A model generated the notes under the pieces. That model searched no databases and was not told the origin of the DNA. It saw nothing but the letters and a program-made list of their open reading frames with translations. A stretch of 64,000 nt of DNA from positions 2,232,001 through 2,296,000 of the forward strand of contig NZ_CP017075.1 of assembly GCF_001742225.1 (NCBI RefSeq), written 5' to 3'. Numbering within the stretch: position 1 is the first letter of the stretch; every line of letters starts with the position of its first letter. Source of the stretch: Novosphingobium resinovorum. GTDB taxonomy: Bacteria; Pseudomonadota; Alphaproteobacteria; Sphingomonadales; Sphingomonadaceae. Below, in pieces: positions 1-64,000 of the stretch. The translations under genes were made by a program, and so were the position numbers.

Positions 1-1181
1 CCGCTCATGCCGCCTGCGGTCAGGCGGGCCTGGGACCCGGCGCCCCAGAAGGTGTCGAAACGGTTCGCACCCTTGATCGCGCCGCCGGTATCCTGTGCGA
101 TCCACAGGCCGTTGGCCTCGCGGCGGTCCATATCGAGGTACACAGGAGCACCCAACGGCACATAGCGGGGGTCTACGGCCACAGAATTGCCCGCTCGCAC
201 GGGCACATTGAGGGCACCGAGCGGTCCATCACCGTTCAACACTTTAAAGAAAACCCACGAGCGATTGCGCTCCATCAGCGCGCGCCCCTCGACCGGATGC
301 TCGCGGACATATTGCATGATGCCCTGCATGGAGCCGGAGTACTGACCCGGCCCGGAGCCGACCAGCCCCTGATCGCGCATGACCCCGCCGATGCCGGTAT
401 AGGGCAAGCCGTTCTGGCCCGCATAGCCGATGCGCGTCACCGTGCCGTCCGGAGCGACGAGGCGGCCGGAGCCTTGCACCTGAAGGAAGAAGAACTCGAC
501 GGGATCGGCGGCCCAGGCAATCTCCAGCCCCTTGCCCGCCAGCGCCCCGGCATCGATCTGTGCGCGGTCGAAATAGCTGGTGAAGGTGCCGTCCGGCGCA
601 TAGCGGCCAAGCGGCATGCGCCCGCTGCTGAGCGGCGGCGCATCCCCCGGCTTCGCACGCACGAGATCGGGCGGGAAGGCGTAGACCGGCACCGTATAAC
701 CGGGCTGCGGCGTGCGCCCGCCGGCGATCTCCGGTTCGTAGTAGCCGGTAGCGTAGGAACTGCCGTCGCCGATGCGGGCGGCCTCGAAAAAACTGGAGAA
801 GAACAGCGCGGGCGATCCCGCGCCCCAGTTCACGGCGGCGGTGCAAGCCTGCCGCCAGTCCTCGGGCCGGGTCAGGCCACTGCCGTCCTTGCGGACGATG
901 AGCTTCGGGCAGCTTTCACGGAACGAGGCGAGAGCGCCTGCCGCATCGGCCGCGCCCATCCGCAGCGCCGACAGCGCAGGACCACGGCGCACACCGGCAG
1001 CCAGCGCGTTCTGGGGAGATGAAGGCAGGGTCGTCGGCCCGGTCGGCGGAAGCGTGGGGCGCGGGCCGCCGGTCTTCGGGATTACGCCGCCGCAAGCCGC
1101 GAGCGTGGCCAGCAGACCGCCGATCAGAAGAGCGCGCCAGGCGTCCCGGATCGACCGCCCGGACACCACCGCAGGTGCCAT
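1..1181 (-). CDS. mltA: Membrane-bound lytic murein transglycosylase A (MltA), 3' end beyond the window
   Basis: Lipoprotein that cleaves peptidoglycan glycan strands to 1,6-anhydromuropeptides from the inner face of the outer membrane. The ATG at 1181 gives a basic start, a hydrophobic stretch and the lipobox LAAC at about residues 27-30. The MltA barrel follows, with GYYEPEI near residue 140 and QDTGGAIKG near residue 365, whose Asp matches the catalytic Asp of the family (3D domain). The C-terminus runs off the left edge, so the stop is not seen. GGAG lies 3 bases before the ATG. The Tim44-like gene lies 117 bp upstream on the same strand, a pairing common in sphingomonads. Confidence 0.93.
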   Translation of the reverse strand, partial: MAPAVVSGRSIRDAWRALLIGGLLATLAACGGVIPKTGGPRPTLPPTGPTTLPSSPQNALAAGVRRGPALSALRMGAADAAGALASFRESCPKLIVRKDGSGLTRPEDWRQACTAAVNWGAGSPALFFSSFFEAARIGDGSSYATGYYEPEIAGGRTPQPGYTVPVYAFPPDLVRAKPGDAPPLSSGRMPLGRYAPDGTFTSYFDRAQIDAGALAGKGLEIAWAADPVEFFFLQVQGSGRLVAPDGTVTRIGYAGQNGLPYTGIGGVMRDQGLVGSGPGQYSGSMQGIMQYVREHPVEGRALMERNRSWVFFKVLNGDGPLGALNVPVRAGNSVAVDPRYVPLGAPVYLDMDRREANGLWIAQDTGGAIKGANRFDTFWGAGSQARLTAGGMS

Positions 1182-1298
1182 AGTCTCCAGCGCCAAAACA
1201 AACCCTCCCCGCAAAGCAGACGCCCCGCGCCGGGGGTGGCACGGGGCGGATCAGGCTTTGTCGGCTAGCAGTCCAAAGAAGGGGGGATCAACCCCGGA

Positions 1299-1988
1299 TC
1301 AACCTTCGTCGGTCTCTTCGAGGACCCAGTCGGGATCAGGCGAGTTCACGGCGCGACCGAACGTCCAGACGTCGATTGTCTCGATCGCGTCGTCGAGCGA
1401 ACCGGCGACCACCTGACCCTCGGCGTTGCGAGTGACGGCGGCGATATCGGCACGGAAGCGCAGGGTGATGCGGGCATAGCCGTTTTCCACGCCGGCAGCG
1501 GTGAAGCCGGTTTCCTCGATGCGGATCAAGCGGTTGTCGAGCGTCTCGCCGGCCTCGATACGGGCGTCGATGGCGGCGGCGAAACCGGCATAGACGTCAT
1601 CATCGCAAAGCTGGCGCAGTTCGGCCTTGTCGCCCTTCCAGAAGGCTTCGAGGATCATGCGATAAGCACTGCGCGCGCCGTCGAGGAAGGCGGCGGCGTC
1701 GAAACGGCGATCAGCCTGCGAAATCTCCGCAAGGCCACGCTCGACCGAAGGCGGCGCGAGCGGGATCGCACGCTGGCGGGGCTGTTCGGCGCGGGCGCGG
1801 TCATCGCTGCGCTGATCGGGACGCGGCGGCGCGGAAACGCGCGGAGCGCCCGGCTTCTGGCCCTGGCGACCTTCGAAGCGTCCCTGGATGGGCTCCTCTT
1901 CATGCTCGGCGCGGCGGCCGAGCACGGAGTACAGCCGCAAGCCAAGGAAGGCTGCGATCATGGCCAGGATCACTATTTCCGGTGTCAC
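1299..1988 (-). CDS. Tim44-like domain protein
   Basis: A 229-residue protein with one N-terminal membrane segment (residues about 2-20), a charged, Pro/Arg-rich linker and a C-terminal Tim44-like domain (about 90-229). That domain ends with an alpha+beta fold containing DVWTFGRAV, typical of bacterial TimA proteins. The family resembles the mitochondrial import motor protein Tim44; the bacterial role at the inner membrane is not settled. The GTG at 1988 is chosen because the membrane segment starts right after it and AGAAGGA lies upstream; a longer frame back to 2117 has no family similarity. It is transcribed towards mltA and divergent from secB, which fits a protein-export neighbourhood. 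Confidence 0.85.
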   Translation of the reverse strand: MTPEIVILAMIAAFLGLRLYSVLGRRAEHEEEPIQGRFEGRQGQKPGAPRVSAPPRPDQRSDDRARAEQPRQRAIPLAPPSVERGLAEISQADRRFDAAAFLDGARSAYRMILEAFWKGDKAELRQLCDDDVYAGFAAAIDARIEAGETLDNRLIRIEETGFTAAGVENGYARITLRFRADIAAVTRNAEGQVVAGSLDDAIETIDVWTFGRAVNSPDPDWVLEETDEG

Positions 1989-2337
1989 GTCCCTAATTCC
2001 ATCCTTCTGTGGCGCCCCGTCTGTGGCACCGTGGCCGCAACCGATCAAAGACCGGCCTGAAGCCCCATCGCACTCCGGCGCAGTTCCGAAGACTCGAACG
2101 TGCCTTCGGCTTAGCACTCGAACATAGCCCCAGATAGGTACGCATTACAAATGAACAACGCGTGAGTGGCTCGTTCGGGGCATTTTCCCGGCGGATCGAG
2201 CCCCTCGAAGCGATGTGCGCGCAACTTCGGGACACAACCTCTACAATTTTCCCGACGCTCGGGTGTTCCCCGCGCCCGCAAAATGTTTTACCCGCCCCCG
2301 CTGAACGTTTCAGATTCCATTGCGGGACACAGATCAG
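1989..2337. promoter_or_regulatory. Divergent intergenic region between tim44-like gene and secB
   Basis: This 349-bp stretch separates two divergent genes and must hold both promoters. Apart from an AT-richer part around 2125-2160 I see no clear sigma-70 boxes, operator or RNA structure. The open frames crossing it show no protein similarity. Confidence 0.4.
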
Positions 2338-2853
2338 ATGGCCGACGAAGGCAACATCATTTCCGACCTCGACCTCGGCAACGGCGAAGACACCGCCCCC
2401 GCCGCAGGCATCATTTCGCAGTACATCAAGGATCTCTCGGTCGAGAATCCGAACGCCCCCGAAGCGTTCTCGTGGCAGGAACAGCCGCAGATCGACGTGC
2501 AGTTCAACATCGGCGCGCGCGCGATCGAGGGCGAAGTCCACGAAGTCGAGCTGAAGATCACCTGCTCGTCGCGCACCAGCCTGGGCGTCGCCTTCGCGGT
2601 CGAGCTGAGCTACTGCGCGCTCATCGGCATGCGCAACCTCGAAGAGGCCCAGTCGCACGCGTTCCTCTTCGCCGAGGCGCCGCGCATCCTGTTCCCTTAC
2701 GCCCGCCGCATCGTGTCGGACGCCGTGCGCGACGCCGGTTTCGCGCCGCTCATGCTCGAGCCGATCGACTTCAACGGCCTCTACGTGCAGCAACTGCAGG
2801 CGCAGCAGCAGCAGGCCGAGACCGGCATGGGCGAGCCGGTCGGCAACGCCTGA
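2338..2853 (+). CDS. secB: Protein-export chaperone SecB
   Basis: Tetrameric cytosolic chaperone that keeps preproteins unfolded and passes them to SecA. The 171-residue product has the SecB beta-sheet core (QPQIDVQFNIGAR, VELKITCSS), the conserved LFPYARRIVSDAVRDAGF segment near residues 115-135 and a Gln-rich, flexible C-terminus (QQLQAQQQQ). The ATG at 2338 gives the usual MADE start; a TTG six codons upstream (2320) is possible but less likely. Length fits alphaproteobacterial SecB. It is divergent from the Tim44-like gene and followed by murJ after a repeat-bearing gap. Confidence 0.95.
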   Translation: MADEGNIISDLDLGNGEDTAPAAGIISQYIKDLSVENPNAPEAFSWQEQPQIDVQFNIGARAIEGEVHEVELKITCSSRTSLGVAFAVELSYCALIGMRNLEEAQSHAFLFAEAPRILFPYARRIVSDAVRDAGFAPLMLEPIDFNGLYVQQLQAQQQQAETGMGEPVGNA

Positions 2854-2886
2854 GATAGTTGCTGAGGGTCGGGGCGTCGCGCCGGT

Positions 2887-2986
2887 GCTTCGACAAGCTC
2901 AGCATGAGCGGGCGGGGGTGATGAAACCAGACGGTGTCACTTCCCGCCCGTTTTCCACTCCGCTCATCCTGAGCTTGTCGAAGGAT
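2887..2986. repeat. Inverted pair of a palindromic intergenic repeat (CTTCGACAAGCTCAG family)
   Basis: The words CTTCGACAAGCTCAGCATGA (2888-2907) and TCATCCTGAGCTTGTCGAAG (2964-2983) are near-perfect inverted copies flanking about 55 bp. This word is a familiar dispersed intergenic repeat in sphingomonad genomes. It sits between secB and murJ and could fold into a long hairpin in the transcript. Confidence 0.75.
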
Positions 2987-3021
2987 GCGAGACACGGCGC
3001 CTGCCTTTTGGAAAGCGCGGC

Positions 3022-4593
3022 ATGAACCTCGCAAAAGCCCTCGCCAGCGTCGGCGGACTGACGCTCGCCAGCCGGGTGCTCGGGCTTGCCCGCGACAGCC
3101 TGTTCGCCCGCTTCGTCGGCGCGGGCTTCGCTTCCGACGCCTTCCTGATCGCGTTTCGCCTGCCCAACATGTTCCGGGCTCTCTTCGCGGAAGGGGCCTT
3201 CGCCTCGGCCTTCATCCCGATGTTCAACCAGAAGGTCACGGACAAGGACGGCCCCGGCCTCCCGGCCGGCATCACTTTCGCCGAAGAGGCGTTGTCGGTG
3301 CTGCTGCCCGTCCTGATCGTCATGACCGTGCTGCTCGAAGTGCTGGCCTGGCCGGTGACGCTGCTGCTTTCGGGCGGGTTCAACGACGTCACGCACGACC
3401 AGTTCGCCTTCGCGGTCATGCTCAGCCGCCTGACGATTCCCTATCTCGCGCTGATAAGCCTCGTCTCGCTGCTGGGCGGCATCCTCAATTCGCTGAACAA
3501 GTTCTGGGTCAACGCCGCCGCGCCGATCCTGCTGAACCTGACGCTGATCGTGGCGCTCCTCGGCTTCCATTCGGACGACCCGCTGATCACCGCGCGCAAC
3601 CAGGCGATCGGTGTTTCCGTTTCCGGCGCGCTCCAGCTGCTCTGGCTGGTGCTCGCCTGCCGCGCCAACGGGGTGTCGATGCGGCTGCGCATGCCGGTGT
3701 GGAACGTCGACGTGAAGCAGCTGCTCAACCTGATCCTGCCTGCGGCCGCCGGAGCCGGAGCGGTGCAGATCAACCTCGTCATCTCCACCGCGCTCGCCGC
3801 CTATCTGCTGGCGCACGGCTCGGTGACCTACATCTACATGGCGGACCGGCTGAACCAGCTGCCGCTCGGCCTCATCGGCATCGGGCTCGGCACCGTCCTG
3901 CTGCCGACGATCTCGCGCCAGCTCGGCGCGGGGCAGGAAGCCGAGGCGATGGAGACGCAGAACCGCGGCCTCGAACTGGCGCTGCTGCTCACCCTGCCCG
4001 CCGCCGTCGCGCTGATCGTCTGCGGAGAGCCGATCGCCGCCGCCCTGTTCGGCTACGGCAAGTTCGACGCGGGCGACGTCGCCCGTACGGCCGAGGCGCT
4101 CGCGGCCTTCTCGATCGGCCTGCCGAGCTACATCCTCGTGAAAGTTCTGACGCCCGGCTACTATGCGCGGCAGGATACGAGGACGCCGGTACGCTACGCG
4201 ACGATCTCGATGGTCGCGAACCTCGTCGGCAATCTGGTGCTGATCGTGCCGCTGCAGCACATGGGGCCGCCGCTGGCGACGGCGCTGGCTTCCACCCTCA
4301 ACGTGGCGATGCTGTACCGCACGCTGGTGAAGCGCGGACATTTCACCGTCGATGCGCGGCTGAAACGGCGCGGACCGAGGCTGGCGCTCGCCGCCGTGGC
4401 GATGGGCGCGGCGCTGTGGTTCGGGCAGGACCTGATGATGCCTTATGTGCACGGCACCTGGCTGGTACGCGGGCTGGCGCTGGTCGTGCTCGTTTCGGCG
4501 GGCTGCGCGGTCTACGGCATCGCTGCCGTGGCGACCGGCGCCTTCACCCGCGCCGACCTCGCCCTCCTGCGCCGCCGCAAGCGCGCCGCCTGA
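3022..4593 (+). CDS. murJ: Lipid II flippase MurJ (MviN family)
   Basis: Polytopic inner-membrane flippase that moves lipid II to the periplasmic face for peptidoglycan synthesis. The 523-residue protein has about 14 hydrophobic segments. The N-terminus carries the family signature: SRVLGLARDSLFARFVGAG at about residues 17-35 and FRLPNMFRALFAEGAFASAF at about 46-65, with the conserved Arg residues of the central cavity. Length is normal. It follows secB and precedes trpS on the same strand. Confidence 0.95.
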   Translation: MNLAKALASVGGLTLASRVLGLARDSLFARFVGAGFASDAFLIAFRLPNMFRALFAEGAFASAFIPMFNQKVTDKDGPGLPAGITFAEEALSVLLPVLIVMTVLLEVLAWPVTLLLSGGFNDVTHDQFAFAVMLSRLTIPYLALISLVSLLGGILNSLNKFWVNAAAPILLNLTLIVALLGFHSDDPLITARNQAIGVSVSGALQLLWLVLACRANGVSMRLRMPVWNVDVKQLLNLILPAAAGAGAVQINLVISTALAAYLLAHGSVTYIYMADRLNQLPLGLIGIGLGTVLLPTISRQLGAGQEAEAMETQNRGLELALLLTLPAAVALIVCGEPIAAALFGYGKFDAGDVARTAEALAAFSIGLPSYILVKVLTPGYYARQDTRTPVRYATISMVANLVGNLVLIVPLQHMGPPLATALASTLNVAMLYRTLVKRGHFTVDARLKRRGPRLALAAVAMGAALWFGQDLMMPYVHGTWLVRGLALVVLVSAGCAVYGIAAVATGAFTRADLALLRRRKRAA

Positions 4594-4633
4594 AGGGTTC
4601 CATCGATGCGCGAACGTGCTATGAGCCCCGGCC

Positions 4634-4717
4634 ATGCAGGATCGTGCGATCTTTTTCCCGCCCACGCTGCGCCCCTTTGCGCCGCGTTCATGGCGATGGC
4701 GTTCGGTCACCCGCTGA
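4634..4717 (+). other. Possible Trp-containing leader peptide upstream of trpS
   Basis: A short frame in the 195-bp gap before trpS encodes 27 residues ending SWRWRSVTR, so two Trp codons stand one codon apart near the end. About 17 bases after its stop a GC hairpin (GTGCCC / GGGCGC, 4728-4743) forms, but no U-run follows. This resembles a Trp-sensing leader. However, TGG is frequent by chance in GC-rich DNA and no good ribosome site precedes the ATG. Treat as a hypothesis. Confidence 0.22.
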
Positions 4718-4788
4718 CCGTACCTGCATTCGTGCCCTGTACGGGCGCAACCCTCACATCCATCGACAACTGACTTAAGGACGCGACC

Positions 4789-5808
4789 ATGCGTATCGTC
4801 TCCGGTATCCAGCCCACCGGCAACCTGCACCTCGGCAATTACCTCGGTGCGATCCGCAACTGGGTGAAGATGCAGGACGAGGTCACCGCCGAGGGTGGCC
4901 AGTGCCTCTACTTCCTGGCCGACCTCCACGCGATCTCGATGCCGCACACCCCCGCCGACCTCGCCGCGAACACGCGCGAGATGGTCGCGGCGCTGGTGGC
5001 CTGCGGGCTCGATCCCGACCGCTCGATCCTATTCAATCAGGCTCAGGTGCCCCAGCACTCCGAGATGCAGTGGCTGCTCAACGGCACCGCGCGCATGGGC
5101 TGGCTGAACCGCATGACGCAGTGGAAGGACAAGGCGGGCAAGAACCGCGAGGGTGCCAGCGTCGCACTGTTCACCTACCCGGTGCTGCAGGCCGCCGACG
5201 TGCTGCTCTACCAGGCGACTCACGTGCCGGTGGGCGAGGACCAGAAGCAGCACCTCGAACTCGCCCGCGACATCGCACAGAAATTCAACAACGACTTCTG
5301 TGCGGAAGACGCGCCGCTGTTCACCCTGCCCGCACCGTTCATCCCGCCCGAGGCCGCGCGCATCATGTCCCTGCGTGACGGCACCGCCAAGATGAGCAAG
5401 TCCGACCCCTCGGACATGAGCCGCATCAACATGACCGACACCGCCGATGCCATCATGCAAAAGGTGAAGAAGGCCAAGACCGATCCGGAGCCGCTGCCCT
5501 CGGAAAAGGGCGGCCTCGAAGGCCGCGCCGAGGCGAAGAACCTCGTTGCGATCTACGCGGTCATGGCGGGCACCACGGTCGAGGCGGTGCTGGCCGAGTT
5601 CGGCGGCGAAGGCTTCGGCAAGTTCAAGCCCGCGCTCGGCGAACTGCTGGTCGAGAAGCTGGCGCCGATCAACGCCCGCTTCCTCGAACTGCGCGAGGAC
5701 CGCGAGCGCCTCGACGCGATCCTGTGCAAGGGTGCTTCCAAGGCCCGCGAACTGGCGATCCCGACGCTGGAAAAGACCTACAACGCCCTCGGACTCGTGC
5801 GGGGTTAA
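4789..5808 (+). CDS. trpS: Tryptophanyl-tRNA synthetase
   Basis: Class Ic aminoacyl-tRNA synthetase that charges tRNA(Trp) in the cytoplasm. The 339-residue protein has the HIGH-type motif in [13 protein letters not shown] (residues about 9-21), the Trp pocket region [14 protein letters not shown] and the KMSKS loop at about residues 201-205. Length matches bacterial TrpRS. AAGGA lies just before the ATG. The gene follows murJ and ends at a strong terminator. Confidence 0.97.
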
Positions 5809-5819
5809 AATTCGTCTGG

Positions 5820-5840
5820 AAAATGCCCGGTGGGCATTTT
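5820..5840 (+). terminator. Rho-independent-type terminator after trpS
   Basis: AAAATGCCC (5820-5828) pairs perfectly with GGGCATTTT (5832-5840) across a 3-base loop, 12 bases after the trpS stop. The 3' arm supplies the T run. Confidence 0.8.
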
Positions 5841-5847
5841 CGTAGCG

Positions 5848-5925
5848 GCACCGGGCCCACTCCCCCACCCGACCACCCATAGGGTACTATCGTTGGGTGG
5901 TCAGGTGGGGGAGTGGGGCGGTGCC
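5848..5925. repeat. Long near-perfect inverted repeat between trpS and the MOSC gene
   Basis: The arms at 5848-5879 and 5894-5925 are reverse complements over about 32 bp with one extra base and one mismatch, around a 14-base loop. This is far longer than a terminator stem. The same arrangement was not seen elsewhere in the window. Confidence 0.75.
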
Positions 5926-5928
5926 GCC

Positions 5929-5949
5929 AAATCCGCCTGCGGCGGATTT
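5929..5949 (-). terminator. Terminator-like hairpin after the MOSC gene
   Basis: AAATCCGCC (5929-5937) pairs perfectly with GGCGGATTT (5941-5949) across a 3-base loop. It lies 11 bases beyond the stop of the leftward MOSC gene. It is symmetric and could also act on rightward transcription. Confidence 0.6.
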
Positions 5950-5960
5950 GCAGACAGGCG

Positions 5961-6617
5961 CTAAAGCCCCAGCAGCTTCGCGCGTCGCCGGACCCACGGT
6001 TCGGCGAGCGCGGAGACTGCGCCCAACGCTTCCAGGCCTTCCGGGTCGCCCTTGTGCTCTCCGGCTATGAGCAGGCCGAAGACGCGGCGTACGCTCCAGT
6101 CGGGGAAAGGCCGGTCGATCAGTTCAAGCGCATCGCCCGCACCGACCTCGCCGTCCTCGATCACCCGGTAGTACCAGCCCGCCCGGCGCGATTTCACGCA
6201 CCCGGCGTTGACCTTCGCCCCGTCGAAACGATGATCGAGCTTCCAGCACGGCTGGCGCCCCTGGCTCACCTCGACGAGCGCGCTGCCCATGCGCCAGCGA
6301 TCGCCGATGAAGATGTCTTCCTCGGTCAGCCCATCGGTCGCGATATTCTCCCCGAAGGCGCCGTAATCGGCCAGCAGCGGATGGTCGCCGATCGCTTCGC
6401 GCCACCAGTCATAGTGGTCGTGGGGGTAGTGGTGGATGGCCTTGTCCGGCCCGCCATGGACCGAAAGATCGGCCTGGCTGTCCCCTTCGAGGCCCAGTCG
6501 GTAGACCTTCACCCGACCTTGCACCGCCGTCTTGGCGATGGCGCTCGGCTCGTCGGCCGCGCGGAACGGAGCGACCTTGCCGCAAAGTACGGAAAGAATG
6601 GGGAACGGACTCGTCAT
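5961..6617 (-). CDS. MOSC domain protein, YiiM-like
   Basis: A 218-residue protein with a MOSC (molybdenum-cofactor sulfurase C-terminal) domain. VHGGPDKAIHHYPHDHYDWW at about residues 53-72, FGENIATDGL and the Cys in QGRQPCWKLDHRF (about residue 124) are the hallmarks of the YiiM/YuaD group; this Cys is the likely Moco ligand. A short helical C-terminal extension also fits YiiM. E. coli YiiM reduces N-hydroxylated bases; whether this one does is inference. It stands alone on the minus strand, convergent with trpS. Confidence 0.85.
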   Translation of the reverse strand: MTSPFPILSVLCGKVAPFRAADEPSAIAKTAVQGRVKVYRLGLEGDSQADLSVHGGPDKAIHHYPHDHYDWWREAIGDHPLLADYGAFGENIATDGLTEEDIFIGDRWRMGSALVEVSQGRQPCWKLDHRFDGAKVNAGCVKSRRAGWYYRVIEDGEVGAGDALELIDRPFPDWSVRRVFGLLIAGEHKGDPEGLEALGAVSALAEPWVRRRAKLLGL

Positions 6618-6830
6618 GACCGGGCTTTATTCCTACATGAACGAAACGCGATCAAGTCGTGAAGCCGGCCCGAGGGCGGTGGATGCGGGATGAACCGGCG
6701 GAACGGTCCGTCGCTCGTCCAAGTCCATTCAACCTCTATTCAGGGCGTTGATTTCACGACAGTATCGTAAAAGAATCGAAGGCCGCGCCGGAGTGGGGCG
6801 TCTGGATCTCTTCGGGTTCGTGGAGCAAAG

Positions 6831-7520
6831 ATGATGACACACCATTCCGGATCGCAGCTCGGCAGGCTGAAAATGGCCGCTGCCGCCGTGCTGCTCATGG
6901 CGCTCGCCGCGTGCGCGACGCCGTTCAAGGCCGACGTTTCGCGTTTCGCGACCCAGCTCCCCGCCCCGCAGGGCCAGAGCTTCGCGATAGTCGCGGACAA
7001 TCCCAAGCTCGCTGGCGGGCTTGAATTCAGCCAGTATGCCTCGATGGTCGGCGATCGCATGGCCAAGCTGGGCTACACCCCGGTGGAAGACCCGGCCAAG
7101 GCCACGCTGATCGTGCGCTTCGACTACGGCGTCGACAATGGCCGTGAGCGCGTGCGCAGCACTGGTGTGGGCGCAGGCGCGTTCGGCCCGTGGGGCGGCT
7201 GGGGTCCCTATGGCGGCGGCTTCTACGGCCGCGGGTTCTACGGTCGCGGCTTCGGCTGGGGCGGCCCGTGGCGCTATGGCTGGTACGACCCGTTCTTCGA
7301 CAACGGCATTCAGTCCTACACCATCTACACCAGCGGCATCGACCTGAAGATCGACCGCGCCGCAGACGGCCAGCGCCTCTTCGAAGGCAAGGCGGAAGCC
7401 GTCTCGACCTCCAATCGCCTGCAGTATGTCGTGCCCAATCTGGTGGAAGCGATGTTCACGAATTTCCCCGGGAACTCCGGAGAGACCGTGCGCATTACAG
7501 TCGCGCCCGAGAAGAAATAA
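6831..7520 (+). CDS. DUF4136 domain lipoprotein
   Basis: A 229-residue predicted outer-membrane lipoprotein. It has a signal peptide with lipobox LAAC at about residues 25-28 and a DUF4136 fold (about 40-229), with a Gly/Tyr/Phe/Trp-rich insertion around residues 115-145 (repeated FYGRGFYGRGFGWGG). The C-terminus contains LFEGKAEAVSTSN and VEAMFTNFPG, typical of the family, whose function is unknown. A second ATG follows immediately at 6834. It is monocistronic, closed by a strong terminator. Confidence 0.8.
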   Translation: MMTHHSGSQLGRLKMAAAAVLLMALAACATPFKADVSRFATQLPAPQGQSFAIVADNPKLAGGLEFSQYASMVGDRMAKLGYTPVEDPAKATLIVRFDYGVDNGRERVRSTGVGAGAFGPWGGWGPYGGGFYGRGFYGRGFGWGGPWRYGWYDPFFDNGIQSYTIYTSGIDLKIDRAADGQRLFEGKAEAVSTSNRLQYVVPNLVEAMFTNFPGNSGETVRITVAPEKK

Positions 7521-7568
7521 GCACGAAATCAGACAGGCTCCCCCCTGCGAAGAGTGGGAGACACCGAG

Positions 7569-7605
7569 GGACGGGTCCGCTGAAATATTGCGGGCCCGTC
7601 CTTTT
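7569..7605 (+). terminator. Rho-independent terminator after the DUF4136 gene
   Basis: A 12-bp stem, GGACGGGTCCGC (7569-7580) with GCGGGCCCGTCC (7590-7601) and one wobble pair, is followed by TTTT. A second stem, CTATGGGGC (7607-7615) with its complement at 7633-7641, follows directly and overlaps the ribosome site of the next small gene. Confidence 0.88.
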
Positions 7606-7650
7606 GCTATGGGGCCTCAGGCGCTATCTGGCGCCCCATAGGATTTGTTG

Positions 7651-7833
7651 ATGCATAATTTCATGGCCATCCTCTCGCAGCTGTTCTGGGGCGTCACCAT
7701 CGGCGCCTTGAGCGCTGCGTTCGAGACGCTGGCCAAGGGCGCGATGATGCTGGGCGGCCTCGGCGGTGCGGGCTGGTATGGCCTGAAGTGGCGTAAGGCC
7801 CGGCGTGAGCGGGACGGCAAGGGCAAGGACTGA
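7651..7833 (+). CDS. Small membrane protein of unknown function
   Basis: A 60-residue product with one or two hydrophobic segments (about residues 3-36, Gly/Ala-rich), then a strongly basic tail (WRKARRERDGKGKD). AGGA lies 7 bases before the ATG; two TTG codons (7645, 7648) also precede it. I do not recognise the family. A second small membrane protein starts 5 bases after its stop, so the two probably form one unit. The ribosome site lies next to the 3' arm of a stem (7633-7641), so translation may depend on RNA folding. Confidence 0.5.
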   Translation: MHNFMAILSQLFWGVTIGALSAAFETLAKGAMMLGGLGGAGWYGLKWRKARRERDGKGKD

Positions 7834-7838
7834 CGCTT

Positions 7839-8003
7839 TTGTCCTGGCTCGTTGAATGGATCTTCGAAGGTCTTATCGAAGCAACCGCCGAAGCGATCCA
7901 CCACCGTTATGGCTGGGGTGGATGCGCCTCGCTGATCCTGTCGCTCGTCGCGGTGATCGGGGCCTTGCTGTGGTGGAGCGGAGTGTTCAGCTCCGCCACC
8001 TGA
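7839..8003 (+). CDS. Small membrane protein of unknown function
   Basis: A 54-residue product beginning at a TTG with GGGCAAGGA about 9 bases before it. Residues 2-24 look like an amphipathic, acidic helix (WLVEWIFEGLIEATAEAI), and residues 31-48 are a hydrophobic segment rich in Leu and Trp. No ATG exists in frame; the frame closes upstream at 7806. It follows the preceding small gene by 5 bases and converges on dut with one base between the stops. Function is unknown. The hydrophobic profile and spacing argue that it is real. Confidence 0.45.
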   Translation: MSWLVEWIFEGLIEATAEAIHHRYGWGGCASLILSLVAVIGALLWWSGVFSSAT

Positions 8004-8004
8004 A

Positions 8005-8475
8005 TCAGCTCCCCAGCGCGACCACGCCGCCGGTGGAGCCGAAACCGCCCTCACCCCGCGCCGTCTCGTCAAGTTCCTCGACGGCCACCCACGAGGCGCG
8101 CGTCACGGGCGCCAGAACCAGTTGCGCGACGCGGTCGCCGCGGCGAATGTCGAAGCCTTCGGCGCCGTGGTTGATGAGGATGACCTTGACCTCGCCCCGG
8201 TAGTCCGAATCCACCGTCCCCGGCGAATTGGGCACCGAAATGCCGTGCTTGAGCGCAAGGCCCGAACGCGGGCGTACCTGAATTTCGTAACCCACCGGGA
8301 TCGCCACCGAGAGGCCGGTGGCCACCGCATGACGCCCACCGGACGGGATCGTCACGTCCTCGGCCGAGACCACGTCCATGCCCGCCGCGCCTTCGGTGGC
8401 GTAGACGGGCAGGTCCAGCCCCTGCCCGTGCGGCAGGACCTTGACCATGACGGGGACTTCATTCGGCGAGTGCAT
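8005..8475 (-). CDS. dut: dUTP diphosphatase (dUTPase)
   Basis: Trimeric enzyme that hydrolyses dUTP to dUMP and PPi, limiting uracil in DNA and supplying dTMP synthesis. All five motifs are present in the 156 residues: [29 protein letters not shown] (catalytic Asp), [10 protein letters not shown] and the C-terminal GEGGFGSTG arm. The ATG at 8475 has AAGGA 8 bases upstream and overlaps the end of coaBC by 17 bases; a Met 9 codons later (8448) would avoid the overlap. The coaBC-dut pairing is common in alphaproteobacteria. Confidence 0.95.
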
Positions 8476-9817
8476 CGGCAATCCTTTCGACGAGGGCGCG
8501 CGCGACGTCCCCCTTGGGCATTTCGGGAAGGGAAACCACCTCGTCGGCCATGACGATGTGGACGGTATTGGCATCGCCACCCATGACGTCGCCGGAGACG
8601 TCGTTGGCGACGATCCAGTCGGCCCCCTTGCGCACGCGCTTGGCCTGGGCATAGCGGATGACGTCCTGCGTCTCCGCCGCGAAGCCGACGACCAGCGGCG
8701 GGCGGCGCAGGCCATGGGCAAGGCCGGCGAGAATATCGGGGTTTTCGGTCAGTTCGAGCGGCGCGATGGCGCCGCCGTCCTTCTTGAGCTTCTGATCGGC
8801 CGAGCGCACCACCCGCCAGTCGGCAACGGCGGCAACCATCACCGCAACGTCAGCCGGAAGCGCGGCGTCGACGGCCTCGGCCATCTCCAGCGCGCTCTCG
8901 ACATCGACGCGATCGACGCCCGGCGGGGTCGGCAGATGGACTGGCCCTGCCACCAGCGTCACCCGCGCGCCCGCCTCGGCGGCGGCGGCAGCGATGGCGA
9001 AGCCCTGCTTTCCCGAGGAACGGTTGGCGATATAGCGCACCGGATCGATCGGCTCGTGCGTAGGTCCGGCGGTGACGAGGACGTGCTTGCCGAAAAGCCG
9101 CAGCGGCTCGTCGGAGAGCGGGATCAGTTCGAGCGCGCCGGGATCAGTGGCGGGCGCCGCCCGGGCACTGCCCTTGACCGCCAGCGGCGAAGTGCTGGCG
9201 GGTATGGCACGCGGCCCGCGCGGGATCATCGTGGCGGAAAGGCCGCCCGGCTCGTCACCGACGATACCTTCGGGGCCATGGCCGAGGCAGCGGGCGATGT
9301 GCTCCCAGATTTCCGCCGGTTCGGGCAGGCGGCCTGGGCCGTATTCGCCGCAGGCCATCGCGCCCTCGTCGGGCTCCATCACCTCGACGCCGGAATCGCG
9401 CAAGGTCTGAACGTTGCGCTGTGTCGCGGCGTGGAGCCACATGCGCACGTTCATCGCGGGAACCGCGAGCACCGGCTTGTCGGTCGCCAGCAGCAGTGTG
9501 GTGGCCAGATCCCCCGCCAGGCCCGCCGCCATCTGCGCGAGCAGGTCCGCCGTCGCCGGGCAGACGACCACGAGGTCGGCCTGGCGGCTGAGCTGGATAT
9601 GGCCCATCTCGGCCTCGTTCTTGAGGTCCCAGAGCGTCGTGTGGACGGGGTTTTCCGATAGCGCCGCAAGCGTCATCGGAGTGACAAACTTCGCGCCTCC
9701 CTCGGTCAGCACGCAAGTCACCGAGCCGCCTTCGCGGCGGATGATGCGCACGAGTTCGCAGGCCTTGTAGGCAGCGATGCCGCCGCCCACGATCAGCAGA
9801 ATGCGCGGTCCGTTCAT
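8459..9817 (-). CDS. coaBC: Bifunctional phosphopantothenoylcysteine decarboxylase / phosphopantothenate-cysteine ligase
   Basis: Carries out two consecutive steps of coenzyme A synthesis. The 452-residue protein starts with the CoaC flavoprotein domain (about 1-190): [12 protein letters not shown], the active-site His in [10 protein letters not shown] and PAMNVRMW. CoaB follows (about 215-452), with [20 protein letters not shown] and the Lys of SSGKQG. A Pro/Ser/Ala-rich linker of about 30 residues, longer than usual, joins the two. It is part of the leftward ubiE-ubiB-membrane protein-coaBC-dut block. Confidence 0.96.
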
Positions 9818-9854
9818 GACTGGGGCTTCTGCAACAGCGTGAGCATGGGCGCAA

Positions 9855-11018
9855 TCAGTTTGGCACAGGCCCTTTGGCCGCAGCGACCAGTTGCATCACC
9901 GCGCGCGGAGCAAAGACCAGCCCGGCGAACATGACCGGGGCGATCATCGCCCCCCAGTAGAAGTTGTCCCACCGCCCGACGAGCATGAACGCAAGCCCGT
10001 ATCCGGCGCAAAGCAGGAACCCGACCAGCCCCGAGCGACTGCGCCAGCCGAGCCAGCCGAAAGTCATCAGCACCACCGCAGGACCCGCGAGAAAGTGCGG
10101 AAGCCAGCGCAAATTGCTCGACTGCACCACATTGACCAGCCAGCCCGCCATGCCGCGCATGACCAGCCATGCCGGGCCGTGCGGGTCGCTCGGCAGCACG
10201 TCCCTCGCGATGATCGAGAGGTGCCAGGCGAGCCCCGCGAAGAATACCGCGATCAGCAGGGCCCACGCCGCGCTTTCGCGCCAGTTGCGGTTCCACAGCG
10301 CGAAAGCGGCCATGAGTAGCACGTAAGGCAGCGTCAGTTCACGAATCGCCAGCGCCAGCGCGGCGCAGAGGAAGGCCGCGATCCAGCGCCCGCCCTGTCC
10401 CTCCCGGCCGATCCGGTGCAGGCCGAAGGACAGCGCGATCAGTCCCCCCGCCCACAATTCATGCAACGGAAAATAGTGCCGGTTGAGCTGCAGAGAGGCA
10501 CCCACGAATACCATAGCGGCACCCAGACGCTGCACACGGCCGCCATCGTCCGTGTCTTCGCCCAGACGGCGCCACCACACCGCGATGATCGCCAACATCA
10601 GCGCCATCGCCGCAGCCATCTGCCCGCGCTCGCCGAGCATCGCGTCGATATAGGCCAGCGTCGGCAGGCGCACCGCGATGCCGGGGTTGACCGGATAATT
10701 GCGCGCCCTCTGCTCGGGCACGATGAAGTCGTAGTAGTTCTCGCCTTTCTGGATGCGGGCGATGGCGACCTCGTACAGCGCGAGGTCCTCGTCATAGGGC
10801 TTGTCCGGGGTGATGACGGCCTGGCCCCCCGCGTCCACCGGCCCTTCGACCGCACCCTCCCACGGCGAGCGATTGCCCGGCTTGTTGGTCGGCGCGATCA
10901 TCGAGGCGACCAGCACCAGCGCCAGCAGCGCCAGCGCCAGCCGGGCAAGTCCGGGCGAGAGCCGCGCGAAGCGGCCCCTGTCCGTCAGTTCAGAAGAGTC
11001 CAGTACGTCAGTGCCCAC
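9855..11018 (-). CDS. Polytopic membrane protein, GT-C-like, unknown function
   Basis: A 387-residue protein with about nine hydrophobic segments and a periplasm-sized loop after the first one (about residues 45-120). That loop holds YEVAIARIQKGENYYDF and YPVNPGIAVRLP, a pattern seen in GT-C-type membrane glycosyltransferases. No catalytic Asp pair can be assigned with certainty. It starts at a GTG inside the end of ubiB (34-base overlap), so it is probably translated from the ubi transcript. A role in polyprenyl-linked sugar transfer is only a guess. Confidence 0.65.
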   Translation of the reverse strand: MGTDVLDSSELTDRGRFARLSPGLARLALALLALVLVASMIAPTNKPGNRSPWEGAVEGPVDAGGQAVITPDKPYDEDLALYEVAIARIQKGENYYDFIVPEQRARNYPVNPGIAVRLPTLAYIDAMLGERGQMAAAMALMLAIIAVWWRRLGEDTDDGGRVQRLGAAMVFVGASLQLNRHYFPLHELWAGGLIALSFGLHRIGREGQGGRWIAAFLCAALALAIRELTLPYVLLMAAFALWNRNWRESAAWALLIAVFFAGLAWHLSIIARDVLPSDPHGPAWLVMRGMAGWLVNVVQSSNLRWLPHFLAGPAVVLMTFGWLGWRSRSGLVGFLLCAGYGLAFMLVGRWDNFYWGAMIAPVMFAGLVFAPRAVMQLVAAAKGPVPN

Positions 11019-12562
11019 GCCGCCGCGCCCCCTAGGATTGCGGCCAGAGCATAGCCACCCCAGTGGTTACTTTCGCGTTTACGGCGCTCCCAGATCAGCT
11101 CCACCTCCGGCAGCGGGGCCTGTTCCGGCGCGCCGCCCTTGGGCGGGAAGCGGTCCTCGATCCGGCGAACCAGCGCGGGCAGGCGCATCAGCGTCTCGAT
11201 ATCCTCGCGCACCCGGTCGACGATCACCGCCTCGGGGCCGAGTTCATCGCGGATCCAGTCCTTTACGAAAGGCGCCGCGACGTCCCACATGTTGATCTCG
11301 GGATCGAGCGCGGTGGCCAGACCCTCGACCATCACCATGGTCTTCTGCAGCAGCAGCAGGTGGGGCTGCACCGCCATGTCGAAATCGCGGGTGATCGCGA
11401 AGAGCCCGTCGAGCATCTGCCCGACCGACAGCTCCGACACCGGCTTGCCGCGCATCGGTTCGCCCACGGCACGCAGCGCGGTCGCGAATTCCTCGACCGT
11501 GTGATAGCTGGGGACGTACTGCGCCTCGAAGTGGATTTCGGCGACGCGGCGGTAATTGCCGGTGGTCAGGCCGTAGAGGATTTCCGCCAGCCACAGCCGC
11601 GCCTGACGGTTGATCCGGCCCATGATGCCGAAGTCGATCGCGACGATCGTGGTATGGCCGTTCTCGCCATTGGGCGCCCCCTGCACGAACAGGTTGCCCT
11701 GGTGCATGTCGGCATGGAAAAACCCGCAGGAGATCGCCTGCGTAAGAAAAGTCAGTACCAGCCTGCGCGCGAGCTTGGGCATGTCGTGCCCCGCCTCGCG
11801 CAGCGCCGCGAGGTTGCTCATCTTGATGCCGTCGATCCATTCGACCGTCAGCACCGAACCGTTGGTGCGGTCCCAGTCGATGTCGGGGACGCGGTAATCC
11901 TCGATCCCCTTCATCGCATCGGCGAGTTCGGAGGCCGAAGCGGCTTCGCGGCGAAGATCGAACTCGCGCTGGGTCCAGCGCTTGAGGTTCGCGATCACGG
12001 CACGCGGACGCAACCGCGCCGCCTCGTTGCCAAGCGCCTCGAGATGAGCGGCGGCCCATTCATAAGTCTCGACGTCGTGCGCGAACTGCTCGCGGATGCC
12101 GGGACGCAGCACCTTGACGGCGACGTCGCGCCCGTCCGGCGTAACCGCGCGGTGGACCTGCGCGATCGAGGCGGCGCCTACCGGAGTTTCCTCGATCGAG
12201 GCGAAGATGCGCTCGAGCGGGCGGCCGAAGGTGCTCTCGATCTGCGCGCGGATCGCCGCGAAGGGCACGGGCGGCAAGCTGTCCTGCAAGGTCAGCAGGT
12301 TGTGCGCAGGACCTTCGCCGACGAGGTCGGGCCGGGTGGCGAGCGCCTGCCCCAGCTTGATCGCGGCGGGGCCGATCTCCTGGAAGGCGCCGGCATAGTC
12401 GGGCTCGGCCGGCTGGCGCGTGCCGAAGCGCGCGATCCGGCACAGGCGCTTGACCGGCGCCGGGGCATTGCGGTCGTTCTCGATCCCGCGCAGCGCCCCA
12501 TGGCGCGCGAGGACGCGGCCCCACTTGAGGAGACGCGCGATGTGGACGGGGGTGGTGGTCAC
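10985..12562 (-). CDS. ubiB: UbiB-type atypical kinase for ubiquinone biosynthesis
   Basis: Membrane-anchored ABC1/ADCK/UbiB protein needed for ubiquinone synthesis. It has an atypical kinase/ATPase fold and is thought to help lipid intermediates reach the soluble enzymes. In the 525 residues I see the KxGQ motif (AIKLGQALATRPDLVGEG, about 87-104), the Ala-rich nucleotide loop and Lys (VAVKVLRPG, about 147), HADMHQGNLFV (about 279) and the metal-binding IDFGIMG (about 307). C-terminal Trp-rich membrane helices follow. It lies downstream of ubiE, as in many proteobacteria. Confidence 0.93.
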   Translation of the reverse strand: MTTTPVHIARLLKWGRVLARHGALRGIENDRNAPAPVKRLCRIARFGTRQPAEPDYAGAFQEIGPAAIKLGQALATRPDLVGEGPAHNLLTLQDSLPPVPFAAIRAQIESTFGRPLERIFASIEETPVGAASIAQVHRAVTPDGRDVAVKVLRPGIREQFAHDVETYEWAAAHLEALGNEAARLRPRAVIANLKRWTQREFDLRREAASASELADAMKGIEDYRVPDIDWDRTNGSVLTVEWIDGIKMSNLAALREAGHDMPKLARRLVLTFLTQAISCGFFHADMHQGNLFVQGAPNGENGHTTIVAIDFGIMGRINRQARLWLAEILYGLTTGNYRRVAEIHFEAQYVPSYHTVEEFATALRAVGEPMRGKPVSELSVGQMLDGLFAITRDFDMAVQPHLLLLQKTMVMVEGLATALDPEINMWDVAAPFVKDWIRDELGPEAVIVDRVREDIETLMRLPALVRRIEDRFPPKGGAPEQAPLPEVELIWERRKRESNHWGGYALAAILGGAAAWALTYWTLLN

Positions 12563-12563
12563 T

Positions 12564-12690
12564 TCTCCCCTCCCGCTTGCGGGAGGGGGCGGGCGCGTCC
12601 GAACGCAAGGTCGGCGCCAGCGCCCACCCCGCTGCGACTAGGCAGCAAGCTGCCAAGTCTCACTGCCCCTCCCGCAAGCGGGAGGGGGGA
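12564..12690. repeat. Inverted pair of CCCTCCCGC/GCGGGAGGG palindromes between ubiE and ubiB
   Basis: Two copies of the palindrome CCCTCCCGCTTGCGGGAGGG (about 12566-12585 and, in the form with AA at the centre, 12667-12686) flank about 80 bp. That spacer contains CCCACCCCGCTGCGACTAGG (about 12625-12644), which recurs beside the same palindrome at 19540-19640. This marks a dispersed repeat family inserted inside the ubi operon. Confidence 0.75.
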
Positions 12691-12706
12691 AGCTGCGAAA
12701 ATCATC

Positions 12707-13477
12707 TCAGACCTTCCAGCCCGAATGGATCGCGACGAGGCCGCCGAGGATCGGCTCGACCTTGGTATGCTTGAACCCGGCCTTGCGCACCATGCCTTCG
12801 AACTCGGGCATCGGCGGGAAACGGCGGATCGATTCGATCAGGTAGCGGTACGATTCCGCGTCCCCGGCGATCATCGAGCCGATCTTCGGGACCAGCTTGT
12901 GCGAATAGGCGTCGTAGACTTCCTTGAAGCCCGGCCACTCCGTGGTCGAGAATTCGAGACAGAAGAAGCGGCCGCCGAACTTGAGCACGCGGTGCGCCTC
13001 GGCCAGCGCCTTGTCGATGTGGGTGACGTTGCGGATGCCGAAGGCGATCGTGTAGGCGTCGAAGAAGTGGGCGGGGAAGCTCAGTTCCTCGGCATTCTGG
13101 CGCGACCACACCAGCGTGTCGATGCCGCGCTCCATGGCGCGCTCGATGCCGACGTCGAGCATGTCCTGGTTGATGTCCGAGACGGTGACCACCGCGCCCT
13201 CGGCTTCCATGCGAAAGGCGATGTCGCCCGTACCGCCCGCCATGTCGAGGATCTGCTCATCGGGCCGCGGACGCACGCGGCGCACGAACTTGTCCTTCCA
13301 CAAGCGGTGCATGCCCACCGACATGGCATCGTTCATCACGTCGTATTTGCGCGCGACGGAGGAGAAGACGGCGCCGACGCGGCTTTCCTTGTCCTCGGCC
13401 GCGACGTCTTCATAGCCGAAGGAAACGGTTTCGCTGCCGGTTTCGGGGCCGGCCTGGCCACTGATTTCGCTGCTCAT
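12707..13477 (-). CDS. ubiE: Demethylmenaquinone / 2-methoxy-6-polyprenyl-benzoquinol methyltransferase UbiE
   Basis: SAM-dependent C-methyltransferase of ubiquinone synthesis. The 256-residue protein has the UbiE signature (VFSSVARKYDVMNDAMSVG, about 37-55), SAM motif I ILDMAGGTGDIAFR (about 73-86) and the second signature FGIRNVTHIDKALAEAHRVL near residues 152-171. The first 30 residues are an acidic extension without family similarity, so an internal start is possible. First gene of the leftward ubiE-ubiB-coaBC-dut block. Confidence 0.94.
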   Translation of the reverse strand: MSSEISGQAGPETGSETVSFGYEDVAAEDKESRVGAVFSSVARKYDVMNDAMSVGMHRLWKDKFVRRVRPRPDEQILDMAGGTGDIAFRMEAEGAVVTVSDINQDMLDVGIERAMERGIDTLVWSRQNAEELSFPAHFFDAYTIAFGIRNVTHIDKALAEAHRVLKFGGRFFCLEFSTTEWPGFKEVYDAYSHKLVPKIGSMIAGDAESYRYLIESIRRFPPMPEFEGMVRKAGFKHTKVEPILGGLVAIHSGWKV

Positions 13478-13608
13478 GGCGCAGTCCTCTAAACGGCCGG
13501 GCGCGCCTGCGCCACCGCTTTTACCGCAAGGATGTGACGGGATTCGTCATGCACAGGCGCCGCCGCCTGCGGCATTCTTGTCCGCGTCCCCATTCCCGGA
13601 GAAACGCG

Positions 13609-13947
13609 ATGGCCGAAATGTCCCTCCAGCCCACCTTCAGCCTCGCGCCCGAGAAGCTGTGGCAGGCGATCAATCCCTGGACCTGGACGTTCGAGGGCTC
13701 GCAGGTCGGGCTGGTCAACGTCAACATCGGCGAAACCAGGTACCCCGAGACCGAGCGCGCGATCCTCGATGAAGTCGGCAGTTACGGCCGCCAACTGGGC
13801 CGGATCGGCGATGCCCTGGAAGTGCTGATCGCCCATTTCGACACGGCCCGGCTCTCCGAGGCGGAGCGCGACGCATTGACGATCCTTGAAGGCGACCTCG
13901 CCAAGATCCGCCGCGTCAAGGCGCGCGAACGGAAGAAGTCGCAGTGA
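13609..13947 (+). CDS. Conserved small protein of unknown function
   Basis: A 112-residue, mostly helical protein. The N-terminus is Trp/Pro-rich (LAPEKLWQAINPWTWTF), then comes an amphipathic segment ending in a strongly basic tail (KIRRVKARERKKSQ). GGAGA lies 6 bases before the ATG; an earlier in-frame start at 13534 is less likely. No named domain recognised. It looks like the small conserved proteins found around ubiE in sphingomonads. It is divergent from ubiE and followed after about 60 bp by a DUF4870 gene. Confidence 0.65.
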   Translation: MAEMSLQPTFSLAPEKLWQAINPWTWTFEGSQVGLVNVNIGETRYPETERAILDEVGSYGRQLGRIGDALEVLIAHFDTARLSEAERDALTILEGDLAKIRRVKARERKKSQ

Positions 13948-14008
13948 ACTTGCCAGCCCGGCCCAATGGAGGCACCCTCCCTTCAGGGGAAAACAGGAGG
14001 AAGAACCA

Positions 14009-14383
14009 ATGACCGACTTCGACCCAAGACCCGCGAGTTCGGCGCCCAAGTCGGGTTTCGACTTCAACCAGCCGACGATCATAAACCTGCTCTATCTCGC
14101 ATCCTACGTGACCGGAGTGACGGGCATCGTCGGCGTCGTGCTCGCCTATGCCTGGCGCGGGGACGCGAAGGCCGCATGGGAGGTGTCGCACTACGAATAT
14201 GCGATCCGCACGTTCTGGCTGTTCTTCCTCGGCATGGTGGTAGGCACGATCCTGACGCTCGTGCTGATCGGCATCCCGATCCTGATCGCGGTGTCGGTTC
14301 TGGTGATCGTGCGCTGCGTGATGAGTATCCTCAACGCGCAGAAGCAGGTGCCGATGCCCAATCCGGGCAGCTGGCTGGTTTAG
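14009..14383 (+). CDS. DUF4870-type small membrane protein
   Basis: A 124-residue protein with three hydrophobic segments (about 26-50, 69-88, 91-108) and a short soluble N-terminus. WEVSHYEYAIRTFWLFFLG in the middle is the conserved part of DUF4870/YIP1-like proteins, whose function is unknown. A very good ribosome site (AGGAGGAAG, 13996-14004) precedes the ATG. Its stop overlaps the stop of the convergent DUF1294 gene by 4 bases. Confidence 0.8.
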   Translation: MTDFDPRPASSAPKSGFDFNQPTIINLLYLASYVTGVTGIVGVVLAYAWRGDAKAAWEVSHYEYAIRTFWLFFLGMVVGTILTLVLIGIPILIAVSVLVIVRCVMSILNAQKQVPMPNPGSWLV

Positions 14384-14667
14384 AACGCCCCGTACGCAAG
14401 GTACGCCAGACCCGCCGCCTGCACCGCGGCGATGGTGTGGAGCTGAGCGACGAAGGGTTGCTTGCGCGTCTTGTGCCGGAAGGCCCGGCGCCCAGCATAA
14501 GCGCCGGGCGTCCCGCCCGCGAGCGCGAGAAGCAGCAGCCGCGATTCCGGGATACGCCGTTCTCCCCGCCGCGCGCGGGCCTTGTCGATGCCGAAAGCAG
14601 CGAAGGCGACGAGGTTGAGCCCCGCCGCCAGCACCCACAGAACGTCCGTCAAATTCAGGCCGGTCAC
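14380..14667 (-). CDS. DUF1294 family membrane protein
   Basis: A 95-residue protein with the DUF1294 pattern: FAAFGIDKARARRGERRIPE (about residues 22-41), LLLLALAGGTPGAYAGRRAFRHKT, and a final hydrophobic helix. Function unknown. The GTG at 14667 overlaps the MAPEG stop in a GTGA, which suggests translational coupling; the frame extends to 14703 but only as a shadow of the MAPEG gene. Confidence 0.8.
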   Translation of the reverse strand: MTGLNLTDVLWVLAAGLNLVAFAAFGIDKARARRGERRIPESRLLLLALAGGTPGAYAGRRAFRHKTRKQPFVAQLHTIAAVQAAGLAYLAYGAF

Positions 14668-15089
14668 AGGCGGGCGAAGATCGACACCGCAAGGTTGATC
14701 CACAAGGCGAGCGTGAACAGCATGCCCAGAACGAAGGCCCCGCCCCGGTGCGCCGGGTTATTGTAGGTCATGTGGATCAAGCTCTGCACCACCCGCGCGG
14801 CGACGTAGCCCCAGGCGAAGATCAGCGTCCAGCGTCCCACGACCGCCACCACGAAAGCGGTGAGGCAGGCGGCGTAGAACAGCGTCGGCAGTTCGAACAG
14901 GTTGTCATAGTGCCGCACCGCCGCGCGGGCGCTTTCGGGCTCGGGCGGGCCGATGTGCGCACGGTAGTAGTCGGGATCCATCGACTTGATGATACCGGTG
15001 CGGGCGACCGCCATGCGCACGAAAGCCACGAACGTCAGCGCGACCACCACCAGCATCGGCAGGAAAATTAGGGTCGGGTTATGGGACAT
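14664..15089 (-). CDS. MAPEG family membrane protein
   Basis: A 141-residue protein with four hydrophobic helices in the MAPEG layout (membrane-associated proteins in eicosanoid and glutathione metabolism). RHYDNLFELPTLFYAACL near residues 60-77 and AWGYVAARVVQSLIHMTYNN near 92-111 carry the conserved Asn, Glu and Arg residues of glutathione-binding members. Bacterial MAPEG proteins are mostly uncharacterised; a glutathione-linked membrane role is likely but not shown. First gene of a two-gene unit with DUF1294. Confidence 0.85.
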   Translation of the reverse strand: MSHNPTLIFLPMLVVVALTFVAFVRMAVARTGIIKSMDPDYYRAHIGPPEPESARAAVRHYDNLFELPTLFYAACLTAFVVAVVGRWTLIFAWGYVAARVVQSLIHMTYNNPAHRGGAFVLGMLFTLALWINLAVSIFARL

Positions 15090-15140
15090 GCGGCGGCCTC
15101 CTTCATGATGGTTCCGCGTAAGGGAGCGGGAATCGCCCGG

Positions 15141-15665
15141 TCAGTTACTGGGCGTTGCAGCCCTATCCGGCGCTACGTCCGCAGGCGCAGCGGCCTCCGG
15201 TTCGTCCTGTTCGTCCGGGAGCGGACCACCCTCGGGGCCCAGCTTCTCCCAGTCCTCGTCGGCATCGGTCGGCGGCGGAGGCGGAGCGGAGGCGACGATC
15301 GGTTCGGGCTTGAGCCGGGATTTCGGGGTGCGGCTGGCGTAATGATCGGCGCCGTCCTTACTGAAGGCATAGACTTGCGTGAACGGCACACGGTACTCGG
15401 CCGTCCCGTCCGAGACGACCACTTCGTTACCGGCGAGGCGTTCAACGGTGCCGATGGCGAAGCCGTCGTCATCGACGAGCGGAAGTCCGTGGACGAGTTC
15501 TTCGCGGGACACATTGCGCACGGTGACCGCGTTCTCGTCAAGCAGGGCGCGCTTGCCCGCCTTGCTGTCGGCGGAGACGGGAGCCGACGTCTGGGCGAGC
15601 GCCGGCGGGGCGGTGATTGCAGGAGCGAGCGCAAGCGCGCTCAGCAGCAGCATAGTACGGGGCAA
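15141..15665 (-). CDS. Exported protein with PRC-barrel-like segment, unknown function
   Basis: A 174-residue protein with a clear signal peptide (MLLLSALALAPAITAPPALA, cleavage after ALA) and a small beta domain (about 40-105). DDDGFAIGTVERLAGNEVVV resembles a PRC-barrel strand pair. The tail is Pro-rich and acidic (PPPPPTDADEDW). The TTG at 15665 is chosen because GGAGAAA lies 6 bases upstream; the ATG at 15653 is the alternative. No role can be assigned; PRC-barrel proteins often bind metals, RNA or other proteins. Confidence 0.6.
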   Translation of the reverse strand: MPRTMLLLSALALAPAITAPPALAQTSAPVSADSKAGKRALLDENAVTVRNVSREELVHGLPLVDDDGFAIGTVERLAGNEVVVSDGTAEYRVPFTQVYAFSKDGADHYASRTPKSRLKPEPIVASAPPPPPTDADEDWEKLGPEGGPLPDEQDEPEAAAPADVAPDRAATPSN

Positions 15666-15831
15666 GACCGTTTCTCCGGACAGAATTCTCAGGAGAAATG
15701 CGCATGAAGCAAGCCGGTTGCCAAGAGCTACCCGCTGCGGGAGGCCGGAAACATCCGGCGAAATACGAGGAATGAGCCCCAATCCGGCGGGAATGGAGGA
15801 AAAATTGCCCCCATTCCCGATCCGATACGAC

Positions 15832-16881
15832 TTACTCCGCCGCCACTTCGCCGAACAGGCCGGGCTCAGAACCATCGTCCACCAGCGGCTCGTCGTTCGC
15901 GCGCACCTTCTTGCGCGAGTCGAAGTTGGCCCACACGGTGTTCCAGTCGCCGCGGGTGGCGCCCTTCGAATATTCCGTCGAACGGGTCTCGAAGAAGTTG
16001 GCGTGCTCGACGCCGTTGAGCAGCGGCTGCAACCAGGGCAGCGGGTGATCCTCGATCAGGTAGATCGGCTTCATGCCCAGCTGGCCAAGGCGCCAATCGG
16101 CGATGTAGCGGATGTACTTCTTGATATCCTTGGGCGTCATGCCCGGCACCGGGCCCAGCTCGAACGCCAGGTCGATGAAGTTGTCCTCGAGACGGATCGT
16201 GGTCTGGCACTGATCGGCGATATCGTCCTTCACCGCCTTGGTGAGGCAGCCACGCTCTTCGCAGAAGGCGTGGAATAGCTTGATGATGCCTTCGCAGTGC
16301 AGCGATTCGTCACGCACCGACCACGAGACGATCTGGCCCATGCCCTTCATCTTGTTGAAGCGCGGGAAGTTCATCAGCATCGCGAAGCTGGCGAACAGCT
16401 GCACGCCCTCGGTGAAGCCGCCGAACATCGCCAGTGTGCGGGCGATGTCCTCGTCGTTGTCGACGCCGAATTTCTGCAGGTAGTCGTGCTTGTCCTTGAG
16501 TTCCGAGTACTCAAGGAACGCGCCGTACTCGCTCTCGGGCATGCCGATGGTGTCGAGCAGGTGCGAATAGGCCGCGATGTGCACCGTCTCCATGTTGGAG
16601 AAGGCGGTGAGCATCATCTTGATCTCGGTCGGCTTGAAGACGCGCGCGTACTTCTCATGGTAGCAGTCCTGCACTTCCACGTCGGCCTGCGTGAAGAAGC
16701 GGAAGATCTGGGTGAGCAGGTTGCGCTCATGATCCGAGATGTTCTGCACCCAGTCGCGGCAGTCCTCGCCCAGAGGCACTTCCTCGGGCAGCCAGTGGAC
16801 CTGCTGCTGGATCTTCCAGTAGTCGTAAGCCCAGGGATATTCGAAGGGCTTGTAGGTCTTGCGGGCTTCGAGAAGGGACAT
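15832..16881 (-). CDS. nrdB: Ribonucleoside-diphosphate reductase class Ia, beta subunit
   Basis: Diiron-tyrosyl radical subunit of aerobic ribonucleotide reductase, partner of NrdA. The 349-residue protein carries the metal-ligand helices: FFTQADVEVQDCYHEKYARV, SNMETVHIAAYSHLLDTIG (ligand Glu and His, radical Tyr), FASFAMLMNF and VRDESLHCEGI. The C-terminal tail is acidic (DDGSEPGLFGEVAAE), as needed for NrdA docking. CGGAG lies 8 bases before the ATG at 16881. nrdA is not next to it. Dyads upstream may be NrdR boxes. Confidence 0.95.
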   Translation of the reverse strand: MSLLEARKTYKPFEYPWAYDYWKIQQQVHWLPEEVPLGEDCRDWVQNISDHERNLLTQIFRFFTQADVEVQDCYHEKYARVFKPTEIKMMLTAFSNMETVHIAAYSHLLDTIGMPESEYGAFLEYSELKDKHDYLQKFGVDNDEDIARTLAMFGGFTEGVQLFASFAMLMNFPRFNKMKGMGQIVSWSVRDESLHCEGIIKLFHAFCEERGCLTKAVKDDIADQCQTTIRLEDNFIDLAFELGPVPGMTPKDIKKYIRYIADWRLGQLGMKPIYLIEDHPLPWLQPLLNGVEHANFFETRSTEYSKGATRGDWNTVWANFDSRKKVRANDEPLVDDGSEPGLFGEVAAE

Positions 16882-16994
16882 GGGCGGCTCCGGTGGATCG
16901 TCTGAAATTGCGTTCGCCCACAACGCTTTCACGCTTGGGCGGAAAGGCCAGAGATAGGCAAGATCGCGCGCAAATCGAGTGCGTGAATCATCTT

Positions 16995-17047
16995 CCCACA
17001 GGAATATGTGGGGGCAAGGAAAAAGTGCAGCCCCAAGGGGTTGTGGG
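16995..17047 (-). promoter_or_regulatory. Paired dyads upstream of nrdB, possible NrdR boxes
   Basis: CCCACA-6 bases-TGTGGG (16995-17012) and a second GC-rich dyad, CCCCAAGGGGTTGTGGG (17031-17047), lie in tandem 110-165 bp before nrdB. NrdR binds paired imperfect palindromes upstream of ribonucleotide reductase genes. The pairing fits, but the exact consensus match is weak and the spacing is a little wide. Confidence 0.3.
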
Positions 17048-17093
17048 TGTGATTAATTTCGCCGCCCTCGCATGAATCCCCGGATTGTGCCGG

Positions 17094-17765
17094 TCAGAGG
17101 ACTTCGGCGACGCCTTTCAGGCTCTCTCGCGGCTTGTCGATCGCCTGCGCTTTCAGCTGATGCACGCGCGGGATCGAAACTTGCAAGACCTCGGCGATCT
17201 CGGCGAGGTTCAGTTCCTCCACGAAGTAGAGCTGCACGATCAGCTTGAGCCGGTCCGGCAGGTCGGTGATCGCCGCGATGACCGCGCCGCGCATCTCGGC
17301 GTCGACCAGCATCGCGAAGCTGTCAGGCGTTTCCGTCGCGAAAGTCATCCACTGGTCGGAATAGACCTCATCGATCGGCTCGAAACGCATCGGGCGGGCA
17401 GCATCCTGCAGCGAGACCAACTCACCCTCGCCCATGCCCATCGCCTGCGCCAGTTCGTCAGGCCGGGGATCGCGGCCGAGCCAGCCCCGAAGCTGCGTCT
17501 CCTTGTGCGCCAGCATGCGGCGGCGCTCGGACGTGCCGCGCGTGCCCTGCACGTTGCGGCGCACAAGATCGACCATCGCCCCCCGCACCCGCATCTTGGC
17601 ATAGGCGGCGAAGCCGTCCTCGGTCGGCAGATCGTGTTTCTGCGCGCATTCGGTGAGCGCGACGAGGCCGACCTCCACCAGATCCTCCAGTTCGATCCCC
17701 GGACGCCCGGTGCCGTGAACGTGCCAAGCCGGCCACTTGACCATCGGCAGGAAGCGGCGGACCAC
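17094..17765 (-). CDS. fliA: RNA polymerase sigma factor of the FliA (sigma-28) type, 5' end rearranged
   Basis: Sigma factor for flagellar genes. The 223 residues include region 2 (GIELEDLVEVGLVALTECAQ; FAAYAKMRVRGAMVDLVRRN), region 3 and region 4 with the helix-turn-helix LNLAEIAEVLQVSIPRVHQL near the C-terminus. Homologues usually have about 10-20 more N-terminal residues. Here similarity stops at MVRRFLPMVK, and upstream DNA codes on the other strand for a SnoaL-like remnant. The GTG at 17765 has GAGAGGG about 5 bases before it, so a working product is still possible. A sigma-28-like promoter precedes the flagellin gene 3 kb away. Confidence 0.75.
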   Translation of the reverse strand: MVRRFLPMVKWPAWHVHGTGRPGIELEDLVEVGLVALTECAQKHDLPTEDGFAAYAKMRVRGAMVDLVRRNVQGTRGTSERRRMLAHKETQLRGWLGRDPRPDELAQAMGMGEGELVSLQDAARPMRFEPIDEVYSDQWMTFATETPDSFAMLVDAEMRGAVIAAITDLPDRLKLIVQLYFVEELNLAEIAEVLQVSIPRVHQLKAQAIDKPRESLKGVAEVL

Positions 17766-18008
17766 GAAGCCCTCTCGCGCACTTGGGACGACCTGTTCGC
17801 CACGATGGACGCGATGGTCTTTTTCGCCATGCCAGGCGCGATCCAGGTTTCGGGCGACACCGCCGAGGGCCGCTGCCACGTACGCGAGATCGCCCGGATC
17901 GAGGGCAAGGTGATGAAATTCGCCGCCCGCTACTTCGACGACCTCGTCCGCCACGACGGCCGCTGGCGCTTCGCCCGGCGCACATACGCGATGAACATCG
18001 CCGAATAG
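17766..18008 (+). pseudogene. 5'-truncated SnoaL/NTF2-like protein remnant
   Basis: The frame from 17766 to the TAG at 18006-18008 encodes about 80 residues typical of the C-terminal half of a SnoaL-like protein: MDAMVFFAMPGAIQVSGD, then VMKFAARYFDDLVRHDGRW and FARRTYAMNIAE. Going upstream, similarity stops at about 17766 and the DNA becomes the antisense of fliA. There is no start signal for a full protein. Most simply, a deletion or inversion joined the 3' half of this gene head-on to the 5' end of fliA. Confidence 0.65.
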
Positions 18009-18084
18009 CCCCCTCTTGCGGCGGAGCAGGCGCGCGATTAGGAAGGCCGCGCCGAAGCGTTCACCTTGAGCATTTCGGCGAAAG

Positions 18085-18300
18085 ATCGCGCCGGTGCCCC
18101 GCAAGGGGCTTAAAAGGGAACGCGGTGAGGATGTTCTCATCCGAATCCGGGGCTGTCCCTGCAACTGTAAGTGGCGAGCGCGATGCATAGGCCGGTGCCC
18201 CGAAGGTGGTCGCCGGCAGCCACTGGGCCGGACGCTGCGACATGCGAGGCCACGGGAAGGCCATGCATCAAGCGATGACCCGCGAGCCAGGAGACCTGCC
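18085..18300 (+). promoter_or_regulatory. Cobalamin (B12) riboswitch
   Basis: The conserved cobalamin aptamer blocks appear in order: GCCGGTGCCCC, AAAAGGGAACGCGGTGAGGA, GGGGCTGTCCCTGCAACTGT with AAGTGGCGAGC, GCCACTGGGCC, GGGAAGGCC, and the terminal B12 box GCGAGCCAGGAGACCTGCC (18282-18300). About 200 bases separate the aptamer from the NiCoT start codon and contain further GC hairpins (for example GTGCCG ... CGGCAC near 18437-18463) that could form the expression platform. It should repress the downstream Ni/Co permease when adenosylcobalamin is plentiful. Confidence 0.95.
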
Positions 18301-18504
18301 TGCGTCCGGTCGCTCTTGCCTTGGTCCAGGGGATGGCCGCGGCACGGTAACTTCCGTCTGAGCGACGCAACGTGCGGCGGGGGCCGCATCGGCGCGAGGG
18401 ACGCCGGGCGCTGCCGCGTCCGTCCGGGGCCTCCCGTGCCGACCGCGCCGAGTGCGCGGCACGCCCCCGTCAGGTCGCTGACGCGAAGACGGATCAGAAC
18501 GCCG

Positions 18505-19557
18505 ATGTCGCCCGCGAAAACCTCTCTCAAGAGCCGGATAACCGTGCTCTTTTTTCTGCTCGTCGCCGCCAACCTGGTCGTCTGGGGCTGGGCGTTCAGC
18601 CTGTTCCACGCCAGCCCGGTGATGCTGGGCACCGCCCTCCTCGCCTGGAGCCTCGGCCTGCGCCACGCGGTGGACGCCGACCACATCGCCGCCATCGACA
18701 ACGTCACTCGCAAGTTGATGCAGGAAGGCCAGCGCCCGATCACCGTGGGCCTTTGGTTTGCGCTCGGCCATTCCGCCATCGTCCTGATCGCCGCGACCAC
18801 CATCGCGCTGGCAGCAGGCACTCTCGATGATTTCGAGGCATTCGGCCGTTCGGGCGGGGTGATCGCGACGATCATTTCCGCCTGCTTCCTGTTCCTGATC
18901 GCGATCATGAATCTCGCGATCCTGCGCGGGGTCTGGCAACGCTTCGTCGAGGTGCGGCGCGGCGGGACCTATGCCGAGGAAGACCTCGACATGCTGCTCG
19001 CCGGACGCGGGCTGATCGCGCGAATCCTGCGCCCCGTGTTCCGGCTGGTGCGCCATGCCTGGCACATGGCGCCGCTCGGCTTCCTGTTCGGCCTCGGTTT
19101 CGACACCGCCACCGAAGTCGCCATCCTCGGCCTCTCGGGCGCGCATGCGGCGGACGGCGTTTCGCTGGGGTCGGTGCTGGTGTTCCCGGTGCTGTTCGCG
19201 GCGGGCATGGCCCTGCTCGACACCGCCGACGGCGTCATCATGCTGGGGGCCTACGAATGGGCCTTCGTCAAGCCGATCCGCAAGCTCTACTACAACATCG
19301 TCATCACCGCGATCTCGGCCATGGTGGCGCTGGTGATCGGCTCGATCCAGACCGCCGCGCTGCTGTCGGACAAATTCGGGCTGGAGGGCGGCGTGTGGTC
19401 CGGGGCGGCCTCGCTTTCGGAGCAGTTCAACACGCTGGGCTTCCTGATCGTCGGCCTGTTCGTGGTGTGCTGGTTGCTGAGCTGGGCCGTGTACCGCTGG
19501 GGCGGTCTGGACACGGTGGAAGTGGGGGCGGCGGCCAGCCCACCCCGCTGCGACTAG
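18505..19557 (+). CDS. Nickel/cobalt permease of the NiCoT (HoxN/NixA) family
   Basis: Inner-membrane secondary transporter for Ni2+ or Co2+. The 350-residue protein has about eight helices and the NiCoT signatures: RHAVDADHIAAIDNVTR in helix 2 (about 58-74), LWFALGHS, LGFDTATEV and the LFAAGMALLDTADG motif. Control by a B12 riboswitch says that cobalt for cobalamin is the likely substrate. The C-terminal residues AASPPRCD and the TAG stop lie inside a dispersed repeat (also at 12625-12644), so the native end may have been replaced. Confidence 0.92.
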   Translation: MSPAKTSLKSRITVLFFLLVAANLVVWGWAFSLFHASPVMLGTALLAWSLGLRHAVDADHIAAIDNVTRKLMQEGQRPITVGLWFALGHSAIVLIAATTIALAAGTLDDFEAFGRSGGVIATIISACFLFLIAIMNLAILRGVWQRFVEVRRGGTYAEEDLDMLLAGRGLIARILRPVFRLVRHAWHMAPLGFLFGLGFDTATEVAILGLSGAHAADGVSLGSVLVFPVLFAAGMALLDTADGVIMLGAYEWAFVKPIRKLYYNIVITAISAMVALVIGSIQTAALLSDKFGLEGGVWSGAASLSEQFNTLGFLIVGLFVVCWLLSWAVYRWGGLDTVEVGAAASPPRCD

Positions 19558-19650
19558 GGCGTAAACGAGCAAGTCTCGCCCCCCTCCCGCTTGCGGGAGG
19601 GCAATCCCTTTCTGCTCCCCTCCCGCTTGCGGGAGGGGCTGGGGGTGGGT
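19539..19650. repeat. Dispersed repeat with two CCCTCCCGCTTGCGGGAGGG palindromes
   Basis: CCCACCCCGCTGCGACTAGG (19540-19559) is followed by two copies of the palindrome at about 19581-19600 and 19619-19638, then CTGGGGGTGGGTCTTTT. The same parts occur at 12564-12690. The repeat supplies the stop codon of the NiCoT gene, and the second palindrome with its T run could terminate transcription. Confidence 0.75.
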
Positions 19651-19665
19651 CTTTTACCACGCAAG

Positions 19666-19699
19666 AAAGCCCGGCGGTCATGGGGAACCACCGGGCTTT
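19666..19699 (-). terminator. Terminator of the flagellin gene
   Basis: AAAGCCCGGCGGT (19666-19678) pairs with ACCACCGGGCTTT (19687-19699) with a single mismatch around an 8-base loop, 43 bases beyond the fliC stop. Read on the minus strand it ends in TTTCTT. Confidence 0.75.
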
Positions 19700-19742
19700 C
19701 CGAACCTTCCGGGATAGGAAGGTTCTATATTTCAGTCCGTTA

Positions 19743-20567
19743 TCAGCGCAGCAGCGAGAGGACGTTCTGCTGGCTCTGGTTGGCCTGTGCGAGCATCGCG
19801 GTGGATGCCTGGCTGAGGATCTGCGCCTTGGCCATCGCGGTGGTTTCGGCCGAGTAGTCGGCGTCCTCGATACGGCTGCGGGCGTCGGACAAGTTGGTGG
19901 TGGTGTTGGTCAGGTTGTTGATCGCCGATTCGAGGCGGTTCTGGCCGGCACCCAGCGAGGCGCGGGTGGCGTTGACGTCCGACAGCGCGGCATCGACGTT
20001 GGTAAGCGTGGTCGCCGCCTTCGTGGCGTCGGTCACGTCGAGGGCGGTCGCCGAAACCTTGGTGCCGTCGATCGCCTTGGAGGTCAGCCCGACCTGCTGG
20101 CCGCCCTGCGAACCGGTCTGGATGTTGAAGGTGAGGTCGGCGCCGGCGGTGGTCGAGATCAGCGTGTTGCCGTTGAACTTGGCCTGCGTGAAGCTGTCGT
20201 TGATCTGCGTGGTCAGCGCCGAGACTTCCTGCTGCATCGCCGCGCGGTCCGAGGTCTGGTAAGTGCCCGAGGCCGACTGGATCGCCAGTTCGCGCACGCG
20301 CTGCAGCATGTTGCCGACTTCCGACAGCGTGCCTTCGGCGGTCTGGGCCAGCGAGATGCCGTCGTTGGCGTTGCGGATGCCTTGGCTCATGCCGCGGATC
20401 TGCGAGGTCATCGAGGTCGAGATGGCGAGGCCCGCCGCGTCGTCCTTGGCCGAGTTGATGCGCTTGCCGGTCGACAGGCGCTCCATTGCGGTACCAAGGG
20501 CCTTGTTGGCCGAATTCGATGCGTTCGAGGCGCGGATCGCGCTGATGTTGGTGTTGATGACTAACAT
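19743..20567 (-). CDS. fliC: Flagellin
   Basis: Subunit of the flagellar filament, exported through the flagellar type III system. The 274-residue protein is a short alphaproteobacterial flagellin. The conserved N-terminal coiled-coil D0/D1 region ([40 protein letters not shown]) and C-terminal D1/D0 region ([34 protein letters not shown]) are joined by a small Thr/Ala-rich variable domain (about residues 130-200). It stands alone between repeats. A sigma-28-like promoter lies upstream and a fliA-type gene 2 kb downstream; no other flagellar genes are near. Confidence 0.96.
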
Positions 20568-20630
20568 TGTGCGTGTTCCCGTGAAGTGTCCCGTTGGTCC
20601 CGGCGGGTGGGTTTCCAGCGCCGCCAGCCC

Positions 20631-20659
20631 CTAAACCGGCAGGGGGCGAGGAAGTTTAA
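20631..20659 (-). promoter_or_regulatory. Sigma-28-like promoter of flagellin
   Basis: On the minus strand TTAAACTT (-35 type) and GCCGGTTTA (-10 type) are separated by 11 bases, resembling the FliA consensus TAAAGTTT-N11-GCCGATAA. Initiation would fall near 20625, about 58 bases before the flagellin ATG. Confidence 0.55.
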
Positions 20660-20692
20660 GTACGGGGTTCAACAAGCGCTTGCGATTCGACT

Positions 20693-20806
20693 CGTCGTCC
20701 CGGACTTGATCCGGGACCGCTGGCCGTGAACCGCCCACATCGCCGCGCGCGGCCTGCGATTGCCCCAAGAAACCCCAGCGGTCCCGGATAAAGTCCGGGA
20801 CGACGG
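20693..20806. repeat. REPIN-like inverted REP doublet, copy 1
   Basis: GTCGTCCCGGACTTGATCCG with GGACCGCTGG (from 20694) and its inverted counterpart CCAGCGGTCCCGG ... GTCCGGGACGACG (to 20806) flank about 50 bp. Each arm is itself a palindrome (CCCGGA ... TCCGGG). The same doublet recurs three times near 43.7, 49.7 and 50.7 kb. Confidence 0.85.
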
Positions 20807-20931
20807 CCCATTTAGATCGTCCTTCTGACGGTAATTATTAAGCACATCTCCCCCCCTAAATTACCGCTCTCTTTGCCGTCCGCTCCTCATAAGCACCTTC
20901 AGAACACGGTTAATTCTAGAAGGAGCGCGAT

Positions 20932-21572
20932 ATGACCGGATTGCCGGGCATCCACGACAAGCTCCGCCTACACGGCCCGGTGATGCAGCGCGCGAGCGCC
21001 ATTGCCGCCTCTCTTTTCGACACCGCTGCAATCGATTTTCGCGATGCGGCCGATCACACACCCGGGAAACCGCGCCGCCGCCGCGTCAGCCTTTCGCGTG
21101 GGAACATGCCGGGGATAGTGCGCGAAGGCGCGAGCCACACCTCCGTCACTTACGCCGCCCCCGTCAACGAGACGTCGCTGGCGATGATCCTCGCCGCCAT
21201 GGCCGGCCCAGAAGACCCGATCGCCGCCAATCCGGAGATCCACGACCAGGCGGGCGCGATCGACGATCTGATCGAAAGCATGGCCAGCCACGGCGAATGG
21301 TTTCCGAACATCGCTTTCTTCGAGGAGTCCGGCGCGCAGCGCATCGTCCAGGCCATCCTCGATGGCGCGATCGACTACATCGCCTGACCCGGCGGGAACG
21401 CGAAGTGCTGGGCAGCGTCGCCAGCGGCCTGTCCAACCGCCTGATAGGAGAAAGACTCTCGATCAGCCCGCGAACGGTTGAAACCCACCGCGCCAACATG
21501 CTCAACAAGCTGGGCGCCAATCACACGTCCGACGCGAGCCGCATCGCGATCGAGGCATCCCTCGTGAACTGA
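20932..21572 (+). pseudogene. LuxR/FixJ-type response regulator disrupted by an internal deletion
   Basis: The frame from ATG 20932 (AGGAGC 6 bases upstream) encodes 151 residues whose second half looks like the end of a receiver-like domain (FPNIAFFEESGAQRIVQAIL, GAIDYIA), then stops at TGA 21385-21387. The next codons, shifted by one base, encode a complete LuxR helix-turn-helix domain to 21572 (LTRREREVLGSVASGLSNRL, ISPRTVETHRANMLNKLG). In related regulators a linker of about 40 residues lies between these parts. A deletion there would remove the linker and shift the frame. Programmed frameshifting is possible but no slippery signal is seen. Confidence 0.7.
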
Positions 21573-21710
21573 CGCCAATCCGGCAATATCCCTAGGCGTG
21601 CGTGAACGAGCCGTTAGCCACGATCGCGGTACATCAAAGCTGTCGGCGCCACCCGTTGCCAAGGCGCCGACGCCTGATCCGCAGTCGCCTGATCTCCGGA
21701 CGACGATGCG

Positions 21711-21741
21711 GGCCCGGTCGTATTCCCCTCCCGACCGGGCC
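21711..21741 (-). terminator. Hairpin downstream of the leftward hypothetical gene
   Basis: GGCCCGGTCG (21711-21720) pairs perfectly with CGACCGGGCC (21732-21741) around an 11-base loop, 30 bases beyond the stop at 21771. No T run follows. Confidence 0.5.
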
Positions 21742-21770
21742 TGTCGCGGGATCGTTTGGGGCCGGCGGTG

Positions 21771-22358
21771 TCAGTGCAGTCGGATGGAGGCCGAGGCCAG
21801 CGGAACATCTGCGGCATGAGCGCCGCGTTCACCCTTCGCCAGCACCGCCGCGACATGGCCCGCCAGCATAGCGAGCGCGAGCGTCGAACCTTCCGCGATA
21901 GCTTCCTCGGAGCCGCCCGGAGGCACCACGGTCGCAAGACAAGTATCGTGACCGCCCCGCGAAAGCATGAACGGCATGTCCGGACCGATGATCTCCAGCA
22001 CGGCGCTCATCCCCGCGCCGCAGTCCAGCATGGCGTTGATGCGTACGCGGTCGAGCGGTACGGCTCCGTCGACGCCACTGCCGCTCAGCAGGTGTAGCGC
22101 TTCGCGAATACGGTCGATCTCCTCGCAGGCGGCACTGCCCGCGCAATCGTGGAGGAAGTCACGCAGACGGCGCGCATGAACGCGATCGCTGCCGACACGA
22201 AGTACTTGCCATTGCCTTATCGTTGTCTTTCGCGTCCGAAGGGTGCGCCACAGTCCCCAGACTTGGCCCAGCGTCAATACGCAGTTCCCTGTAGCCCGGA
22301 TTCGCTGTCCCGCCTTGTTACATCTTATAGAGGCTAGGTGAAACACCCGTGTATTCAC
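21771..22358 (-). CDS. Hypothetical protein
   Basis: A 195-residue frame from a GTG. Residues 1-60 are Arg-rich and may not be translated. Residues about 60-195 look like a folded alpha/beta protein (IREALHLLSGSG, INAMLDCGAGMSAVLEIIGP, TVVPPGGSEEAIAEGSTLAL, MLAGHVAAVLAKGE). The second half recalls small conserved sphingomonad proteins of unknown function. The start is uncertain: the GTG lies inside a short inverted repeat (GTGAA-ACACCC / GGGTGT-TTCAC) and no convincing ribosome site is visible. Neighbours on both sides are remnants, so it may itself be decaying. Confidence 0.45.
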   Translation of the reverse strand: MNTRVFHLASIRCNKAGQRIRATGNCVLTLGQVWGLWRTLRTRKTTIRQWQVLRVGSDRVHARRLRDFLHDCAGSAACEEIDRIREALHLLSGSGVDGAVPLDRVRINAMLDCGAGMSAVLEIIGPDMPFMLSRGGHDTCLATVVPPGGSEEAIAEGSTLALAMLAGHVAAVLAKGERGAHAADVPLASASIRLH

Positions 22359-22402
22359 GGCTGCGCAGACCCCTTGCGGAAATTTCCTTAGGCAAACCGC
22401 CG

Positions 22403-22726
22403 CTAGGGACGGGTTGTCGCGGCAATTTTATCCGCGAACCGGGCCGGTTCGGCGGGGCCCAGATCGTGTCCGGTATCGACGCCCCGCACCCGTCCTTGCG
22501 AGCGTTGGGGCAGTAACTCCATGTCGCGTCCCGATATTGTCCAGGTGCAGATCACATGACTTTCTGGAATCGTGCGCATGACGGCTGCCCGGGTGAGCAT
22601 CCGCATCTGCGCGAAGCATGGGCGCGGGCACGTGGTCGGCCGGTCACCGGACTGTGGTACCGGCACAGAATCCATCACTCCGAAAAATGCCGCCATGCCG
22701 GGCATCGGCGCCATCGCGAATCGCAC
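22403..22726 (-). pseudogene. C-terminal remnant of an alpha/beta-hydrolase
   Basis: The last 60 or so residues, AAVMRTIPESHVICTWTISG through RGVDTGHDLGPAEPARFAD, match the C-terminal pattern of alpha/beta-hydrolases of the MhpC/EstC type, in which a strand (VICT), a xGRD loop and the catalytic His in DTGHD precede a helix. The nucleophile elbow and oxyanion region are missing, and the sequence before about residue 45 shows no similarity. I read this as a truncated gene. Confidence 0.45.
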
Positions 22727-22884
22727 TCCATCGACCTCGTGCAGCCTTTGCCGCGCTCTATCGGCAGTCTCGCAGGCTTGCTCGCAAAGTGATTCGCCCC
22801 CGCGCGCGCAGGCCGCGGCCGGTGACGATCATACTGCCCTTCTCTCGACTATGAGCCATGCAGGATCGTATCAGCGAACCAATG

Positions 22885-24030
22885 TCAAACGCCGGCAGTG
22901 TTCCCGCGCGCAGCGAACCAAGGCACCATGCGCTCGATCGCATCCTCGATCTCCAGCGTGGAGACGGCGAAGCTGAGGCGGATGAAACGGTTGCCATCGA
23001 CCGGGTCGAAGTCGATGCCCGGCGCGGTGGCGACGCCGGTGTCGGCAAGGAGCTGGCGGCAGAAGGCGAAGCTGTCGTTGGTCAGGTGGCCGATGTCGGC
23101 CCAGATGTAGAACGCCCCGTCCGGCGGCGCGATGCGCTGCAGGCCGAGACGGGGGAGCGCGGCCAGCAGCAGTTCGCGATTGCGCGCGTAATTGGCGTGG
23201 TGCCCCTCCAGTTCCTCGGTGCAGTCGAAGGCGACCAGCCCCGCGTGCTGCGCCAGCACCGGCGGGGTCAGGAACAGGTTGGCGATCCGTGCGCGCGCAG
23301 CCTCGATCAGACGCGAAGGAACCACCAGCCAGCCCAGCCGCCAGCCGGCCATCGAGAACCACTTGGAAAAGCTGTTCACCACCAGTGCCTCGGGCACGTG
23401 CTGGAGCAGGGAGTCGGCCGTCATGCCGTACGTCAGGCCGTGATAGATCTCGTCGGAGATCACAGTGATGCCCTTGCGCGCGCAGACCTGCGCGATGGCC
23501 GCAAGTTCCTTCGGCGCGATGACGGTGCCGGTGGGGTTGGCCGGACTGGCAAGGATCAGCCCCTCGGGCACCGGATCGAGCGCGTCGAGGGCGGCGGCGG
23601 TGACCTGGTAGCGCTCGGCCGGGCCGCAGGGCAGCTCGACCGGCTCGATATAGAGCGTGCGCATGGCATTGCGGTAAGCGACGTATCCCGGCCGGGCCAG
23701 CGCCACTCGCGCACCGGGGCGGAAGCAGCAGGACAGCGCCAGCACGAAGGCAGGCGAGGCACCGCAGGTCAGGAATACCTGCTCGGGCGTGACCACTACG
23801 CCATAAGCCTCGGCGTAGTGCCGCGCGATCCGTTCGCGCAGCGCCGGGCTCTCCCAGTAGCCACCGGCCTCGGCATCGAGCACCGTATGGGCCGCGGCAA
23901 TGGCCGCGGCCGGAGCGCCCGTGGAGGGCTGGCCGTATTCCATGTGGATCACGTCGCGCCCCTCGGCGGCGAGTTCGTAGGCAAGACGGCCGATGGTCGT
24001 GGCGTGGAAGGGTTCGACGTGCGCGATCAT
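22885..24030 (-). CDS. Class I/II pyridoxal-phosphate aminotransferase
   Basis: A 381-residue fold-type I aminotransferase. It has the substrate-binding start MEYGQPSTGAPAAAI (about 30-44), CGASPAFVLAL for cofactor binding, SPANPTGTVI (about 161-170), the DEIYHGL Asp-Tyr pair and the Schiff-base Lys in NSFSKWFSMAGWRLGWLV (about residue 223). The Arg in NRFIRLSFA binds the carboxylate. The substrate cannot be told from sequence; MalY/PatA and aspartate-type enzymes are closest in style. Last gene of a leftward unit after an SDR and a SnoaL-like gene, so it may act on a product of that SDR. Confidence 0.88.
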   Translation of the reverse strand: MIAHVEPFHATTIGRLAYELAAEGRDVIHMEYGQPSTGAPAAAIAAAHTVLDAEAGGYWESPALRERIARHYAEAYGVVVTPEQVFLTCGASPAFVLALSCCFRPGARVALARPGYVAYRNAMRTLYIEPVELPCGPAERYQVTAAALDALDPVPEGLILASPANPTGTVIAPKELAAIAQVCARKGITVISDEIYHGLTYGMTADSLLQHVPEALVVNSFSKWFSMAGWRLGWLVVPSRLIEAARARIANLFLTPPVLAQHAGLVAFDCTEELEGHHANYARNRELLLAALPRLGLQRIAPPDGAFYIWADIGHLTNDSFAFCRQLLADTGVATAPGIDFDPVDGNRFIRLSFAVSTLEIEDAIERMVPWFAARGNTAGV

Positions 24031-24071
24031 GCACGCCTGCTACGCGCCGTGCAGGCGTCATGCAATGCGCG

Positions 24072-24497
24072 TCAGGCCGCGAAGATGGTGTAGATGCGCG
24101 CGGCGAAGAGCCAGCAGCCGTCCAGCCGCACGAAGCTGTCGTGATATTCGCCGGTCACCTGCTTGTTGGTGCCGGTGATCGGCGCCACCATCATGGCGTT
24201 GGCCCGCGCGGTGTCTCCGGCGACCTCGACCATCAGATTATGGATCAGCGGCACGGGATGCGGCCGGCCCTTCCCTTCGAGGAGGAAGGCGGCCAGCGCC
24301 TCGGGTGTCTCGAACCGCTGGCGCACGGCATATTCGGTGCGATCGGGCGCGCCGGATCGGACTTCGAAGGTCCCGGTCGGGGCGAAAAGAGCGGGGATGC
24401 TCTCATAGGCTTCGCGCCGCACGGCCCGCGCGTAGCCGTGGACGAGGTCGGCGATGGCGATCTGCGCCTCGATCCGGGCGAACCGTTCCTCGGTCAT
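24072..24497 (-). CDS. SnoaL-like (NTF2-fold) protein
   Basis: A 141-residue NTF2-like protein. The N-terminal helix (RIEAQIAIADLVHGYARAVR), the ALFAPTGTFEVR strand and the C-terminal sheet (ARANAMMVAPI, EYHDSFVRLDGCWLFAARIY) form the usual cone-shaped pocket. Such proteins act as isomerases, dehydratases or cyclases, or simply bind ligands. The ATG overlaps the stop of the upstream SDR in ATGA, so the two are translationally coupled and probably serve the same pathway. Confidence 0.83.
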   Translation of the reverse strand: MTEERFARIEAQIAIADLVHGYARAVRREAYESIPALFAPTGTFEVRSGAPDRTEYAVRQRFETPEALAAFLLEGKGRPHPVPLIHNLMVEVAGDTARANAMMVAPITGTNKQVTGEYHDSFVRLDGCWLFAARIYTIFAA

Positions 24498-25294
24498 GCA
24501 GCGGCGCCCTGCACTGCGTCGCGGCGTTCGCAGGCCGCGCGGATCGCCGTGAAACGCGGTTCCACGCTGCGCCAGACGCGGGCATGGGTGACGATGCACG
24601 GTTCGTCGGCCTCGATGCCCGCCAGCACCATCATGGCGATATGTTCGGCCGTCACGCCGGAGGGCGGCATGGCGCCCGCATACTGGCGGATTTCGCCTCC
24701 GACCTTGCGGGTGTTCTCGGCCAGGTTCGTGGCAACATAACCCGGACAAAGCAGCGACACACCCACGCCATGAGGAGCCATCTCCTGCCTCAACGCCTCC
24801 GTGAGCGCAGTTACCCCGAACTTGGCGACCGCATAGGCCCCGACGCCCGGCACGCTCGCGGTGAGACCGGCCTGCGAGGAGGTATTGACCACGTGCCCCT
24901 TGCACCTTGCCCGCATATCGGCGGCGAAGGTGAAGACGCCGTTGGCAATGCCGGTGAGGTTGATCGCCACGATGCGGTCGAAGCTGGCCGGGTCCATGTC
25001 CGCGAATTCGCGGCCGTTGGGAGCGATGCCGGCGTTGTTGACCAGCACATCGACCGGGCCGAAGACACCTTCCGCCTCGGCCTTCGCGCGCGCCCAGCCC
25101 TCACGGTCGCGGGTGTCGAGGACGACGCCGCGAACGGCCCCACCGCGATCGGCCAGCACTGCGGCGAGGTGCTCGGCATCGATGTCGGCGATCGTCACCT
25201 TGAGCCCCTTGCGGGCCATCGCATCGACGATACCCAGGCCGATGCCGCTTGCGCCGCCGGTGACGAACGCGTGGCCTGCTTCGCTCAAATCCAT
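24494..25294 (-). CDS. Short-chain dehydrogenase/reductase (SDR)
   Basis: A 266-residue classical SDR with an NAD(P)-binding Rossmann fold. The dinucleotide motif TGGASGIGLGI lies at about residues 12-22 and NNAGIAPNG at about 86-94. Catalytic Ser is in VVNTSSQAGLTAS, and Tyr/Lys in YAVAKFGVTAL (about 150-160). Asp in ADIDAEH after beta-2 suggests NAD(H) preference. The C-terminal third is longer than in 3-oxoacyl reductases. Substrate unknown. First gene of a unit with the SnoaL-like and aminotransferase genes, divergent from a VOC gene. Confidence 0.9.
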   Translation of the reverse strand: MDLSEAGHAFVTGGASGIGLGIVDAMARKGLKVTIADIDAEHLAAVLADRGGAVRGVVLDTRDREGWARAKAEAEGVFGPVDVLVNNAGIAPNGREFADMDPASFDRIVAINLTGIANGVFTFAADMRARCKGHVVNTSSQAGLTASVPGVGAYAVAKFGVTALTEALRQEMAPHGVGVSLLCPGYVATNLAENTRKVGGEIRQYAGAMPPSGVTAEHIAMMVLAGIEADEPCIVTHARVWRSVEPRFTAIRAACERRDAVQGAAA

Positions 25295-25422
25295 GGGTTT
25301 TGCCTCTCCTCAGCGCGGCCTTGCCGCCTTGTGGGAATTTTGAAGAAGCGGACACTATCTTGCAATCGCCAAGGCCGCCGGTCATCACCGCCGGGACGAT
25401 GAGAACAGGGAGAGGCGTCGCC

Positions 25423-25947
25423 ATGACGCATATCGGCAGGCGCTACGGGCGGCTCATCCAGATGAGCTACGCCACGCGCGACATGGACGCGGCGATCATG
25501 CACGCCGAGACGCAACTGGGCATCACCGGCCTGCGCCGCAGCGAATCCGAGATCGAGGTCCTCTCCTACGGCGAAACGCGCAGGCTGGGCGTGAAGTCAG
25601 CGATCGCCAATATCGGCGGCCCCGGCGGCCTGCGCCAGTTCGAGATCATCGAGCCGATCTCGGGCGTCACCGAAATCTACACGGACGCGGCGGACTTGTC
25701 GGCGCAGGTCCTCGCCTTCCACCACATCGGGATCGCGGTGCCGGGGCCTTACGCTGAATGGCAGGCCCTGCTGCAGGACGTGCGCGCCAGCGGGGAGGCG
25801 CTTGCCTTGCGGTTCCCGGCCAAGCCGTCCGACGAAGCAAAGCTGTGCTTCTGCTACGTCGATACGCGCAGGAGGATCGGCCATTTCACCGAGTATCTGT
25901 GGGCCGATCCCTCGCTGACGGGCATACCGGTGGCGCCCTGGCTTTAG
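25423..25947 (+). CDS. Glyoxalase/VOC superfamily protein
   Basis: A 174-residue protein with the paired beta-alpha-beta-beta-beta layout of the VOC superfamily. The first module starts at LIQMSYATRDMDAAIMHAET, the second at FHHIGIAVPGPYAEWQALLQ, with His/Glu residues (QFEIIEP, HIGIAV, HFTEYLW) where metal ligands usually lie. VOC proteins are dioxygenases, isomerases or binding proteins; the reaction cannot be named. GGGAGAGG lies about 7 bases before the ATG. It is divergent from one SDR gene and convergent with another. Confidence 0.82.
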   Translation: MTHIGRRYGRLIQMSYATRDMDAAIMHAETQLGITGLRRSESEIEVLSYGETRRLGVKSAIANIGGPGGLRQFEIIEPISGVTEIYTDAADLSAQVLAFHHIGIAVPGPYAEWQALLQDVRASGEALALRFPAKPSDEAKLCFCYVDTRRRIGHFTEYLWADPSLTGIPVAPWL

Positions 25948-25959
25948 GGCGGCGCCCAG

Positions 25960-26766
25960 CTACCCGTCGCTGTTGGCGCTGACGATCCCGGGCCGCTCCG
26001 CCCCCATGCCGGAAAATCCGATCGAATAGCCGCCGTCCACCGGCAGGATCACCCCGGTGATGTAGGCCGCCTCGTCGCTGGCGAGGAACAGCGCGGCCAA
26101 TGCGATATCCTCTGCGCGGCCCCAGCGCCCCATCGGTATCCCGGCGAGCGTCGGAAAACCCTCTGGCGGCGCATCATGCGTCTTCGATGCCTCGACCAGC
26201 CCCGTCCACATCGTCCCCGGCGCCACGGCGTTCACGCGGATGTTGCTGTCCGAATAGTCCAATGCCGCGACCTTGGTGAGCTGGTGCACGCCCGCCTTGG
26301 CGGAACTGTAGACGCTGTGGTGCTTCCACCCGATCACCGCCGAAGCCGAACTGGTGTTGACGATCGCTCCGCCGCCGGTCTTCAGCATGGACTCGATGCC
26401 GTACTTCATGCCGAGGAACACGCCCCGGATGTTGGTGGCGTGCACCTTGTCCCACAGCTCGGTCGTCTGGGTGTGGAGCGGCGCCATCCCGCCGCCGAAA
26501 CCGGCGTTGTTGCACAGTACGTCGAGCCTGCCGAAGCTCTCCTCGGCCCTTGCGATCATCGTCTTGACTTGCGCCTCGCTGGAGACGTCGCAATGGATCG
26601 ATACGACCTCGCCGCCGAGATCGGCAGCCACTTCGTCCTCCTTGCCCGAGATGTCGGCGAGCAGCAGCTTCGCCCCTTCCGTATGGAACAGCCGCGCCAT
26701 CGCGCGCCCCATCCCGGACCCGGCGCCGGTAATGATGCAGATCTTGTCCTGAAGCCTTCCGGCCAT
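25960..26766 (-). CDS. Short-chain dehydrogenase/reductase (SDR)
   Basis: A 268-residue classical SDR. TGAGSGMGRAMA (about 14-25) is the nucleotide motif, CNNAGFGGG (about 90) follows, and Ser, Tyr and Lys of the active site are in VNTSSASAVIG, VYSSAKAGVHQL (Tyr about 159). The C-terminal part (RWGRAEDIALAALFLASDEA, ITGVILPVDGGYS) is that of oligomeric alcohol/3-oxoacyl reductases. Asp after beta-2 (LADISG) points to NAD(H). Lies 13 bases after the next SDR gene on the same strand, so the two are co-transcribed. Confidence 0.9.
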   Translation of the reverse strand: MAGRLQDKICIITGAGSGMGRAMARLFHTEGAKLLLADISGKEDEVAADLGGEVVSIHCDVSSEAQVKTMIARAEESFGRLDVLCNNAGFGGGMAPLHTQTTELWDKVHATNIRGVFLGMKYGIESMLKTGGGAIVNTSSASAVIGWKHHSVYSSAKAGVHQLTKVAALDYSDSNIRVNAVAPGTMWTGLVEASKTHDAPPEGFPTLAGIPMGRWGRAEDIALAALFLASDEAAYITGVILPVDGGYSIGFSGMGAERPGIVSANSDG

Positions 26767-26779
26767 CTTCCCTCTCCCT

Positions 26780-27541
26780 TCAGGCCGACGTGTCGATCGT
26801 CGGCCGGATCGTTATTTCCGAGATGTTCGTGCGACGCGGCATCGCCACGATGAAGACGATGGCCTCGCCGATGTCCCTCGGCTTCACCGCGCCTTCCTTG
26901 GCGACGTGCGCCTGGATCGCGGCGCGCCAGTTTGGATCGGAGATGTTGTCGCCCACCTCGGTCTCGGTCGCGCCGGGCATCAGCGTGGTGACGCGCACGT
27001 TGCGGCCGCCCAGTTCCTGCCGCATCGCATCGGTCATGAAGTTCACCGCGTGCTTGCTGGCGGAATAAGCGCTCGTCATCGGACCGCCCTTACGGCCCGC
27101 GAGCGATGAAATGGTGATGATGTCACCGCCACCCTGTTCCAGCATGTGGGGCACGGCGGCAGTGCAGGTGTAGACGGTCCCCATCAGATTGATGTCGATG
27201 ACCCGGCGGTAGATCGCGGTATCGCAATTCTCGATTCCCCCGGCTTCCATGATCCCGGCCGAGTTGATCAGGATGTCGATTCGGCCCAGCTTCTCGACGG
27301 TTTCGGCCACCGCGCGGCGGGCATCGTCCTCCACCGTCATGTCGCCCGGGATGGCCAGCGCCGTACCGCCGTCCGCCTCGATCCTGGCGACGAGGCCGGA
27401 GAGCCGCTCAGCCCGCCGGGCCGACATGGCGACGGCCGCACCTGCCTCTGCCAGGCAAAGCGCCGCCGCTTCGCCGATGCCAGACGATGCCCCGGTCACG
27501 AGCGCGACTTTTCCTGCAAGGAGCTTGGTCATCGGCGGCAT
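26780..27541 (-). CDS. Short-chain dehydrogenase/reductase (SDR)
   Basis: A 253-residue classical SDR with TGASSGIGEAAAL (about 17-29), NSAGIMEAGG (about 94) in place of NNAG, and catalytic ITISSLAGRKGG and AYSASKHAVNFM. The basic SARRAERL after beta-2 suggests NADP(H) preference, and the unusual C-terminus (NISEITIRPTIDTSA) fits the YdfG/clavulanate-type group. Met1 (27541) and Met4 (27532) are both possible starts. Co-transcribed with the SDR downstream. Confidence 0.9.
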   Translation of the reverse strand: MPPMTKLLAGKVALVTGASSGIGEAAALCLAEAGAAVAMSARRAERLSGLVARIEADGGTALAIPGDMTVEDDARRAVAETVEKLGRIDILINSAGIMEAGGIENCDTAIYRRVIDINLMGTVYTCTAAVPHMLEQGGGDIITISSLAGRKGGPMTSAYSASKHAVNFMTDAMRQELGGRNVRVTTLMPGATETEVGDNISDPNWRAAIQAHVAKEGAVKPRDIGEAIVFIVAMPRRTNISEITIRPTIDTSA

Positions 27542-27651
27542 TCTCCCATTCGTTTCGTATGCATTCGCTGAAGCCCGCGGGGCGTACAGTCAACGAAAAA
27601 TGCTGAACACCTGTTATAATCGCTCAGGCGGCCCCGTAATGATGTATCCGA

Positions 27652-28779
27652 TCACGCGATCACCAGAACCGAACGATGGATGAACCGCACGAGGTCCGCC
27701 TGCCCCCGCGCGCCGGTCTTGGCGTAGATCCGCTTGGAATAGGTGCGCGCCGATTCCACCGTCAGCCCCAGCTCCGGCGCGGCCTCGCTGATCGACATGC
27801 CTCGGCTCAAGGCCAGCGCCAGCCGCGCCTCGCTGGGCGCAAGATCGAAAAGCTGGGCTAGCTGCTCGCAGCGATCGGCGGACGACCAGTTGTCGGCATG
27901 CAGGTAGCACACGATCGCCGGCGCAGCTTGTGTCGTCCCCATCCGCTGGCCCGAAGGCACCAGCAGCAGGTCGAGCCACGGCTCACGCGACAGCACGATC
28001 GCACGCGGCCGCGCCTGTGGATCGATCGCCAGTTCTCGCACCGCAGCAAGCAGTTGGCGGCGCAGCGCCGTGTCGCGGGCGGTTAGCCTGCCGTCCTTCG
28101 CCCGCGCGATGCGATCGCCCGCCTGCAACATGCGGGAACCCTGCGCATCTGCGTCGAGTACGCGCCCTTCGCCGTCGAGCGTGAGCCAGCCGAAGTTCAG
28201 ACGCCGCACGGCCTCGCGCGCGACGGCAGCGGTCATACGCTCCCGCTCCAGCGCCACGAAACTGCCTAACGCTACGCGCATGTATGGCACCAGCGCTTCG
28301 AGCAGGCCGTCGACTTGCCGGCCGAAATCGCCCTCGCGCCGGGTGACGGTGATCCAGCCGCTCGTGCCCGACTTCTCGGCAAAGCGGATCATCCGCATAT
28401 GGTTCATGCCCGATGGCACCAGCAATTGCGTCAGATAGGCGTCGTGGGCGGGCTCGCCGAAATGCAGCAGCTGGTCTAGCCGATACGTGCGCCCTTCCGT
28501 CATCTCATGATAGGGCATCGGATCGCGCAAGTAGAGGTTCTCGCGATAGTGCCGCGACACCCGCGGCGGCGACGGCGCCCCCGAATAGAGGTGGATCACG
28601 CGGGCCTCGGGCGTACCAAGCGGCAGCGGGCGGAACACCAGGCTGGCGTAGTCACCCGCAACCGCAGCGCGCAAAGCGTCGAGGAAACCGCGCCATGGCG
28701 GATCTTCGACCAGACCCTCGATCAGGGGGGCGATCAACGGGACGATCAGACTTTCGACAGACACGCTCTCACAGGACAT
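27652..28779 (-). CDS. LuxR-type transcriptional regulator
   Basis: A 375-residue regulator. The first 200 residues resemble a GAF/autoinducer-binding-like sensor (RENLYLRDPMPYHEMTEGRT), followed by a short PAS-like segment (NFGWLTLDGEGRVLDADAQG) and a C-terminal LuxR helix-turn-helix (FDLAPSEARLALALSRGMSI, LGLTVESARTYSKRIYAKTG). The ATG at 28779 is preceded by GATGAGG. It is divergent from the LLM-sulfotransferase operon with a 128-bp gap and lies beside the SDR genes, so it is the natural candidate regulator of this region. The ligand is unknown. Confidence 0.85.
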   Translation of the reverse strand: MSCESVSVESLIVPLIAPLIEGLVEDPPWRGFLDALRAAVAGDYASLVFRPLPLGTPEARVIHLYSGAPSPPRVSRHYRENLYLRDPMPYHEMTEGRTYRLDQLLHFGEPAHDAYLTQLLVPSGMNHMRMIRFAEKSGTSGWITVTRREGDFGRQVDGLLEALVPYMRVALGSFVALERERMTAAVAREAVRRLNFGWLTLDGEGRVLDADAQGSRMLQAGDRIARAKDGRLTARDTALRRQLLAAVRELAIDPQARPRAIVLSREPWLDLLLVPSGQRMGTTQAAPAIVCYLHADNWSSADRCEQLAQLFDLAPSEARLALALSRGMSISEAAPELGLTVESARTYSKRIYAKTGARGQADLVRFIHRSVLVIA

Positions 28780-28907
28780 CGCCTCATCCCCAAATGGGAA
28801 TTTGCTTCGGCCGGCGCCTAGCCCACCCATGGCCCCCGAACAAAGAGGCGTCCGGCACCCATCGTGCCTGCGATGCACTGCAGCCGCCGCCTCAGGGAGA
28901 TGAGCCG

Positions 28908-30026
28908 ATGAAAGTCCAGCCTGCCGCCTTCCTGCGCACGACGCTTCCGCTGGGCATCGACATGGTGGGGGAGTACGATTCGGGCCGCTACCATTCGATC
29001 TGGCTGCCCGACCACATGGTCAGCTTCTGGCCGGACTCGATCTGGACGCCGGAGTTCACCGACCTCGCCCTCTCCTCCCCCAGCCCGCACCGGCATCTGG
29101 ACGGCATGGCGGTCAGCGCGGCGGCGGCGGTGCTTACGAAGAACACCCCGCTCGCGACCACCGTGGTCGATACCGTGCGGCGGCATCCCTCGCTGCTGGC
29201 GCAGTCGGCGCTGACGATCAGCCACTTGTCGAAGGGGCGCTTCATCCTCGGTCTCGGCTCGGGCGAACTGGAGAACACGGTGCCTTACGGCTTCGACTTC
29301 GCCAAGCCGGTGGGACGGCTGGAAGAAGCGATCAAGGTCATCAAGCTGCTGTGGCATGCCGATGGCCCGGTCGATTTCGAAGGGGAGTTCTTTCACCTCC
29401 ACCACGCCCGCATGGACACCGAGCTTTACGACGGCAAGGCCCCGCCGATCTGGCTGGGCTCGGCAGGACCAAGGATGCTGGGCATCACCGGACGCGAGGC
29501 GGACGGCTGGTGGCCGGCGGGTGCGTGGACGCCCGAGGATTACGCGGCCAAGCTCAAGGTCATCCTCGATGCGGGTGACGCGGCCGGGCGGGACATGAGC
29601 CATTTCACGCCCGCGATCACCCAGATGGCGCTGATCGGCGAGCCGGACGAGATCGACGAAATGCTGCGCGCGCCGATGGTGAAGTCGATCGTGCTCATGA
29701 TCACCGCGAAGGACCTTGCCCAGTTCGGGCATGACCACCCGATGGGTCCGGACTGGCGCGGGATCATGGACTTCGATCCGGTCAAGCTCAGCCGCGAGGC
29801 GATGCTGAAATTCTGCGAGGCTATGAACCCGCAGGCCATCCGCGACATACTCCCTGTGGGCACACCGAAGGAAGTGGCGCTGAAGATCAAGGCCTTCGCC
29901 GATGCCGGAATGCGCGTCTACAAGCTGATGGAATACGGCGCGATGGGCGGCATGAAGTTCGCCGCCACTTCCGCCGCCAAGGTACGGGAGACCGAGGACG
30001 AGATCACCCGGCTGGTGGAGGGCTGA
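28908..30026 (+). CDS. LLM-class flavin-dependent oxidoreductase
   Basis: A 372-residue luciferase-like TIM-barrel oxidoreductase using F420 or FMN. Seen: HSIWLPDHMV near residues 29-38, TVVDTVRRHPSLLAQSALTI, the phosphate-binding GRFILGLGSGELEN (about 110-123), PPIWLGSAGPRMLGITG and ADGWWP. It has style elements of F420-dependent enzymes such as MER. GGGAGATGAG precedes the ATG. First gene of a four-gene operon (gaps of 4, 6 and 1 bases) with a sulfotransferase, a TIM-barrel protein and a DUF1214 protein. The operon suggests oxidation of a sulfated or sulfatable hydrophobic substrate. Confidence 0.88.
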   Translation: MKVQPAAFLRTTLPLGIDMVGEYDSGRYHSIWLPDHMVSFWPDSIWTPEFTDLALSSPSPHRHLDGMAVSAAAAVLTKNTPLATTVVDTVRRHPSLLAQSALTISHLSKGRFILGLGSGELENTVPYGFDFAKPVGRLEEAIKVIKLLWHADGPVDFEGEFFHLHHARMDTELYDGKAPPIWLGSAGPRMLGITGREADGWWPAGAWTPEDYAAKLKVILDAGDAAGRDMSHFTPAITQMALIGEPDEIDEMLRAPMVKSIVLMITAKDLAQFGHDHPMGPDWRGIMDFDPVKLSREAMLKFCEAMNPQAIRDILPVGTPKEVALKIKAFADAGMRVYKLMEYGAMGGMKFAATSAAKVRETEDEITRLVEG

Positions 30027-30030
30027 TCCG

Positions 30031-31197
30031 ATGGCTGCGCTCGAACCGCAGCAATTGCTGCAGCATGCGATCGACGAAACCGGTCTGACAAACTGGGCGG
30101 ATGAAGGCTTTCCCGAACGCTTCGCCCTTGCCGTGGCGCATATCGACACCATCCCCATGGACGAGGCGGGCCGGCAGTCGGCAGCGCGCAACATCCACTG
30201 GCTGCTCACCGACCGCCTGCGCTTCTTCCACGATCGCAGCGCGTTTCCTTTGGCGGACGAAGTGATCGAACGGCCGATGTTCGCCAGCGGCGAGCCTCGA
30301 TCTGGCACCACGCTGATGCATGCGCTGATGTCGGTGGACCCGGACGCGCGGGCGCTGCGCTTCGCCGAGGTCATGCATCCATCGCCGCCGCCCGGGACCG
30401 TTACGGGCGATGACCCTCGCTACCGTCTCGCCGACAAGGAATGGCGGGAAATCAACGCGAAGATGGCCAAGTGGCTGCACTGCCACCCCTACAATGACAT
30501 GCTCGGCCACGGCCTGCCCGAAGACGAGCGGACCTGGGCTTTCGACTTTCGCGTGATGACGCCCACCGCCTGGTGGCGGGTGCCGATGCAGAACCTGTCG
30601 ATGGGCCTGCCTACCGATCCAGTCGCACAGTACCGCATCCACAAGGCCATGCTGCAGGCCTTCCAGTTCCGTCGCCCCGGCAAGTATTGGGTGCTCAAGG
30701 GCTTTCACACCACGCGCCTTGCGGCGTTCTTCGACGCCTATCCCGACGCCACGCTGGTCTGGCTGCACCGCGACCCGGTGATGGTCGCGGCCAGTTCGAC
30801 GATGATGATGGCCGACATCATGGAAGGCATCGTCGGTCAGATCGACCTCGTGAAAGAGGCGCGCGCGCACGTCGAACGCGTGCGCTGGTCGATCGGCCAT
30901 ACCATGACCGACCCACTGGTTGACGACCCGCGCATCCATCACGTGCGCTATGCCGATTTCGTCGCCGATCCCATCGGCACCGTGCGCGGCTACTACCGAT
31001 TCGCCGACCGCGCATTCGGGCCGCGACAGGAGGACGCCATGCGCGCTTACCTCGCCGAGAATCGCGGCGATCGCCACGGCAAGTTCCATTACTCGACGCG
31101 GGTGCTCATCGACGCCGGCTACTGCATCGACGATCTCAACGCCGAGTTCGCGCCTTTCCGCGAGCGCTTCGGCGTGCCGATCGAAGTGCGCAGGTAA
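30031..31197 (+). CDS. Sulfotransferase family protein
   Basis: A 388-residue PAPS-dependent sulfotransferase-like protein. The 5'-phosphosulfate loop GEPRSGTTLMHALM starts at residue 87; the 3'-phosphate region is near LVWLHRDPVMVAASSTMMM (about 245-263). The long N-terminal helical region fits the Sulfotransfer_3 group common in sphingomonads and actinobacteria. The acceptor is unknown; steroid, lipid or phenolic alcohols are typical for the wider family. Starts 4 bases after the LLM gene and is tightly coupled to the following gene. Confidence 0.87.
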   Translation: MAALEPQQLLQHAIDETGLTNWADEGFPERFALAVAHIDTIPMDEAGRQSAARNIHWLLTDRLRFFHDRSAFPLADEVIERPMFASGEPRSGTTLMHALMSVDPDARALRFAEVMHPSPPPGTVTGDDPRYRLADKEWREINAKMAKWLHCHPYNDMLGHGLPEDERTWAFDFRVMTPTAWWRVPMQNLSMGLPTDPVAQYRIHKAMLQAFQFRRPGKYWVLKGFHTTRLAAFFDAYPDATLVWLHRDPVMVAASSTMMMADIMEGIVGQIDLVKEARAHVERVRWSIGHTMTDPLVDDPRIHHVRYADFVADPIGTVRGYYRFADRAFGPRQEDAMRAYLAENRGDRHGKFHYSTRVLIDAGYCIDDLNAEFAPFRERFGVPIEVRR

Positions 31198-31203
31198 CCG
31201 CCG

Positions 31204-32001
31204 ATGCACCCGCGCGTCAGCCTGCATCAGGTGGCCCTGATCACCGAGCCAACCGCGGACTTCCTGGACTTCTGCCGCAGCATCGGCGTGCAGCACTGCA
31301 CACTCGCCGCGCCGTGCCTGCAAACGAAGGAAGCCCGCTCGGCGGCACGCGAAAGCCCGGTGCAGATCGGGTGCATCAACCACCTCTTCGCCCTCCATCC
31401 CGACCTTGAACGCGACACCGGGAAGGCGGCGGCGAACCTGCTCGGTGTTATCGAGGTCGCGGCTGAAGTGGGCGCGCCCGCAATCTATCTCCTCACCGGA
31501 GGACGCGGTGCACTGTCCTGGGAGGCCGCAGCACAGCGCTTCGCCGACCTGCTCGCCCCCTGCCGCGATGCGGCGCAGCGGGCGGGGATTCGCCTGCTGG
31601 TGGAAAACGCCTCTCCGCTCAACGCCGACATCCACATGGCCCACACCCTGCCCGATGCCGTCCGCCTCGCCCGGATGGCCGCGATCGATGTCTGCGTCGA
31701 ACTGCATGCATGCTGGACCGAGGCCGACTTGCGCGGAAAGCTGGCCGACGCGATGCCGCTGGCGGGGCTGGTGCAAGTCAGCGACTATGTGCTCGGCGAT
31801 CGCAGCACGCCCTGCCGCGCGGTGCCGGGAGATGGCGCGATCCCGCTCGAGGCGATCCTGTGCGATGTGCTCGACCTTGGCTACACCGGGCTGTTCGACC
31901 TCGAACTCGTAGGCCCGCGCATCGAGGCGGAAGGCCCGCGCGAAGCCTGCATACGGGCAGCCCGCCATCTTTCCGACCTGCTAGACCGACTGGGAGCCTG
32001 A
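31204..32001 (+). CDS. Sugar phosphate isomerase/epimerase-like TIM-barrel protein
   Basis: A 265-residue xylose-isomerase-like TIM barrel (AP endonuclease 2 superfamily). Metal-ligand candidates lie in the usual strands: Glu in LLVENASPLNAD, Asp/Glu in IDVCVELHACWTEADL, His and Asp in the centre, and Glu in GLFDLELVGPRIEAEGP near the end. Such proteins isomerise or epimerise sugars, inositols or keto acids, or cleave ring compounds. Nothing fixes the substrate here. Third gene of the LLM-sulfotransferase operon; the next gene starts 1 base after its stop. Confidence 0.8.
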   Translation: MHPRVSLHQVALITEPTADFLDFCRSIGVQHCTLAAPCLQTKEARSAARESPVQIGCINHLFALHPDLERDTGKAAANLLGVIEVAAEVGAPAIYLLTGGRGALSWEAAAQRFADLLAPCRDAAQRAGIRLLVENASPLNADIHMAHTLPDAVRLARMAAIDVCVELHACWTEADLRGKLADAMPLAGLVQVSDYVLGDRSTPCRAVPGDGAIPLEAILCDVLDLGYTGLFDLELVGPRIEAEGPREACIRAARHLSDLLDRLGA

Positions 32002-32002
32002 C

Positions 32003-33238
32003 ATGGCCTTTGGCGATGGACCCGACGATGTCCTATTGCGCATGGCATGGGAGCAATTCTGCGACCGCCTGAAAAGCGCTGGTCACAGTGCCTTCAAGGA
32101 CGCTAATCCCGCCAATCCGCTCCAGCGCGCGGACGCCTTTCGCTTCCTGACGCAGAATCTGGGGCAGGCCTTCGACCTCGCGCTGGAGACGCGCGATACC
32201 GCGTTCCCGCAGATACACCCCTTCGTCACGCCGACACGCAAGCTGGGGGGCGACGTCGCCGACTTCACGTATCGGCAGGCCTGGATCGACGGAAACCGCA
32301 CGTACCGCCTGACCGGCCGCAAGGGCACCGCGCGCTGGCTGAACATCACCGTGCAAGGCCCGCGCCCCGAGACCATCCCCGGCACCGACTGGCCCTCCCT
32401 GCACGAGCCCTTCGGCGACATTCCCGAGTGCAATATCCTCGGCACACAGATCGAGGCGGACGCGCGAGGCGATTTCGAACTCTTCGTCGGCGGTGAACCC
32501 CGGCCGGGCAACTGGCTCCCGACCACGCCGGGCAGCCGCAAGCTGTTCATCCGCGAAGCCTTCGACGGCTGGGACGAAACCCCCACCTCCCTGACCATCG
32601 AAGCACTGGACACCGCAGGCGCAAAGCCGCTGCCCACACCTGCGAAAATGATCGAGGCGATGGACTGGGCGGGTGCCTTCGTCACCGGCCTAATGCACGA
32701 CTGGCCGGAGCATTCGTGGCTGACCTCGCGCGGCGTGTGCGACCCGCATGCGCTGGGCGCCTTCCCTCCCGACCGGACTGCCAACGATGCCTCCGACGCG
32801 AAGCGCGGGCGGATGGCGGCGCACATGGTCTGGCGGCTGGAACCGGACGAGGCGCTGATCGTCGAGATGGACGCGCACTCCGGCTTCTGGATCTTCGGCA
32901 TGGGCGGCGCTTTCATGGGCTCGATGGACTTCCTGCACCGGCCGGTCAGCTACACCCCGGCGCGCACCCGCGTCGACGGCGACGGCGTGGTGCGGCTGGT
33001 GCTCGCCCATGACGATCCGGGCGTGCACAACTGGCTCGACACGCAGCGGTTCCGGGAGGGCAACCTGACCTATCGTAACCTGCTGACGCAGGACGCCGCA
33101 AGATTCCGGACCCGGCTCGTATCGAGGAACCGGCTGATCGAGCATCTCCCCGCCGACACCGCCCTGGTCGATCCGGCCGAGCGCGAGGTGATGCGCCTTG
33201 AACGCTACCGTGCGGTCAAGCGCCGCTATGGCATCTGA
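32003..33238 (+). CDS. DUF1214 domain protein
   Basis: A 411-residue protein of the DUF1214/DUF1254-related group. The last third carries the DUF1214 beta sandwich (LIVEMDAHSGFWIFGMG, then LVLAHDDPGVHNWLDTQRFR and GNLTYRNLL). There is no signal peptide, so it is cytosolic, unlike many DUF1254 proteins. Function unknown; in sphingomonads these genes often sit among steroid- or terpenoid-catabolic genes with SDR, LLM and sulfotransferase genes. Last gene of the operon; its 3' end overlaps the convergent membrane protein gene by 13 bases. Confidence 0.75.
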   Translation: MAFGDGPDDVLLRMAWEQFCDRLKSAGHSAFKDANPANPLQRADAFRFLTQNLGQAFDLALETRDTAFPQIHPFVTPTRKLGGDVADFTYRQAWIDGNRTYRLTGRKGTARWLNITVQGPRPETIPGTDWPSLHEPFGDIPECNILGTQIEADARGDFELFVGGEPRPGNWLPTTPGSRKLFIREAFDGWDETPTSLTIEALDTAGAKPLPTPAKMIEAMDWAGAFVTGLMHDWPEHSWLTSRGVCDPHALGAFPPDRTANDASDAKRGRMAAHMVWRLEPDEALIVEMDAHSGFWIFGMGGAFMGSMDFLHRPVSYTPARTRVDGDGVVRLVLAHDDPGVHNWLDTQRFREGNLTYRNLLTQDAARFRTRLVSRNRLIEHLPADTALVDPAEREVMRLERYRAVKRRYGI

Positions 33239-34737
33239 CGAAGGTACAGCACGGAATCTCCCGAGCGCGCCACCGGCCGCCACCCGGCGAGCGGCAGTTC
33301 GGGCACGTGCCACACCACCCACAACCGGGGAATGCCGGCAGGCACCCGGTCGATCGCCGTGAGCAGCTGGTTGAACCCCTGGCAACTCTCGCCGACCAGC
33401 GCCCCGGTCTGCGCGTCGATGAAGGGACCGGCGACAGGGTTGTCGATGCTCATGAGCTGACCGCCCGGCATCGCCCACTGGTCGTTGGCAAAGGCATGGC
33501 GGCGCATCATCGCATAGCTGGCGACGTGGACATCGCGCACCCGCGCCTGCTGCCGGATGAAATTGACGCAAGGCAGCGCGATGAAGGTCAGCAGCTGCGA
33601 GCCGCGCGGGATTTGCTCGACCACGGCCTGCTCCTTGCGGATCTGCTCGTCCCAGGCGGCCATGCTCACCGTGTTGCCGACGAGGCGCAAGGCCACGAAG
33701 GCGATCCCGGCGACCACAAGCATCCGCTGCCTGCACGCACCAAGGTCGAGCGGCCGCGCGCAGATCAGCGCCAGCGCATAGATCATGGGCGTCAGGCGCA
33801 TGTCGGCATAGGCCGACCCGTAGATCGTGCCCGGCATGACCATGAACACCACCAGCAGCACGATCGTGCCCAGCGCCAACCCCTTGTGCAGGGCAAAGCG
33901 CGGCGAGCGCCAGACAGCCACGATCAGGGCGAGCAGTCCGGCCGCGCAGAGGTAATCCCAGGCGTCCCATCGATCCGCCAGAACGTTGGCGAAGTGATAG
34001 ATCTTGAGCCCCAGCCGGAACCAGTTCTCGTTCGGCAGGTGCCCGGCCGGGTTCGGCCACGCCATGCTCGCCAGCTGCGGCACCAACAGGCAGGTGCTGG
34101 CAAGGAACCCGCCCCACAGCGCCGGCAACAGGCGCCCGGATCGCTCGAAACGTCCGGCCAGTTCACAACACCCGACCAGCACGCACAAAGTCGCCCATGC
34201 GGCCAGATGGCACACCCAGATGACGCAGGCGACCAGGCAGAACACCAGCCAGCGCCGCCGCGGGTTGTCCGCCATCGACGGACTGATCCACCAGGCCAGT
34301 GCGAGCGTGACGAGCGCCATGCCCAGCGTGAAGTTGAGGAACCCGAACTGGAACGGATTGCCCAGCGCCAGCGGCACCGCGAACAGCGCGGTCACCGCCA
34401 CCCGCCCATGCGCCGCGCGCGACAGCCAAAGGTAACCCGCGACCTGCAGCATCACGATCAGGATCGCAATGGCCTTCACCGCCAGCCTCAGGCCGACGAT
34501 CGGCTCGAACACCCAGGCGAGCAGATCGGCGCCGAGGTTAGGGAGCAGGCCCCACCGGAAGCTGTACCACTGCGCCAGATCGGCGCTGCGTCCGCCGTCC
34601 ATCTGCACCATGTAGCGCGACATGTGCCCGGGCAGGTCGGTCAGCGGCGGCACCACCGGCCAGAACAGCGGCACGGCGGCCAGCAGCACCAGCGCCGCGC
34701 ACCAGCGCAGCGGGATCGTTCCCGACTGCCCCGTCAT
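33226..34737 (-). CDS. Polytopic membrane protein, probable GT-C glycosyltransferase of a Gtr-type set
   Basis: A 503-residue protein with about 10-11 hydrophobic helices. An early loop has PPLTDLPGHMSRYMVQMDGG (about residues 31-50), whose Asp-rich first periplasmic loop fits GT-C enzymes. The last 100 residues are soluble. The ATG at 34737 overlaps the gtrA stop in ATGA. The order GT2 (GtrB-like), GtrA, then a variable polytopic protein is that of gtr clusters, in which the third gene transfers sugar from the polyprenyl carrier to a surface polymer. The acceptor cannot be told. Confidence 0.72.
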   Translation of the reverse strand: MTGQSGTIPLRWCAALVLLAAVPLFWPVVPPLTDLPGHMSRYMVQMDGGRSADLAQWYSFRWGLLPNLGADLLAWVFEPIVGLRLAVKAIAILIVMLQVAGYLWLSRAAHGRVAVTALFAVPLALGNPFQFGFLNFTLGMALVTLALAWWISPSMADNPRRRWLVFCLVACVIWVCHLAAWATLCVLVGCCELAGRFERSGRLLPALWGGFLASTCLLVPQLASMAWPNPAGHLPNENWFRLGLKIYHFANVLADRWDAWDYLCAAGLLALIVAVWRSPRFALHKGLALGTIVLLVVFMVMPGTIYGSAYADMRLTPMIYALALICARPLDLGACRQRMLVVAGIAFVALRLVGNTVSMAAWDEQIRKEQAVVEQIPRGSQLLTFIALPCVNFIRQQARVRDVHVASYAMMRRHAFANDQWAMPGGQLMSIDNPVAGPFIDAQTGALVGESCQGFNQLLTAIDRVPAGIPRLWVVWHVPELPLAGWRPVARSGDSVLYLRQMP

Positions 34738-35126
34738 CGCGCGGCGCGCCCCGGAGCGAAGACGAAATGGCGGGACAGGAGGAAGAAGCAGGCCGAATAA
34801 ACCGCCATCGCCGCGCCCTGCCCGATCAGGCTCTGCGCGAAGCCGAGCCCGCGCATCAGCGTCAGCATGCCCAGGTTCGCGCCGTAGGACAGCGCGAAGA
34901 CGGTCAGGAACCGCGCCACTTCCGTGGAAGCGACCGGCCCGCGCACCTCGAATGTCCAGGTCCGGTTGAGCACGAAGGAGCAGCACACACCCACTCCGTA
35001 GCTGCAGGCGTTGGCCGGATAGTCGCCCACCCCCAGCCGCAGCAGCGCCCAGATTACGGCCAAGCCGACGATCGTGTTCAGCACACCCACCAGCCCGAAG
35101 CGCAACGCGGCCATTGTCAGGGTCAT
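34734..35126 (-). CDS. gtrA: GtrA family membrane protein
   Basis: A 130-residue protein with four helices and the GtrA signature: FGLVGVLNTIVGLAVIWALL at the N-terminus, ACSYGVGVCCSFVLNRTWTF (about 40-59) and a final helix ending in RHFVFAP. GtrA proteins are thought to flip undecaprenyl-linked sugars. Located between a GT2 gene (10-base gap) and the polytopic transferase (ATGA overlap), completing a three-gene set. Confidence 0.9.
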   Translation of the reverse strand: MTLTMAALRFGLVGVLNTIVGLAVIWALLRLGVGDYPANACSYGVGVCCSFVLNRTWTFEVRGPVASTEVARFLTVFALSYGANLGMLTLMRGLGFAQSLIGQGAAMAVYSACFFLLSRHFVFAPGRAAR

Positions 35127-35136
35127 CGGCAGGACG

Positions 35137-36168
35137 TCAGACCCGCGGATCGAAGGCGCCGACCGTCAGCGGCATCACCACAGGTCCGCGCTCGCTCGCC
35201 CGCGACTGGCTGCGCACCTCGCGCACGATGAACAGCGGCCGCCCTTTGCTTTCGATATAGAGCCGCCCGAGGTAGTCGCCGAAAACGCCGAGGATGATCA
35301 GCTGGATACTACCCATGATCAGCATGACCGCGATCGTGCTGGTCCAGCCGATGATCACCCCGTTCTCGGACCAGCGCCAGATCGCCCAGAACAGGAGTGC
35401 GAACCCCGCAAATCCCGACAGGACGCCGAGATGAGAGGCCAGCCGCAGGGGCACCGTCGAAAAGCTCGTGATGGCGTCGATGGCAAGGCTCATCAGGCGC
35501 CGCACGGAATACTTGGTTTCACCCGCCCTGCGCGCATCGCGTTCGTAGGGCACGGCAACCTGCTCGAACCCCAGCCAGCTGACCATGCCGCGCATGAACC
35601 GACAGCGCTCGGGCATGGCGTTGAGTTGATCGACCACGCGCCGGGTCATCAGCCGGAAATCGCCGGTATCGACGGGGATGTTCTGCTCCGACAATCGGTT
35701 GAGCAACTTGTAGAAAAGCGATGCGGTTCCCCGCTTGAAAGCGCTTTCACCGTGCCGCGCCACGCGCTGGCCATATGCGACGTCCGCGCCCGCCTCGATC
35801 CGCTCGATCATTGCGCCAAGAAGTTCCGGAGGGTCCTGCAGGTCCGCGTCGATCATCATGATCAGTTCGCCGCGGCATATCTGAAGCCCGGCGGTCACCG
35901 CCAATTGCTGCCCATGGTTGCGCGAAAGATCGACGCCGAGAACCCGCGGGTTGCGCTCGGCCAGCACGCAGATCAGCGGCCAGGTGCGATCAGTGGAGCC
36001 GTCATTGACGAGAACGATCTCGTAGTCCTCGCCCACTTGTTCCCGGCAGGCGGCCGCGAGCCGTGCTTCCAGCATGAGGAGAACGGCCTCCTCGTTATAG
36101 CATGGCACCACCACCGAGAGGCGTGGGCAGGTCCGTTCGGCGAACGGCAGGATAGGTTCCATCTTCAT
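35137..36168 (-). CDS. GtrB-like glycosyltransferase family 2 protein
   Basis: A 343-residue GT2 enzyme with two C-terminal membrane helices (about 238-300), like GtrB/ArnC/dolichol-phosphate mannose synthase. Seen: VVPCYNEEAVLLMLEARL, VNDGSTDRTW, the metal-binding DADLQDPPELLGAM (about 107-120), TGDFRLMTRRV and the basic loop ETKYSVRRLMSLAID. It should load a sugar from a nucleotide donor onto undecaprenyl phosphate at the inner face. First gene of the Gtr-like set. Confidence 0.9.
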   Translation of the reverse strand: MKMEPILPFAERTCPRLSVVVPCYNEEAVLLMLEARLAAACREQVGEDYEIVLVNDGSTDRTWPLICVLAERNPRVLGVDLSRNHGQQLAVTAGLQICRGELIMMIDADLQDPPELLGAMIERIEAGADVAYGQRVARHGESAFKRGTASLFYKLLNRLSEQNIPVDTGDFRLMTRRVVDQLNAMPERCRFMRGMVSWLGFEQVAVPYERDARRAGETKYSVRRLMSLAIDAITSFSTVPLRLASHLGVLSGFAGFALLFWAIWRWSENGVIIGWTSTIAVMLIMGSIQLIILGVFGDYLGRLYIESKGRPLFIVREVRSQSRASERGPVVMPLTVGAFDPRV

Positions 36169-36267
36169 GAATCGGCCCCGCGAAACTCGGCTGTGCTTCG
36201 AGAGGCCGTATCGGGCATTTCTGGTTAACCGGCCGTAAAAGACGCCTGGCCTTGCAAAACATATGAA

Positions 36268-36295
36268 AAGGGCGAGGTCCGCGAACCTCGCCCTT
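36268..36295 (-). terminator. Terminator of the Ser-rich protein gene
   Basis: AAGGGCGAGGT (36268-36278) pairs perfectly with ACCTCGCCCTT (36285-36295) around a 6-base loop, 46 bases beyond the stop at 36342. On the minus strand TTTTCAT follows. Confidence 0.75.
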
Positions 36296-36341
36296 CCACA
36301 TAGGGCACCGCCTTTGGCGTCGCCCTCCCCGTGTTCAGATG

Positions 36342-37328
36342 TCAGGCCGCCTTCGCGCGCGCCAGCCGGCGCCGTCCGACGATCGCTGCCGCTGCGGCGC
36401 CGAACAGGATCAGCATCGGCGGAGCGGGTACGTCGGTGCCGCCCGACGTGCTCGTGGTCGAACCACCCGAGGACGAGCTGGACGACGAAGAGGAAGACGA
36501 ACTTGAGCTGCTGGACGAAGTCGAGCCGGTCGAACCGCCCGAAGTCGAGGAAGACCCCGACGACGAAGACGAGCTGGACGATGAACCGCTGGACGATCCC
36601 GTGGAGGTCGCGCCGCCGGAAGAATGATCGTCACCGCCGCTTGAGGAACTGGAGGACGAACTGGAGCTGGAGCTGGAAGACGACGAGGACGAGGACGAGC
36701 TGGAACTGCTGGTGCTGGTCACGTTGCCCGAGCTGGTCGACGTGGTCGAGGTGATCCCGCCCGTGGTCGTCGTGGAGGTCAGGCCACCGGTGCTCGAACT
36801 GGAGGTCGAGGTCACGCCGCCGCTGGTCGAGGTCACACCGCCCGTGGTGGACGTGACGCCGCCGGTCGTGGAAGTCACGCCGCCGCTGCTGGTCGAGGTG
36901 ATCACGACGTTGCCGCCGCCACCACCGCCGCTGCCTCCGAAGAAGCCGCCGAAGAACCCGCCGCCAAAGCCGCCGAAGCCGCCACCGCCGCCGCCGATCA
37001 CTACCGGCGCGCCGCCGCTGCCGCCCGAGTAGGACGGCCCCGGCGCGGGCGGCATGTACGGCGCGGGCATCGGCACCATCGCCATCTGCGGCTGGTCGCA
37101 GCAGGTCCGCTTGATGATCTTGCGCACGCGCTTGGTGGTGCGGGGCTGGTCCTTGCGGACGAGGCGCTGGGCCGGGCGCTTCTTTACCGGAGCGGCCTTG
37201 GCCATCTTCACCTTGCGGTACTCGGTCTTCGCCGACTGCGTCTCGGCGACGTGAACGGCACCGCCGCCGATCACGGCACAGCCCGCCGCACAGGCAGACA
37301 GTTTAGCAAGGGCCATCCGAACCGACAT
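36342..37328 (-). CDS. Ser/Gly-rich low-complexity exported protein with VPAP-type C-terminal sorting tail
   Basis: A 328-residue protein. N-terminus: signal-like hydrophobic stretch (LSACAAGCAVIGGGAV), then a Lys/Arg-rich segment with a Cys pair (IKRTCCDQ). The middle is low complexity: a Gly/Phe run (GGFGGFGGGFFGGFFGG), repeated GGVTSTT/GGVTSTS units, then more than 100 residues dominated by Ser. The C-terminus (VPAPPMLILFGAAAAAIVG then RRRLARAKAA) has the tripartite plan of PEP-CTERM tails: motif, membrane helix, basic end. An exosortase/rhombosortase-type substrate at the cell surface is inferred. The strongly repetitive codons also leave long open frames on the other strand. Confidence 0.75.
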   Translation of the reverse strand: MSVRMALAKLSACAAGCAVIGGGAVHVAETQSAKTEYRKVKMAKAAPVKKRPAQRLVRKDQPRTTKRVRKIIKRTCCDQPQMAMVPMPAPYMPPAPGPSYSGGSGGAPVVIGGGGGGFGGFGGGFFGGFFGGSGGGGGGNVVITSTSSGGVTSTTGGVTSTTGGVTSTSGGVTSTSSSSTGGLTSTTTTGGITSTTSTSSGNVTSTSSSSSSSSSSSSSSSSSSSSSSSSGGDDHSSGGATSTGSSSGSSSSSSSSSGSSSTSGGSTGSTSSSSSSSSSSSSSSSSSGGSTTSTSGGTDVPAPPMLILFGAAAAAIVGRRRLARAKAA

Positions 37329-37578
37329 AACGCGTTGCTCTCTTTGTTTCGCACCGGAGGCCCGAAGGCCCTTTCGGGCTACCGTGCATCCATCTGCCAG
37401 AAACAACGCAGAGACACGTTAATGCGGCAACGTCATTCACCCGCAATTCACCGTCCCGATGCGGGAAACTGGGTTAATTTATCATTCTAACTCAGAGGGT
37501 GTACCGAAACGGGACTGTTGGTTCGGTGGGTTGTAAAGCAGACCGACGCTTTTGCGGCGAATGTGCCGCCTGGCGCAC

Positions 37579-38607
37579 TTACCCTTCCGAATCGAACAAT
37601 CCGCCCTGCGGCCCCGCAGGAGGCGTCATGCCAAGGTGGCTCCAGCCCCGATCATTGAGGCAGCGCCCCCGTGCCGTGCGGGCGACGAGGCCCAACTGGA
37701 TGAGGTACGGCTCGATCACTTCCTCGATCGTGTCGCGTGGTTCGGACAGTCCCGCCGCCAGCGTCTCCACGCCCACCGGGCCGCCCTTGTAGATGTCCGC
37801 GATCATCCGCAGATACCGGCGATCCTGCGCATCAAGGCCAATGGCGTCCACTTCCAGCCGGGTGAGCGAATCGTCGGCGATCGCACGGGTAATGGTGTCC
37901 GATCCCGCCACATGCGCGAAATCGCGCACCCGCCGCATAAGGCGCCCCGCGACACGCGGAGTACCGCGTGCGCGGCGGGCAATCTCGGTCGCTCCGCCCT
38001 TGTCGATGCCGATGCCGAGCAGGCCCGCGCCGCGGCTGACGACCTTCTCCAGTTCCTCGACGGTGTAGAACTGCAGGCGCACCGGGATGCCGAAACGGTC
38101 CCGCAGCGGCGTCTGCAGCAGGCCCTGCCGGGTCGTCGCGCCGATCAGCGTGAAAGGCGGCAGGTCGATCCGCACCGAGCGCGCCGACGGACCTTCGCCG
38201 ATGATGAGGTCCAGCGCGCGGTCCTCCATCGCCGGATAGAGTACTTCCTCGACCACGGGATTGAGACGGTGGATCTCGTCGATGAACAGGACATCGCCCT
38301 GCTCCAGATTGGTCAGCAGCGCGGCGAGGTCGCCCGCCTTGGCGATGATCGGACCGGAAGTAGCTCGGAAACCCACGCCCAGTTCACGCGCAACGATCTG
38401 CGCCAGCGTCGTCTTGCCAAGGCCCGGAGGCCCGAAGAACAGCACATGGTCCATCGCCTCGCGCCGCGACTTGGCGCTTTCGATGAAGACGTGGAGGTTG
38501 TCCTTGGCAGCCGCCTGCCCGACGAACTCGGCGAGCGTCTTGGGCCGAAGCGCGGCATCGGCGTCCTCGACCTGGCGATTGGGGGAAAGAATGGGGTTGT
38601 CGGTCAT
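37579..38607 (-). CDS. ruvB: Holliday junction branch migration ATPase RuvB
   Basis: AAA+ motor that drives branch migration of Holliday junctions with RuvA. The 342-residue protein has Walker A GPPGLGKT (59-66), Walker [11 protein letters not shown] (about 105-114), sensor 1 IGATTRQG, the arginine finger region PLRDRFG and the C-terminal winged helix ([20 protein letters not shown]). Its ATG overlaps the stop of an unrelated gene (38604-39113) that separates it from ruvA, whereas ruvA and ruvB are normally adjacent. Confidence 0.97.
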
Positions 38608-39113
38608 TGTGCAAGCACTGGCAAACGGATTTTCGGAAATTGCACAATCTCATCGCCCAGCATTAGAATAGTTGTCAGTCCAGCCTCTACTCCAATGACA
38701 TGCTGCGCCTTTTCATCACGATCTTCTGTATTTGCTCCTGGGCCATCAGGCCTAGTGCTATCGATTAGCGACTGACAGAAAGTATAGAAACTTACAATTT
38801 TCGACACATGAGCAGGCCGCAAGTCACTAAGGTGAGTTGCATTTGACGAAAAAACTTTCGAATACTCCCCTCTTATGTCAATCACATAGCTCATACCATC
38901 CCAGTGACCTGCACGTATTGCATTCGCTTGAGCATGAAATGCTTCGAGATATCCCTGCTTTCGGATCAGAAAACAGATTGCTTGTACTTCTGATGCCACA
39001 GCAACGAGAGTGGATTGCCTTCGCCGCCCACGATCACGGAGTTTATCAAACAGTTGGAATATCCAAACGAGCAAAGCACCAATAGCTGCAGCAACGATCT
39101 CAGGGCTAATCAT
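38604..39113 (-). CDS. Unknown membrane-anchored protein inserted between ruvA and ruvB
   Basis: A 169-residue protein with one N-terminal membrane segment (about residues 4-22, [16 protein letters not shown]). A basic stretch ([12 protein letters not shown]) and a helical soluble part of about 130 residues follow ([52 protein letters not shown]). I do not recognise the family. Its DNA is visibly richer in A and T than its neighbours. Its ATG overlaps the ruvA stop and its TGA overlaps the ruvB start, both as ATGA, so it is co-translated with the resolvasome genes. This looks like an acquired gene fitted precisely into the operon. Confidence 0.75.
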
Positions 39114-39715
39114 CCCGCTGCCCTCTTCAACGCCACCCGCATGAGATCACCCAACGGCGCATCGTCACCCAATTCCTCGACCGCCTTGCCAACCGCCGTC
39201 GCCGCCACCGCAGGCTTGAAACCGAGGTTCTGCAGGGCCGAGACCGCATCGGCGCTGGCCGAGCCCGCAGGCGCCACCGCCGCGATGCCGGACGCCCCCG
39301 GCGCGGTGGGCATGCCGCCGGCTTTGTCCTTGAGTTCGTTGACGATGCGGCTCGCCAGCTTCGGCCCGACGCCGTTCGCGCGCGCCACCATGGCGCTGTC
39401 GCCGCCCGCACAGGCGCGCTGGAGTTCCTCGGTCGTCAGAGCGGAGAGGATCGCCAGCGCTACCTTCGAGCCGACACCCTGCACCGCCGTCAGCAGGCGG
39501 AACCAGTTGCGCTCCGCCCCGGACGTGAAGCCGATCAGGCGCTGGTCGGTTTCCGAAACCTGCATCTCGGTATGGACGACGACGCGATCACCCCGGATAC
39601 CGAGATGGTCCAGCGTCCGCGCCGAACAATGGACGAGGTAGCCCACGCCGTTGACGTCGATGATGGCCCAGTCGGCGCCGGTGTCGTCGAGCAATCCTGT
39701 CAGCTTGGCGATCAT
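39110..39715 (-). CDS. ruvA: Holliday junction DNA helicase subunit RuvA
   Basis: Tetrameric protein that binds Holliday junctions and loads RuvB. The 201-residue product has the OB-fold start [20 protein letters not shown], the helix-hairpin-helix regions ([17 protein letters not shown] and [18 protein letters not shown]) and domain III ([17 protein letters not shown]), separated by an Ala/Pro-rich linker. The acidic pin region is present. The gene follows ruvC after a 231-bp gap containing a dispersed element and is coupled to an inserted gene at its 3' end. Confidence 0.96.
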
Positions 39716-39771
39716 GGTTTGTTCCTATGGCAGGAAGGGATTCGGGGCGCCAGAGGAAAAGAGAAGAAGGC

Positions 39772-39943
39772 TGGGGTTTACCACCCCTGCACCCCGTGAA
39801 CTGTCGAGGCCACGCGCGCCGCTTCGTCATGTCAGACGGTGAGCCGGGAGACATTAAAAGCCTGCGGCGCAATGTGAGGCCGCCGCTGCTGCGCGCGCGA
39901 CGACGACAGTTTGGGGGTCTGGGGCGATGGCCCCAGGACTTCC
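39772..39943 (-). repeat. Structured dispersed element, copy A (between ruvC and ruvA)
   Basis: About 170 bp filling the ruvC-ruvA gap. Landmarks: hairpin GGGGTTTACCACCCC (39773-39787), CTGTCGAGG, the core AGCCTGCGGCGC (39859-39870), CGACGACAGT (39901-39910) and the end hairpin TCTGGGGCGATGGCCCCAGG. Copies B (45670-45846, opposite orientation) and C (56783-56967) share these parts. It is embedded in the ruv transcript. Confidence 0.85.
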
Positions 39944-39946
39944 CTT

Positions 39947-40423
39947 TTACCTGTGACTGCCCAGCATATTCGCATGGGTAATCGCCACCGCCAGAGCATC
40001 GGCGGCATCTTCACCTGCCAGCTTCACGCCCGGCAGCAGCACCATCAGCATCGCCTGGATCTGCGCTTTCGCCGCTCCGCCGGTGCCGACGATCGCCTTC
40101 TTCACCAGCTTGGTCGAATATTCCGCCACCGGAATCCCGGCGCGCGCCACGGACAGCATCGCGACACCCCGCGCCTGCCCCAGCTTGAGCGTCGACTGCG
40201 GGTTCACGTTGACGAAGACTTCCTCCACCGCGCCGGTATCGGGCCGGTGCTGGAGGATCACATCGGTCAGCGCGGCGTCGAGTTCGACCAGCCGCTCGGC
40301 CATTCCGGCCTTGGCGTTGGTACGGATCTGGCCATTGGCGACGTGGCTGAGGCGGCTGCCGCTCTTGGCGACGACGCCCCAGCCCGTGCAGGTCAGGCCG
40401 GGGTCGATGCCGAGGATAATCAT
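39947..40423 (-). CDS. ruvC: Holliday junction resolvase RuvC
   Basis: Dimeric endonuclease that cuts Holliday junctions. The 158-residue protein has the four acidic catalytic residues of the RNase H-like fold: Asp7 in [15 protein letters not shown], Glu in [20 protein letters not shown] (about 68), and the Asp pair in [18 protein letters not shown] near the C-terminus. Length is normal. First ruv gene, downstream of yebC and a DUF3147 gene; a dispersed element separates it from ruvA. Confidence 0.96.
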
Positions 40424-40427
40424 GGTG

Positions 40428-40778
40428 TCAGACCTTCAGCCCGAGCCGCGGCCCGAAATGCATCATCAGCGAATAGAGCACCACGGTCAGCACGCACCCG
40501 GCCAGCAGCGAGGCCCAGAACCCCAGACCATTGCGCAACAGAACCGGCATCAGCAGGAACATCGGCAGCGAGGGGAGCACGTACCAGAACGTCGCCCCGG
40601 CATGAACCGCCATATTCTCGGCATCCGGGCGCGCCTGCCACAGCAGGATCATGCCCAGTACTGAGACCAGCGGCAGCGAAGCGACAAGCGCACCCAGAGC
40701 AGGCAGGCGCTTGCCGATTTCCGCGATCGCCACGATGAGAACGCCCGAAAGCAGGGCGCGGGCGATCAGTGCCAGCAT
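40428..40778 (-). CDS. DUF3147 family membrane protein
   Basis: A 116-residue protein with four hydrophobic helices. [20 protein letters not shown] (about 18-37) and [20 protein letters not shown] are characteristic of DUF3147 proteins, of unknown function. It lies 1 base after yebC and 4 bases before ruvC on the same strand, so it belongs to the yebC-ruv transcript. Confidence 0.82.
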
Positions 40779-40779
40779 A

Positions 40780-41544
40780 TCAGCCGAGCGTTTCCATGAC
40801 CTCGTCCGAGATCTCGTAGTTGCCCCAGACGGTCTGGACGTCGTCGTCGTCTTCGAGAGTGTCGACCAGCTTCATCAGCGTGCTGACGGTGTCCGCGTCG
40901 ACATCGACGGTGAGGTTGGGCTTCCATGCCAGCTTGACGCCTTCGGCTTCGCCCAGGGTCTTTTCCAGCTCGCGCGCGACTTCGTGGAGCGCATCGACCG
41001 AAACCCAGATCTGGTGGCTGCCAGGGTTCTCGTCGCCGTCGCCCATGTCGCTCTGCACGTCTTCGGCGCCCGCTTCGATCGCGGCTTCGAGGACCTTGTC
41101 CTCGTCACCCACGCTGCCGGGGTACTCGATCAGGCCGAGGCGTTCGAAGCCGTGCGAAACCGCGCCCGAGGCACCGAGGTTGCCGCCGTTCTTGGCGAAG
41201 GCGGTGCGCACGTTGGTAGCAGTACGGTTGCGGTTGTCGGTCAGCGCCTCGACGATGATGGCGATGCCGCTGGGGCCGTAGCCCTCGTAGCGCACTTCCT
41301 CGTAGTTCTCGGCGTCGCCCTTGCTCGCCTTGTCGATCGCGCGCTGGATGTTGTCCTTGGGCATCGACTGCGCCTTGGCCGCGTTGACGGCGGCGCGCAG
41401 GCGCGGGTTCATGTCCGGGTCGGGCATGCCCATCTTCGCCGCGACGGTAATTTCGCGGCTGAGCTTGGAGAACTGCGCCGAGCGCTTCTTGTCCTGCGCA
41501 CCCTTGCGATGCATGATGTTCTTGAATTTGGAATGGCCTGCCAT
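40780..41544 (-). CDS. yebC: YebC/PmpR/TACO1 family protein
   Basis: A 254-residue YebC-type protein, a family described as transcriptional regulators and more recently linked to translation of proline-rich stretches. The conserved start [33 protein letters not shown] (about 67-79), [20 protein letters not shown] (about 92-111) and the acidic C-terminal domain are all present. Its position before ruvC is a widespread arrangement in bacteria. Confidence 0.96.
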
Positions 41545-41648
41545 CGGTCCGCTCGTTGCCTGCCCATGAGTCCACGGGTCTTTGCGATGAATGAAGTGGC
41601 GCGGGCCTTACAACAGGGGCACCCCAAAGGGCAACCGGAGTCGGCCTG

Positions 41649-41966
41649 CTACACGACGACGGCAGTTCCGGAACAGCTTACCATCAGCATCGAACCGTGC
41701 GATCCGATCACCTCGTAGTCTATGTCCACGCCGACCACGGCGTTGCCGCCCAGCTTCTCCGCCTCCGCTTCCATTTCCTTCAACGCCTCGCGGCGGGCGC
41801 GCTGGAGGACTTCCTCGTACTTGCCGGAGCGACCTCCGACGATGTCGGTGACGGCGGCGAAGAGATCGCGCACGAGGTTGGCGCCGACGATGACTTCGCC
41901 AGTGACGATACCCAGATAGTCACGGACTGGCTGGCCTTCGACGGTGGGAGTGGTGGTGACGATCAT
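41649..41966 (-). CDS. YbjQ family (DUF74) protein
   Basis: A 105-residue protein of the YbjQ/UPF0145 family, which forms pentameric dodecin-like assemblies; a heavy-metal-binding role has been proposed. [19 protein letters not shown] at about 17-35 and [17 protein letters not shown] at about 72-88 are family signatures. The ATG at 41966 was chosen because similarity begins there; the frame continues to 42179 without similarity. Divergent from a CPBP protease gene. Confidence 0.9.
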
Positions 41967-42061
41967 CGGCGCGCTCTCCTTCGCTGGACCGCCAAGGTTG
42001 CACCGTCTCACGGTGCTGGCAAGACAACGAATTGGCAAGGAAATCGGGGATAGAACGAAGC

Positions 42062-42778
42062 ATGGCGACCCGGATCGAAACAAGCTCCTCAGTACCCTCT
42101 GCCCTGCTGCGCGAACTGGCGAGCTTCGTCGCCCGGCCGCGCATACTTGCGCCCATCGGCCTGCGGTCGCGTGAGGCATGGCCCCGGCTGGCGCTGCTGA
42201 CGGTGCTGCACATCGGCGGGCTTCTGCTGGTGATCCTGCCGCTGCTCGGGCTCTACCAGAAGACGATGGGCCAGCCGCTGCCCGACGCCTTCGACAAGCT
42301 GCCGGCAGGCTGGCTGCTGCCGATCACCATCGTGATCGCACCGGTGCTGGAGGAGATGATCTTCCGCGGCTGGCAGACCGGACGCCCCCGCGCGCTATGG
42401 CTGCTGCCGTGCTTCGGCCTGTTCGCGGGGCTGGCCGTCATGGCGAAATCACTGCAGCCGCTGGTGTTGGCAGGATCGCTGCTGGCGCTCGTGGTCGCCG
42501 CTGTCGGAGGGTGGCTGTGGCTGCGCAAGCGTCCGACGTCTTCCACTTATGCGGCGGCTTATCCGGCGGTGTTCTGGCTGGCGGCGCTGCTGTTCGCAGG
42601 CGTCCATCTGATGAACTACCCGACCATATCCGCGCTCGCGCTGCCGATGGTGTTGCCGCAATTGTGGGCAGGCGTGCTGCTGGGCTTCACGCGCCAGCGC
42701 ATCGGCCTTCCGGCCTCGATGCTCCAGCACGGCTGCGCCAATGCGGCGGCCATGGTGCTGGTGCAACTAGGGAGCTGA
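42062..42778 (+). CDS. CPBP family intramembrane metalloprotease
   Basis: A 238-residue membrane protein of the CAAX protease/bacteriocin-processing (CPBP, Abi) family, related to Rce1. Motif 1 EEMIFRGW (about 100-107) has the catalytic Glu pair and Arg. Motif 2 FAGVHLMNY (about 179) supplies a His, and motif 3 [11 protein letters not shown] near the C-terminus another His/Asn pair. Six or seven helices. The substrate is unknown; bacterial members act in peptide maturation, immunity or envelope stress. Confidence 0.88.
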
Positions 42779-42836
42779 CGCCCCCTCCACCACCCGCTGC
42801 GCGGGCGGTCCCCCTCCCCGAGCAGGCTCGGGGAGG
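42779..42836. repeat. GC-rich palindromic intergenic repeat (CCCCCTCCACC family)
   Basis: CCCCCTCCACCACCCGCTGC followed by CCCGCTGCGCGGGCGG and the palindrome CCTCCCCGAGCAGGCTCGGGGAGG fills the gap between two convergent genes. The same words recur as an inverted pair at 55205-55347. It may act as a bidirectional terminator. Confidence 0.7.
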
Positions 42837-42844
42837 AATGAGGA

Positions 42845-43081
42845 TCAGTCGATGCCAAGGGCCGACTTGTAGGTGTCGAGCAGCATGTCCATTTCGCGGC
42901 GGTCGTCGGGCTTCATCTTGCGCAGGCGCACGATGGCACGCATGATTTTGACGTCGTAGCCGACGGCCTTGGCTTCGTTGTAGACGTCGCGGATGTCGTC
43001 CGAGATGCCCTTCTTTTCCTCTTCCAGGCGCTCGACGCGCTCGATCAGCAGGCGCAGGCGATCGTCGGTGGTTTCGGCCAT
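42845..43081 (-). CDS. gapR: GapR family DNA-binding protein (DUF2312)
   Basis: A 78-residue, highly charged helical protein of the DUF2312/GapR family. Caulobacter GapR clamps overtwisted DNA ahead of replication and transcription forks and is essential there. The family pattern is complete: RLLIERVERLEEEKKGISDD (coiled-coil dimer helix), IRDVYNEAKAVGYDVKIMRA (basic, DNA-facing) and IVRLRKMKPDDRREMDMLL. The ATG at 43081 gives the usual length. Monocistronic by layout. Confidence 0.9.
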   Translation of the reverse strand: MAETTDDRLRLLIERVERLEEEKKGISDDIRDVYNEAKAVGYDVKIMRAIVRLRKMKPDDRREMDMLLDTYKSALGID

Positions 43082-43251
43082 GGGGGTACGTGCTCCGGTA
43101 AATGCTGGTGAATCGGTTGGCGGCGCTGATAGCGAGACAACAGGATTCGGGCAAAGCGCCCCCCTGTGGAAATCATGTGGAGGACGCGCAAAGGGTTGCC
43201 CCCAAAGCCGCACTTTCCTATCTGGCCAGTGCGCCGACCACGTTCGTGCGT

Positions 43252-43313
43252 CTCCTTCGACGGAGCTTCAAGTCCGGGACGGCCCGGGAATCGCCTCATA
43301 AGGAGATTGCCGA
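43252..43313 (+). promoter_or_regulatory. Candidate guanidine-II (mini-ykkC) type leader before gdx
   Basis: Just upstream of the Gdx-type exporter a hairpin CCGGG-ACGG-CCCGG (43274-43287) has the ACGR tetraloop that defines guanidine-II riboswitch hairpins, followed by the ribosome site AAGGAG (43300-43305). A second stem, CTCC-TTCGAC-GGAG (43252-43265), lies 8 bases before it, but its loop does not show ACGR in the right place. The words AAGTCCGGGACGG also resemble half of the REP family in this window, so this may be a decayed REP. Confidence 0.3.
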
Positions 43314-43631
43314 ATGCCCTGGGTTCTTCTCGCCATCGCCGGCCTGCTCGAAGTGGTCTGGGCGTTTTCCATGAAACAGTCGGAGGGCTTCACGCGCCTG
43401 TGGCCCAGCGTCGTGACTCTGGCCGCGATGCTGGCGAGCTTCGGCCTGCTCGCCGCCGCGATGCGGTCCCTGCCACTGGGCACGGCTTATGCCGTGTGGA
43501 CCGGCATCGGCGCGGTGGGCGCTTTCGCGGCGGGGATCGCGTTCATGGGCGAATCGGCGAGCGCCATGCGCCTGCTCGCCGCCGGACTGATCCTCAGCGG
43601 GATCGTGCTGATGAAGGTGGCGACGCCCTGA
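43314..43631 (+). CDS. gdx: SMR-family guanidinium exporter (SugE/Gdx type)
   Basis: A 105-residue four-helix protein of the small multidrug resistance family. Glu13 in [20 protein letters not shown] is the essential substrate/proton residue, and the GLLEVVWA context is the SugE/Gdx type rather than Emr[17 protein letters not shown] (about 57-72) carries the family signature. Gdx proteins export guanidinium in exchange for protons as antiparallel dimers. AAGGAG precedes the ATG. A possible riboswitch-like hairpin lies upstream. Confidence 0.9.
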
Positions 43632-43640
43632 CAGGCAGGC

Positions 43641-43755
43641 TCGTCGTCCCGGACCTGATCCGGGACCGGTGGCTGTCTTTAGGTGAGAGATCGCAGCGCG
43701 CGCAGCCAAGTGGGCCGTTCACGGCCAGCGGTCCCGGATCAGGTCCGGGACGACG
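43641..43755. repeat. REPIN-like inverted REP doublet, copy 2
   Basis: TCGTCGTCCCGGACCTGATC from 43641 and its inverted counterpart GGTCCGGGACGACG to 43755 flank about 55 bp containing GTGGCTGTCTTTAG and GTTCACGGCCAGCGG, words shared with the other copies. It lies between two convergent genes and could terminate both. Confidence 0.85.
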
Positions 43756-43761
43756 TAAAGG

Positions 43762-44073
43762 TCAATGCATCCCGCCGTTCTTCTTCAGGCTCTCTTCCAT
43801 CCGCGCGATCTGTTCCGGCGTGGCTTCGCTCTGGTGCTTTGCCTTCCATTCGTCGAACGGCATCCCGTGGATCACCGCGCGGGCGGCAGCTTTGTCGCCT
43901 TCGTACCCCGCATCGCGAATCCAGTCGGCCAGGCAATTGCGGCAAAAGCCCGCCAACCCCATCAGGTCGATGTTCTCGGCATCGTGGCGCTGCTGGAGGT
44001 GGCGCACAAGGCGACGGAACGCGGCAGCGGCCACGGCGTCATCTATCGTATCAATGTTATCCTTGCCGTTCAT
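43762..44073 (-). CDS. DUF1244 family protein
   Basis: A 103-residue protein of DUF1244, a small alphaproteobacterial and gammaproteobacterial family with known structures but no known function. AFRRLVRHLQQRHDAENIDL (about 19-38), NLMGLAGFCRNCLADW-like Cys pair (about 44-51, CRNC), and VIHGMPFDEWKAKHQSEAT (about 67-85) match the family fully. The Cys-x-x-Cys may bind metal or be redox active. Divergent from the pyruvate kinase gene. Confidence 0.9.
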   Translation of the reverse strand: MNGKDNIDTIDDAVAAAAFRRLVRHLQQRHDAENIDLMGLAGFCRNCLADWIRDAGYEGDKAAARAVIHGMPFDEWKAKHQSEATPEQIARMEESLKKNGGMH

Positions 44074-44148
44074 AATCGCACCGATCGTCCTTGGTTTGTC
44101 ATCACGCCTTTGCCATATGGGGCCCAGTTTCCGGAAGAGGCAGTAAAC

Positions 44149-45660
44149 TTGGTCAGCACCATTCCTTCGGGCGCCCTGAACGCAAATGGGCCCTATCGTC
44201 GTTCTCCCCACCATCGCGGCATCAAGCGCCAGCGCAAGGTAAAGATCCTCGCAACGCTGGGCCCGGCAAGCCGCGACAAGGAGACGATCGCCAAGCTGCT
44301 CAAGGCCGGCGCCGACGCTTTCCGCGTCAACATGAGCCACGGCGACCACGACACCCACCGCGAGACGATCGCCAACATCCGCGCGGTCGAGAAGGACCTG
44401 GAGCGCCCCGTCGCGATCCTGTGCGACCTGCAAGGCCCCAAGCTGCGCGTCGGCCAGTTCGAGGGCGGCAAGGCCTTCCTGCGCCACGGCGCCCACTTCA
44501 CGCTCGACCGTGACCCGACCCCGGGCAACGACGAACGCGTTTGCCTGCCGCATCCCGAACTCTTCGGCATCCTCCAGAAGGGCCAGCGCCTGCTGATCGA
44601 CGACGGCAAGCTGCGCCTCGTCGTCATCCGCGCCGAACCGGACGCGATACTGTGCAGCGCCGAAGTCGGCGGCCCGATCTCCGATCGCAAGGGCGTCAAT
44701 ATTCCCGATGCCCTGATCCCGATCCCGGCCCTGACCGAGAAGGATCGCCGCGACCTCGCTTTCGCGGTCGAGCAGAAGGCGGACTGGATCGGTCTCTCCT
44801 TCGTCCAGCGCCCCGAGGACGTCGCTGAAGCGCGCCGCCTGTCGGGCGGCCAGGGCGCGATCATGGCCAAGATCGAAAAGCCCGCAGCCGTCGAAAGCCT
44901 CGACGAGATCATCGAGCTGTCGGACGGCATCATGGTCGCACGCGGCGACCTCGGCGTGGAACTGCTGCCCGAGGAAGTGCCGCCGATCCAGAAGCACATC
45001 ATCGAAAAGACCCGCGCGCTGGGCAAGCCGGTCGTCGTCGCCACGCAGATGCTGGAATCGATGATCACCAGCCCCTCGCCCACCCGCGCCGAAGTCTCCG
45101 ACGTCGCGAACGCGGTCTACGACGGCGCCGACGCGGTCATGCTCTCGGCTGAGACGGCAGCGGGCCAGTGGCCGGTCGAGGCGGTGACCATCATGGACCG
45201 CATCGCCGCCAAGGTCGAAAGCGACACGACCTATCGCGAACGCATCCACCTCACCCGTACCCCGCCCGACGCGACCAGCGCCGACGCCCTGTCGGAAGCC
45301 TGCGCGCAGATCGCCGATACCCTGACGATCGAAGGCATCGTGGTGTTCACCGGCTCGGGCGGCTCCGCCCGCCGCGTGGCCCGCGAACGCCCCGCCGCGC
45401 CGATGCTGGTGCTCACGCCCTCGCAGCCCACCGCACGCCGCATCGCACTGCTGTGGGGCGCACACGCCGTCGTCACCCGCGACATCGGCAGCTTCGAGGA
45501 GATGATCGCCAAAGGCAAGCGCATGGCCCTGCGCCACGGCTTCGGCGCGGCCGGATCGCGGCTGGTGGCGCTGGCTGGCGTGCCGTTCGGCGTGCCGGGC
45601 TCCACCAACCTGCTGCATATCGTGACGCTGACCGGCAACGAGCTGGATACGCCGAAGTAA
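44149..45660 (+). CDS. pyk: Pyruvate kinase
   Basis: Converts phosphoenolpyruvate and ADP to pyruvate and ATP. Seen: KVKILATLGPASRD at the start of the barrel, FRVNMSHGDHDTHRETI, the active-site motif IMAKIEKPAAVESLDEII with its Lys, GIMVARGDLGVELL, and VATQMLESMITSPSPTRAEV. A C-terminal domain follows (VFTGSGGSARRVARERP), without clear effector-site signatures. Start is uncertain: a TTG at 44149 with GAAGAGG upstream gives 503 residues, slightly long, and no ATG lies near the expected start. Confidence 0.92.
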   Translation: MVSTIPSGALNANGPYRRSPHHRGIKRQRKVKILATLGPASRDKETIAKLLKAGADAFRVNMSHGDHDTHRETIANIRAVEKDLERPVAILCDLQGPKLRVGQFEGGKAFLRHGAHFTLDRDPTPGNDERVCLPHPELFGILQKGQRLLIDDGKLRLVVIRAEPDAILCSAEVGGPISDRKGVNIPDALIPIPALTEKDRRDLAFAVEQKADWIGLSFVQRPEDVAEARRLSGGQGAIMAKIEKPAAVESLDEIIELSDGIMVARGDLGVELLPEEVPPIQKHIIEKTRALGKPVVVATQMLESMITSPSPTRAEVSDVANAVYDGADAVMLSAETAAGQWPVEAVTIMDRIAAKVESDTTYRERIHLTRTPPDATSADALSEACAQIADTLTIEGIVVFTGSGGSARRVARERPAAPMLVLTPSQPTARRIALLWGAHAVVTRDIGSFEEMIAKGKRMALRHGFGAAGSRLVALAGVPFGVPGSTNLLHIVTLTGNELDTPK

Positions 45661-45669
45661 GAAGAAGAA

Positions 45670-45846
45670 AGGGGAATCTGGGGCCATCGCCCCAGACCCC
45701 GTTACTGTCGTCGCCGTGCGTGTAGCGGCGTGAGGCACATATTGCGCCGCAGGCTATTTGGTCTTCCGACGCATCCTAAGTGCGTAACGAAGCTACGCGC
45801 GCGACCTCGACGGTATACGGGGTGCAGGGGTGGTAAACCCCTGCGT
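45670..45846 (+). repeat. Structured dispersed element, copy B (after pyk)
   Basis: Same element as at 39772-39943 but inverted. It begins with the end hairpin TCTGGGGCCATCGCCCCAGA (45676-45695), then ACTGTCGTCG, the core in reverse (GCGCCGCAGGCT, 45744-45755), CCTCGACGG and the hairpin with GGGGTGCAGGGGTGGTAAAC near 45820-45839. It fills the gap between two convergent genes. Confidence 0.85.
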
Positions 45847-45851
45847 CTCTC

Positions 45852-46403
45852 TCACCTTCTGGCTTTGGCCGGACTTCCCACGACCGTAGCCCCAACCGGC
45901 ACGTCGCGCGTCACTACGCTCCCTGCACCGACAATCGCGTCATCTCCGATCGTAACGCCCGGCATGATGAGCGCCCCGGCGCCGATCCAGACATTGCGTC
46001 CGATGCGGATGGGCACGCCCCATTCGAGGCCGCTCGCCCGTTCGACCGGATCGCGTGGGTGGTCCGCCGTCAGGATTTGCACGCCCGAGCCGATCTGCGT
46101 TCCGTCGCCGATGGTCACCTCCACCACGTCGAGAATGACGCAGTTGAAGTTCAGGAACACCCCGCGCCCCAGGCTGATATTGTAGCCATAGTCGCAATGG
46201 AACGGCGGCCGGATGGTCGCCCCTTTGCCCACTGCGGCGAAGCGTTCGCGCAGCAGTGCATCGCGGTCGGCAAGGTCGATGGTGCGGTTGTACGCGGCCA
46301 TCCATTCGGCTGCCGCGCGCTGGTCGGCAACGATTTCGGGGCAGGATGCTCGGTAGGGCTCGCCCGCCAGCATCTTCTGCTTTTCGGTGCGCTCCATTGT
46401 CAC
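45852..46403 (-). CDS. Maltose O-acetyltransferase-like hexapeptide acetyltransferase
   Basis: A 183-residue acetyl-CoA-dependent O-acetyltransferase with a left-handed beta helix (LbH-MAT-GAT type). The N-terminal MERTEKQKMLAGEPYRA is the Mac domain seen in maltose/nodulation acetyltransferases. Hexapeptide turns follow, with FHCDYGYNISLGRGVFLNFN and the catalytic His in QILTADHPRDP (about residue 114). The GTG at 46403 overlaps the upstream stop (GTGA); the ATG at 46397 is equally good. Acceptor sugar unknown. Confidence 0.88.
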   Translation of the reverse strand: MTMERTEKQKMLAGEPYRASCPEIVADQRAAAEWMAAYNRTIDLADRDALLRERFAAVGKGATIRPPFHCDYGYNISLGRGVFLNFNCVILDVVEVTIGDGTQIGSGVQILTADHPRDPVERASGLEWGVPIRIGRNVWIGAGALIMPGVTIGDDAIVGAGSVVTRDVPVGATVVGSPAKARR

Positions 46404-47062
46404 GCGCGCTTGCCGAACAGTGCGCTGCCGACGCGCACTTGTGTAGCGCCGAGCAGCACGGCGGTCTCGAAATCATCGCTCATGCCCATCGAGAGCTGGT
46501 CGAGCCCCCCATCGGCGTTATTGTCGGCCGCGATCTTTGCCAGCAGCGCGAAGAACGGCGCCGCCTCGATCCCGGCGGGGGGGACGCACATCAGGCCGAC
46601 GACGGGAATGCCCGCTTCCCGCGCCGAAGCGAGGAGCGCGGGGACATCGGCGATGGCGCAACCGCCCTTCTGGTCCTCCGCACCGATGTTGACCTGGATG
46701 AAGCACGGGACCTTGCGGGCCGCCTTTTCCATCGCCTTGCCCAGCGCCGCGACCAGCGAGGGGCGATCGACGGAATGGATGCAGTCGAACAGCGCGACGG
46801 CATCCTCCGCCTTGTTCGACTGAAGCTGGCCGACAAGGTGCAGCTTAACCTCGGGATAGGCCGTGCGCAGGGCTGGCCACTTCGCCTCGGCTTCCTGCAC
46901 GCGGTTTTCCCCGAAGACGCGCTGGCCGGCAGCGAGCAGCGGCTCGATCGCCTCGGCGTCGTGGGTCTTGGAGATGGCGATGAGTTCGATCGCCTCGGGC
47001 TTGCGTCCGGCGATCTCGGCGGACCTGGCGATGCGGGCGCGGATGTCTTGTAGCTGATCCAT
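46400..47062 (-). CDS. YggS family pyridoxal-phosphate homeostasis protein
   Basis: A 220-residue PLP-binding TIM-barrel protein of the YggS/PROSC family, which buffers PLP and affects amino acid and vitamin B6 balance. The PLP Lys is in AIELIAISKTHDAEAIEPLL (about residue 32). FGENRVQEAEAKW (about 49), HLVGQLQSNKAEDAVALF, FIQVNIGAEDQKGGC and LSMGMSDDFETAVLLGATQV are family signatures. Its start codon shares two bases with that of the divergent gene. Confidence 0.94.
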   Translation of the reverse strand: MDQLQDIRARIARSAEIAGRKPEAIELIAISKTHDAEAIEPLLAAGQRVFGENRVQEAEAKWPALRTAYPEVKLHLVGQLQSNKAEDAVALFDCIHSVDRPSLVAALGKAMEKAARKVPCFIQVNIGAEDQKGGCAIADVPALLASAREAGIPVVGLMCVPPAGIEAAPFFALLAKIAADNNADGGLDQLSMGMSDDFETAVLLGATQVRVGSALFGKRA

Positions 47063-47621
47063 GGCGCGCTGCTATAGCGTCCTCGTGAAGAACCGCCAGC
47101 CGTCCCTTCCCAAGCTCTGGCTTATCAGCGATGCCCGCAACGATGCGCGGCTGGAGCATGCACTGGCGCGGCTCCCGCGCGGGTCCGGGCTGGTGTTCCG
47201 GCACTATCATCTTTCGCCCGAGGCGCGGCAGACGCGGTTCGACGCACTGCTCAGGCTGGCGCGCCGATACGGGCATCGCACGGTGCTGGCGGGAGATATT
47301 GCGCTGGCCCGTCGCTGGCGGGCGGATGGGGTTTATGCCTCGCCCGAAAGGCTGGGCCGCAAGCAAGGCATGCTACGCTTGGCGACCGTCCATTCGCTGC
47401 GTGAGCTGGCCATCGCGCATCGGACCGGAGCAGACGCGCTGCTGGTTTCCCCGGTCTTTCCAACCGCTTCGCATCCCGGCGCACAAACACTCGGCGCGGT
47501 GGGGCTGAAACTGCTGTCCGCACGGGCGCGGGTTCCCGTCATCGCACTGGGCGGAATGACGCGGCGCCGCGCCCGAACCGCGCGGATCGCCCGCTGGGCA
47601 GCGATAGACGGCCTGAGCTAG
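47061..47621 (+). CDS. Thiamine phosphate synthase-like protein
   Basis: A 186-residue TIM-barrel protein of the TMP-TENI family. LPKLWLISDARNDARLEHAL, the barrel strand YGHRTVLAGDIALARRWRAD (about 71-90), LLVSPVFPTASHPGA (about 134-148) and VPVIALGGM (about 165-173) follow ThiE. It is shorter than ThiE and lacks part of the diphosphate site, so activity is uncertain; it may be TenI-like. The ATG at 47061 overlaps the divergent yggS start; the GTG at 47085 would avoid this. Confidence 0.8.
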   Translation: MARCYSVLVKNRQPSLPKLWLISDARNDARLEHALARLPRGSGLVFRHYHLSPEARQTRFDALLRLARRYGHRTVLAGDIALARRWRADGVYASPERLGRKQGMLRLATVHSLRELAIAHRTGADALLVSPVFPTASHPGAQTLGAVGLKLLSARARVPVIALGGMTRRRARTARIARWAAIDGLS

Positions 47622-48385
47622 CGCCCCTGCCAAACGGGCTTGCGCTTTTCCGCAAAGGCGCGCGGCCCTTCCTGCGCGTCGTGCGAGTTGTAGGCATGCT
47701 CATGCGCCGCCCGCGCCGCCGCCAGTGCCGCGCTGCGACCCATCTCGGTCGAGAGCATCACCGTCTCACGCGCAGCCTTCACCGAGAGGGGCGCGCCTTC
47801 CAGCACTTCGCGCGCAAGATCCAGTGCGGCATCCAGCACCGCGCCGGGCTCGGCAAGACGGTTGACGAGGCCGATCTCGTAAGCGCGCTGGGCGCTGATC
47901 GGCTTGCCGGTCAGCACGATCTCCATAAAAATGCGCTGCGGAATCATGTGGATCAGCGGGGCCGCCCATGGACTGCCGCGCCCGACCTTGACCTCGGTAA
48001 TCGCGAACTTCGCAGCGGTGGAGGCCACGCACAAGTCGCAGGCCTGCGCGATCATCCAACCGCCCGCGAAAGCGACGCCGTTCACTGCGGCGATGGTCGG
48101 CTTCGACAGTTCGATGGTGTCGTAAGGCAATGCGTACATGTCACGCGGAGGCACGGCCATACCGGTCTCGACCATCTCCTTGAGATCGCCCCCGGCGCAG
48201 AACGCCTTGTCGCCGCTGCCGGTAAGGATCGCGATGCGCAGGGCGTCATCGGCCTCGAAGCGCTCCCAGGCGCCGCGCAGACCCTCGCGAACTTCCCGGG
48301 TGAGCGCGTTGCGCTGCTCGGAGCGATCGATGGTGATGACCGCGATGCCATCGTCGCGCGCATCGAAAAGCACCGCATCCTGCAT
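47618..48385 (-). CDS. Enoyl-CoA hydratase/isomerase family protein
   Basis: A 255-residue crotonase-fold enzyme. The oxyanion hole is in FCAGGDLKEMVETG (about 62-75) and VNGVAFAGGWMIAQACDLCV (about 100-119); RGSPWAAPLIHMIPQ stands where the second catalytic Glu often lies, so hydratase activity is not certain. The C-terminal KRKPVWQGR is typical. Last gene of a leftward acyl-CoA unit (2-base gap from the CoA transferase), so it probably hydrates or isomerises an unsaturated acyl-CoA made by the dehydrogenase at 50800-51966. Confidence 0.9.
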   Translation of the reverse strand: MQDAVLFDARDDGIAVITIDRSEQRNALTREVREGLRGAWERFEADDALRIAILTGSGDKAFCAGGDLKEMVETGMAVPPRDMYALPYDTIELSKPTIAAVNGVAFAGGWMIAQACDLCVASTAAKFAITEVKVGRGSPWAAPLIHMIPQRIFMEIVLTGKPISAQRAYEIGLVNRLAEPGAVLDAALDLAREVLEGAPLSVKAARETVMLSTEMGRSAALAAARAAHEHAYNSHDAQEGPRAFAEKRKPVWQGR

Positions 48386-48386
48386 G

Positions 48387-49634
48387 TCAGAAACCCCTTC
48401 TGGCGATCTCGAAAGCCTCGCGCTCCAGCCCCTCGCGGAAGTCCGGATGCGCCACTGCGACCAGCCGACGCGCGCGCTCGGCGAGGGTCTGGCCCTTGAG
48501 CTGCGCGGCCCCGAACTCGGTGACCACTACGTCTACCTCGCTGCGCGCACTGGTGACGGGACCGGACAGCGCGGGCACGATCTTGCTGATCGTTCCGCCT
48601 TTTGCCGTGGCCGCCAGCACCATCAGCGAAGCACCGCCCGGCGAGCGCGCGCCCGCCCGCACGAAGTCCACCTGCCCGCCAGTGCCTCCCATGTAGGCCG
48701 CACCGGACTGCTCGGCATTGACCTGCCCGGTGAGATCGACTTCCAGCGCCGAATTGATGGTGACGAGGCGAGAGAGCTGCCCCAGCACCCCCGCATCGTG
48801 GGTGTAACTGGTCGGCGTCATGCGGATCGCCGGATTCCCTTGCGCCCAGTCGTAGAGCCGCCGCGTGCCGATCAGCGCGCCGTTGATCGAGACGCCCCGG
48901 TCGATCTCCTTGCGCGCATTGGTCAGCACCCCCGCCTCGGCCAGATCGACGAGGCCGTTACCCAGCATCCCCGAATGGACGCCGAGGTCGCGCCGGTCAT
49001 GCAGCAGCCGCAGGATCGCATCGGGCACCGCGCCCACGCCGGTTTGAATCACCGAACCGTCGCCGATGAATTCCGCACAGAGCCGCGCGATCGCCTCATC
49101 AGTCGGACTGATCTTTGCGGGCATGACCTCGACCGGCATGCGCGAGACCGGCACTGCCACGTCGATCGCGCTGGCCGGGATCGTCTCGCCGGGAACGAAG
49201 GGCACCTGCTCGTTGACCTCGGCGATGACCACGCGGGCCTTGTCCACGGCGGCGCGCACGTAGTCGGAAATGAGGCCGCAGGAGTGCTCGCCCGCCGCAT
49301 TGGCAGGGCTGACCTGGATCATCGCCACGTCGCAGCGCATCACGCCTGCGGTGATGAGCGGCGCGACCTGGCTGACGTGGACCGGAATGACGTCGAGCGC
49401 GTTCGCTTTTGCCATCACGCGCAGCGCCCCGATCGCGCCCATCGACGAGAGGCGGAAGGCGGCAGCGGTCTCGGGCGTGAACAGCCCGGAGAAGCTGGTG
49501 GCAATGAAGGCGTGGAGATCGCCGATGCGCGCGCCCTGTTCGGCCAGTGCCTCGACCAACGTGGTCGGCTCGCCGCAAGCCTGCCCGAAGACGATGTGGT
49601 CGCCGGGGCGCAAGTATGGGGTGAGGTCGATCAT
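48387..49634 (-). CDS. Acetyl-CoA hydrolase/transferase family (4-hydroxybutyrate CoA-transferase-like) protein
   Basis: A 415-residue class I CoA transferase. The N-terminal half has GDHIVFGQACGEPTTLVEAL and HAFIATSFSGLFTPE; the C-terminal half has IQTGVGAVPDAILRLL, GVHSGMLGNGLVDLAEAGVL, and the region VVVTEFGAAQLKGQTLAERA with the ending VAVAHPDFREGLEREA typical of 4-hydroxybutyrate/acetate CoA-transferases. The catalytic Glu is expected near residue 230 but cannot be fixed by eye. The ATG abuts a REP palindrome, so the ribosome site must lie within or be supplied by it. Confidence 0.88.
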   Translation of the reverse strand: MIDLTPYLRPGDHIVFGQACGEPTTLVEALAEQGARIGDLHAFIATSFSGLFTPETAAAFRLSSMGAIGALRVMAKANALDVIPVHVSQVAPLITAGVMRCDVAMIQVSPANAAGEHSCGLISDYVRAAVDKARVVIAEVNEQVPFVPGETIPASAIDVAVPVSRMPVEVMPAKISPTDEAIARLCAEFIGDGSVIQTGVGAVPDAILRLLHDRRDLGVHSGMLGNGLVDLAEAGVLTNARKEIDRGVSINGALIGTRRLYDWAQGNPAIRMTPTSYTHDAGVLGQLSRLVTINSALEVDLTGQVNAEQSGAAYMGGTGGQVDFVRAGARSPGGASLMVLAATAKGGTISKIVPALSGPVTSARSEVDVVVTEFGAAQLKGQTLAERARRLVAVAHPDFREGLEREAFEIARRGF

Positions 49635-49636
49635 GC

Positions 49637-49756
49637 CGTCGTCCCGGACTTGATCCGGGACCGGTGGCGATCTTTGGCCGGACCTTCTCGGCAAGACGCC
49701 CTGCTGGGCTCTGGGCTGTTCGTGGCCAGCGGTCCCGGATCAAGTCCGGGACAACG
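49637..49756. repeat. REPIN-like inverted REP doublet, copy 3
   Basis: CGTCGTCCCGGACTTGATCC (from 49637) and its inverted arm GGTCCCGGATCAAGTCCGGG (49731-49750) flank about 70 bp. The first arm starts 2-3 bases before the ATG of the leftward CoA transferase gene. It lies inside a probable operon. Confidence 0.85.
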
Positions 49757-49764
49757 AGGCGCGC

Positions 49765-50655
49765 TCACGGCTTACCTGCCTGTCGCAGCAGCCTTTCGGC
49801 CCGCGCAAGATAGGGCCGGTCGAGCATGCCCCCCTTCCAGCCGATCGCGCCGACGCCGGGGTTGGCGGCGAAGACATCGACGATCTCCTGCGCCTCGGCG
49901 ATCTCGGCCTCGGTGGGGGTGAAGGCCGCGTTGATGACGGGCACTTGCGCCGGGTGGATCGCCATCATGCCCCGGAAGCCGTCGCGGCGGACCTTCTCGG
50001 CGCGGGCTTTCAGGGCTTCGAGGTCGCGGAAGTCGGCGCTGATCGTCTCGATCGCGGTGACCCCGGCCGTCGCCGCACCAAGCACCGTCAGGCTGCGCGC
50101 CAGTTCGTAGGTGAAGGAATAGGAACCATCATCGTTGCGGTTGGACGAGGCGCCGATCGAGTCCGCGAGGTCCTCCGCGCCCCAGGTCAGCGCCACCACG
50201 CGCGGGGCGCCCTTGTAGCTGCCGGTGTGGAACATCGCCTCGGCCGTCTCGGTGATGAGGACGATGACGGGGGTGGAGCCTTCCTCGATCCCGTTCGCCA
50301 CTTCCAGCGCTGAGAGGCAGTGGTCCAGCTTCTCCACGTCCGCCCGGCCGTAGACCTTGGGCAGCATGATGCCGCCGGGATGCGCGGGCATCACCGCCGC
50401 TAGGTCCGCCAGCGTGTGCGGCCCGTCGAAGGGGTTGATCCGCACCCACAGGCGCGCGCGCTGCTCGGGGTTGGCCTTGATGAAGTCATGCACCAGCGGA
50501 CGCGCGGCGGCCTTGGCGTCAGGGGCGACGGCGTCTTCAAGGTCGATCAGGACGATGTCGGCCTCGCCTTCCATCGCCTTGGTCATCTTCTTTTCGCTGT
50601 CGCCCGGCGCGAACAGCCAGGAACGGGCGGTGGCGGGCGCGTGAACCAAAGTCAT
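49765..50655 (-). CDS. HpcH/HpaI aldolase-citrate lyase (CitE-like) family protein
   Basis: A 296-residue TIM-barrel lyase of the CitE/malyl-CoA lyase group. SWLFAPGDSEKKMTKAM (about 13-29), DIVLIDLEDAVAPDAKAAAR (about 34-53) with the metal/Arg region, WVRINPFDGPHTLADLAAVM (Arg of RIN) and MLPKVYGRADVEKLD, plus the metal-binding LTWGAEDLADSIGASSNRND. Such enzymes cleave or condense 3-hydroxyacyl-CoAs (malyl, methylmalyl or citramalyl-CoA). The acyl-CoA context supports this; the exact substrate is open. Confidence 0.9.
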   Translation of the reverse strand: MTLVHAPATARSWLFAPGDSEKKMTKAMEGEADIVLIDLEDAVAPDAKAAARPLVHDFIKANPEQRARLWVRINPFDGPHTLADLAAVMPAHPGGIMLPKVYGRADVEKLDHCLSALEVANGIEEGSTPVIVLITETAEAMFHTGSYKGAPRVVALTWGAEDLADSIGASSNRNDDGSYSFTYELARSLTVLGAATAGVTAIETISADFRDLEALKARAEKVRRDGFRGMMAIHPAQVPVINAAFTPTEAEIAEAQEIVDVFAANPGVGAIGWKGGMLDRPYLARAERLLRQAGKP

Positions 50656-50668
50656 CGTCTCTCCAAAT

Positions 50669-50789
50669 TCGTCATCCCGGCGAAGGCCGGGACCGCTGGC
50701 CGGGGCCAGCCTTGCTTGCGCCGGGGCGCCTTGCCGATGGGACCTTATCTAAAGACAGCCACCGGTCCCGGATCAAGTCCGAGACGACG
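50669..50789. repeat. REPIN-like inverted REP doublet, copy 4
   Basis: The left arm is a variant, TCGTCATCCCGGCGAAGGCC (from about 50669), followed by GGGACCGCTGGCC. The right arm is the usual GGTCCCGGATCAAGTCCGAG with ACGACG (to 50789). It lies between the dehydrogenase and CitE-like genes of the same unit. Confidence 0.8.
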
Positions 50790-50799
50790 ACGGTAACGC

Positions 50800-51966
50800 T
50801 CAATAGCTTCTCGGCAGTTCCAAAACCCTCTCGGCGATGTAGTTCATGATCTGGTGTGGGCTCACCGGAGCGATGCGCGGGATCATGACTTCCCGCAGGT
50901 AGCGCTCGACGTGGTATTCCTGCGCGTAGCCCATGCCGCCCATCGACATCACCGCCGTCTGGCACGCCTCGTAACCGGCCTCGGCGGCGAGGTATTTGGC
51001 GGCGTTCGCCTCGGTCCCGCATTCGAGGCCCTTGTCGAACAGGGTCGCGGCCTTGAACACCATGAGGCTGGCGGCTTCCACCTGCATCCAGGCCTTGGCG
51101 AGCGGGTGCTGGATGCCCTGATTCTGGCCGATCGGACGGCCGAAAACCACGCGCTCCTGCGCATATTTGGACGCCTTCTTTATCGCCACGCGCCCCAGCC
51201 CGGTGGCCTCGGCGCCCAGCAGGACGCGCTCGGGATTGAGTCCCTGCAGGAGGATCTTGAACCCCTGCCCTTCCGCGCCGATGCGGTCCTCCTCGGGAAT
51301 GAAGAGGTCGGTGATGAACAGCATGTTCGAGCCCACCGCATGCCGCCCCATCTTCGGGATCAGGCGGTGCTCGACCGATTTTCTGTCTATCCTGCAATAG
51401 AATAGCGTCAGCCCCTCGGTCTTCTTTTTGACCTCTTCCAGCGGCGTGGTGCGGGCGATGAGGAGCATGCGGTCGGCGACGTGAGCGTTGGTGATCCAGA
51501 TCTTCTCGCCATTGACCTTGTAGCCGCCCGGCACCTTCTCGGCGCGGGTCTTGAGGCTGGTGGTGTCGAGGCCGGTGTTGGGCTCGGTCACCGCGAAGCA
51601 CATCTTCTCCTCGCCCGACAGGATCGGCGGAATCATGCGCTTTTGCTGTTCTTCGGTGCCGAACAGGGTGACCGGCTCAAGCCCGAACACCGGCCCGTGA
51701 ATCGCCGAGGCCGCCGTCATCCCGCCACCGCTTTCCGCCACCGCCTGCATCATCACCGCCGCCTCGGTGATGCCGAGGCCCGCGCCGCCGACCGCCTCGG
51801 GCATGGCGACGCCGAGCCAGCCGGCCTCGGCCATCGACTTGTGGAACTCGAAGGGGAATTCGCCAGAGCGATCCTTTTCGAGCCAGTACTCGTCCGGGAA
51901 CTGCGAGCAGTGCTTCAGGACCGCTTCGCGAATGTCCTGCTGGTCCTGATTCAGGGAGAAATCCAC
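50800..51966 (-). CDS. Acyl-CoA dehydrogenase
   Basis: A 388-residue FAD-dependent acyl-CoA dehydrogenase. LGVAMPEAVGGAGLGITEAA, KMCFAVTEPNTGLDTTSLKT (FAD/substrate-binding, about 128-147), VNGEKIWITNAHVADRMLLI and QTAVMSMGGMGYAQEYHVER are classic. The usual C-terminal catalytic Glu in YEGT is missing; the segment reads RIAPVSPHQIMNYIAERVLE, as in a known subgroup, so the base must lie elsewhere. First gene of the leftward acyl-CoA unit, divergent from a CaiB/BaiF CoA transferase. Confidence 0.92.
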   Translation of the reverse strand: MDFSLNQDQQDIREAVLKHCSQFPDEYWLEKDRSGEFPFEFHKSMAEAGWLGVAMPEAVGGAGLGITEAAVMMQAVAESGGGMTAASAIHGPVFGLEPVTLFGTEEQQKRMIPPILSGEEKMCFAVTEPNTGLDTTSLKTRAEKVPGGYKVNGEKIWITNAHVADRMLLIARTTPLEEVKKKTEGLTLFYCRIDRKSVEHRLIPKMGRHAVGSNMLFITDLFIPEEDRIGAEGQGFKILLQGLNPERVLLGAEATGLGRVAIKKASKYAQERVVFGRPIGQNQGIQHPLAKAWMQVEAASLMVFKAATLFDKGLECGTEANAAKYLAAEAGYEACQTAVMSMGGMGYAQEYHVERYLREVMIPRIAPVSPHQIMNYIAERVLELPRSY

Positions 51967-52070
51967 GCTTTTCCGGCCCTCTTGCCCATTTTACCGTTGC
52001 GAGAAGGCTAGCAGCGCCGCGCCGCCGAGACAACTGATTGTTCCGATATGCGTACGTTGAACGGTAATGC

Positions 52071-52082
52071 GTATAGATATAC
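52071..52082. promoter_or_regulatory. Short AT-rich palindrome in the divergent acyl-CoA promoter region
   Basis: GTATA-GA-TATAC lies in the 139-bp gap between the divergent acyl-CoA dehydrogenase and CoA transferase genes, 24 bases before the latter's ATG. ATGCGTA occurs twice nearby (52049-52055 and 52067-52073). This is the expected place for an operator, but no regulator gene is adjacent. Confidence 0.3.
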
Positions 52083-52105
52083 AAGTCTCGCGGGAGATCG
52101 ACACA

Positions 52106-53299
52106 ATGGCACTCAACGATACCATAACGGCACCTAACGGCCCTCTGGCGGGGCTCAGGGTGATCGACCTGACCAGCGTGGTGTTCGGACCCTACGCCAC
52201 GCAGATCATGGCCGACATGGGCGCCGAAGTGATCAAGGTGGAGCCGCCCGAGGGCGACAATACCCGCTGGATCACCACCGGCCCCGTACCCGGCATGGGC
52301 GGCATCTATGTCAACGTGAACCGGGGCAAGCGCGGGGTCATGCTCGACCTTCGGCAAGAGGAAGACCGCGAATCGCTGCGCCGCCTGATCGCCACCGCCG
52401 ACGTCTTCATCCACTCGATGCGCGGCAAGGCGATCGCCAGGCTCGGCTTCGATTACGAGTCGGTCCGCGCGATCCGGCCCGACATCGTCTACACCAACTG
52501 CTACGGTTATTCGCGCCGGGGGCCCGAGGCCGACAAGCCCGCCTACGACGACACCATTCAGGCCGAGTGCGGCATCCCCCATGTGCAGGGGCTGATGAAC
52601 GGCGAGCCCGGCTATGTCGCCACGATCATGGCCGACAAAGTGGCGGGCCTCCACGCGCTCTACGCGACGATGATGGCGCTGTTTCACCGCGAACGGACGG
52701 GCGAGGGGCAGGAAGTCGAAGTCACGATGTTCGAGGCGATGTCCTCGTTCATGCTGGTCGAGCATGCCAACGGCGCGATGTTTGCCCCGCCGACGACGCC
52801 TGCGCACTACCACCGCGCAGTCGAGCCCAACCGGCGGCCGTATAAAACGAAGGACGGCCACGTCGCCGCACTCATCTACAACGACAAGCACTGGAACGCT
52901 TTCGTCGCCGCCGTGAATCCGCCCTGGGCCAGCGAGGAATTCGCCACCCTCGCCCAGCGCGCGAAGCAGATCGGCCGCGTCTACGGCCTGCTCGGCGAGA
53001 CGTTCCTTACCCGCACCACACAGGAATGGCTCGATACCCTGCAGGCGCTGCACATCCCCTGCGCCCGCCTGCAATCGACCGACGAACTGTTCGACAACGA
53101 ACACCTCAATGCCATCGGCTTTTTCGAGGAAGTCGAGACCGAGCAAGGCCCCGTCCGCTTCCCCGGCGTGCCGACGTGGTTCTCGAAGACCCCCGGCAAA
53201 GTGCGCGGCCCCGCTCCTACGCTCGGTCAGGACAACTCCGAACTGCTCACAAAAGTCACTTCGAGCGTCGCCCCGGCGATAGCAGGCGAGTCGCAGTGA
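52106..53299 (+). CDS. CaiB/BaiF (family III) CoA transferase
   Basis: A 397-residue family III CoA transferase, which forms an interlocked dimer and moves CoA between acids through an aspartyl-CoA thioester. GLRVIDLTSVVFGPYATQIM near residues 14-33, GAEVIKVEPPEGDNTRW, NRGKRGVMLDLRQEEDRESL and the candidate catalytic Asp148/149 in KPAYDDTIQAECG are present. The ATG at 52106 has GGGAG about 10 bases upstream. Followed by a ThDP lyase and an aldehyde dehydrogenase; the trio suggests activation and cleavage of a 2-hydroxy acid, as in the formyl-CoA transferase/oxalyl-CoA decarboxylase pair. Confidence 0.9.
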   Translation: MALNDTITAPNGPLAGLRVIDLTSVVFGPYATQIMADMGAEVIKVEPPEGDNTRWITTGPVPGMGGIYVNVNRGKRGVMLDLRQEEDRESLRRLIATADVFIHSMRGKAIARLGFDYESVRAIRPDIVYTNCYGYSRRGPEADKPAYDDTIQAECGIPHVQGLMNGEPGYVATIMADKVAGLHALYATMMALFHRERTGEGQEVEVTMFEAMSSFMLVEHANGAMFAPPTTPAHYHRAVEPNRRPYKTKDGHVAALIYNDKHWNAFVAAVNPPWASEEFATLAQRAKQIGRVYGLLGETFLTRTTQEWLDTLQALHIPCARLQSTDELFDNEHLNAIGFFEEVETEQGPVRFPGVPTWFSKTPGKVRGPAPTLGQDNSELLTKVTSSVAPAIAGESQ

Positions 53300-53403
53300 A
53301 CACCCCTGTTGATTTCACCTGACAGCATTAGGAACCTTACGCTAACCACCTGTTCAAAGCGCCTCAGAGCGCGACCTGCGGATCGAGAAGAAAGGCACTC
53401 ACG

Positions 53404-55200
53404 ATGTACGACGACCAGCCTGCGGCTGACACGCTCGCCCCCGAGGCTCCGGCCGGTGCGAAGAAGAAGGGCACGCCCGTCTTCAAGCGCATCCTCGACC
53501 TGTTCGAGGCCGAGGGAATCCGCACCCTGTTCGGCATTCCCGATCCCAACTTCGTTCACCTCTTCCTCGAAGCGGAAACGCGCGGCTGGACCGTCGTGTC
53601 GCCGCACCACGAGGCGTCCGCAGGCCACATGGCCGCTGCCGCCGCGCGTATCACCGGCAAGCCGGCGCTGTGCATCGGCACGCTCGGGCCGGGCATGGCC
53701 AACCTGATGCCGGCGATCCAGTGCGCCAAGGTGGAGAACGATCCGATCATCATCATGGGCGGCCAGCGCGCCCGCATCACCGAGCGCCGCGTGCGCCGGG
53801 GCCGCATCCAGTTCGTGCGGCAGGAGCCGATGATCGAGGATTCGGTGAAGTTCTCCAGTTCCATCGAATATGCCGACCAGACCGACGAGATCGTCCGCGA
53901 GGCGATCCGCGTCGCCCTGTCGGGCACCCCCGGCCCAGCCTACATCGAGTTCCCCGCGCACATCATCCTGGAAGAACTCGACCTGCCGCCGGTGCTGCCG
54001 CCGCACCGCTATCGCCTGACCGACCAGGGCGCCGACGGCGACCGGATCGCCGAAGCGGCCGAGATCATCAAGAACGCCAAGAACCCGGTGCTGCTCGTCG
54101 GCCACGGCGTCCACACCTCGAAGTCGGGCGCGGCGGTGCGCGAACTGGCCGAACTGATGCAGTGCCCGGTGATCCAGACCTCGGGCGGCACCTCGTTCAT
54201 CGAAGGGCTTGAGGACCGCACTTTTCCTTACGGTTTCTCCGAAGCCTCGATCGACGCGGTGGTCGAAAGCGACTGCTGCGTGGCGCTCGCCACCGAACTG
54301 GGCGAGCCGAGCCACTACGGCCGCTGGCGCCACTGGGTCGACAACGAGGCCAACCGCAAGTGGATCTACGTCCAGCAGGACCCCACCGCGATCGGCGTGA
54401 ACCGTCCGATCGACGTGCCGCTGGTCGGCGACGTGCGCGCCGTTGTGCCGCAGCTTTCGCGCGCCCTGAAGGCGCTCGGGGGCCGCAGCGCTTCGCCCTC
54501 GCTCTCCGAATATATCCAGCGCGATGCGCAGCAGCTGGAGGAACTGGCCGAGGACGCGGGCTCCAAGTCCGATGGCTCCACCGCCAAGATGCACACCAGC
54601 CAGTTCGTCACCGAAGCGACCAAGGCCTTCCCCAAGGACGGCATCCTGATCCGCGACGGCGGCGCCACGGTGATCTTCCAGTGGACCTACTCGCAGGCCA
54701 AGCCGCATGACGTGATCTGGAACCAGAACTATGGCCACATCGGCACCGGCCTGCCTTACGCCACCGGCGCCATGCTCGCCGACCAGGCCGCCACCGGCAA
54801 GGTGCGCCCCGGCATGCTGCTGACTTCGGACAGCTCGTTCCTGTTCCACGTCGGTGAGCTGGAGGTGGCAGTGCGCAAGAACCTGCCGCTGGTAATCGTC
54901 GTCGGCGTCGATTTCCAGTGGGGGCTCGAAGTGGGCGTCTACAAGCGCACCTTCGGCCACGGCACCAAGGAAACCGGCGTCCACTGGTCCGACAAGGTCC
55001 GCTTCGACAAGATCGCCGAGGGCTTCGGCGCGGCGGGCGAATATGTCGAGAAGGCCGCCGACATCGGCCCCGCCATCGAGCGGGCCTATGCACGCGGCGG
55101 CTGCACCGTGATCCACGTCCCGATCGACCCGGCGGCGAACTCGGAGGAAATGCCGAACTATTCGGAATTCCGCACCTGGTACGCCGAAGGCACGCAGTAA
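53404..55200 (+). CDS. Thiamine diphosphate-dependent lyase/decarboxylase-like enzyme with altered cofactor motif
   Basis: A 598-residue protein with the three-domain plan of the acetolactate synthase/oxalyl-CoA decarboxylase/2-hydroxyacyl-CoA lyase superfamily. N-terminal Pyr domain with the activating Glu70 in VVSPHHEASAGHMAAAAARI; middle domain (AAEIIKNAKNPVLLVGHGVH); C-terminal PP domain. The metal site normally reads GDG(S)...NN. Here it is TSDSSFLF with Asp476, and at the spacing of 27 residues Asp503 (VVGVDFQWG) replaces Asn. Between a CoA transferase and an aldehyde dehydrogenase, a role in cleaving a 2-hydroxyacyl-CoA or decarboxylating a 2-oxo acid is likely. Confidence 0.82.
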   Translation: MYDDQPAADTLAPEAPAGAKKKGTPVFKRILDLFEAEGIRTLFGIPDPNFVHLFLEAETRGWTVVSPHHEASAGHMAAAAARITGKPALCIGTLGPGMANLMPAIQCAKVENDPIIIMGGQRARITERRVRRGRIQFVRQEPMIEDSVKFSSSIEYADQTDEIVREAIRVALSGTPGPAYIEFPAHIILEELDLPPVLPPHRYRLTDQGADGDRIAEAAEIIKNAKNPVLLVGHGVHTSKSGAAVRELAELMQCPVIQTSGGTSFIEGLEDRTFPYGFSEASIDAVVESDCCVALATELGEPSHYGRWRHWVDNEANRKWIYVQQDPTAIGVNRPIDVPLVGDVRAVVPQLSRALKALGGRSASPSLSEYIQRDAQQLEELAEDAGSKSDGSTAKMHTSQFVTEATKAFPKDGILIRDGGATVIFQWTYSQAKPHDVIWNQNYGHIGTGLPYATGAMLADQAATGKVRPGMLLTSDSSFLFHVGELEVAVRKNLPLVIVVGVDFQWGLEVGVYKRTFGHGTKETGVHWSDKVRFDKIAEGFGAAGEYVEKAADIGPAIERAYARGGCTVIHVPIDPAANSEEMPNYSEFRTWYAEGTQ

Positions 55201-55204
55201 CAAC

Positions 55205-55347
55205 CAAGATCCTCCCCCTGCGGGGGAGGGGGACCATGCGAAGCATGGTGGAGGGGCACGCGCGGCTTACGTGACGTCTCGTAATCCGATGGTGCCCCTC
55301 CACCCCCGCTGCGCGGCGGTCCCCCTCCCCGCCCGCGGGGAGGATGG
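55205..55347. repeat. Inverted pair of the CCCCCTCCACC repeat family
   Basis: CCTCCCCCTGCGGGGGAGGG with GGACCATGCGAAGCATGGTG (from about 55211) is mirrored by GTGCCCCTCCACCCCCGCTG and CGGTCCCCCTCCCCGCCCGC to 55347. Each side is a palindrome, and the pair is inverted. It lies inside the probable ThDP enzyme-aldehyde dehydrogenase operon, directly before the ribosome site of the latter. Confidence 0.75.
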
Positions 55348-55358
55348 GAGAGAGCATC

Positions 55359-56774
55359 ATGCGCAGCTACACGCAGTTCTACATCGACGGCCGCTGGACC
55401 AGCCCCGTCACCCCGAAAACCGCCGAAGTCATCAACCCGGCCACCGAGGAAGTCTCCGGCGAAATTTCGCTGGGCTCCCCCGCCGACGTGGACCTCGCCG
55501 TCGCCGCCGCCCGCCGCGCCTTCGCCACCTATGGCGAGAGCAGCGTCAAGGATCGCCTCGACCTCCTCGAATCGATCCAGGCCGAATACGTCCGCCGCGA
55601 AGCTGAACTCGGCGAAGCGATCATGGTCGAGATGGGCGCGCCCAAGGGCCTCGCCAACGGCTTTCACACCCTGCTCGGCAAAGGCCACCTCGGCACCGCG
55701 ATCGAGGTGCTGAAGGAGTTCAAGTTCGAGGAACAGCGCGGCGTCACCCTGATCCGCAAGGAACCGATCGGCGTCTGCGGCCTCATCACGCCGTGGAACT
55801 GGCCGATGAACCAGACCTGCGTGAAGATCTTCCCGGCGCTGGCGGCAGGCTGCACGATGATCCTAAAGCCCCCGCAACTCGCGCCCTATTCCGCGCAGAT
55901 CCTCGCCGAGATCCTCGACAAGGCGGGCGTCCCGGCAGGCGTGTTCAACATGATCCAGGGCCAGGGCTCGGTGATCGGCGCGGCGCTGACCCGGCATGAG
56001 GACGTCGACATGATCTCCTTCACCGGCTCGGAACCCGTGGGCGTGCAGATCCAGAAGGACGCCGCCGACACCGTCAAGCGCGTCGGCCTCGAACTCGGCG
56101 GCAAGAGCGCGTGGATCGTGCTCGACGATGCCTCTCTCGCGGCGAACGTCGCGGGCGCGACGGCGGGCATGATGGGCAATTCCGGCCAGACCTGCTCGGC
56201 CGGTTCGCGCCTGCTGGTCCCCGCCTCCCGCCTCGACGATGTGAAACGCGCCGCCGCCGAGGCCGCGAACGGCGTCACCGTGGGCGACCCGCAGAGCGAC
56301 GTGGCAATGGGGCCGGTCGTCTCCAAGTCCCAGTACAACATCATCCAGCAGTACATCGAGAAGGGCCTGGAAGAAGGCGCCGAACTGATCGCCGGGGGGC
56401 TCGGCCGACCCGAGGGTCTGGACAAGGGCTGGTACGTGAAACCGACCGTGTTCGTCGGCACCAACGACATGGTGATCGCGCGCGAGGAAATCTTCGGCCC
56501 GGTGCTGGTGATCATCCCCTACGACGACATCGACGACGCGGTGCGGATCGCCAACGATTCGAACTTCGGCCTCGGCGGCTACGTCTCGGGCGAGGATCTG
56601 GACACCTGCCGCGCCGTCTCGCGCCGGATGCGCACGGGGGCGATCTGGGTGAACGGCGGCTTCGACTTCCACGCGCCGTTCGGCGGCTACAAGCGCTCGG
56701 GCAACGGGCGCGAGTGGGGCGAGTTCGGGTTCCACGAATATCTGGAAGTGAAATCGGTCATCGGTTGGAACTAA
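55359..56774 (+). CDS. Aldehyde dehydrogenase (NAD(P)+)
   Basis: A 471-residue aldehyde dehydrogenase that oxidises an aldehyde to the acid. Substrate and NAD sites: ITPWNWPMNQTCVKIFPALA (about 140-159), the general base Glu245 in LELGGKSAWIVL, and the nucleophile Cys279 in GNSGQTCSAGSRLLV. Also EEIFGPVLVIIPYDD and PFGGYKRSGNGREWGEFG. The ATG at 55359 has GGGAGAGAG upstream. As third gene after a CoA transferase and a ThDP lyase it would remove the aldehyde formed by C-C cleavage. Confidence 0.94.
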   Translation: MRSYTQFYIDGRWTSPVTPKTAEVINPATEEVSGEISLGSPADVDLAVAAARRAFATYGESSVKDRLDLLESIQAEYVRREAELGEAIMVEMGAPKGLANGFHTLLGKGHLGTAIEVLKEFKFEEQRGVTLIRKEPIGVCGLITPWNWPMNQTCVKIFPALAAGCTMILKPPQLAPYSAQILAEILDKAGVPAGVFNMIQGQGSVIGAALTRHEDVDMISFTGSEPVGVQIQKDAADTVKRVGLELGGKSAWIVLDDASLAANVAGATAGMMGNSGQTCSAGSRLLVPASRLDDVKRAAAEAANGVTVGDPQSDVAMGPVVSKSQYNIIQQYIEKGLEEGAELIAGGLGRPEGLDKGWYVKPTVFVGTNDMVIAREEIFGPVLVIIPYDDIDDAVRIANDSNFGLGGYVSGEDLDTCRAVSRRMRTGAIWVNGGFDFHAPFGGYKRSGNGREWGEFGFHEYLEVKSVIGWN

Positions 56775-56782
56775 GAGGAAGT

Positions 56783-56967
56783 CCTGGGGCCCCCGAACAC
56801 TTTGGCGCCCCAGACCCCTTTACTGTCGAGGATATGCGCGCGGCCGCGTTTCGCGCCCACTTCGAGCCGGAAGACAAATAGCCTGCGGCGCCATGAGGAG
56901 CTGAGGTGGCTGCACGCGCAGCGACGACAGTATGGGGGTCTGGGGCAATGGCCCCAGGACTTCTTCC
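56783..56967 (-). repeat. Structured dispersed element, copy C, with long terminal inverted repeats (MITE-like)
   Basis: The left end (about 56779-56836) and right end (about 56921-56967) are inverted copies: GTCCTGGGG...GCCCCAGACCCC..TACTGTCG on the left corresponds to CGACAGTA..GGGGTCTGGGGC...GCCCCAGGAC on the right. Each end is also a hairpin by itself. The core AGCCTGCGGCGC (56880-56891) is shared with copies A and B. No coding capacity is seen. Confidence 0.85.
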
Positions 56968-56999
56968 CTTCCTCCTTCCGACCCGCTAAGAACCCGCCC

Positions 57000-57389
57000 G
57001 TGGGCACCATCAGGCACTTCTTCCGGCACCGTCCGGCGCTTGCGGCATTGCTGCTGGCCGCCGCGCTGTGCCTCAAGGCGCTGGTCCCCACCGGCTACAT
57101 GCCCACCGCGTCCGAGACCGGCACAGTCGTCATGCTCTGTTCGGGCACGACGATGACCGTGGAGATTCCCGTCAAGGGCGCCCATCCGGACAATGGCGCC
57201 ACCACCGCCGACCACCCGTGCGCCTTCGCCCCGCTGAGCGCGGCACTGACCGGCGCCGACTTCGCGCCGCTGGTGCTGGCGGCGCTGGCTTTCGTCTTCG
57301 TCGCCGCGATCCTGCGCCGCGACCTCGCACTGCCTGCGACCGGCGCCCGGATCAGGCCGCCCAGTCAGGCGCCGCCGCGCTTCATCTGA
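57000..57389 (+). CDS. DUF2946 family protein
   Basis: A 129-residue protein from a GTG, with an N-terminal hydrophobic signal/anchor (LAALLLAAALCLKALVPTGY), the DUF2946 motif VPTGYMPTASE and a Cys pair (MLCSG, HPCAFAP) with His between, then a second hydrophobic segment (LVLAALAFVFVAAILRR). DUF2946 genes are often found with TonB-dependent copper receptors. No strong ribosome site is visible. It lies 78 bp before the TonB receptor gene. Confidence 0.75.
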   Translation: MGTIRHFFRHRPALAALLLAAALCLKALVPTGYMPTASETGTVVMLCSGTTMTVEIPVKGAHPDNGATTADHPCAFAPLSAALTGADFAPLVLAALAFVFVAAILRRDLALPATGARIRPPSQAPPRFI

Positions 57390-57466
57390 ACCCGTAAAAG
57401 CCCGGCCGTTTCGCGGCCTACAGCTACTCGCCCGCCTCCAGTGCGGGCCGTTCAGGTGAATTTTCC

Positions 57467-59734
57467 ATGCTCCGTAGATTGCTCGCGCTCGGCGCGGCTC
57501 CGCTTGCCCTGTTTCCCGTCCATGCCTTCGCCGAAGAGGCGGACGAATCCACCATCCTCGTCGTCGGCCAGCGTGATCGCGACATCAGCCTCGACGCGCG
57601 CGGGTTGTCGGTCAGTCTCGGCGACGAACAGTTCGAGGGCGTCAACGCCCGCAACGTCGAAGACCTCATGAAGTACGCGCCCGACTTCTTCGTGCGCACC
57701 CGCTATGCCGGAGACTCCAATGGCGTACCGGGCTTTCGCGGCACCCATTCCACCCAGAGCGCCCGGACGGTGGTGATGGTGGACGGCTTCACCGTGTCCA
57801 ACTTCCTCGGCAACTCCTTCGCCTATGCGCCCAAGTGGGGCGTCGTCGGCCCCGGCGAGGTCGAGCAGTTCGACGTCGTCTATGGCCCTTACTCGGCACG
57901 CTATGCGGGCAATGCGATGGGCGGCGTGGTCAACATCACCACCCGCTCGCCCGAAAAGACCGAGGCCTTCGCCACCATGCAGGCCATGGCCCAGCCCTAC
58001 GACCAGTACGGCACCCACGACACGTACTACGGCTATTCCGCCGAGGCCGGGTTCGGTTTTCGGCAGAAAGAAGGCCCGTGGTCCGTGCGCATCTCGGGCC
58101 GCCATTTCCGCAACACCGGCCATCCGCAGATGTTCTACGGCCTGACGCCCTCCACCGGCACCGCCGCCGTGACCGCAGTGACCGGCGCGATGCTCGATCC
58201 GAAGCAGGCCGTCGCCGGGTCGCCCGGCACCAGCACCAACCCGATCTTCGCCGCGCAGAGCCCGGCCGAAACCACGCAGGATCAGGCCAAGCTGCGCCTC
58301 GGCTACGACGGCGCATCGGGCGTGACCGGCGAGTTCCTGCTGGCCTACTGGCACAACCTCGACAGCCAGACCGCCCCCGACTGCTACTTGCGCGATGCAA
58401 ATGGCAACGCGGTATGCGACGGCCTCGTCTCAAGCGGCGGCAAGACATACACCGCCAGCGGCGCCAACTGGTCCCGCACCGTACGGGACGAACTGCTGGC
58501 GGGCCTCAAGCTGGCCGCGCCGCTGTCCGATGCGGTGGAGGTGCAAGCGAACATCTCGACGTACCAGATCCTGCGCTCGGACGGCTTCACCTCCAGCAGC
58601 TGGACCAACGGCGCCAGCGACGGCGCGGGCCGCCTTGCCCGGCAGGGGCCGACCTACTGGTGGACCGGAGAACTCTCGGCCACCGCGCACTTCGGCGGCG
58701 TCGAACTCTCGGGCGGCGGCAGCGCCAACCTCTACAAGACCGACCTCACCAACTACACTTTGGCCAACTGGCGCAGCGATGCGGGCAAGGCGTTCTCCAC
58801 CCGCACCTTCGGCAAGACCCGCAACCTCGCCGCCTGGGGCGAAGTGCGCGTGCCCTTCGATCCCGTGACGCTCACCCTCGGCGCGCGCTACGAGGACTGG
58901 CGCGCCTTCGACGGCGGCCTCACAGGCTCCGTTGTCGCCAACCGCTACGCCAGCCGCCACGCCTCCGGCTTCCAGCCCAAGGCATCGCTGGAATGGGCCG
59001 CCGATCCCGACACCCGCGTCCAGCTGAGCCTCGCGAAAGCAGTGCGCTTCCCCACCGTGGGCGAACTGTTCCAGGGCAGCCTGAACGGCGACGGCACCTT
59101 CAACGAAGACAGCTTCGATCCGAACCTGAGGCCCGAGCGCTCGACCGACGCGAACCTCCTCGTGGCGCACGACTTCGGCCATGTGAAGCTGACCGGCTCG
59201 GCGTTCTGGCAGCGGGTGAAGGACACGATCTTCGCGTTCTACGGCTTCAACCAGAACGGGGTGAGCACCTCGAACTTCAAGAACGTCGACGTCACTCGCC
59301 AGTACGGCTTCGAACTGATCGCCGAAGCCCGCGACGTCCTCATCCCCGGACTCGACATCGACGCCAACGCCGCCTGGATCGATTCCGTCACCCTGCGCAA
59401 CGACGCCGCCAGGGCGGCCGAGGGCGTGCAGTTCCCCCGCATCCCGCGCTGGCGCCTCAACGGCAACCTGCGCTACCGGGTGGCCGAGCCGGTGCTCGTC
59501 TCCATCGGCGTGCGCTATGCCAGCCGCCCCAACACCGACCTGTTCGGCCTCCAGCGCGGCGATACCTACGGCTATACGTCCGAGCTGTTCGCGCTCGACG
59601 CCCGCGTCAGCTGGGACGTGACGCAGCAGCTTCGGGTCAGCGCCGGCATCGACAACATCACCAACGACAGGGCCTGGGTCTACCACCCCTACCCGCAGCG
59701 CAGCTTCCTCCTCGAAGCGGGATGGACGCTGTGA
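57467..59734 (+). CDS. TonB-dependent outer membrane receptor
   Basis: A 755-residue receptor for energy-dependent uptake across the outer membrane. Signal peptide (about 1-22), TonB-box-like region (ESTILVVGQRDRD), plug domain (NVEDLMKYAPDFFVRTRY; VVMVDGFTVSNFLGNSF; VYGPYSARYAGNAMGGVVNI) and a beta barrel ending in aromatic Leu-Leu-Glu-Ala-Gly-Trp-Thr-Leu. The plug lacks classic siderophore motifs. With a DUF2946 gene before it and a PepSY membrane protein after it, a metal or metallophore substrate, perhaps copper or iron, is inferred. Confidence 0.92.
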   Translation: MLRRLLALGAAPLALFPVHAFAEEADESTILVVGQRDRDISLDARGLSVSLGDEQFEGVNARNVEDLMKYAPDFFVRTRYAGDSNGVPGFRGTHSTQSARTVVMVDGFTVSNFLGNSFAYAPKWGVVGPGEVEQFDVVYGPYSARYAGNAMGGVVNITTRSPEKTEAFATMQAMAQPYDQYGTHDTYYGYSAEAGFGFRQKEGPWSVRISGRHFRNTGHPQMFYGLTPSTGTAAVTAVTGAMLDPKQAVAGSPGTSTNPIFAAQSPAETTQDQAKLRLGYDGASGVTGEFLLAYWHNLDSQTAPDCYLRDANGNAVCDGLVSSGGKTYTASGANWSRTVRDELLAGLKLAAPLSDAVEVQANISTYQILRSDGFTSSSWTNGASDGAGRLARQGPTYWWTGELSATAHFGGVELSGGGSANLYKTDLTNYTLANWRSDAGKAFSTRTFGKTRNLAAWGEVRVPFDPVTLTLGARYEDWRAFDGGLTGSVVANRYASRHASGFQPKASLEWAADPDTRVQLSLAKAVRFPTVGELFQGSLNGDGTFNEDSFDPNLRPERSTDANLLVAHDFGHVKLTGSAFWQRVKDTIFAFYGFNQNGVSTSNFKNVDVTRQYGFELIAEARDVLIPGLDIDANAAWIDSVTLRNDAARAAEGVQFPRIPRWRLNGNLRYRVAEPVLVSIGVRYASRPNTDLFGLQRGDTYGYTSELFALDARVSWDVTQQLRVSAGIDNITNDRAWVYHPYPQRSFLLEAGWTL

Positions 59735-61131
59735 GCACCGCGACGATCCCTGCCGGGCCGCGCACCGAACGCTGGTATCGTGCGGTCTGGCGCTGGCATT
59801 TCTACGCGGGGCTGTTCTGCCTGCCTTTCGTGCTCTGGCTTTCGGTGACGGGCGGCCTCTACTTGTTCAAGCCGCAGATCGAAGCCGTGATCTACGCACC
59901 TTACCGCAATGTCGCCTCCGGACCGTCGCTGGCGCCCGAGGCGATCGCCGCCAGCGCCGTCGCGGCGGTGCCGGGTTCGGTGCTGCACAAGTACGTCCTG
60001 CCCGAAAGCCCGCGTGATGCGGTGCAAATCCTCGTCGGCAGGGGCGCCGGAGACGTGCGCGTCTGGGTCGATCCCCAGACCGGCGCGGTGCTTCATCAGG
60101 TGCCCGAGGAGGACCGCCTCATGCGGGTCGTCTTTCGCCTCCACGGCGAATTGCTGGCCGGGAACCTGGGCTCCGCGCTGGTCGAGACGGCCGCGTGCTG
60201 GACGCTGGTGATGCTGCTGACCGGCCTGTTCCTGTGGTGGCCGCGCGGCGGGGCGAGGCTGGCTGGCCTGCTCTACCCGCGCCTGCGCCGGGGCCGCGCG
60301 CTGTTCTGGCGCGATATCCATGCCGTGACGGGCCTTTGGATATCGCTGGGCGCCCTGTTCCTGATCGTCTCCGGCCTGCCATGGGCGAATGCATGGGGCG
60401 ACTATTTCCGGCAGGTCCGCGTGGTGACCGGCACAGCGTCGGGACGGCAGGATTGGTCCGCCGGCTCCACCACCGAAAGCGCCCGCCGCGCCCGCGAAGA
60501 CGCCGCGATGCGCGCGATGATATCCGAACATGCCGAGCATCACGGCCAAATGACTATGGGCTCGATGGCGCACATGGCCCCGCCGCCCGCCGCCCTCAAC
60601 GCGGTGATCACGAGGGCCACAAGTCTGCACTTCGCCGCTCCGGTCGAGGTCAGCCCGCCGACAGCGCCCGGCACCCCGTGGCAGGTCCGCAGCCAGGCCG
60701 AGAACCGCCCCCGCCGCGACAGCGCCGAGATCGCCTCCGACGGCCGCGTGGTCGGCGTGGAGCGCTTCGCCGACCGCCACTGGATCGACCGCGCGGTGGG
60801 CTACGGCGTGGCGATCCACGAGGGCGCCTGGGCCGGTCTCGCCAATCAGCTGCTCAACCTCGCGGTGCTGGCCGGGCTCGTCCTGCTGTGCGTATCGAGC
60901 GCGGTCCTGTGGTGGCGCCGCCGCCCCGGCGGGGGCCTCGGCGCCCCGCAGAGCCTTGCCCCGCTGCATCATTCATGGGCGCTGGTCCTGCTGGTACTGG
61001 CGTTGGCGGCAGCGATGCCGCTGTTCGGCCTGTCGCTGGGGCTGGCGGCGATTACGGAGGCGGTGCTCGGCCGCATCGCCCCGCGCCTGCACCTGTGGAT
61101 GGGGTGGCGGAAAAAAGCTGCATCCGGATGA
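59722..61131 (+). CDS. PepSY-associated membrane protein
   Basis: A 469-residue inner-membrane protein of the PepSY_TM family. Helix 1 is in FYAGLFCLPFVLWLSVTGGLY (about residues 31-50), with PepSY-like soluble domains between helices (VRVWVDPQTGAVLHQVPEED) and a histidine in FRLHGELLAGNLGS. The loop at about 265-290 is rich in His and Met (EHAEHHGQMTMGSMAHM), a pattern of copper handling. Start at ATG 59722 overlaps the receptor gene by 13 bases; GTG 59731 (GTGA overlap) is the alternative. Such proteins are thought to help release or reduce metals taken up by TonB receptors. Confidence 0.87.
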   Translation: MDAVSTATIPAGPRTERWYRAVWRWHFYAGLFCLPFVLWLSVTGGLYLFKPQIEAVIYAPYRNVASGPSLAPEAIAASAVAAVPGSVLHKYVLPESPRDAVQILVGRGAGDVRVWVDPQTGAVLHQVPEEDRLMRVVFRLHGELLAGNLGSALVETAACWTLVMLLTGLFLWWPRGGARLAGLLYPRLRRGRALFWRDIHAVTGLWISLGALFLIVSGLPWANAWGDYFRQVRVVTGTASGRQDWSAGSTTESARRAREDAAMRAMISEHAEHHGQMTMGSMAHMAPPPAALNAVITRATSLHFAAPVEVSPPTAPGTPWQVRSQAENRPRRDSAEIASDGRVVGVERFADRHWIDRAVGYGVAIHEGAWAGLANQLLNLAVLAGLVLLCVSSAVLWWRRRPGGGLGAPQSLAPLHHSWALVLLVLALAAAMPLFGLSLGLAAITEAVLGRIAPRLHLWMGWRKKAASG

Positions 61132-61252
61132 TGCGGGCCGCGGGGAGTGGGGAGCGGGCGCCATTCGCCGGAGGGTGACAGTTGGCGCCGGCTCTGCGAT
61201 GTTCGTCGCTTCTGGCGCTTGCGTGCAAGCAACGAAGATTCACCAAGGCGTG

Positions 61253-62290
61253 ATGGCCGACCTGTTCAAGACACTCTCCAAGGCAGCACGCCTCGTCCGC
61301 AAGGGCCGCCCGATGTCGGCGCTGATCGCCATGCAGGACGGGCTCAAGCCGACGGCGGCGCCCAGAACCAGGTTGCCGAAGGCACCCCGGCGCAAGCAGG
61401 CAAAGCCCGCAGCGGCCCGGCAGCCGCGTCCGGCGCCCGGAACTTTCGGCGCGCACGAGTTCGATTGCCGGCACGGCGCGATTCACTTCCGGCTATATAC
61501 GCCGCGCGGCCCGAAGCGCCGGAACCGCCCCCTCGTCGTCATGCTGCACGGTTGTTCGCAGACCGCATCCGACTTCGCGACCGGCACCGGCATGAACGAA
61601 CTGGCCGACGAACTGGGTTGCCTCGTGCTCTATCCGCAGCAGTCGCAGCGGGCGAACCTGGCGCGGTGCTGGAACTGGCACCGTCCAAGGAACCAGGCGC
61701 GCGGCGAAGGAGAGCCGGCGCTGATCGCGGCCCTGACCCGCCATGTCCTCGCGATTGCCGCGGGCAATTCGGAACGGGTCTTCATCGCGGGCATTTCGGC
61801 GGGCGGCTCGGCCGCCGCGATCGTCGGGGCGGCCTATCCGGACCTGTTCATCGCGGTGGGCGTCCATTCCGGGGTCGCACGCGGCACGATCCGGACCTTG
61901 CCCTCGGCGCTCGCCGCCATGCGCGGGGACAGGCGGGCCGGATTCACCGGCAGGGCGACCCGCCCCCTGCCCACCATCGTCTTCCACGGCGACGAGGACC
62001 GCGTCGTCCATCCGTCCAATGCAGCGGGTTTCCTCAACACCCTGGAACGCTCGCAGCCCGGCCCGCTGATTTCGCGCACGTATTATGGAAAATCCGACAA
62101 GGGCCGGGATTTCACGCGCAAGGTCTATCGCTCGTCGAGCGGGAACACGCTGCTCGAGGACTGGACCATTCACGGAAGCGGCCATGAATGGTCGGGCGGC
62201 AGCGCCTCCGCATCCTACACCGATCCGCTGGGGCCGAACGCATCGCGGGAAATGATGCGCTTCTTCCTCTCGCAAAGGAGGGCGAATTGA
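61253..62290 (+). CDS. PHB depolymerase-type esterase
   Basis: A 345-residue alpha/beta-hydrolase of the Esterase_PHB / LpqC group. An N-terminal segment rich in Lys, Arg, Ala and Pro (about 35-75) precedes the catalytic domain. The oxyanion region is VVMLHGCSQTASDFATGTGM, the nucleophile elbow GISAGGSAAAIVG (GxSxG), Asp in VFHGDEDRVVHPSNA and His in IHGSGHEWSGGSA. No export signal, so an intracellular polyester or ester substrate is likely. AAGGCG precedes the ATG. Followed within about 40 bp by a barstar-family gene. Confidence 0.88.
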   Translation: MADLFKTLSKAARLVRKGRPMSALIAMQDGLKPTAAPRTRLPKAPRRKQAKPAAARQPRPAPGTFGAHEFDCRHGAIHFRLYTPRGPKRRNRPLVVMLHGCSQTASDFATGTGMNELADELGCLVLYPQQSQRANLARCWNWHRPRNQARGEGEPALIAALTRHVLAIAAGNSERVFIAGISAGGSAAAIVGAAYPDLFIAVGVHSGVARGTIRTLPSALAAMRGDRRAGFTGRATRPLPTIVFHGDEDRVVHPSNAAGFLNTLERSQPGPLISRTYYGKSDKGRDFTRKVYRSSSGNTLLEDWTIHGSGHEWSGGSASASYTDPLGPNASREMMRFFLSQRRAN

Positions 62291-62328
62291 CGCCGGAGCC
62301 GCCGCGAAACCGGGATGACGGCGGCACG

Positions 62329-62724
62329 ATGGCGCCCAGGCAGTTCGAGATCGACGGCAGCACCATGACCGACATCGCCTCGTTCTATGCGCAGATGAAC
62401 CGGCTGCTCATGGACGGAGAATCGTGGGCGCTGGCCGAAAGCCTCGATGCCCTGAACGACGTGCTCTACGGCGGCTACGGCGCCATCGCAGGGCGCGAGC
62501 CTGTCCGCTTCGTCTGGAAGGACATCGCCGCGACGCGCGCCGCGCTGGGCCGCGAGGCGACCTGCGCCTTCCTGCGCGAACGGCTGAAGACGAGAACGAT
62601 GTTCAACGGCTCTCCCATCGTCGATCAACTGGCCGCGCTGGAAAGCGGCTTGGGCACCACTTACTTCGACGTCGTGATGCAGGTCTTCGCAGACCATCCC
62701 AATATAGAGATCGTGCCGGCATGA
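62329..62724 (+). CDS. Barstar-family protein (putative RNase inhibitor)
   Basis: A 131-residue acidic protein with the barstar fold pattern. A first strand FEIDGSTMTDIASFYAQMNR is followed by WALAESLDALNDVLYGGYGA, the hallmark Asp-Ala-Leu-x-Asp helix, then VRFVWKDIAATRAALG and an acidic C-terminal part (YFDVVMQVFADHPNIEIVP). Barstar blocks the RNase barnase. No barnase gene is in the window, so it may guard against an incoming or distant RNase, or have another role. A TTG at 62287 in the same frame would give 14 more residues and overlap the esterase stop. Confidence 0.75.
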   Translation: MAPRQFEIDGSTMTDIASFYAQMNRLLMDGESWALAESLDALNDVLYGGYGAIAGREPVRFVWKDIAATRAALGREATCAFLRERLKTRTMFNGSPIVDQLAALESGLGTTYFDVVMQVFADHPNIEIVPA

Positions 62725-62813
62725 GCCGGAAAAGCGATCGATCGGTGTACGCGCTGTCACGATTTGCCGGCTCGCCCGTTGGTCACCGATAAGGCAGGAC
62801 AAGAGGCGAACCG

Positions 62814-64000
62814 ATGACCCCCAAGCCGTCCAGAGGCATGGAAATGGAACTGAAGCTGGAGCTGGATGCGGCGGGCATGGATGCCCTCGGCGCGTCGGAG
62901 CTGCTGGCTGCTGCGCCGGGCGCCGTGTCACAGCGCGCCATCTACTTCGACACGCCCGACCAGAGCCTGCTGCGCGGCGCGCTGTCGCTGCGCATCCGCC
63001 GGGAAGGCGACCGCCGGGTCCAGACGGTCAAGGCTTCCGGCGCCACCGCGGGCCTGTTCGTTCGGCCGGAATGGGAATTCGAAGTCGCGGACGACCAGCC
63101 CGTGCTCGATCATACCAGCCCGGTCCGCGCCCTGATCGGCACCGGCACCGAAGCGATCGCGCCTGTTTTCGCCGTCGAGAACGAACGCCGCCAGTGGATG
63201 GACGGCGGCATCGAGATTTCGCTCGACGACGGCCGCGTGATCGCCGGAGATCGCAAGACGTCGTTCGCAGAGGTCGAGCTGGAGCACAAGAGCGGCGATC
63301 CGGCCGCGATCTTCGCGCTTGCCCGGAAAATCGACGCGGTGGCTCCGGTCCAGCTTGGCGTGATGAGCAAGGCGGAACGCGGTTACCGGCTTCTCGGCCC
63401 CGCACTGACCGCCACCAAGGCGCACCGCGTGGCGCTGGACGAAAGCATGACGGTGGCCAGTGCGCTTCAGGCCATCGGCTTCGCCTGCCTGCACCACTAT
63501 CGCCTCAACCTCCCGCTCGTGCTGGATCACCGGGATGCCTCAGCGCTCCATCAGGCCCGCGTGGCGATCCGGCGGCTGCGGTCCGCGCTCACCATCCACA
63601 AGAGCGTGTTCGTCGATCGTACCGTGCCGAGGCTGAACACGGAACTGCGCTGGCTGGCGGCCGAACTCGGGAAGGCACGCGACATCGACGTGCTGCTCAA
63701 GCGGACCGGGCAGAGTGCGATCAGGACGCAATTGCTGGAAGCCCGGGCCGCGGCCTACGACGCGGTGGGCATCGCCCTGCAATCGGCGCGGGCGCGAGGG
63801 CTCATGATCGATCTCGTAGAATGGCTGAGCATGGGCGAGTGGCTGCGCGATGACACCAACGCCGAGGTCGCGGCGACACCGGTGCCCGGCTTCGCGGCGA
63901 GGACCCTGCGCAAACTGCGCAAGAAGGTAAAGCGGCAGGGCCACGGACTTGAGGCGCTGGACGACGAGAGCCGCCACGAACTGCGCAAATCGGCCAAGAA
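62814..64000 (+). CDS. CYTH-CHAD domain protein (inorganic triphosphatase-like), 3' end beyond the window
   Basis: The visible 395 residues hold a CYTH domain (about 8-205) with the ExExK motif in MEMELKLEL, alternating basic strands (LSLRIRREGDRRVQTVKAS) and acidic strands (FAEVELEHKSGD). A CHAD domain starts at about 225 (ALHQARVAIRRLRSALTIHK) with the conserved His/Arg/Lys helices, HELRKSAKK being its second motif. CYTH enzymes hydrolyse triphosphates such as PPPi; CHAD binds polyphosphate and is found on polyphosphate granules. AAGAGG precedes the ATG. The gene is cut by the right edge. Confidence 0.9.
   Translation, partial: MTPKPSRGMEMELKLELDAAGMDALGASELLAAAPGAVSQRAIYFDTPDQSLLRGALSLRIRREGDRRVQTVKASGATAGLFVRPEWEFEVADDQPVLDHTSPVRALIGTGTEAIAPVFAVENERRQWMDGGIEISLDDGRVIAGDRKTSFAEVELEHKSGDPAAIFALARKIDAVAPVQLGVMSKAERGYRLLGPALTATKAHRVALDESMTVASALQAIGFACLHHYRLNLPLVLDHRDASALHQARVAIRRLRSALTIHKSVFVDRTVPRLNTELRWLAAELGKARDIDVLLKRTGQSAIRTQLLEARAAAYDAVGIALQSARARGLMIDLVEWLSMGEWLRDDTNAEVAATPVPGFAARTLRKLRKKVKRQGHGLEALDDESRHELRKSAK

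Follow-up and report, generated by a model that had tools for sequence, protein, structure and literature searches.

The window, a stretch of 64,000 nucleotides from Novosphingobium resinovorum, carries the genes ruvC, ruvA and ruvB in the same direction, with an additional gene (the accessory gene) between ruvA and ruvB. The features of this locus, in the order of transcription, are the following:

39947..40423, minus strand: ruvC, upstream of ruvA and in the same direction (Pfam and NCBIfam)
39110..39715, minus strand: ruvA (Pfam and NCBIfam)
39122..39127, minus strand: Shine-Dalgarno-like AAGAGG at the 3' end of ruvA (the 'port'), duplex energy -6.3, which supplies any ORF that begins at the ruvA stop
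39110..39113, minus strand: ATGA overlap between the ruvA stop and the start of the accessory gene, read from the sequence
38604..39113, minus strand: accessory gene with an ATG start, coding for a 169-aa protein of an unnamed family of predicted membrane-anchored helical bundles
39048..39098, minus strand: predicted transmembrane stretch, residues ~6-22 (Kyte-Doolittle maximum of 2.43 for the 17 residues that begin with residue 6), inside model helix 4-53
38604..38607, minus strand: ATGA overlap between the stop of the accessory gene and the ruvB start, with no Shine-Dalgarno (SD) sequence upstream (duplex energy +0.7)
37579..38607, minus strand: ruvB (Pfam and NCBIfam)

A single ORF occupies the whole 510-bp insert of the window. 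An earlier note on this DNA had pointed out the ATGA overlaps at both ends of the gene and its deviating base composition, and both hold: the accessory gene has 46% GC against 67-69% in its flanks (0.46 versus 0.686 in ruvA and 0.669 in ruvB; 0.662 in the window) and a GC3 of 0.367 against 0.851 in ruvA and 0.819 in ruvB. The gene is single-copy in its own genome, where the other listed match reaches only E 0.67. In a search of 5.8 billion proteins we found 22 entries, the window protein itself included, none of which is functionally named. The other 21 proteins align to it with 42-69% identity, hence the accessory gene is a real coding gene. Sixteen residues are invariant in the alignment of the 22 sequences, and a core common to the family persists down to ~20% identity. 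The note's view that the protein belongs to no recognisable family was borne out as well: neither Pfam nor NCBIfam gave a family at cut-off, and none was listed by PHROGs or by PADLOC, whose library is limited to described systems. The membrane anchor proposed for the 169 residues agrees with the predicted transmembrane stretch. In the structural model (mean pLDDT 86.5) a long helix of residues 4-53, the first part of which is transmembrane, is followed by a helical bundle. The basic stretch after the transmembrane stretch suggests that this C-terminal bundle is probably cytoplasmic. A similar order of helices is predicted, less confidently, for a Vibrio-side relative (pLDDT 76.7). The best viral structural match was an uncharacterised protein of mycobacteriophage Redi (G3M5C6; TM 0.49, E 0.025); at 10% identity this match is not significant, and helical bundles match easily. 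The ORF after ruvB in the window (36342-37406, minus strand) codes for a protein rich in Ser, Thr and Gly whose C-terminal tail resembles a sorting signal, and a long ORF after ruvB in locus L033 (8501-10336) has a similar start.

The gene had also been suspected of hiding in an operon under SOS-type control, for which a simple scan gave no support. We searched for GTTCN7GTTC, which we take to be the alphaproteobacterial LexA-like site. With one mismatch allowed, the window holds 40 such sites versus 42 expected; two one-mismatch sites, 39710 at the start of ruvA and 38068 within ruvB, are what chance would yield. The sole exact site in the window lies at 27671-27685 (minus strand).

In a first look at other genomes we searched 41, of which 38 had ruvA, and read 30 loci: 22 from the genus, the window's own included, and 8 from other families. 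Many different contents were found between ruvA and ruvB in these loci. The genus census was based on 102 junctions, including the 22 of the first look, from 185 ruvA-positive genomes; after dropping L024, L049, L110 and L116 before counting, 98 were parsed, the window's own among them. For the other genera of the family we collected 68 junctions from 117 genomes with a match and parsed 63 (L166, L186, L222, L224 and L227 were dropped before counting). In these samples, which came mostly from the top of lists ranked by RuvA match with some entries skipped, and so are non-random and lean to close RuvA relatives, inserts of >20 bp lie between ruvA and ruvB in 70/98 junctions of the genus and 53/63 of the other genera. 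Sorted by size, the genus junctions comprise 28 of <=20 bp, 14 of 20-140 bp and 56 of >=140 bp (family: 10, 5 and 48). Most inserts measure 0.04-1.4 kb, the largest parsed being 2.5 kb. An empty junction of the form AAGAGGGCGGCGGGATGACCGAC was seen in L011. In other families of the order the gap between ruvA and ruvB was -4 to 11 bp in all 8 loci read. Two control junctions in the same genus, murE-murF (0/29) and ftsI-murE (0/30), had no inserts. The site combines constant core flanks with several unrelated contents and empty sites, and it is filled far more often than comparable junctions, as measured against these two controls only. Comparison of the junction in relatives, which the earlier note had proposed, brought to light both empty sites and many other genes at the same spot; what the note had missed is the hotspot nature of the junction, with its many alternative occupants, and the absence of the family of the window's gene from all other places in the counted genomes. 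The spacer between ruvC and ruvA is variable too (33-752 bp in the 14 parsed of the 22 loci L003-L024), which is not the case for the overlapping controls. In genome G246 (C1:1028984-1029585) the RuvA match falls into two pieces (residues 1-137 and 136-201), possibly due to a frameshift or an assembly error.

What occupies the slot differs widely and includes small membrane proteins. Clustering by similarity of the 104 inserts of at least 140 bp gave DsrE-like proteins at 25 loci, followed by GIY-YIG, ParE-like and ParD-like proteins at 18 each. Smaller clusters were GFA (6), a 124-aa protein (6), a 161-aa protein (4) and the window's family (3); the rarest were HEPN (2) and AAA (2), along with many singletons. 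Pfam searches with representatives of the occupants supported ParE, DsrE, GIY-YIG, HEPN_RiboL-PSP, AAA_16, GFA and TonB_C; no Pfam family matched the ParD-like representative, and ParD and HicBA are names assigned by eye. The commonest occupants, DsrE-like and GIY-YIG, are not known defence genes, and PADLOC returned weak matches only, for one of ten slot occupants. All 18 slot copies of GIY-YIG (L005, L019, L022, L040, L080, L107, L112 and 11 family loci) are antisense to the ruv genes. GIY-YIG genes of one kind are present in 15/21 genus genomes searched (further loci: L270-L299), and the slot copies are flanked by palindromic repeats (of the TCATCCTGAACTTGTTTCAGGATC type, by eye) and resemble a mobile unit. 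The frame opposite to GIY-YIG is free of stops in 16/18 junction copies versus 9/28 elsewhere (p = 2e-4). We dropped this as a proof of coupling, since two of the three elsewhere copies with >60% identity are also open (L272, L273). An ORF of ~45-60 aa recurs in the inserts of L019, L038, L061, L090 and L114; it combines a hydrophobic stretch with a CLDxxGxWD-like motif and in four of these five lies directly before ruvB.

In the genus, filled and empty junctions differ in the SD sequence before ruvB. SD strength was taken as duplex energy with the 16S tail, with a cut-off of -4.5 or lower. At empty junctions the SD sequence for ruvB is supplied by the 3' end of ruvA, most often as AAGAGGGCGGCGGGGTGA, and at filled junctions this same sequence precedes the insert instead of ruvB. 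This cut-off is reached by the port in ruvA in 92% of 98 genus junctions versus 29% of 294 background 20-mers. Within the 20 nt before ruvB an SD sequence of this strength is present in 79% of 28 empty versus 29% of 56 filled genus junctions (Fisher p = 1.9e-5), the latter being the background level. In the family set alone the difference (60% of 10 empty versus ~31% of 48 filled) is not significant (p = 0.15).

The reading frame is maintained in the short inserts. All 14 genus inserts of 20-140 bp have a length of 1 mod 3, and in genus and family together 18 of 19 short inserts (exception L211) have this length and consist of one ORF that overlaps ruvA and ruvB by 4 bp each; counted by sequence cluster the ratio is 12/13 (p = 1.7e-5). 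By eye, around half of the short inserts bear a palindromic repeat of the form CCTGAACTYGTTTCAGG or a variant of it, so that even a seemingly non-coding repeat is kept in frame. Over all inserts of >20 bp a length of 1 mod 3 was found in 39/70 for the genus (p = 1.8e-4) and 24/53 for the family (p = 0.08, not significant), and between 140 and 400 bp the genus inserts are free of such a bias (3/12). A complete chain of -4/-1 overlaps from ruvA to ruvB is present in 41/70 genus inserts compared to 738/3500 rotated controls. In 80/104 inserts of at least 140 bp the last ORF has 40 codons or more and runs into the ruvB start, and 24/104 are without such an ORF. In the window the overlap is -4 at both joints of the accessory gene, which is the arrangement of a termination-reinitiation pair. 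It has to be considered that the ruvB start reads ATGA in 126/161 parsed junctions and that the last four bases of ruvA are GTGA or ATGA in 119/161. Any stop-free insert of 3n+1 length will therefore usually show both ATGA overlaps; the double overlap is almost built in at this junction, which limits its significance. According to PMC10666635, reporter work found that short overlaps are required for reinitiation and that ~20 nt nearly abolishes coupling. If so, a filled slot without an overlap chain should cost the cell RuvB.

We searched whole genomes in six frames for the window's gene family and found it in 6/397 family, 4/195 genus and 5/396 order genomes, with overlap between the sets. 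A separate collection gave four loci, those named being from Erythrobacter, Caenibius, Sphingorhabdus and an alphaproteobacterial MAG. With duplicates merged, the family lies between ruvA and ruvB in 13/13 counted genomes, in at least seven genera. Excluded from the 13 were two marginal partial matches (L230 and L231; E 1e-4), both among the five of the order set; their stretches contain neither ruvA nor ruvB, and if real they would, like the plasmid homologues described below, be exceptions to the strict co-location. In L118 and L125 a separate toxin-antitoxin-like pair (ParDE- or HicBA-like, by eye) precedes the gene in the slot. Across pairs of the 13 genomes the identity of the gene and that of RuvAB are uncorrelated (r = -0.19). 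The nearest copy among the 13 is that of Erythrobacter (L033), with 56% identity to the window gene (RuvAB 78%), while the three copies in the window's own genus have 22-27% identity to it despite RuvAB identities of 81-85%. In 11 of 12 hosts tested the gene is AT-richer than its surroundings, L119 with its near-normal composition being the exception. The suggestion that the gene was acquired is supported by all of this: empty sites in relatives, rarity in the genus, AT-richness and lack of correlation with RuvAB. As far as sequence comparison tells, the gene family is horizontally mobile across lineages, yet tied to one address in the counted genomes.

Outside the slot, a profile search picked up distant homologues, some on plasmids of Acinetobacter and Vibrio and some in further Vibrio records. 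Those on plasmids have no ruv genes next to them. BrnT/BrnA together with a restriction-modification set, a RelE/ParE-type pair, or DarT lie within a few kb of these plasmid and Vibrio relatives. On two Acinetobacter plasmids (L126, 3201-3877; L127, 6799-7480) the homologue follows a 63-aa ORF with 1 bp of overlap or gap, and the two perhaps form a two-gene unit. The phage and viral collections that we searched gave no confirmed relative of the gene family, and the defence searches for the family were negative or sub-threshold. Similarity to AbiTii (PF18864) was seen in 9 of the 22 members of the Vibrio-side alignment A3 (best E 0.009, related members counted); it is sub-threshold, the A3 member shown lies below the gathering score, and AbiTii was not listed for the window protein. 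A Cas8 model was matched by one of the 22 members of the A2 alignment (E 0.019). Type II toxin-antitoxin systems consist of two adjacent genes, whereas one ORF fills the insert of the window.

We think it likely that the ruvA-ruvB junction of this bacterial family is an operon-internal plug-in slot with translation-coupled, horizontally exchanged occupants, of which the window's gene is one. Most ruvA ends carry an SD-like sequence and then RTGA, and most ruvB genes open with ATGA; a stop-free insert of 3n+1 length thus becomes an ORF coupled at both ends. In the genus the occupant takes over the SD sequence of ruvB and leaves ruvB at background level. RuvB from a filled slot would then come mainly from ribosomes that finish the occupant and restart at the ATGA. 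Disruption of the occupant would lower RuvB, and its clean loss would need a precise excision. Exchange from strain to strain would make use of the conserved flanks, ruvA and ruvB, for homologous recombination. The earlier note had reasoned that RuvB synthesis should depend on translation of the accessory gene; the missing SD sequence before ruvB and the preserved frame give this in silico support, and RuvB in filled slots of the genus is probably dependent on reinitiation.

In the main rival explanation the protein is dedicated to RuvAB, as a membrane tether for the branch-migration complex or as its regulator or guard, and is retained solely where it is translated together with them. The best argument for this is the strict location in all counted genomes despite horizontal movement. 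DsrE-like occupants are less site-locked: they were at the junction in 15/27 strongly matching genomes and elsewhere in 12/27, or at the junction in 15/31 with weak matches (coordinates compared by eye; Fisher p = 0.0035 or 0.0013 against 13/13). Moreover, PMC10666635 describes short overlaps as more frequent for genes whose proteins are subunits of heteromeric complexes. However, the plasmid homologues are not near ruv genes, two marginal matches lie elsewhere, and the gene is missing from most relatives. The rare HEPN occupants look equally site-locked (at the slot in 2/2 strong matches, with one short weak match elsewhere), so the route of exchange may itself cause the locking. The 161-aa occupant had two matches at the slot versus three weaker ones (29-36% identity) away from it, G085 being without a ruvA position. 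On balance we regard a dedicated RuvAB partner as unlikely. A quite unlikely explanation is that the gene is a neutral passenger: the socket would tolerate stop-free inserts, and the gene would persist only due to the cost of precise removal. The palindromic repeats and GIY-YIG elements in the slot and the many unrelated occupants would fit with this, but the degree of conservation among the relatives, with its invariant residues and persistent core, argues for selection on the protein, and strict location would not be expected for random passengers. That the gene is an old, vertically inherited member of the operon is very improbable: it has the same place in several genera, and ancient subfamilies with differential loss may account for its divergence, but it is neither found in most relatives nor of normal composition, its identity does not follow that of RuvAB, and the closest gene is in a genome from another genus.

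A defence or addiction gene, as the earlier note had proposed, is suggested by the slot neighbours and the plasmid homologues; the searches for described defence systems gave sub-threshold matches or none. Based on composition, turnover, slot company and plasmid relatives we nevertheless rate this function as the likeliest, and tentatively suggest that the window protein might be a defence- or addiction-type effector at the inner membrane, membrane-acting or phage-excluding, like some other occupants. A longer shot is that in sphingomonad-type bacteria the junction serves as a dedicated, translation-monitored exchange port and that the membrane protein family guards RuvAB. If this were true, a guard co-translated with the branch-migration motor would sense interference of phages or plasmids with recombination and act at the inner membrane.

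We found no description of such a ruvA-ruvB slot in the titles and abstract openings of the open-licence literature, which is weak evidence of novelty. A slot within an overlapping core operon that favours inserts by frame and gives them a ready SD sequence would be a different route for foreign genes into core genomes, and it would make the translation of a repair motor hang on a replaceable passenger. It would also be a simple test bed for natural termination-reinitiation and, in a large bacterial family, a place to seek unnamed small genes of the defence type.

Chromosomal integration hotspots and defence islands hold variable contents between fixed core genes, and the usual places to look for hotspots are tRNA genes and the spaces between operons. 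The slot resembles them in its toxin-antitoxin and HEPN genes and in the empty sites of relatives. In contrast to them it lies inside a core operon whose genes overlap when it is empty, its inserts are mostly small, the insert of the window is without a recombinase, and short contents keep the chain of reading frames. Integron cassettes are single ORFs that are inserted at one address and exchanged; the slot likewise holds single ORFs at one exchangeable address, although the insert of the window has no integrase ORF. Translationally coupled pairs that work by termination-reinitiation have 4-bp ATGA overlaps and an SD sequence in the upstream gene, as described in PMC6728339 and PMC10666635. 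The slot shares both properties with them. Unlike the known coupled pairs, however, the ruvA-ruvB pair accommodates a replaceable third gene, which takes the original SD sequence for itself.
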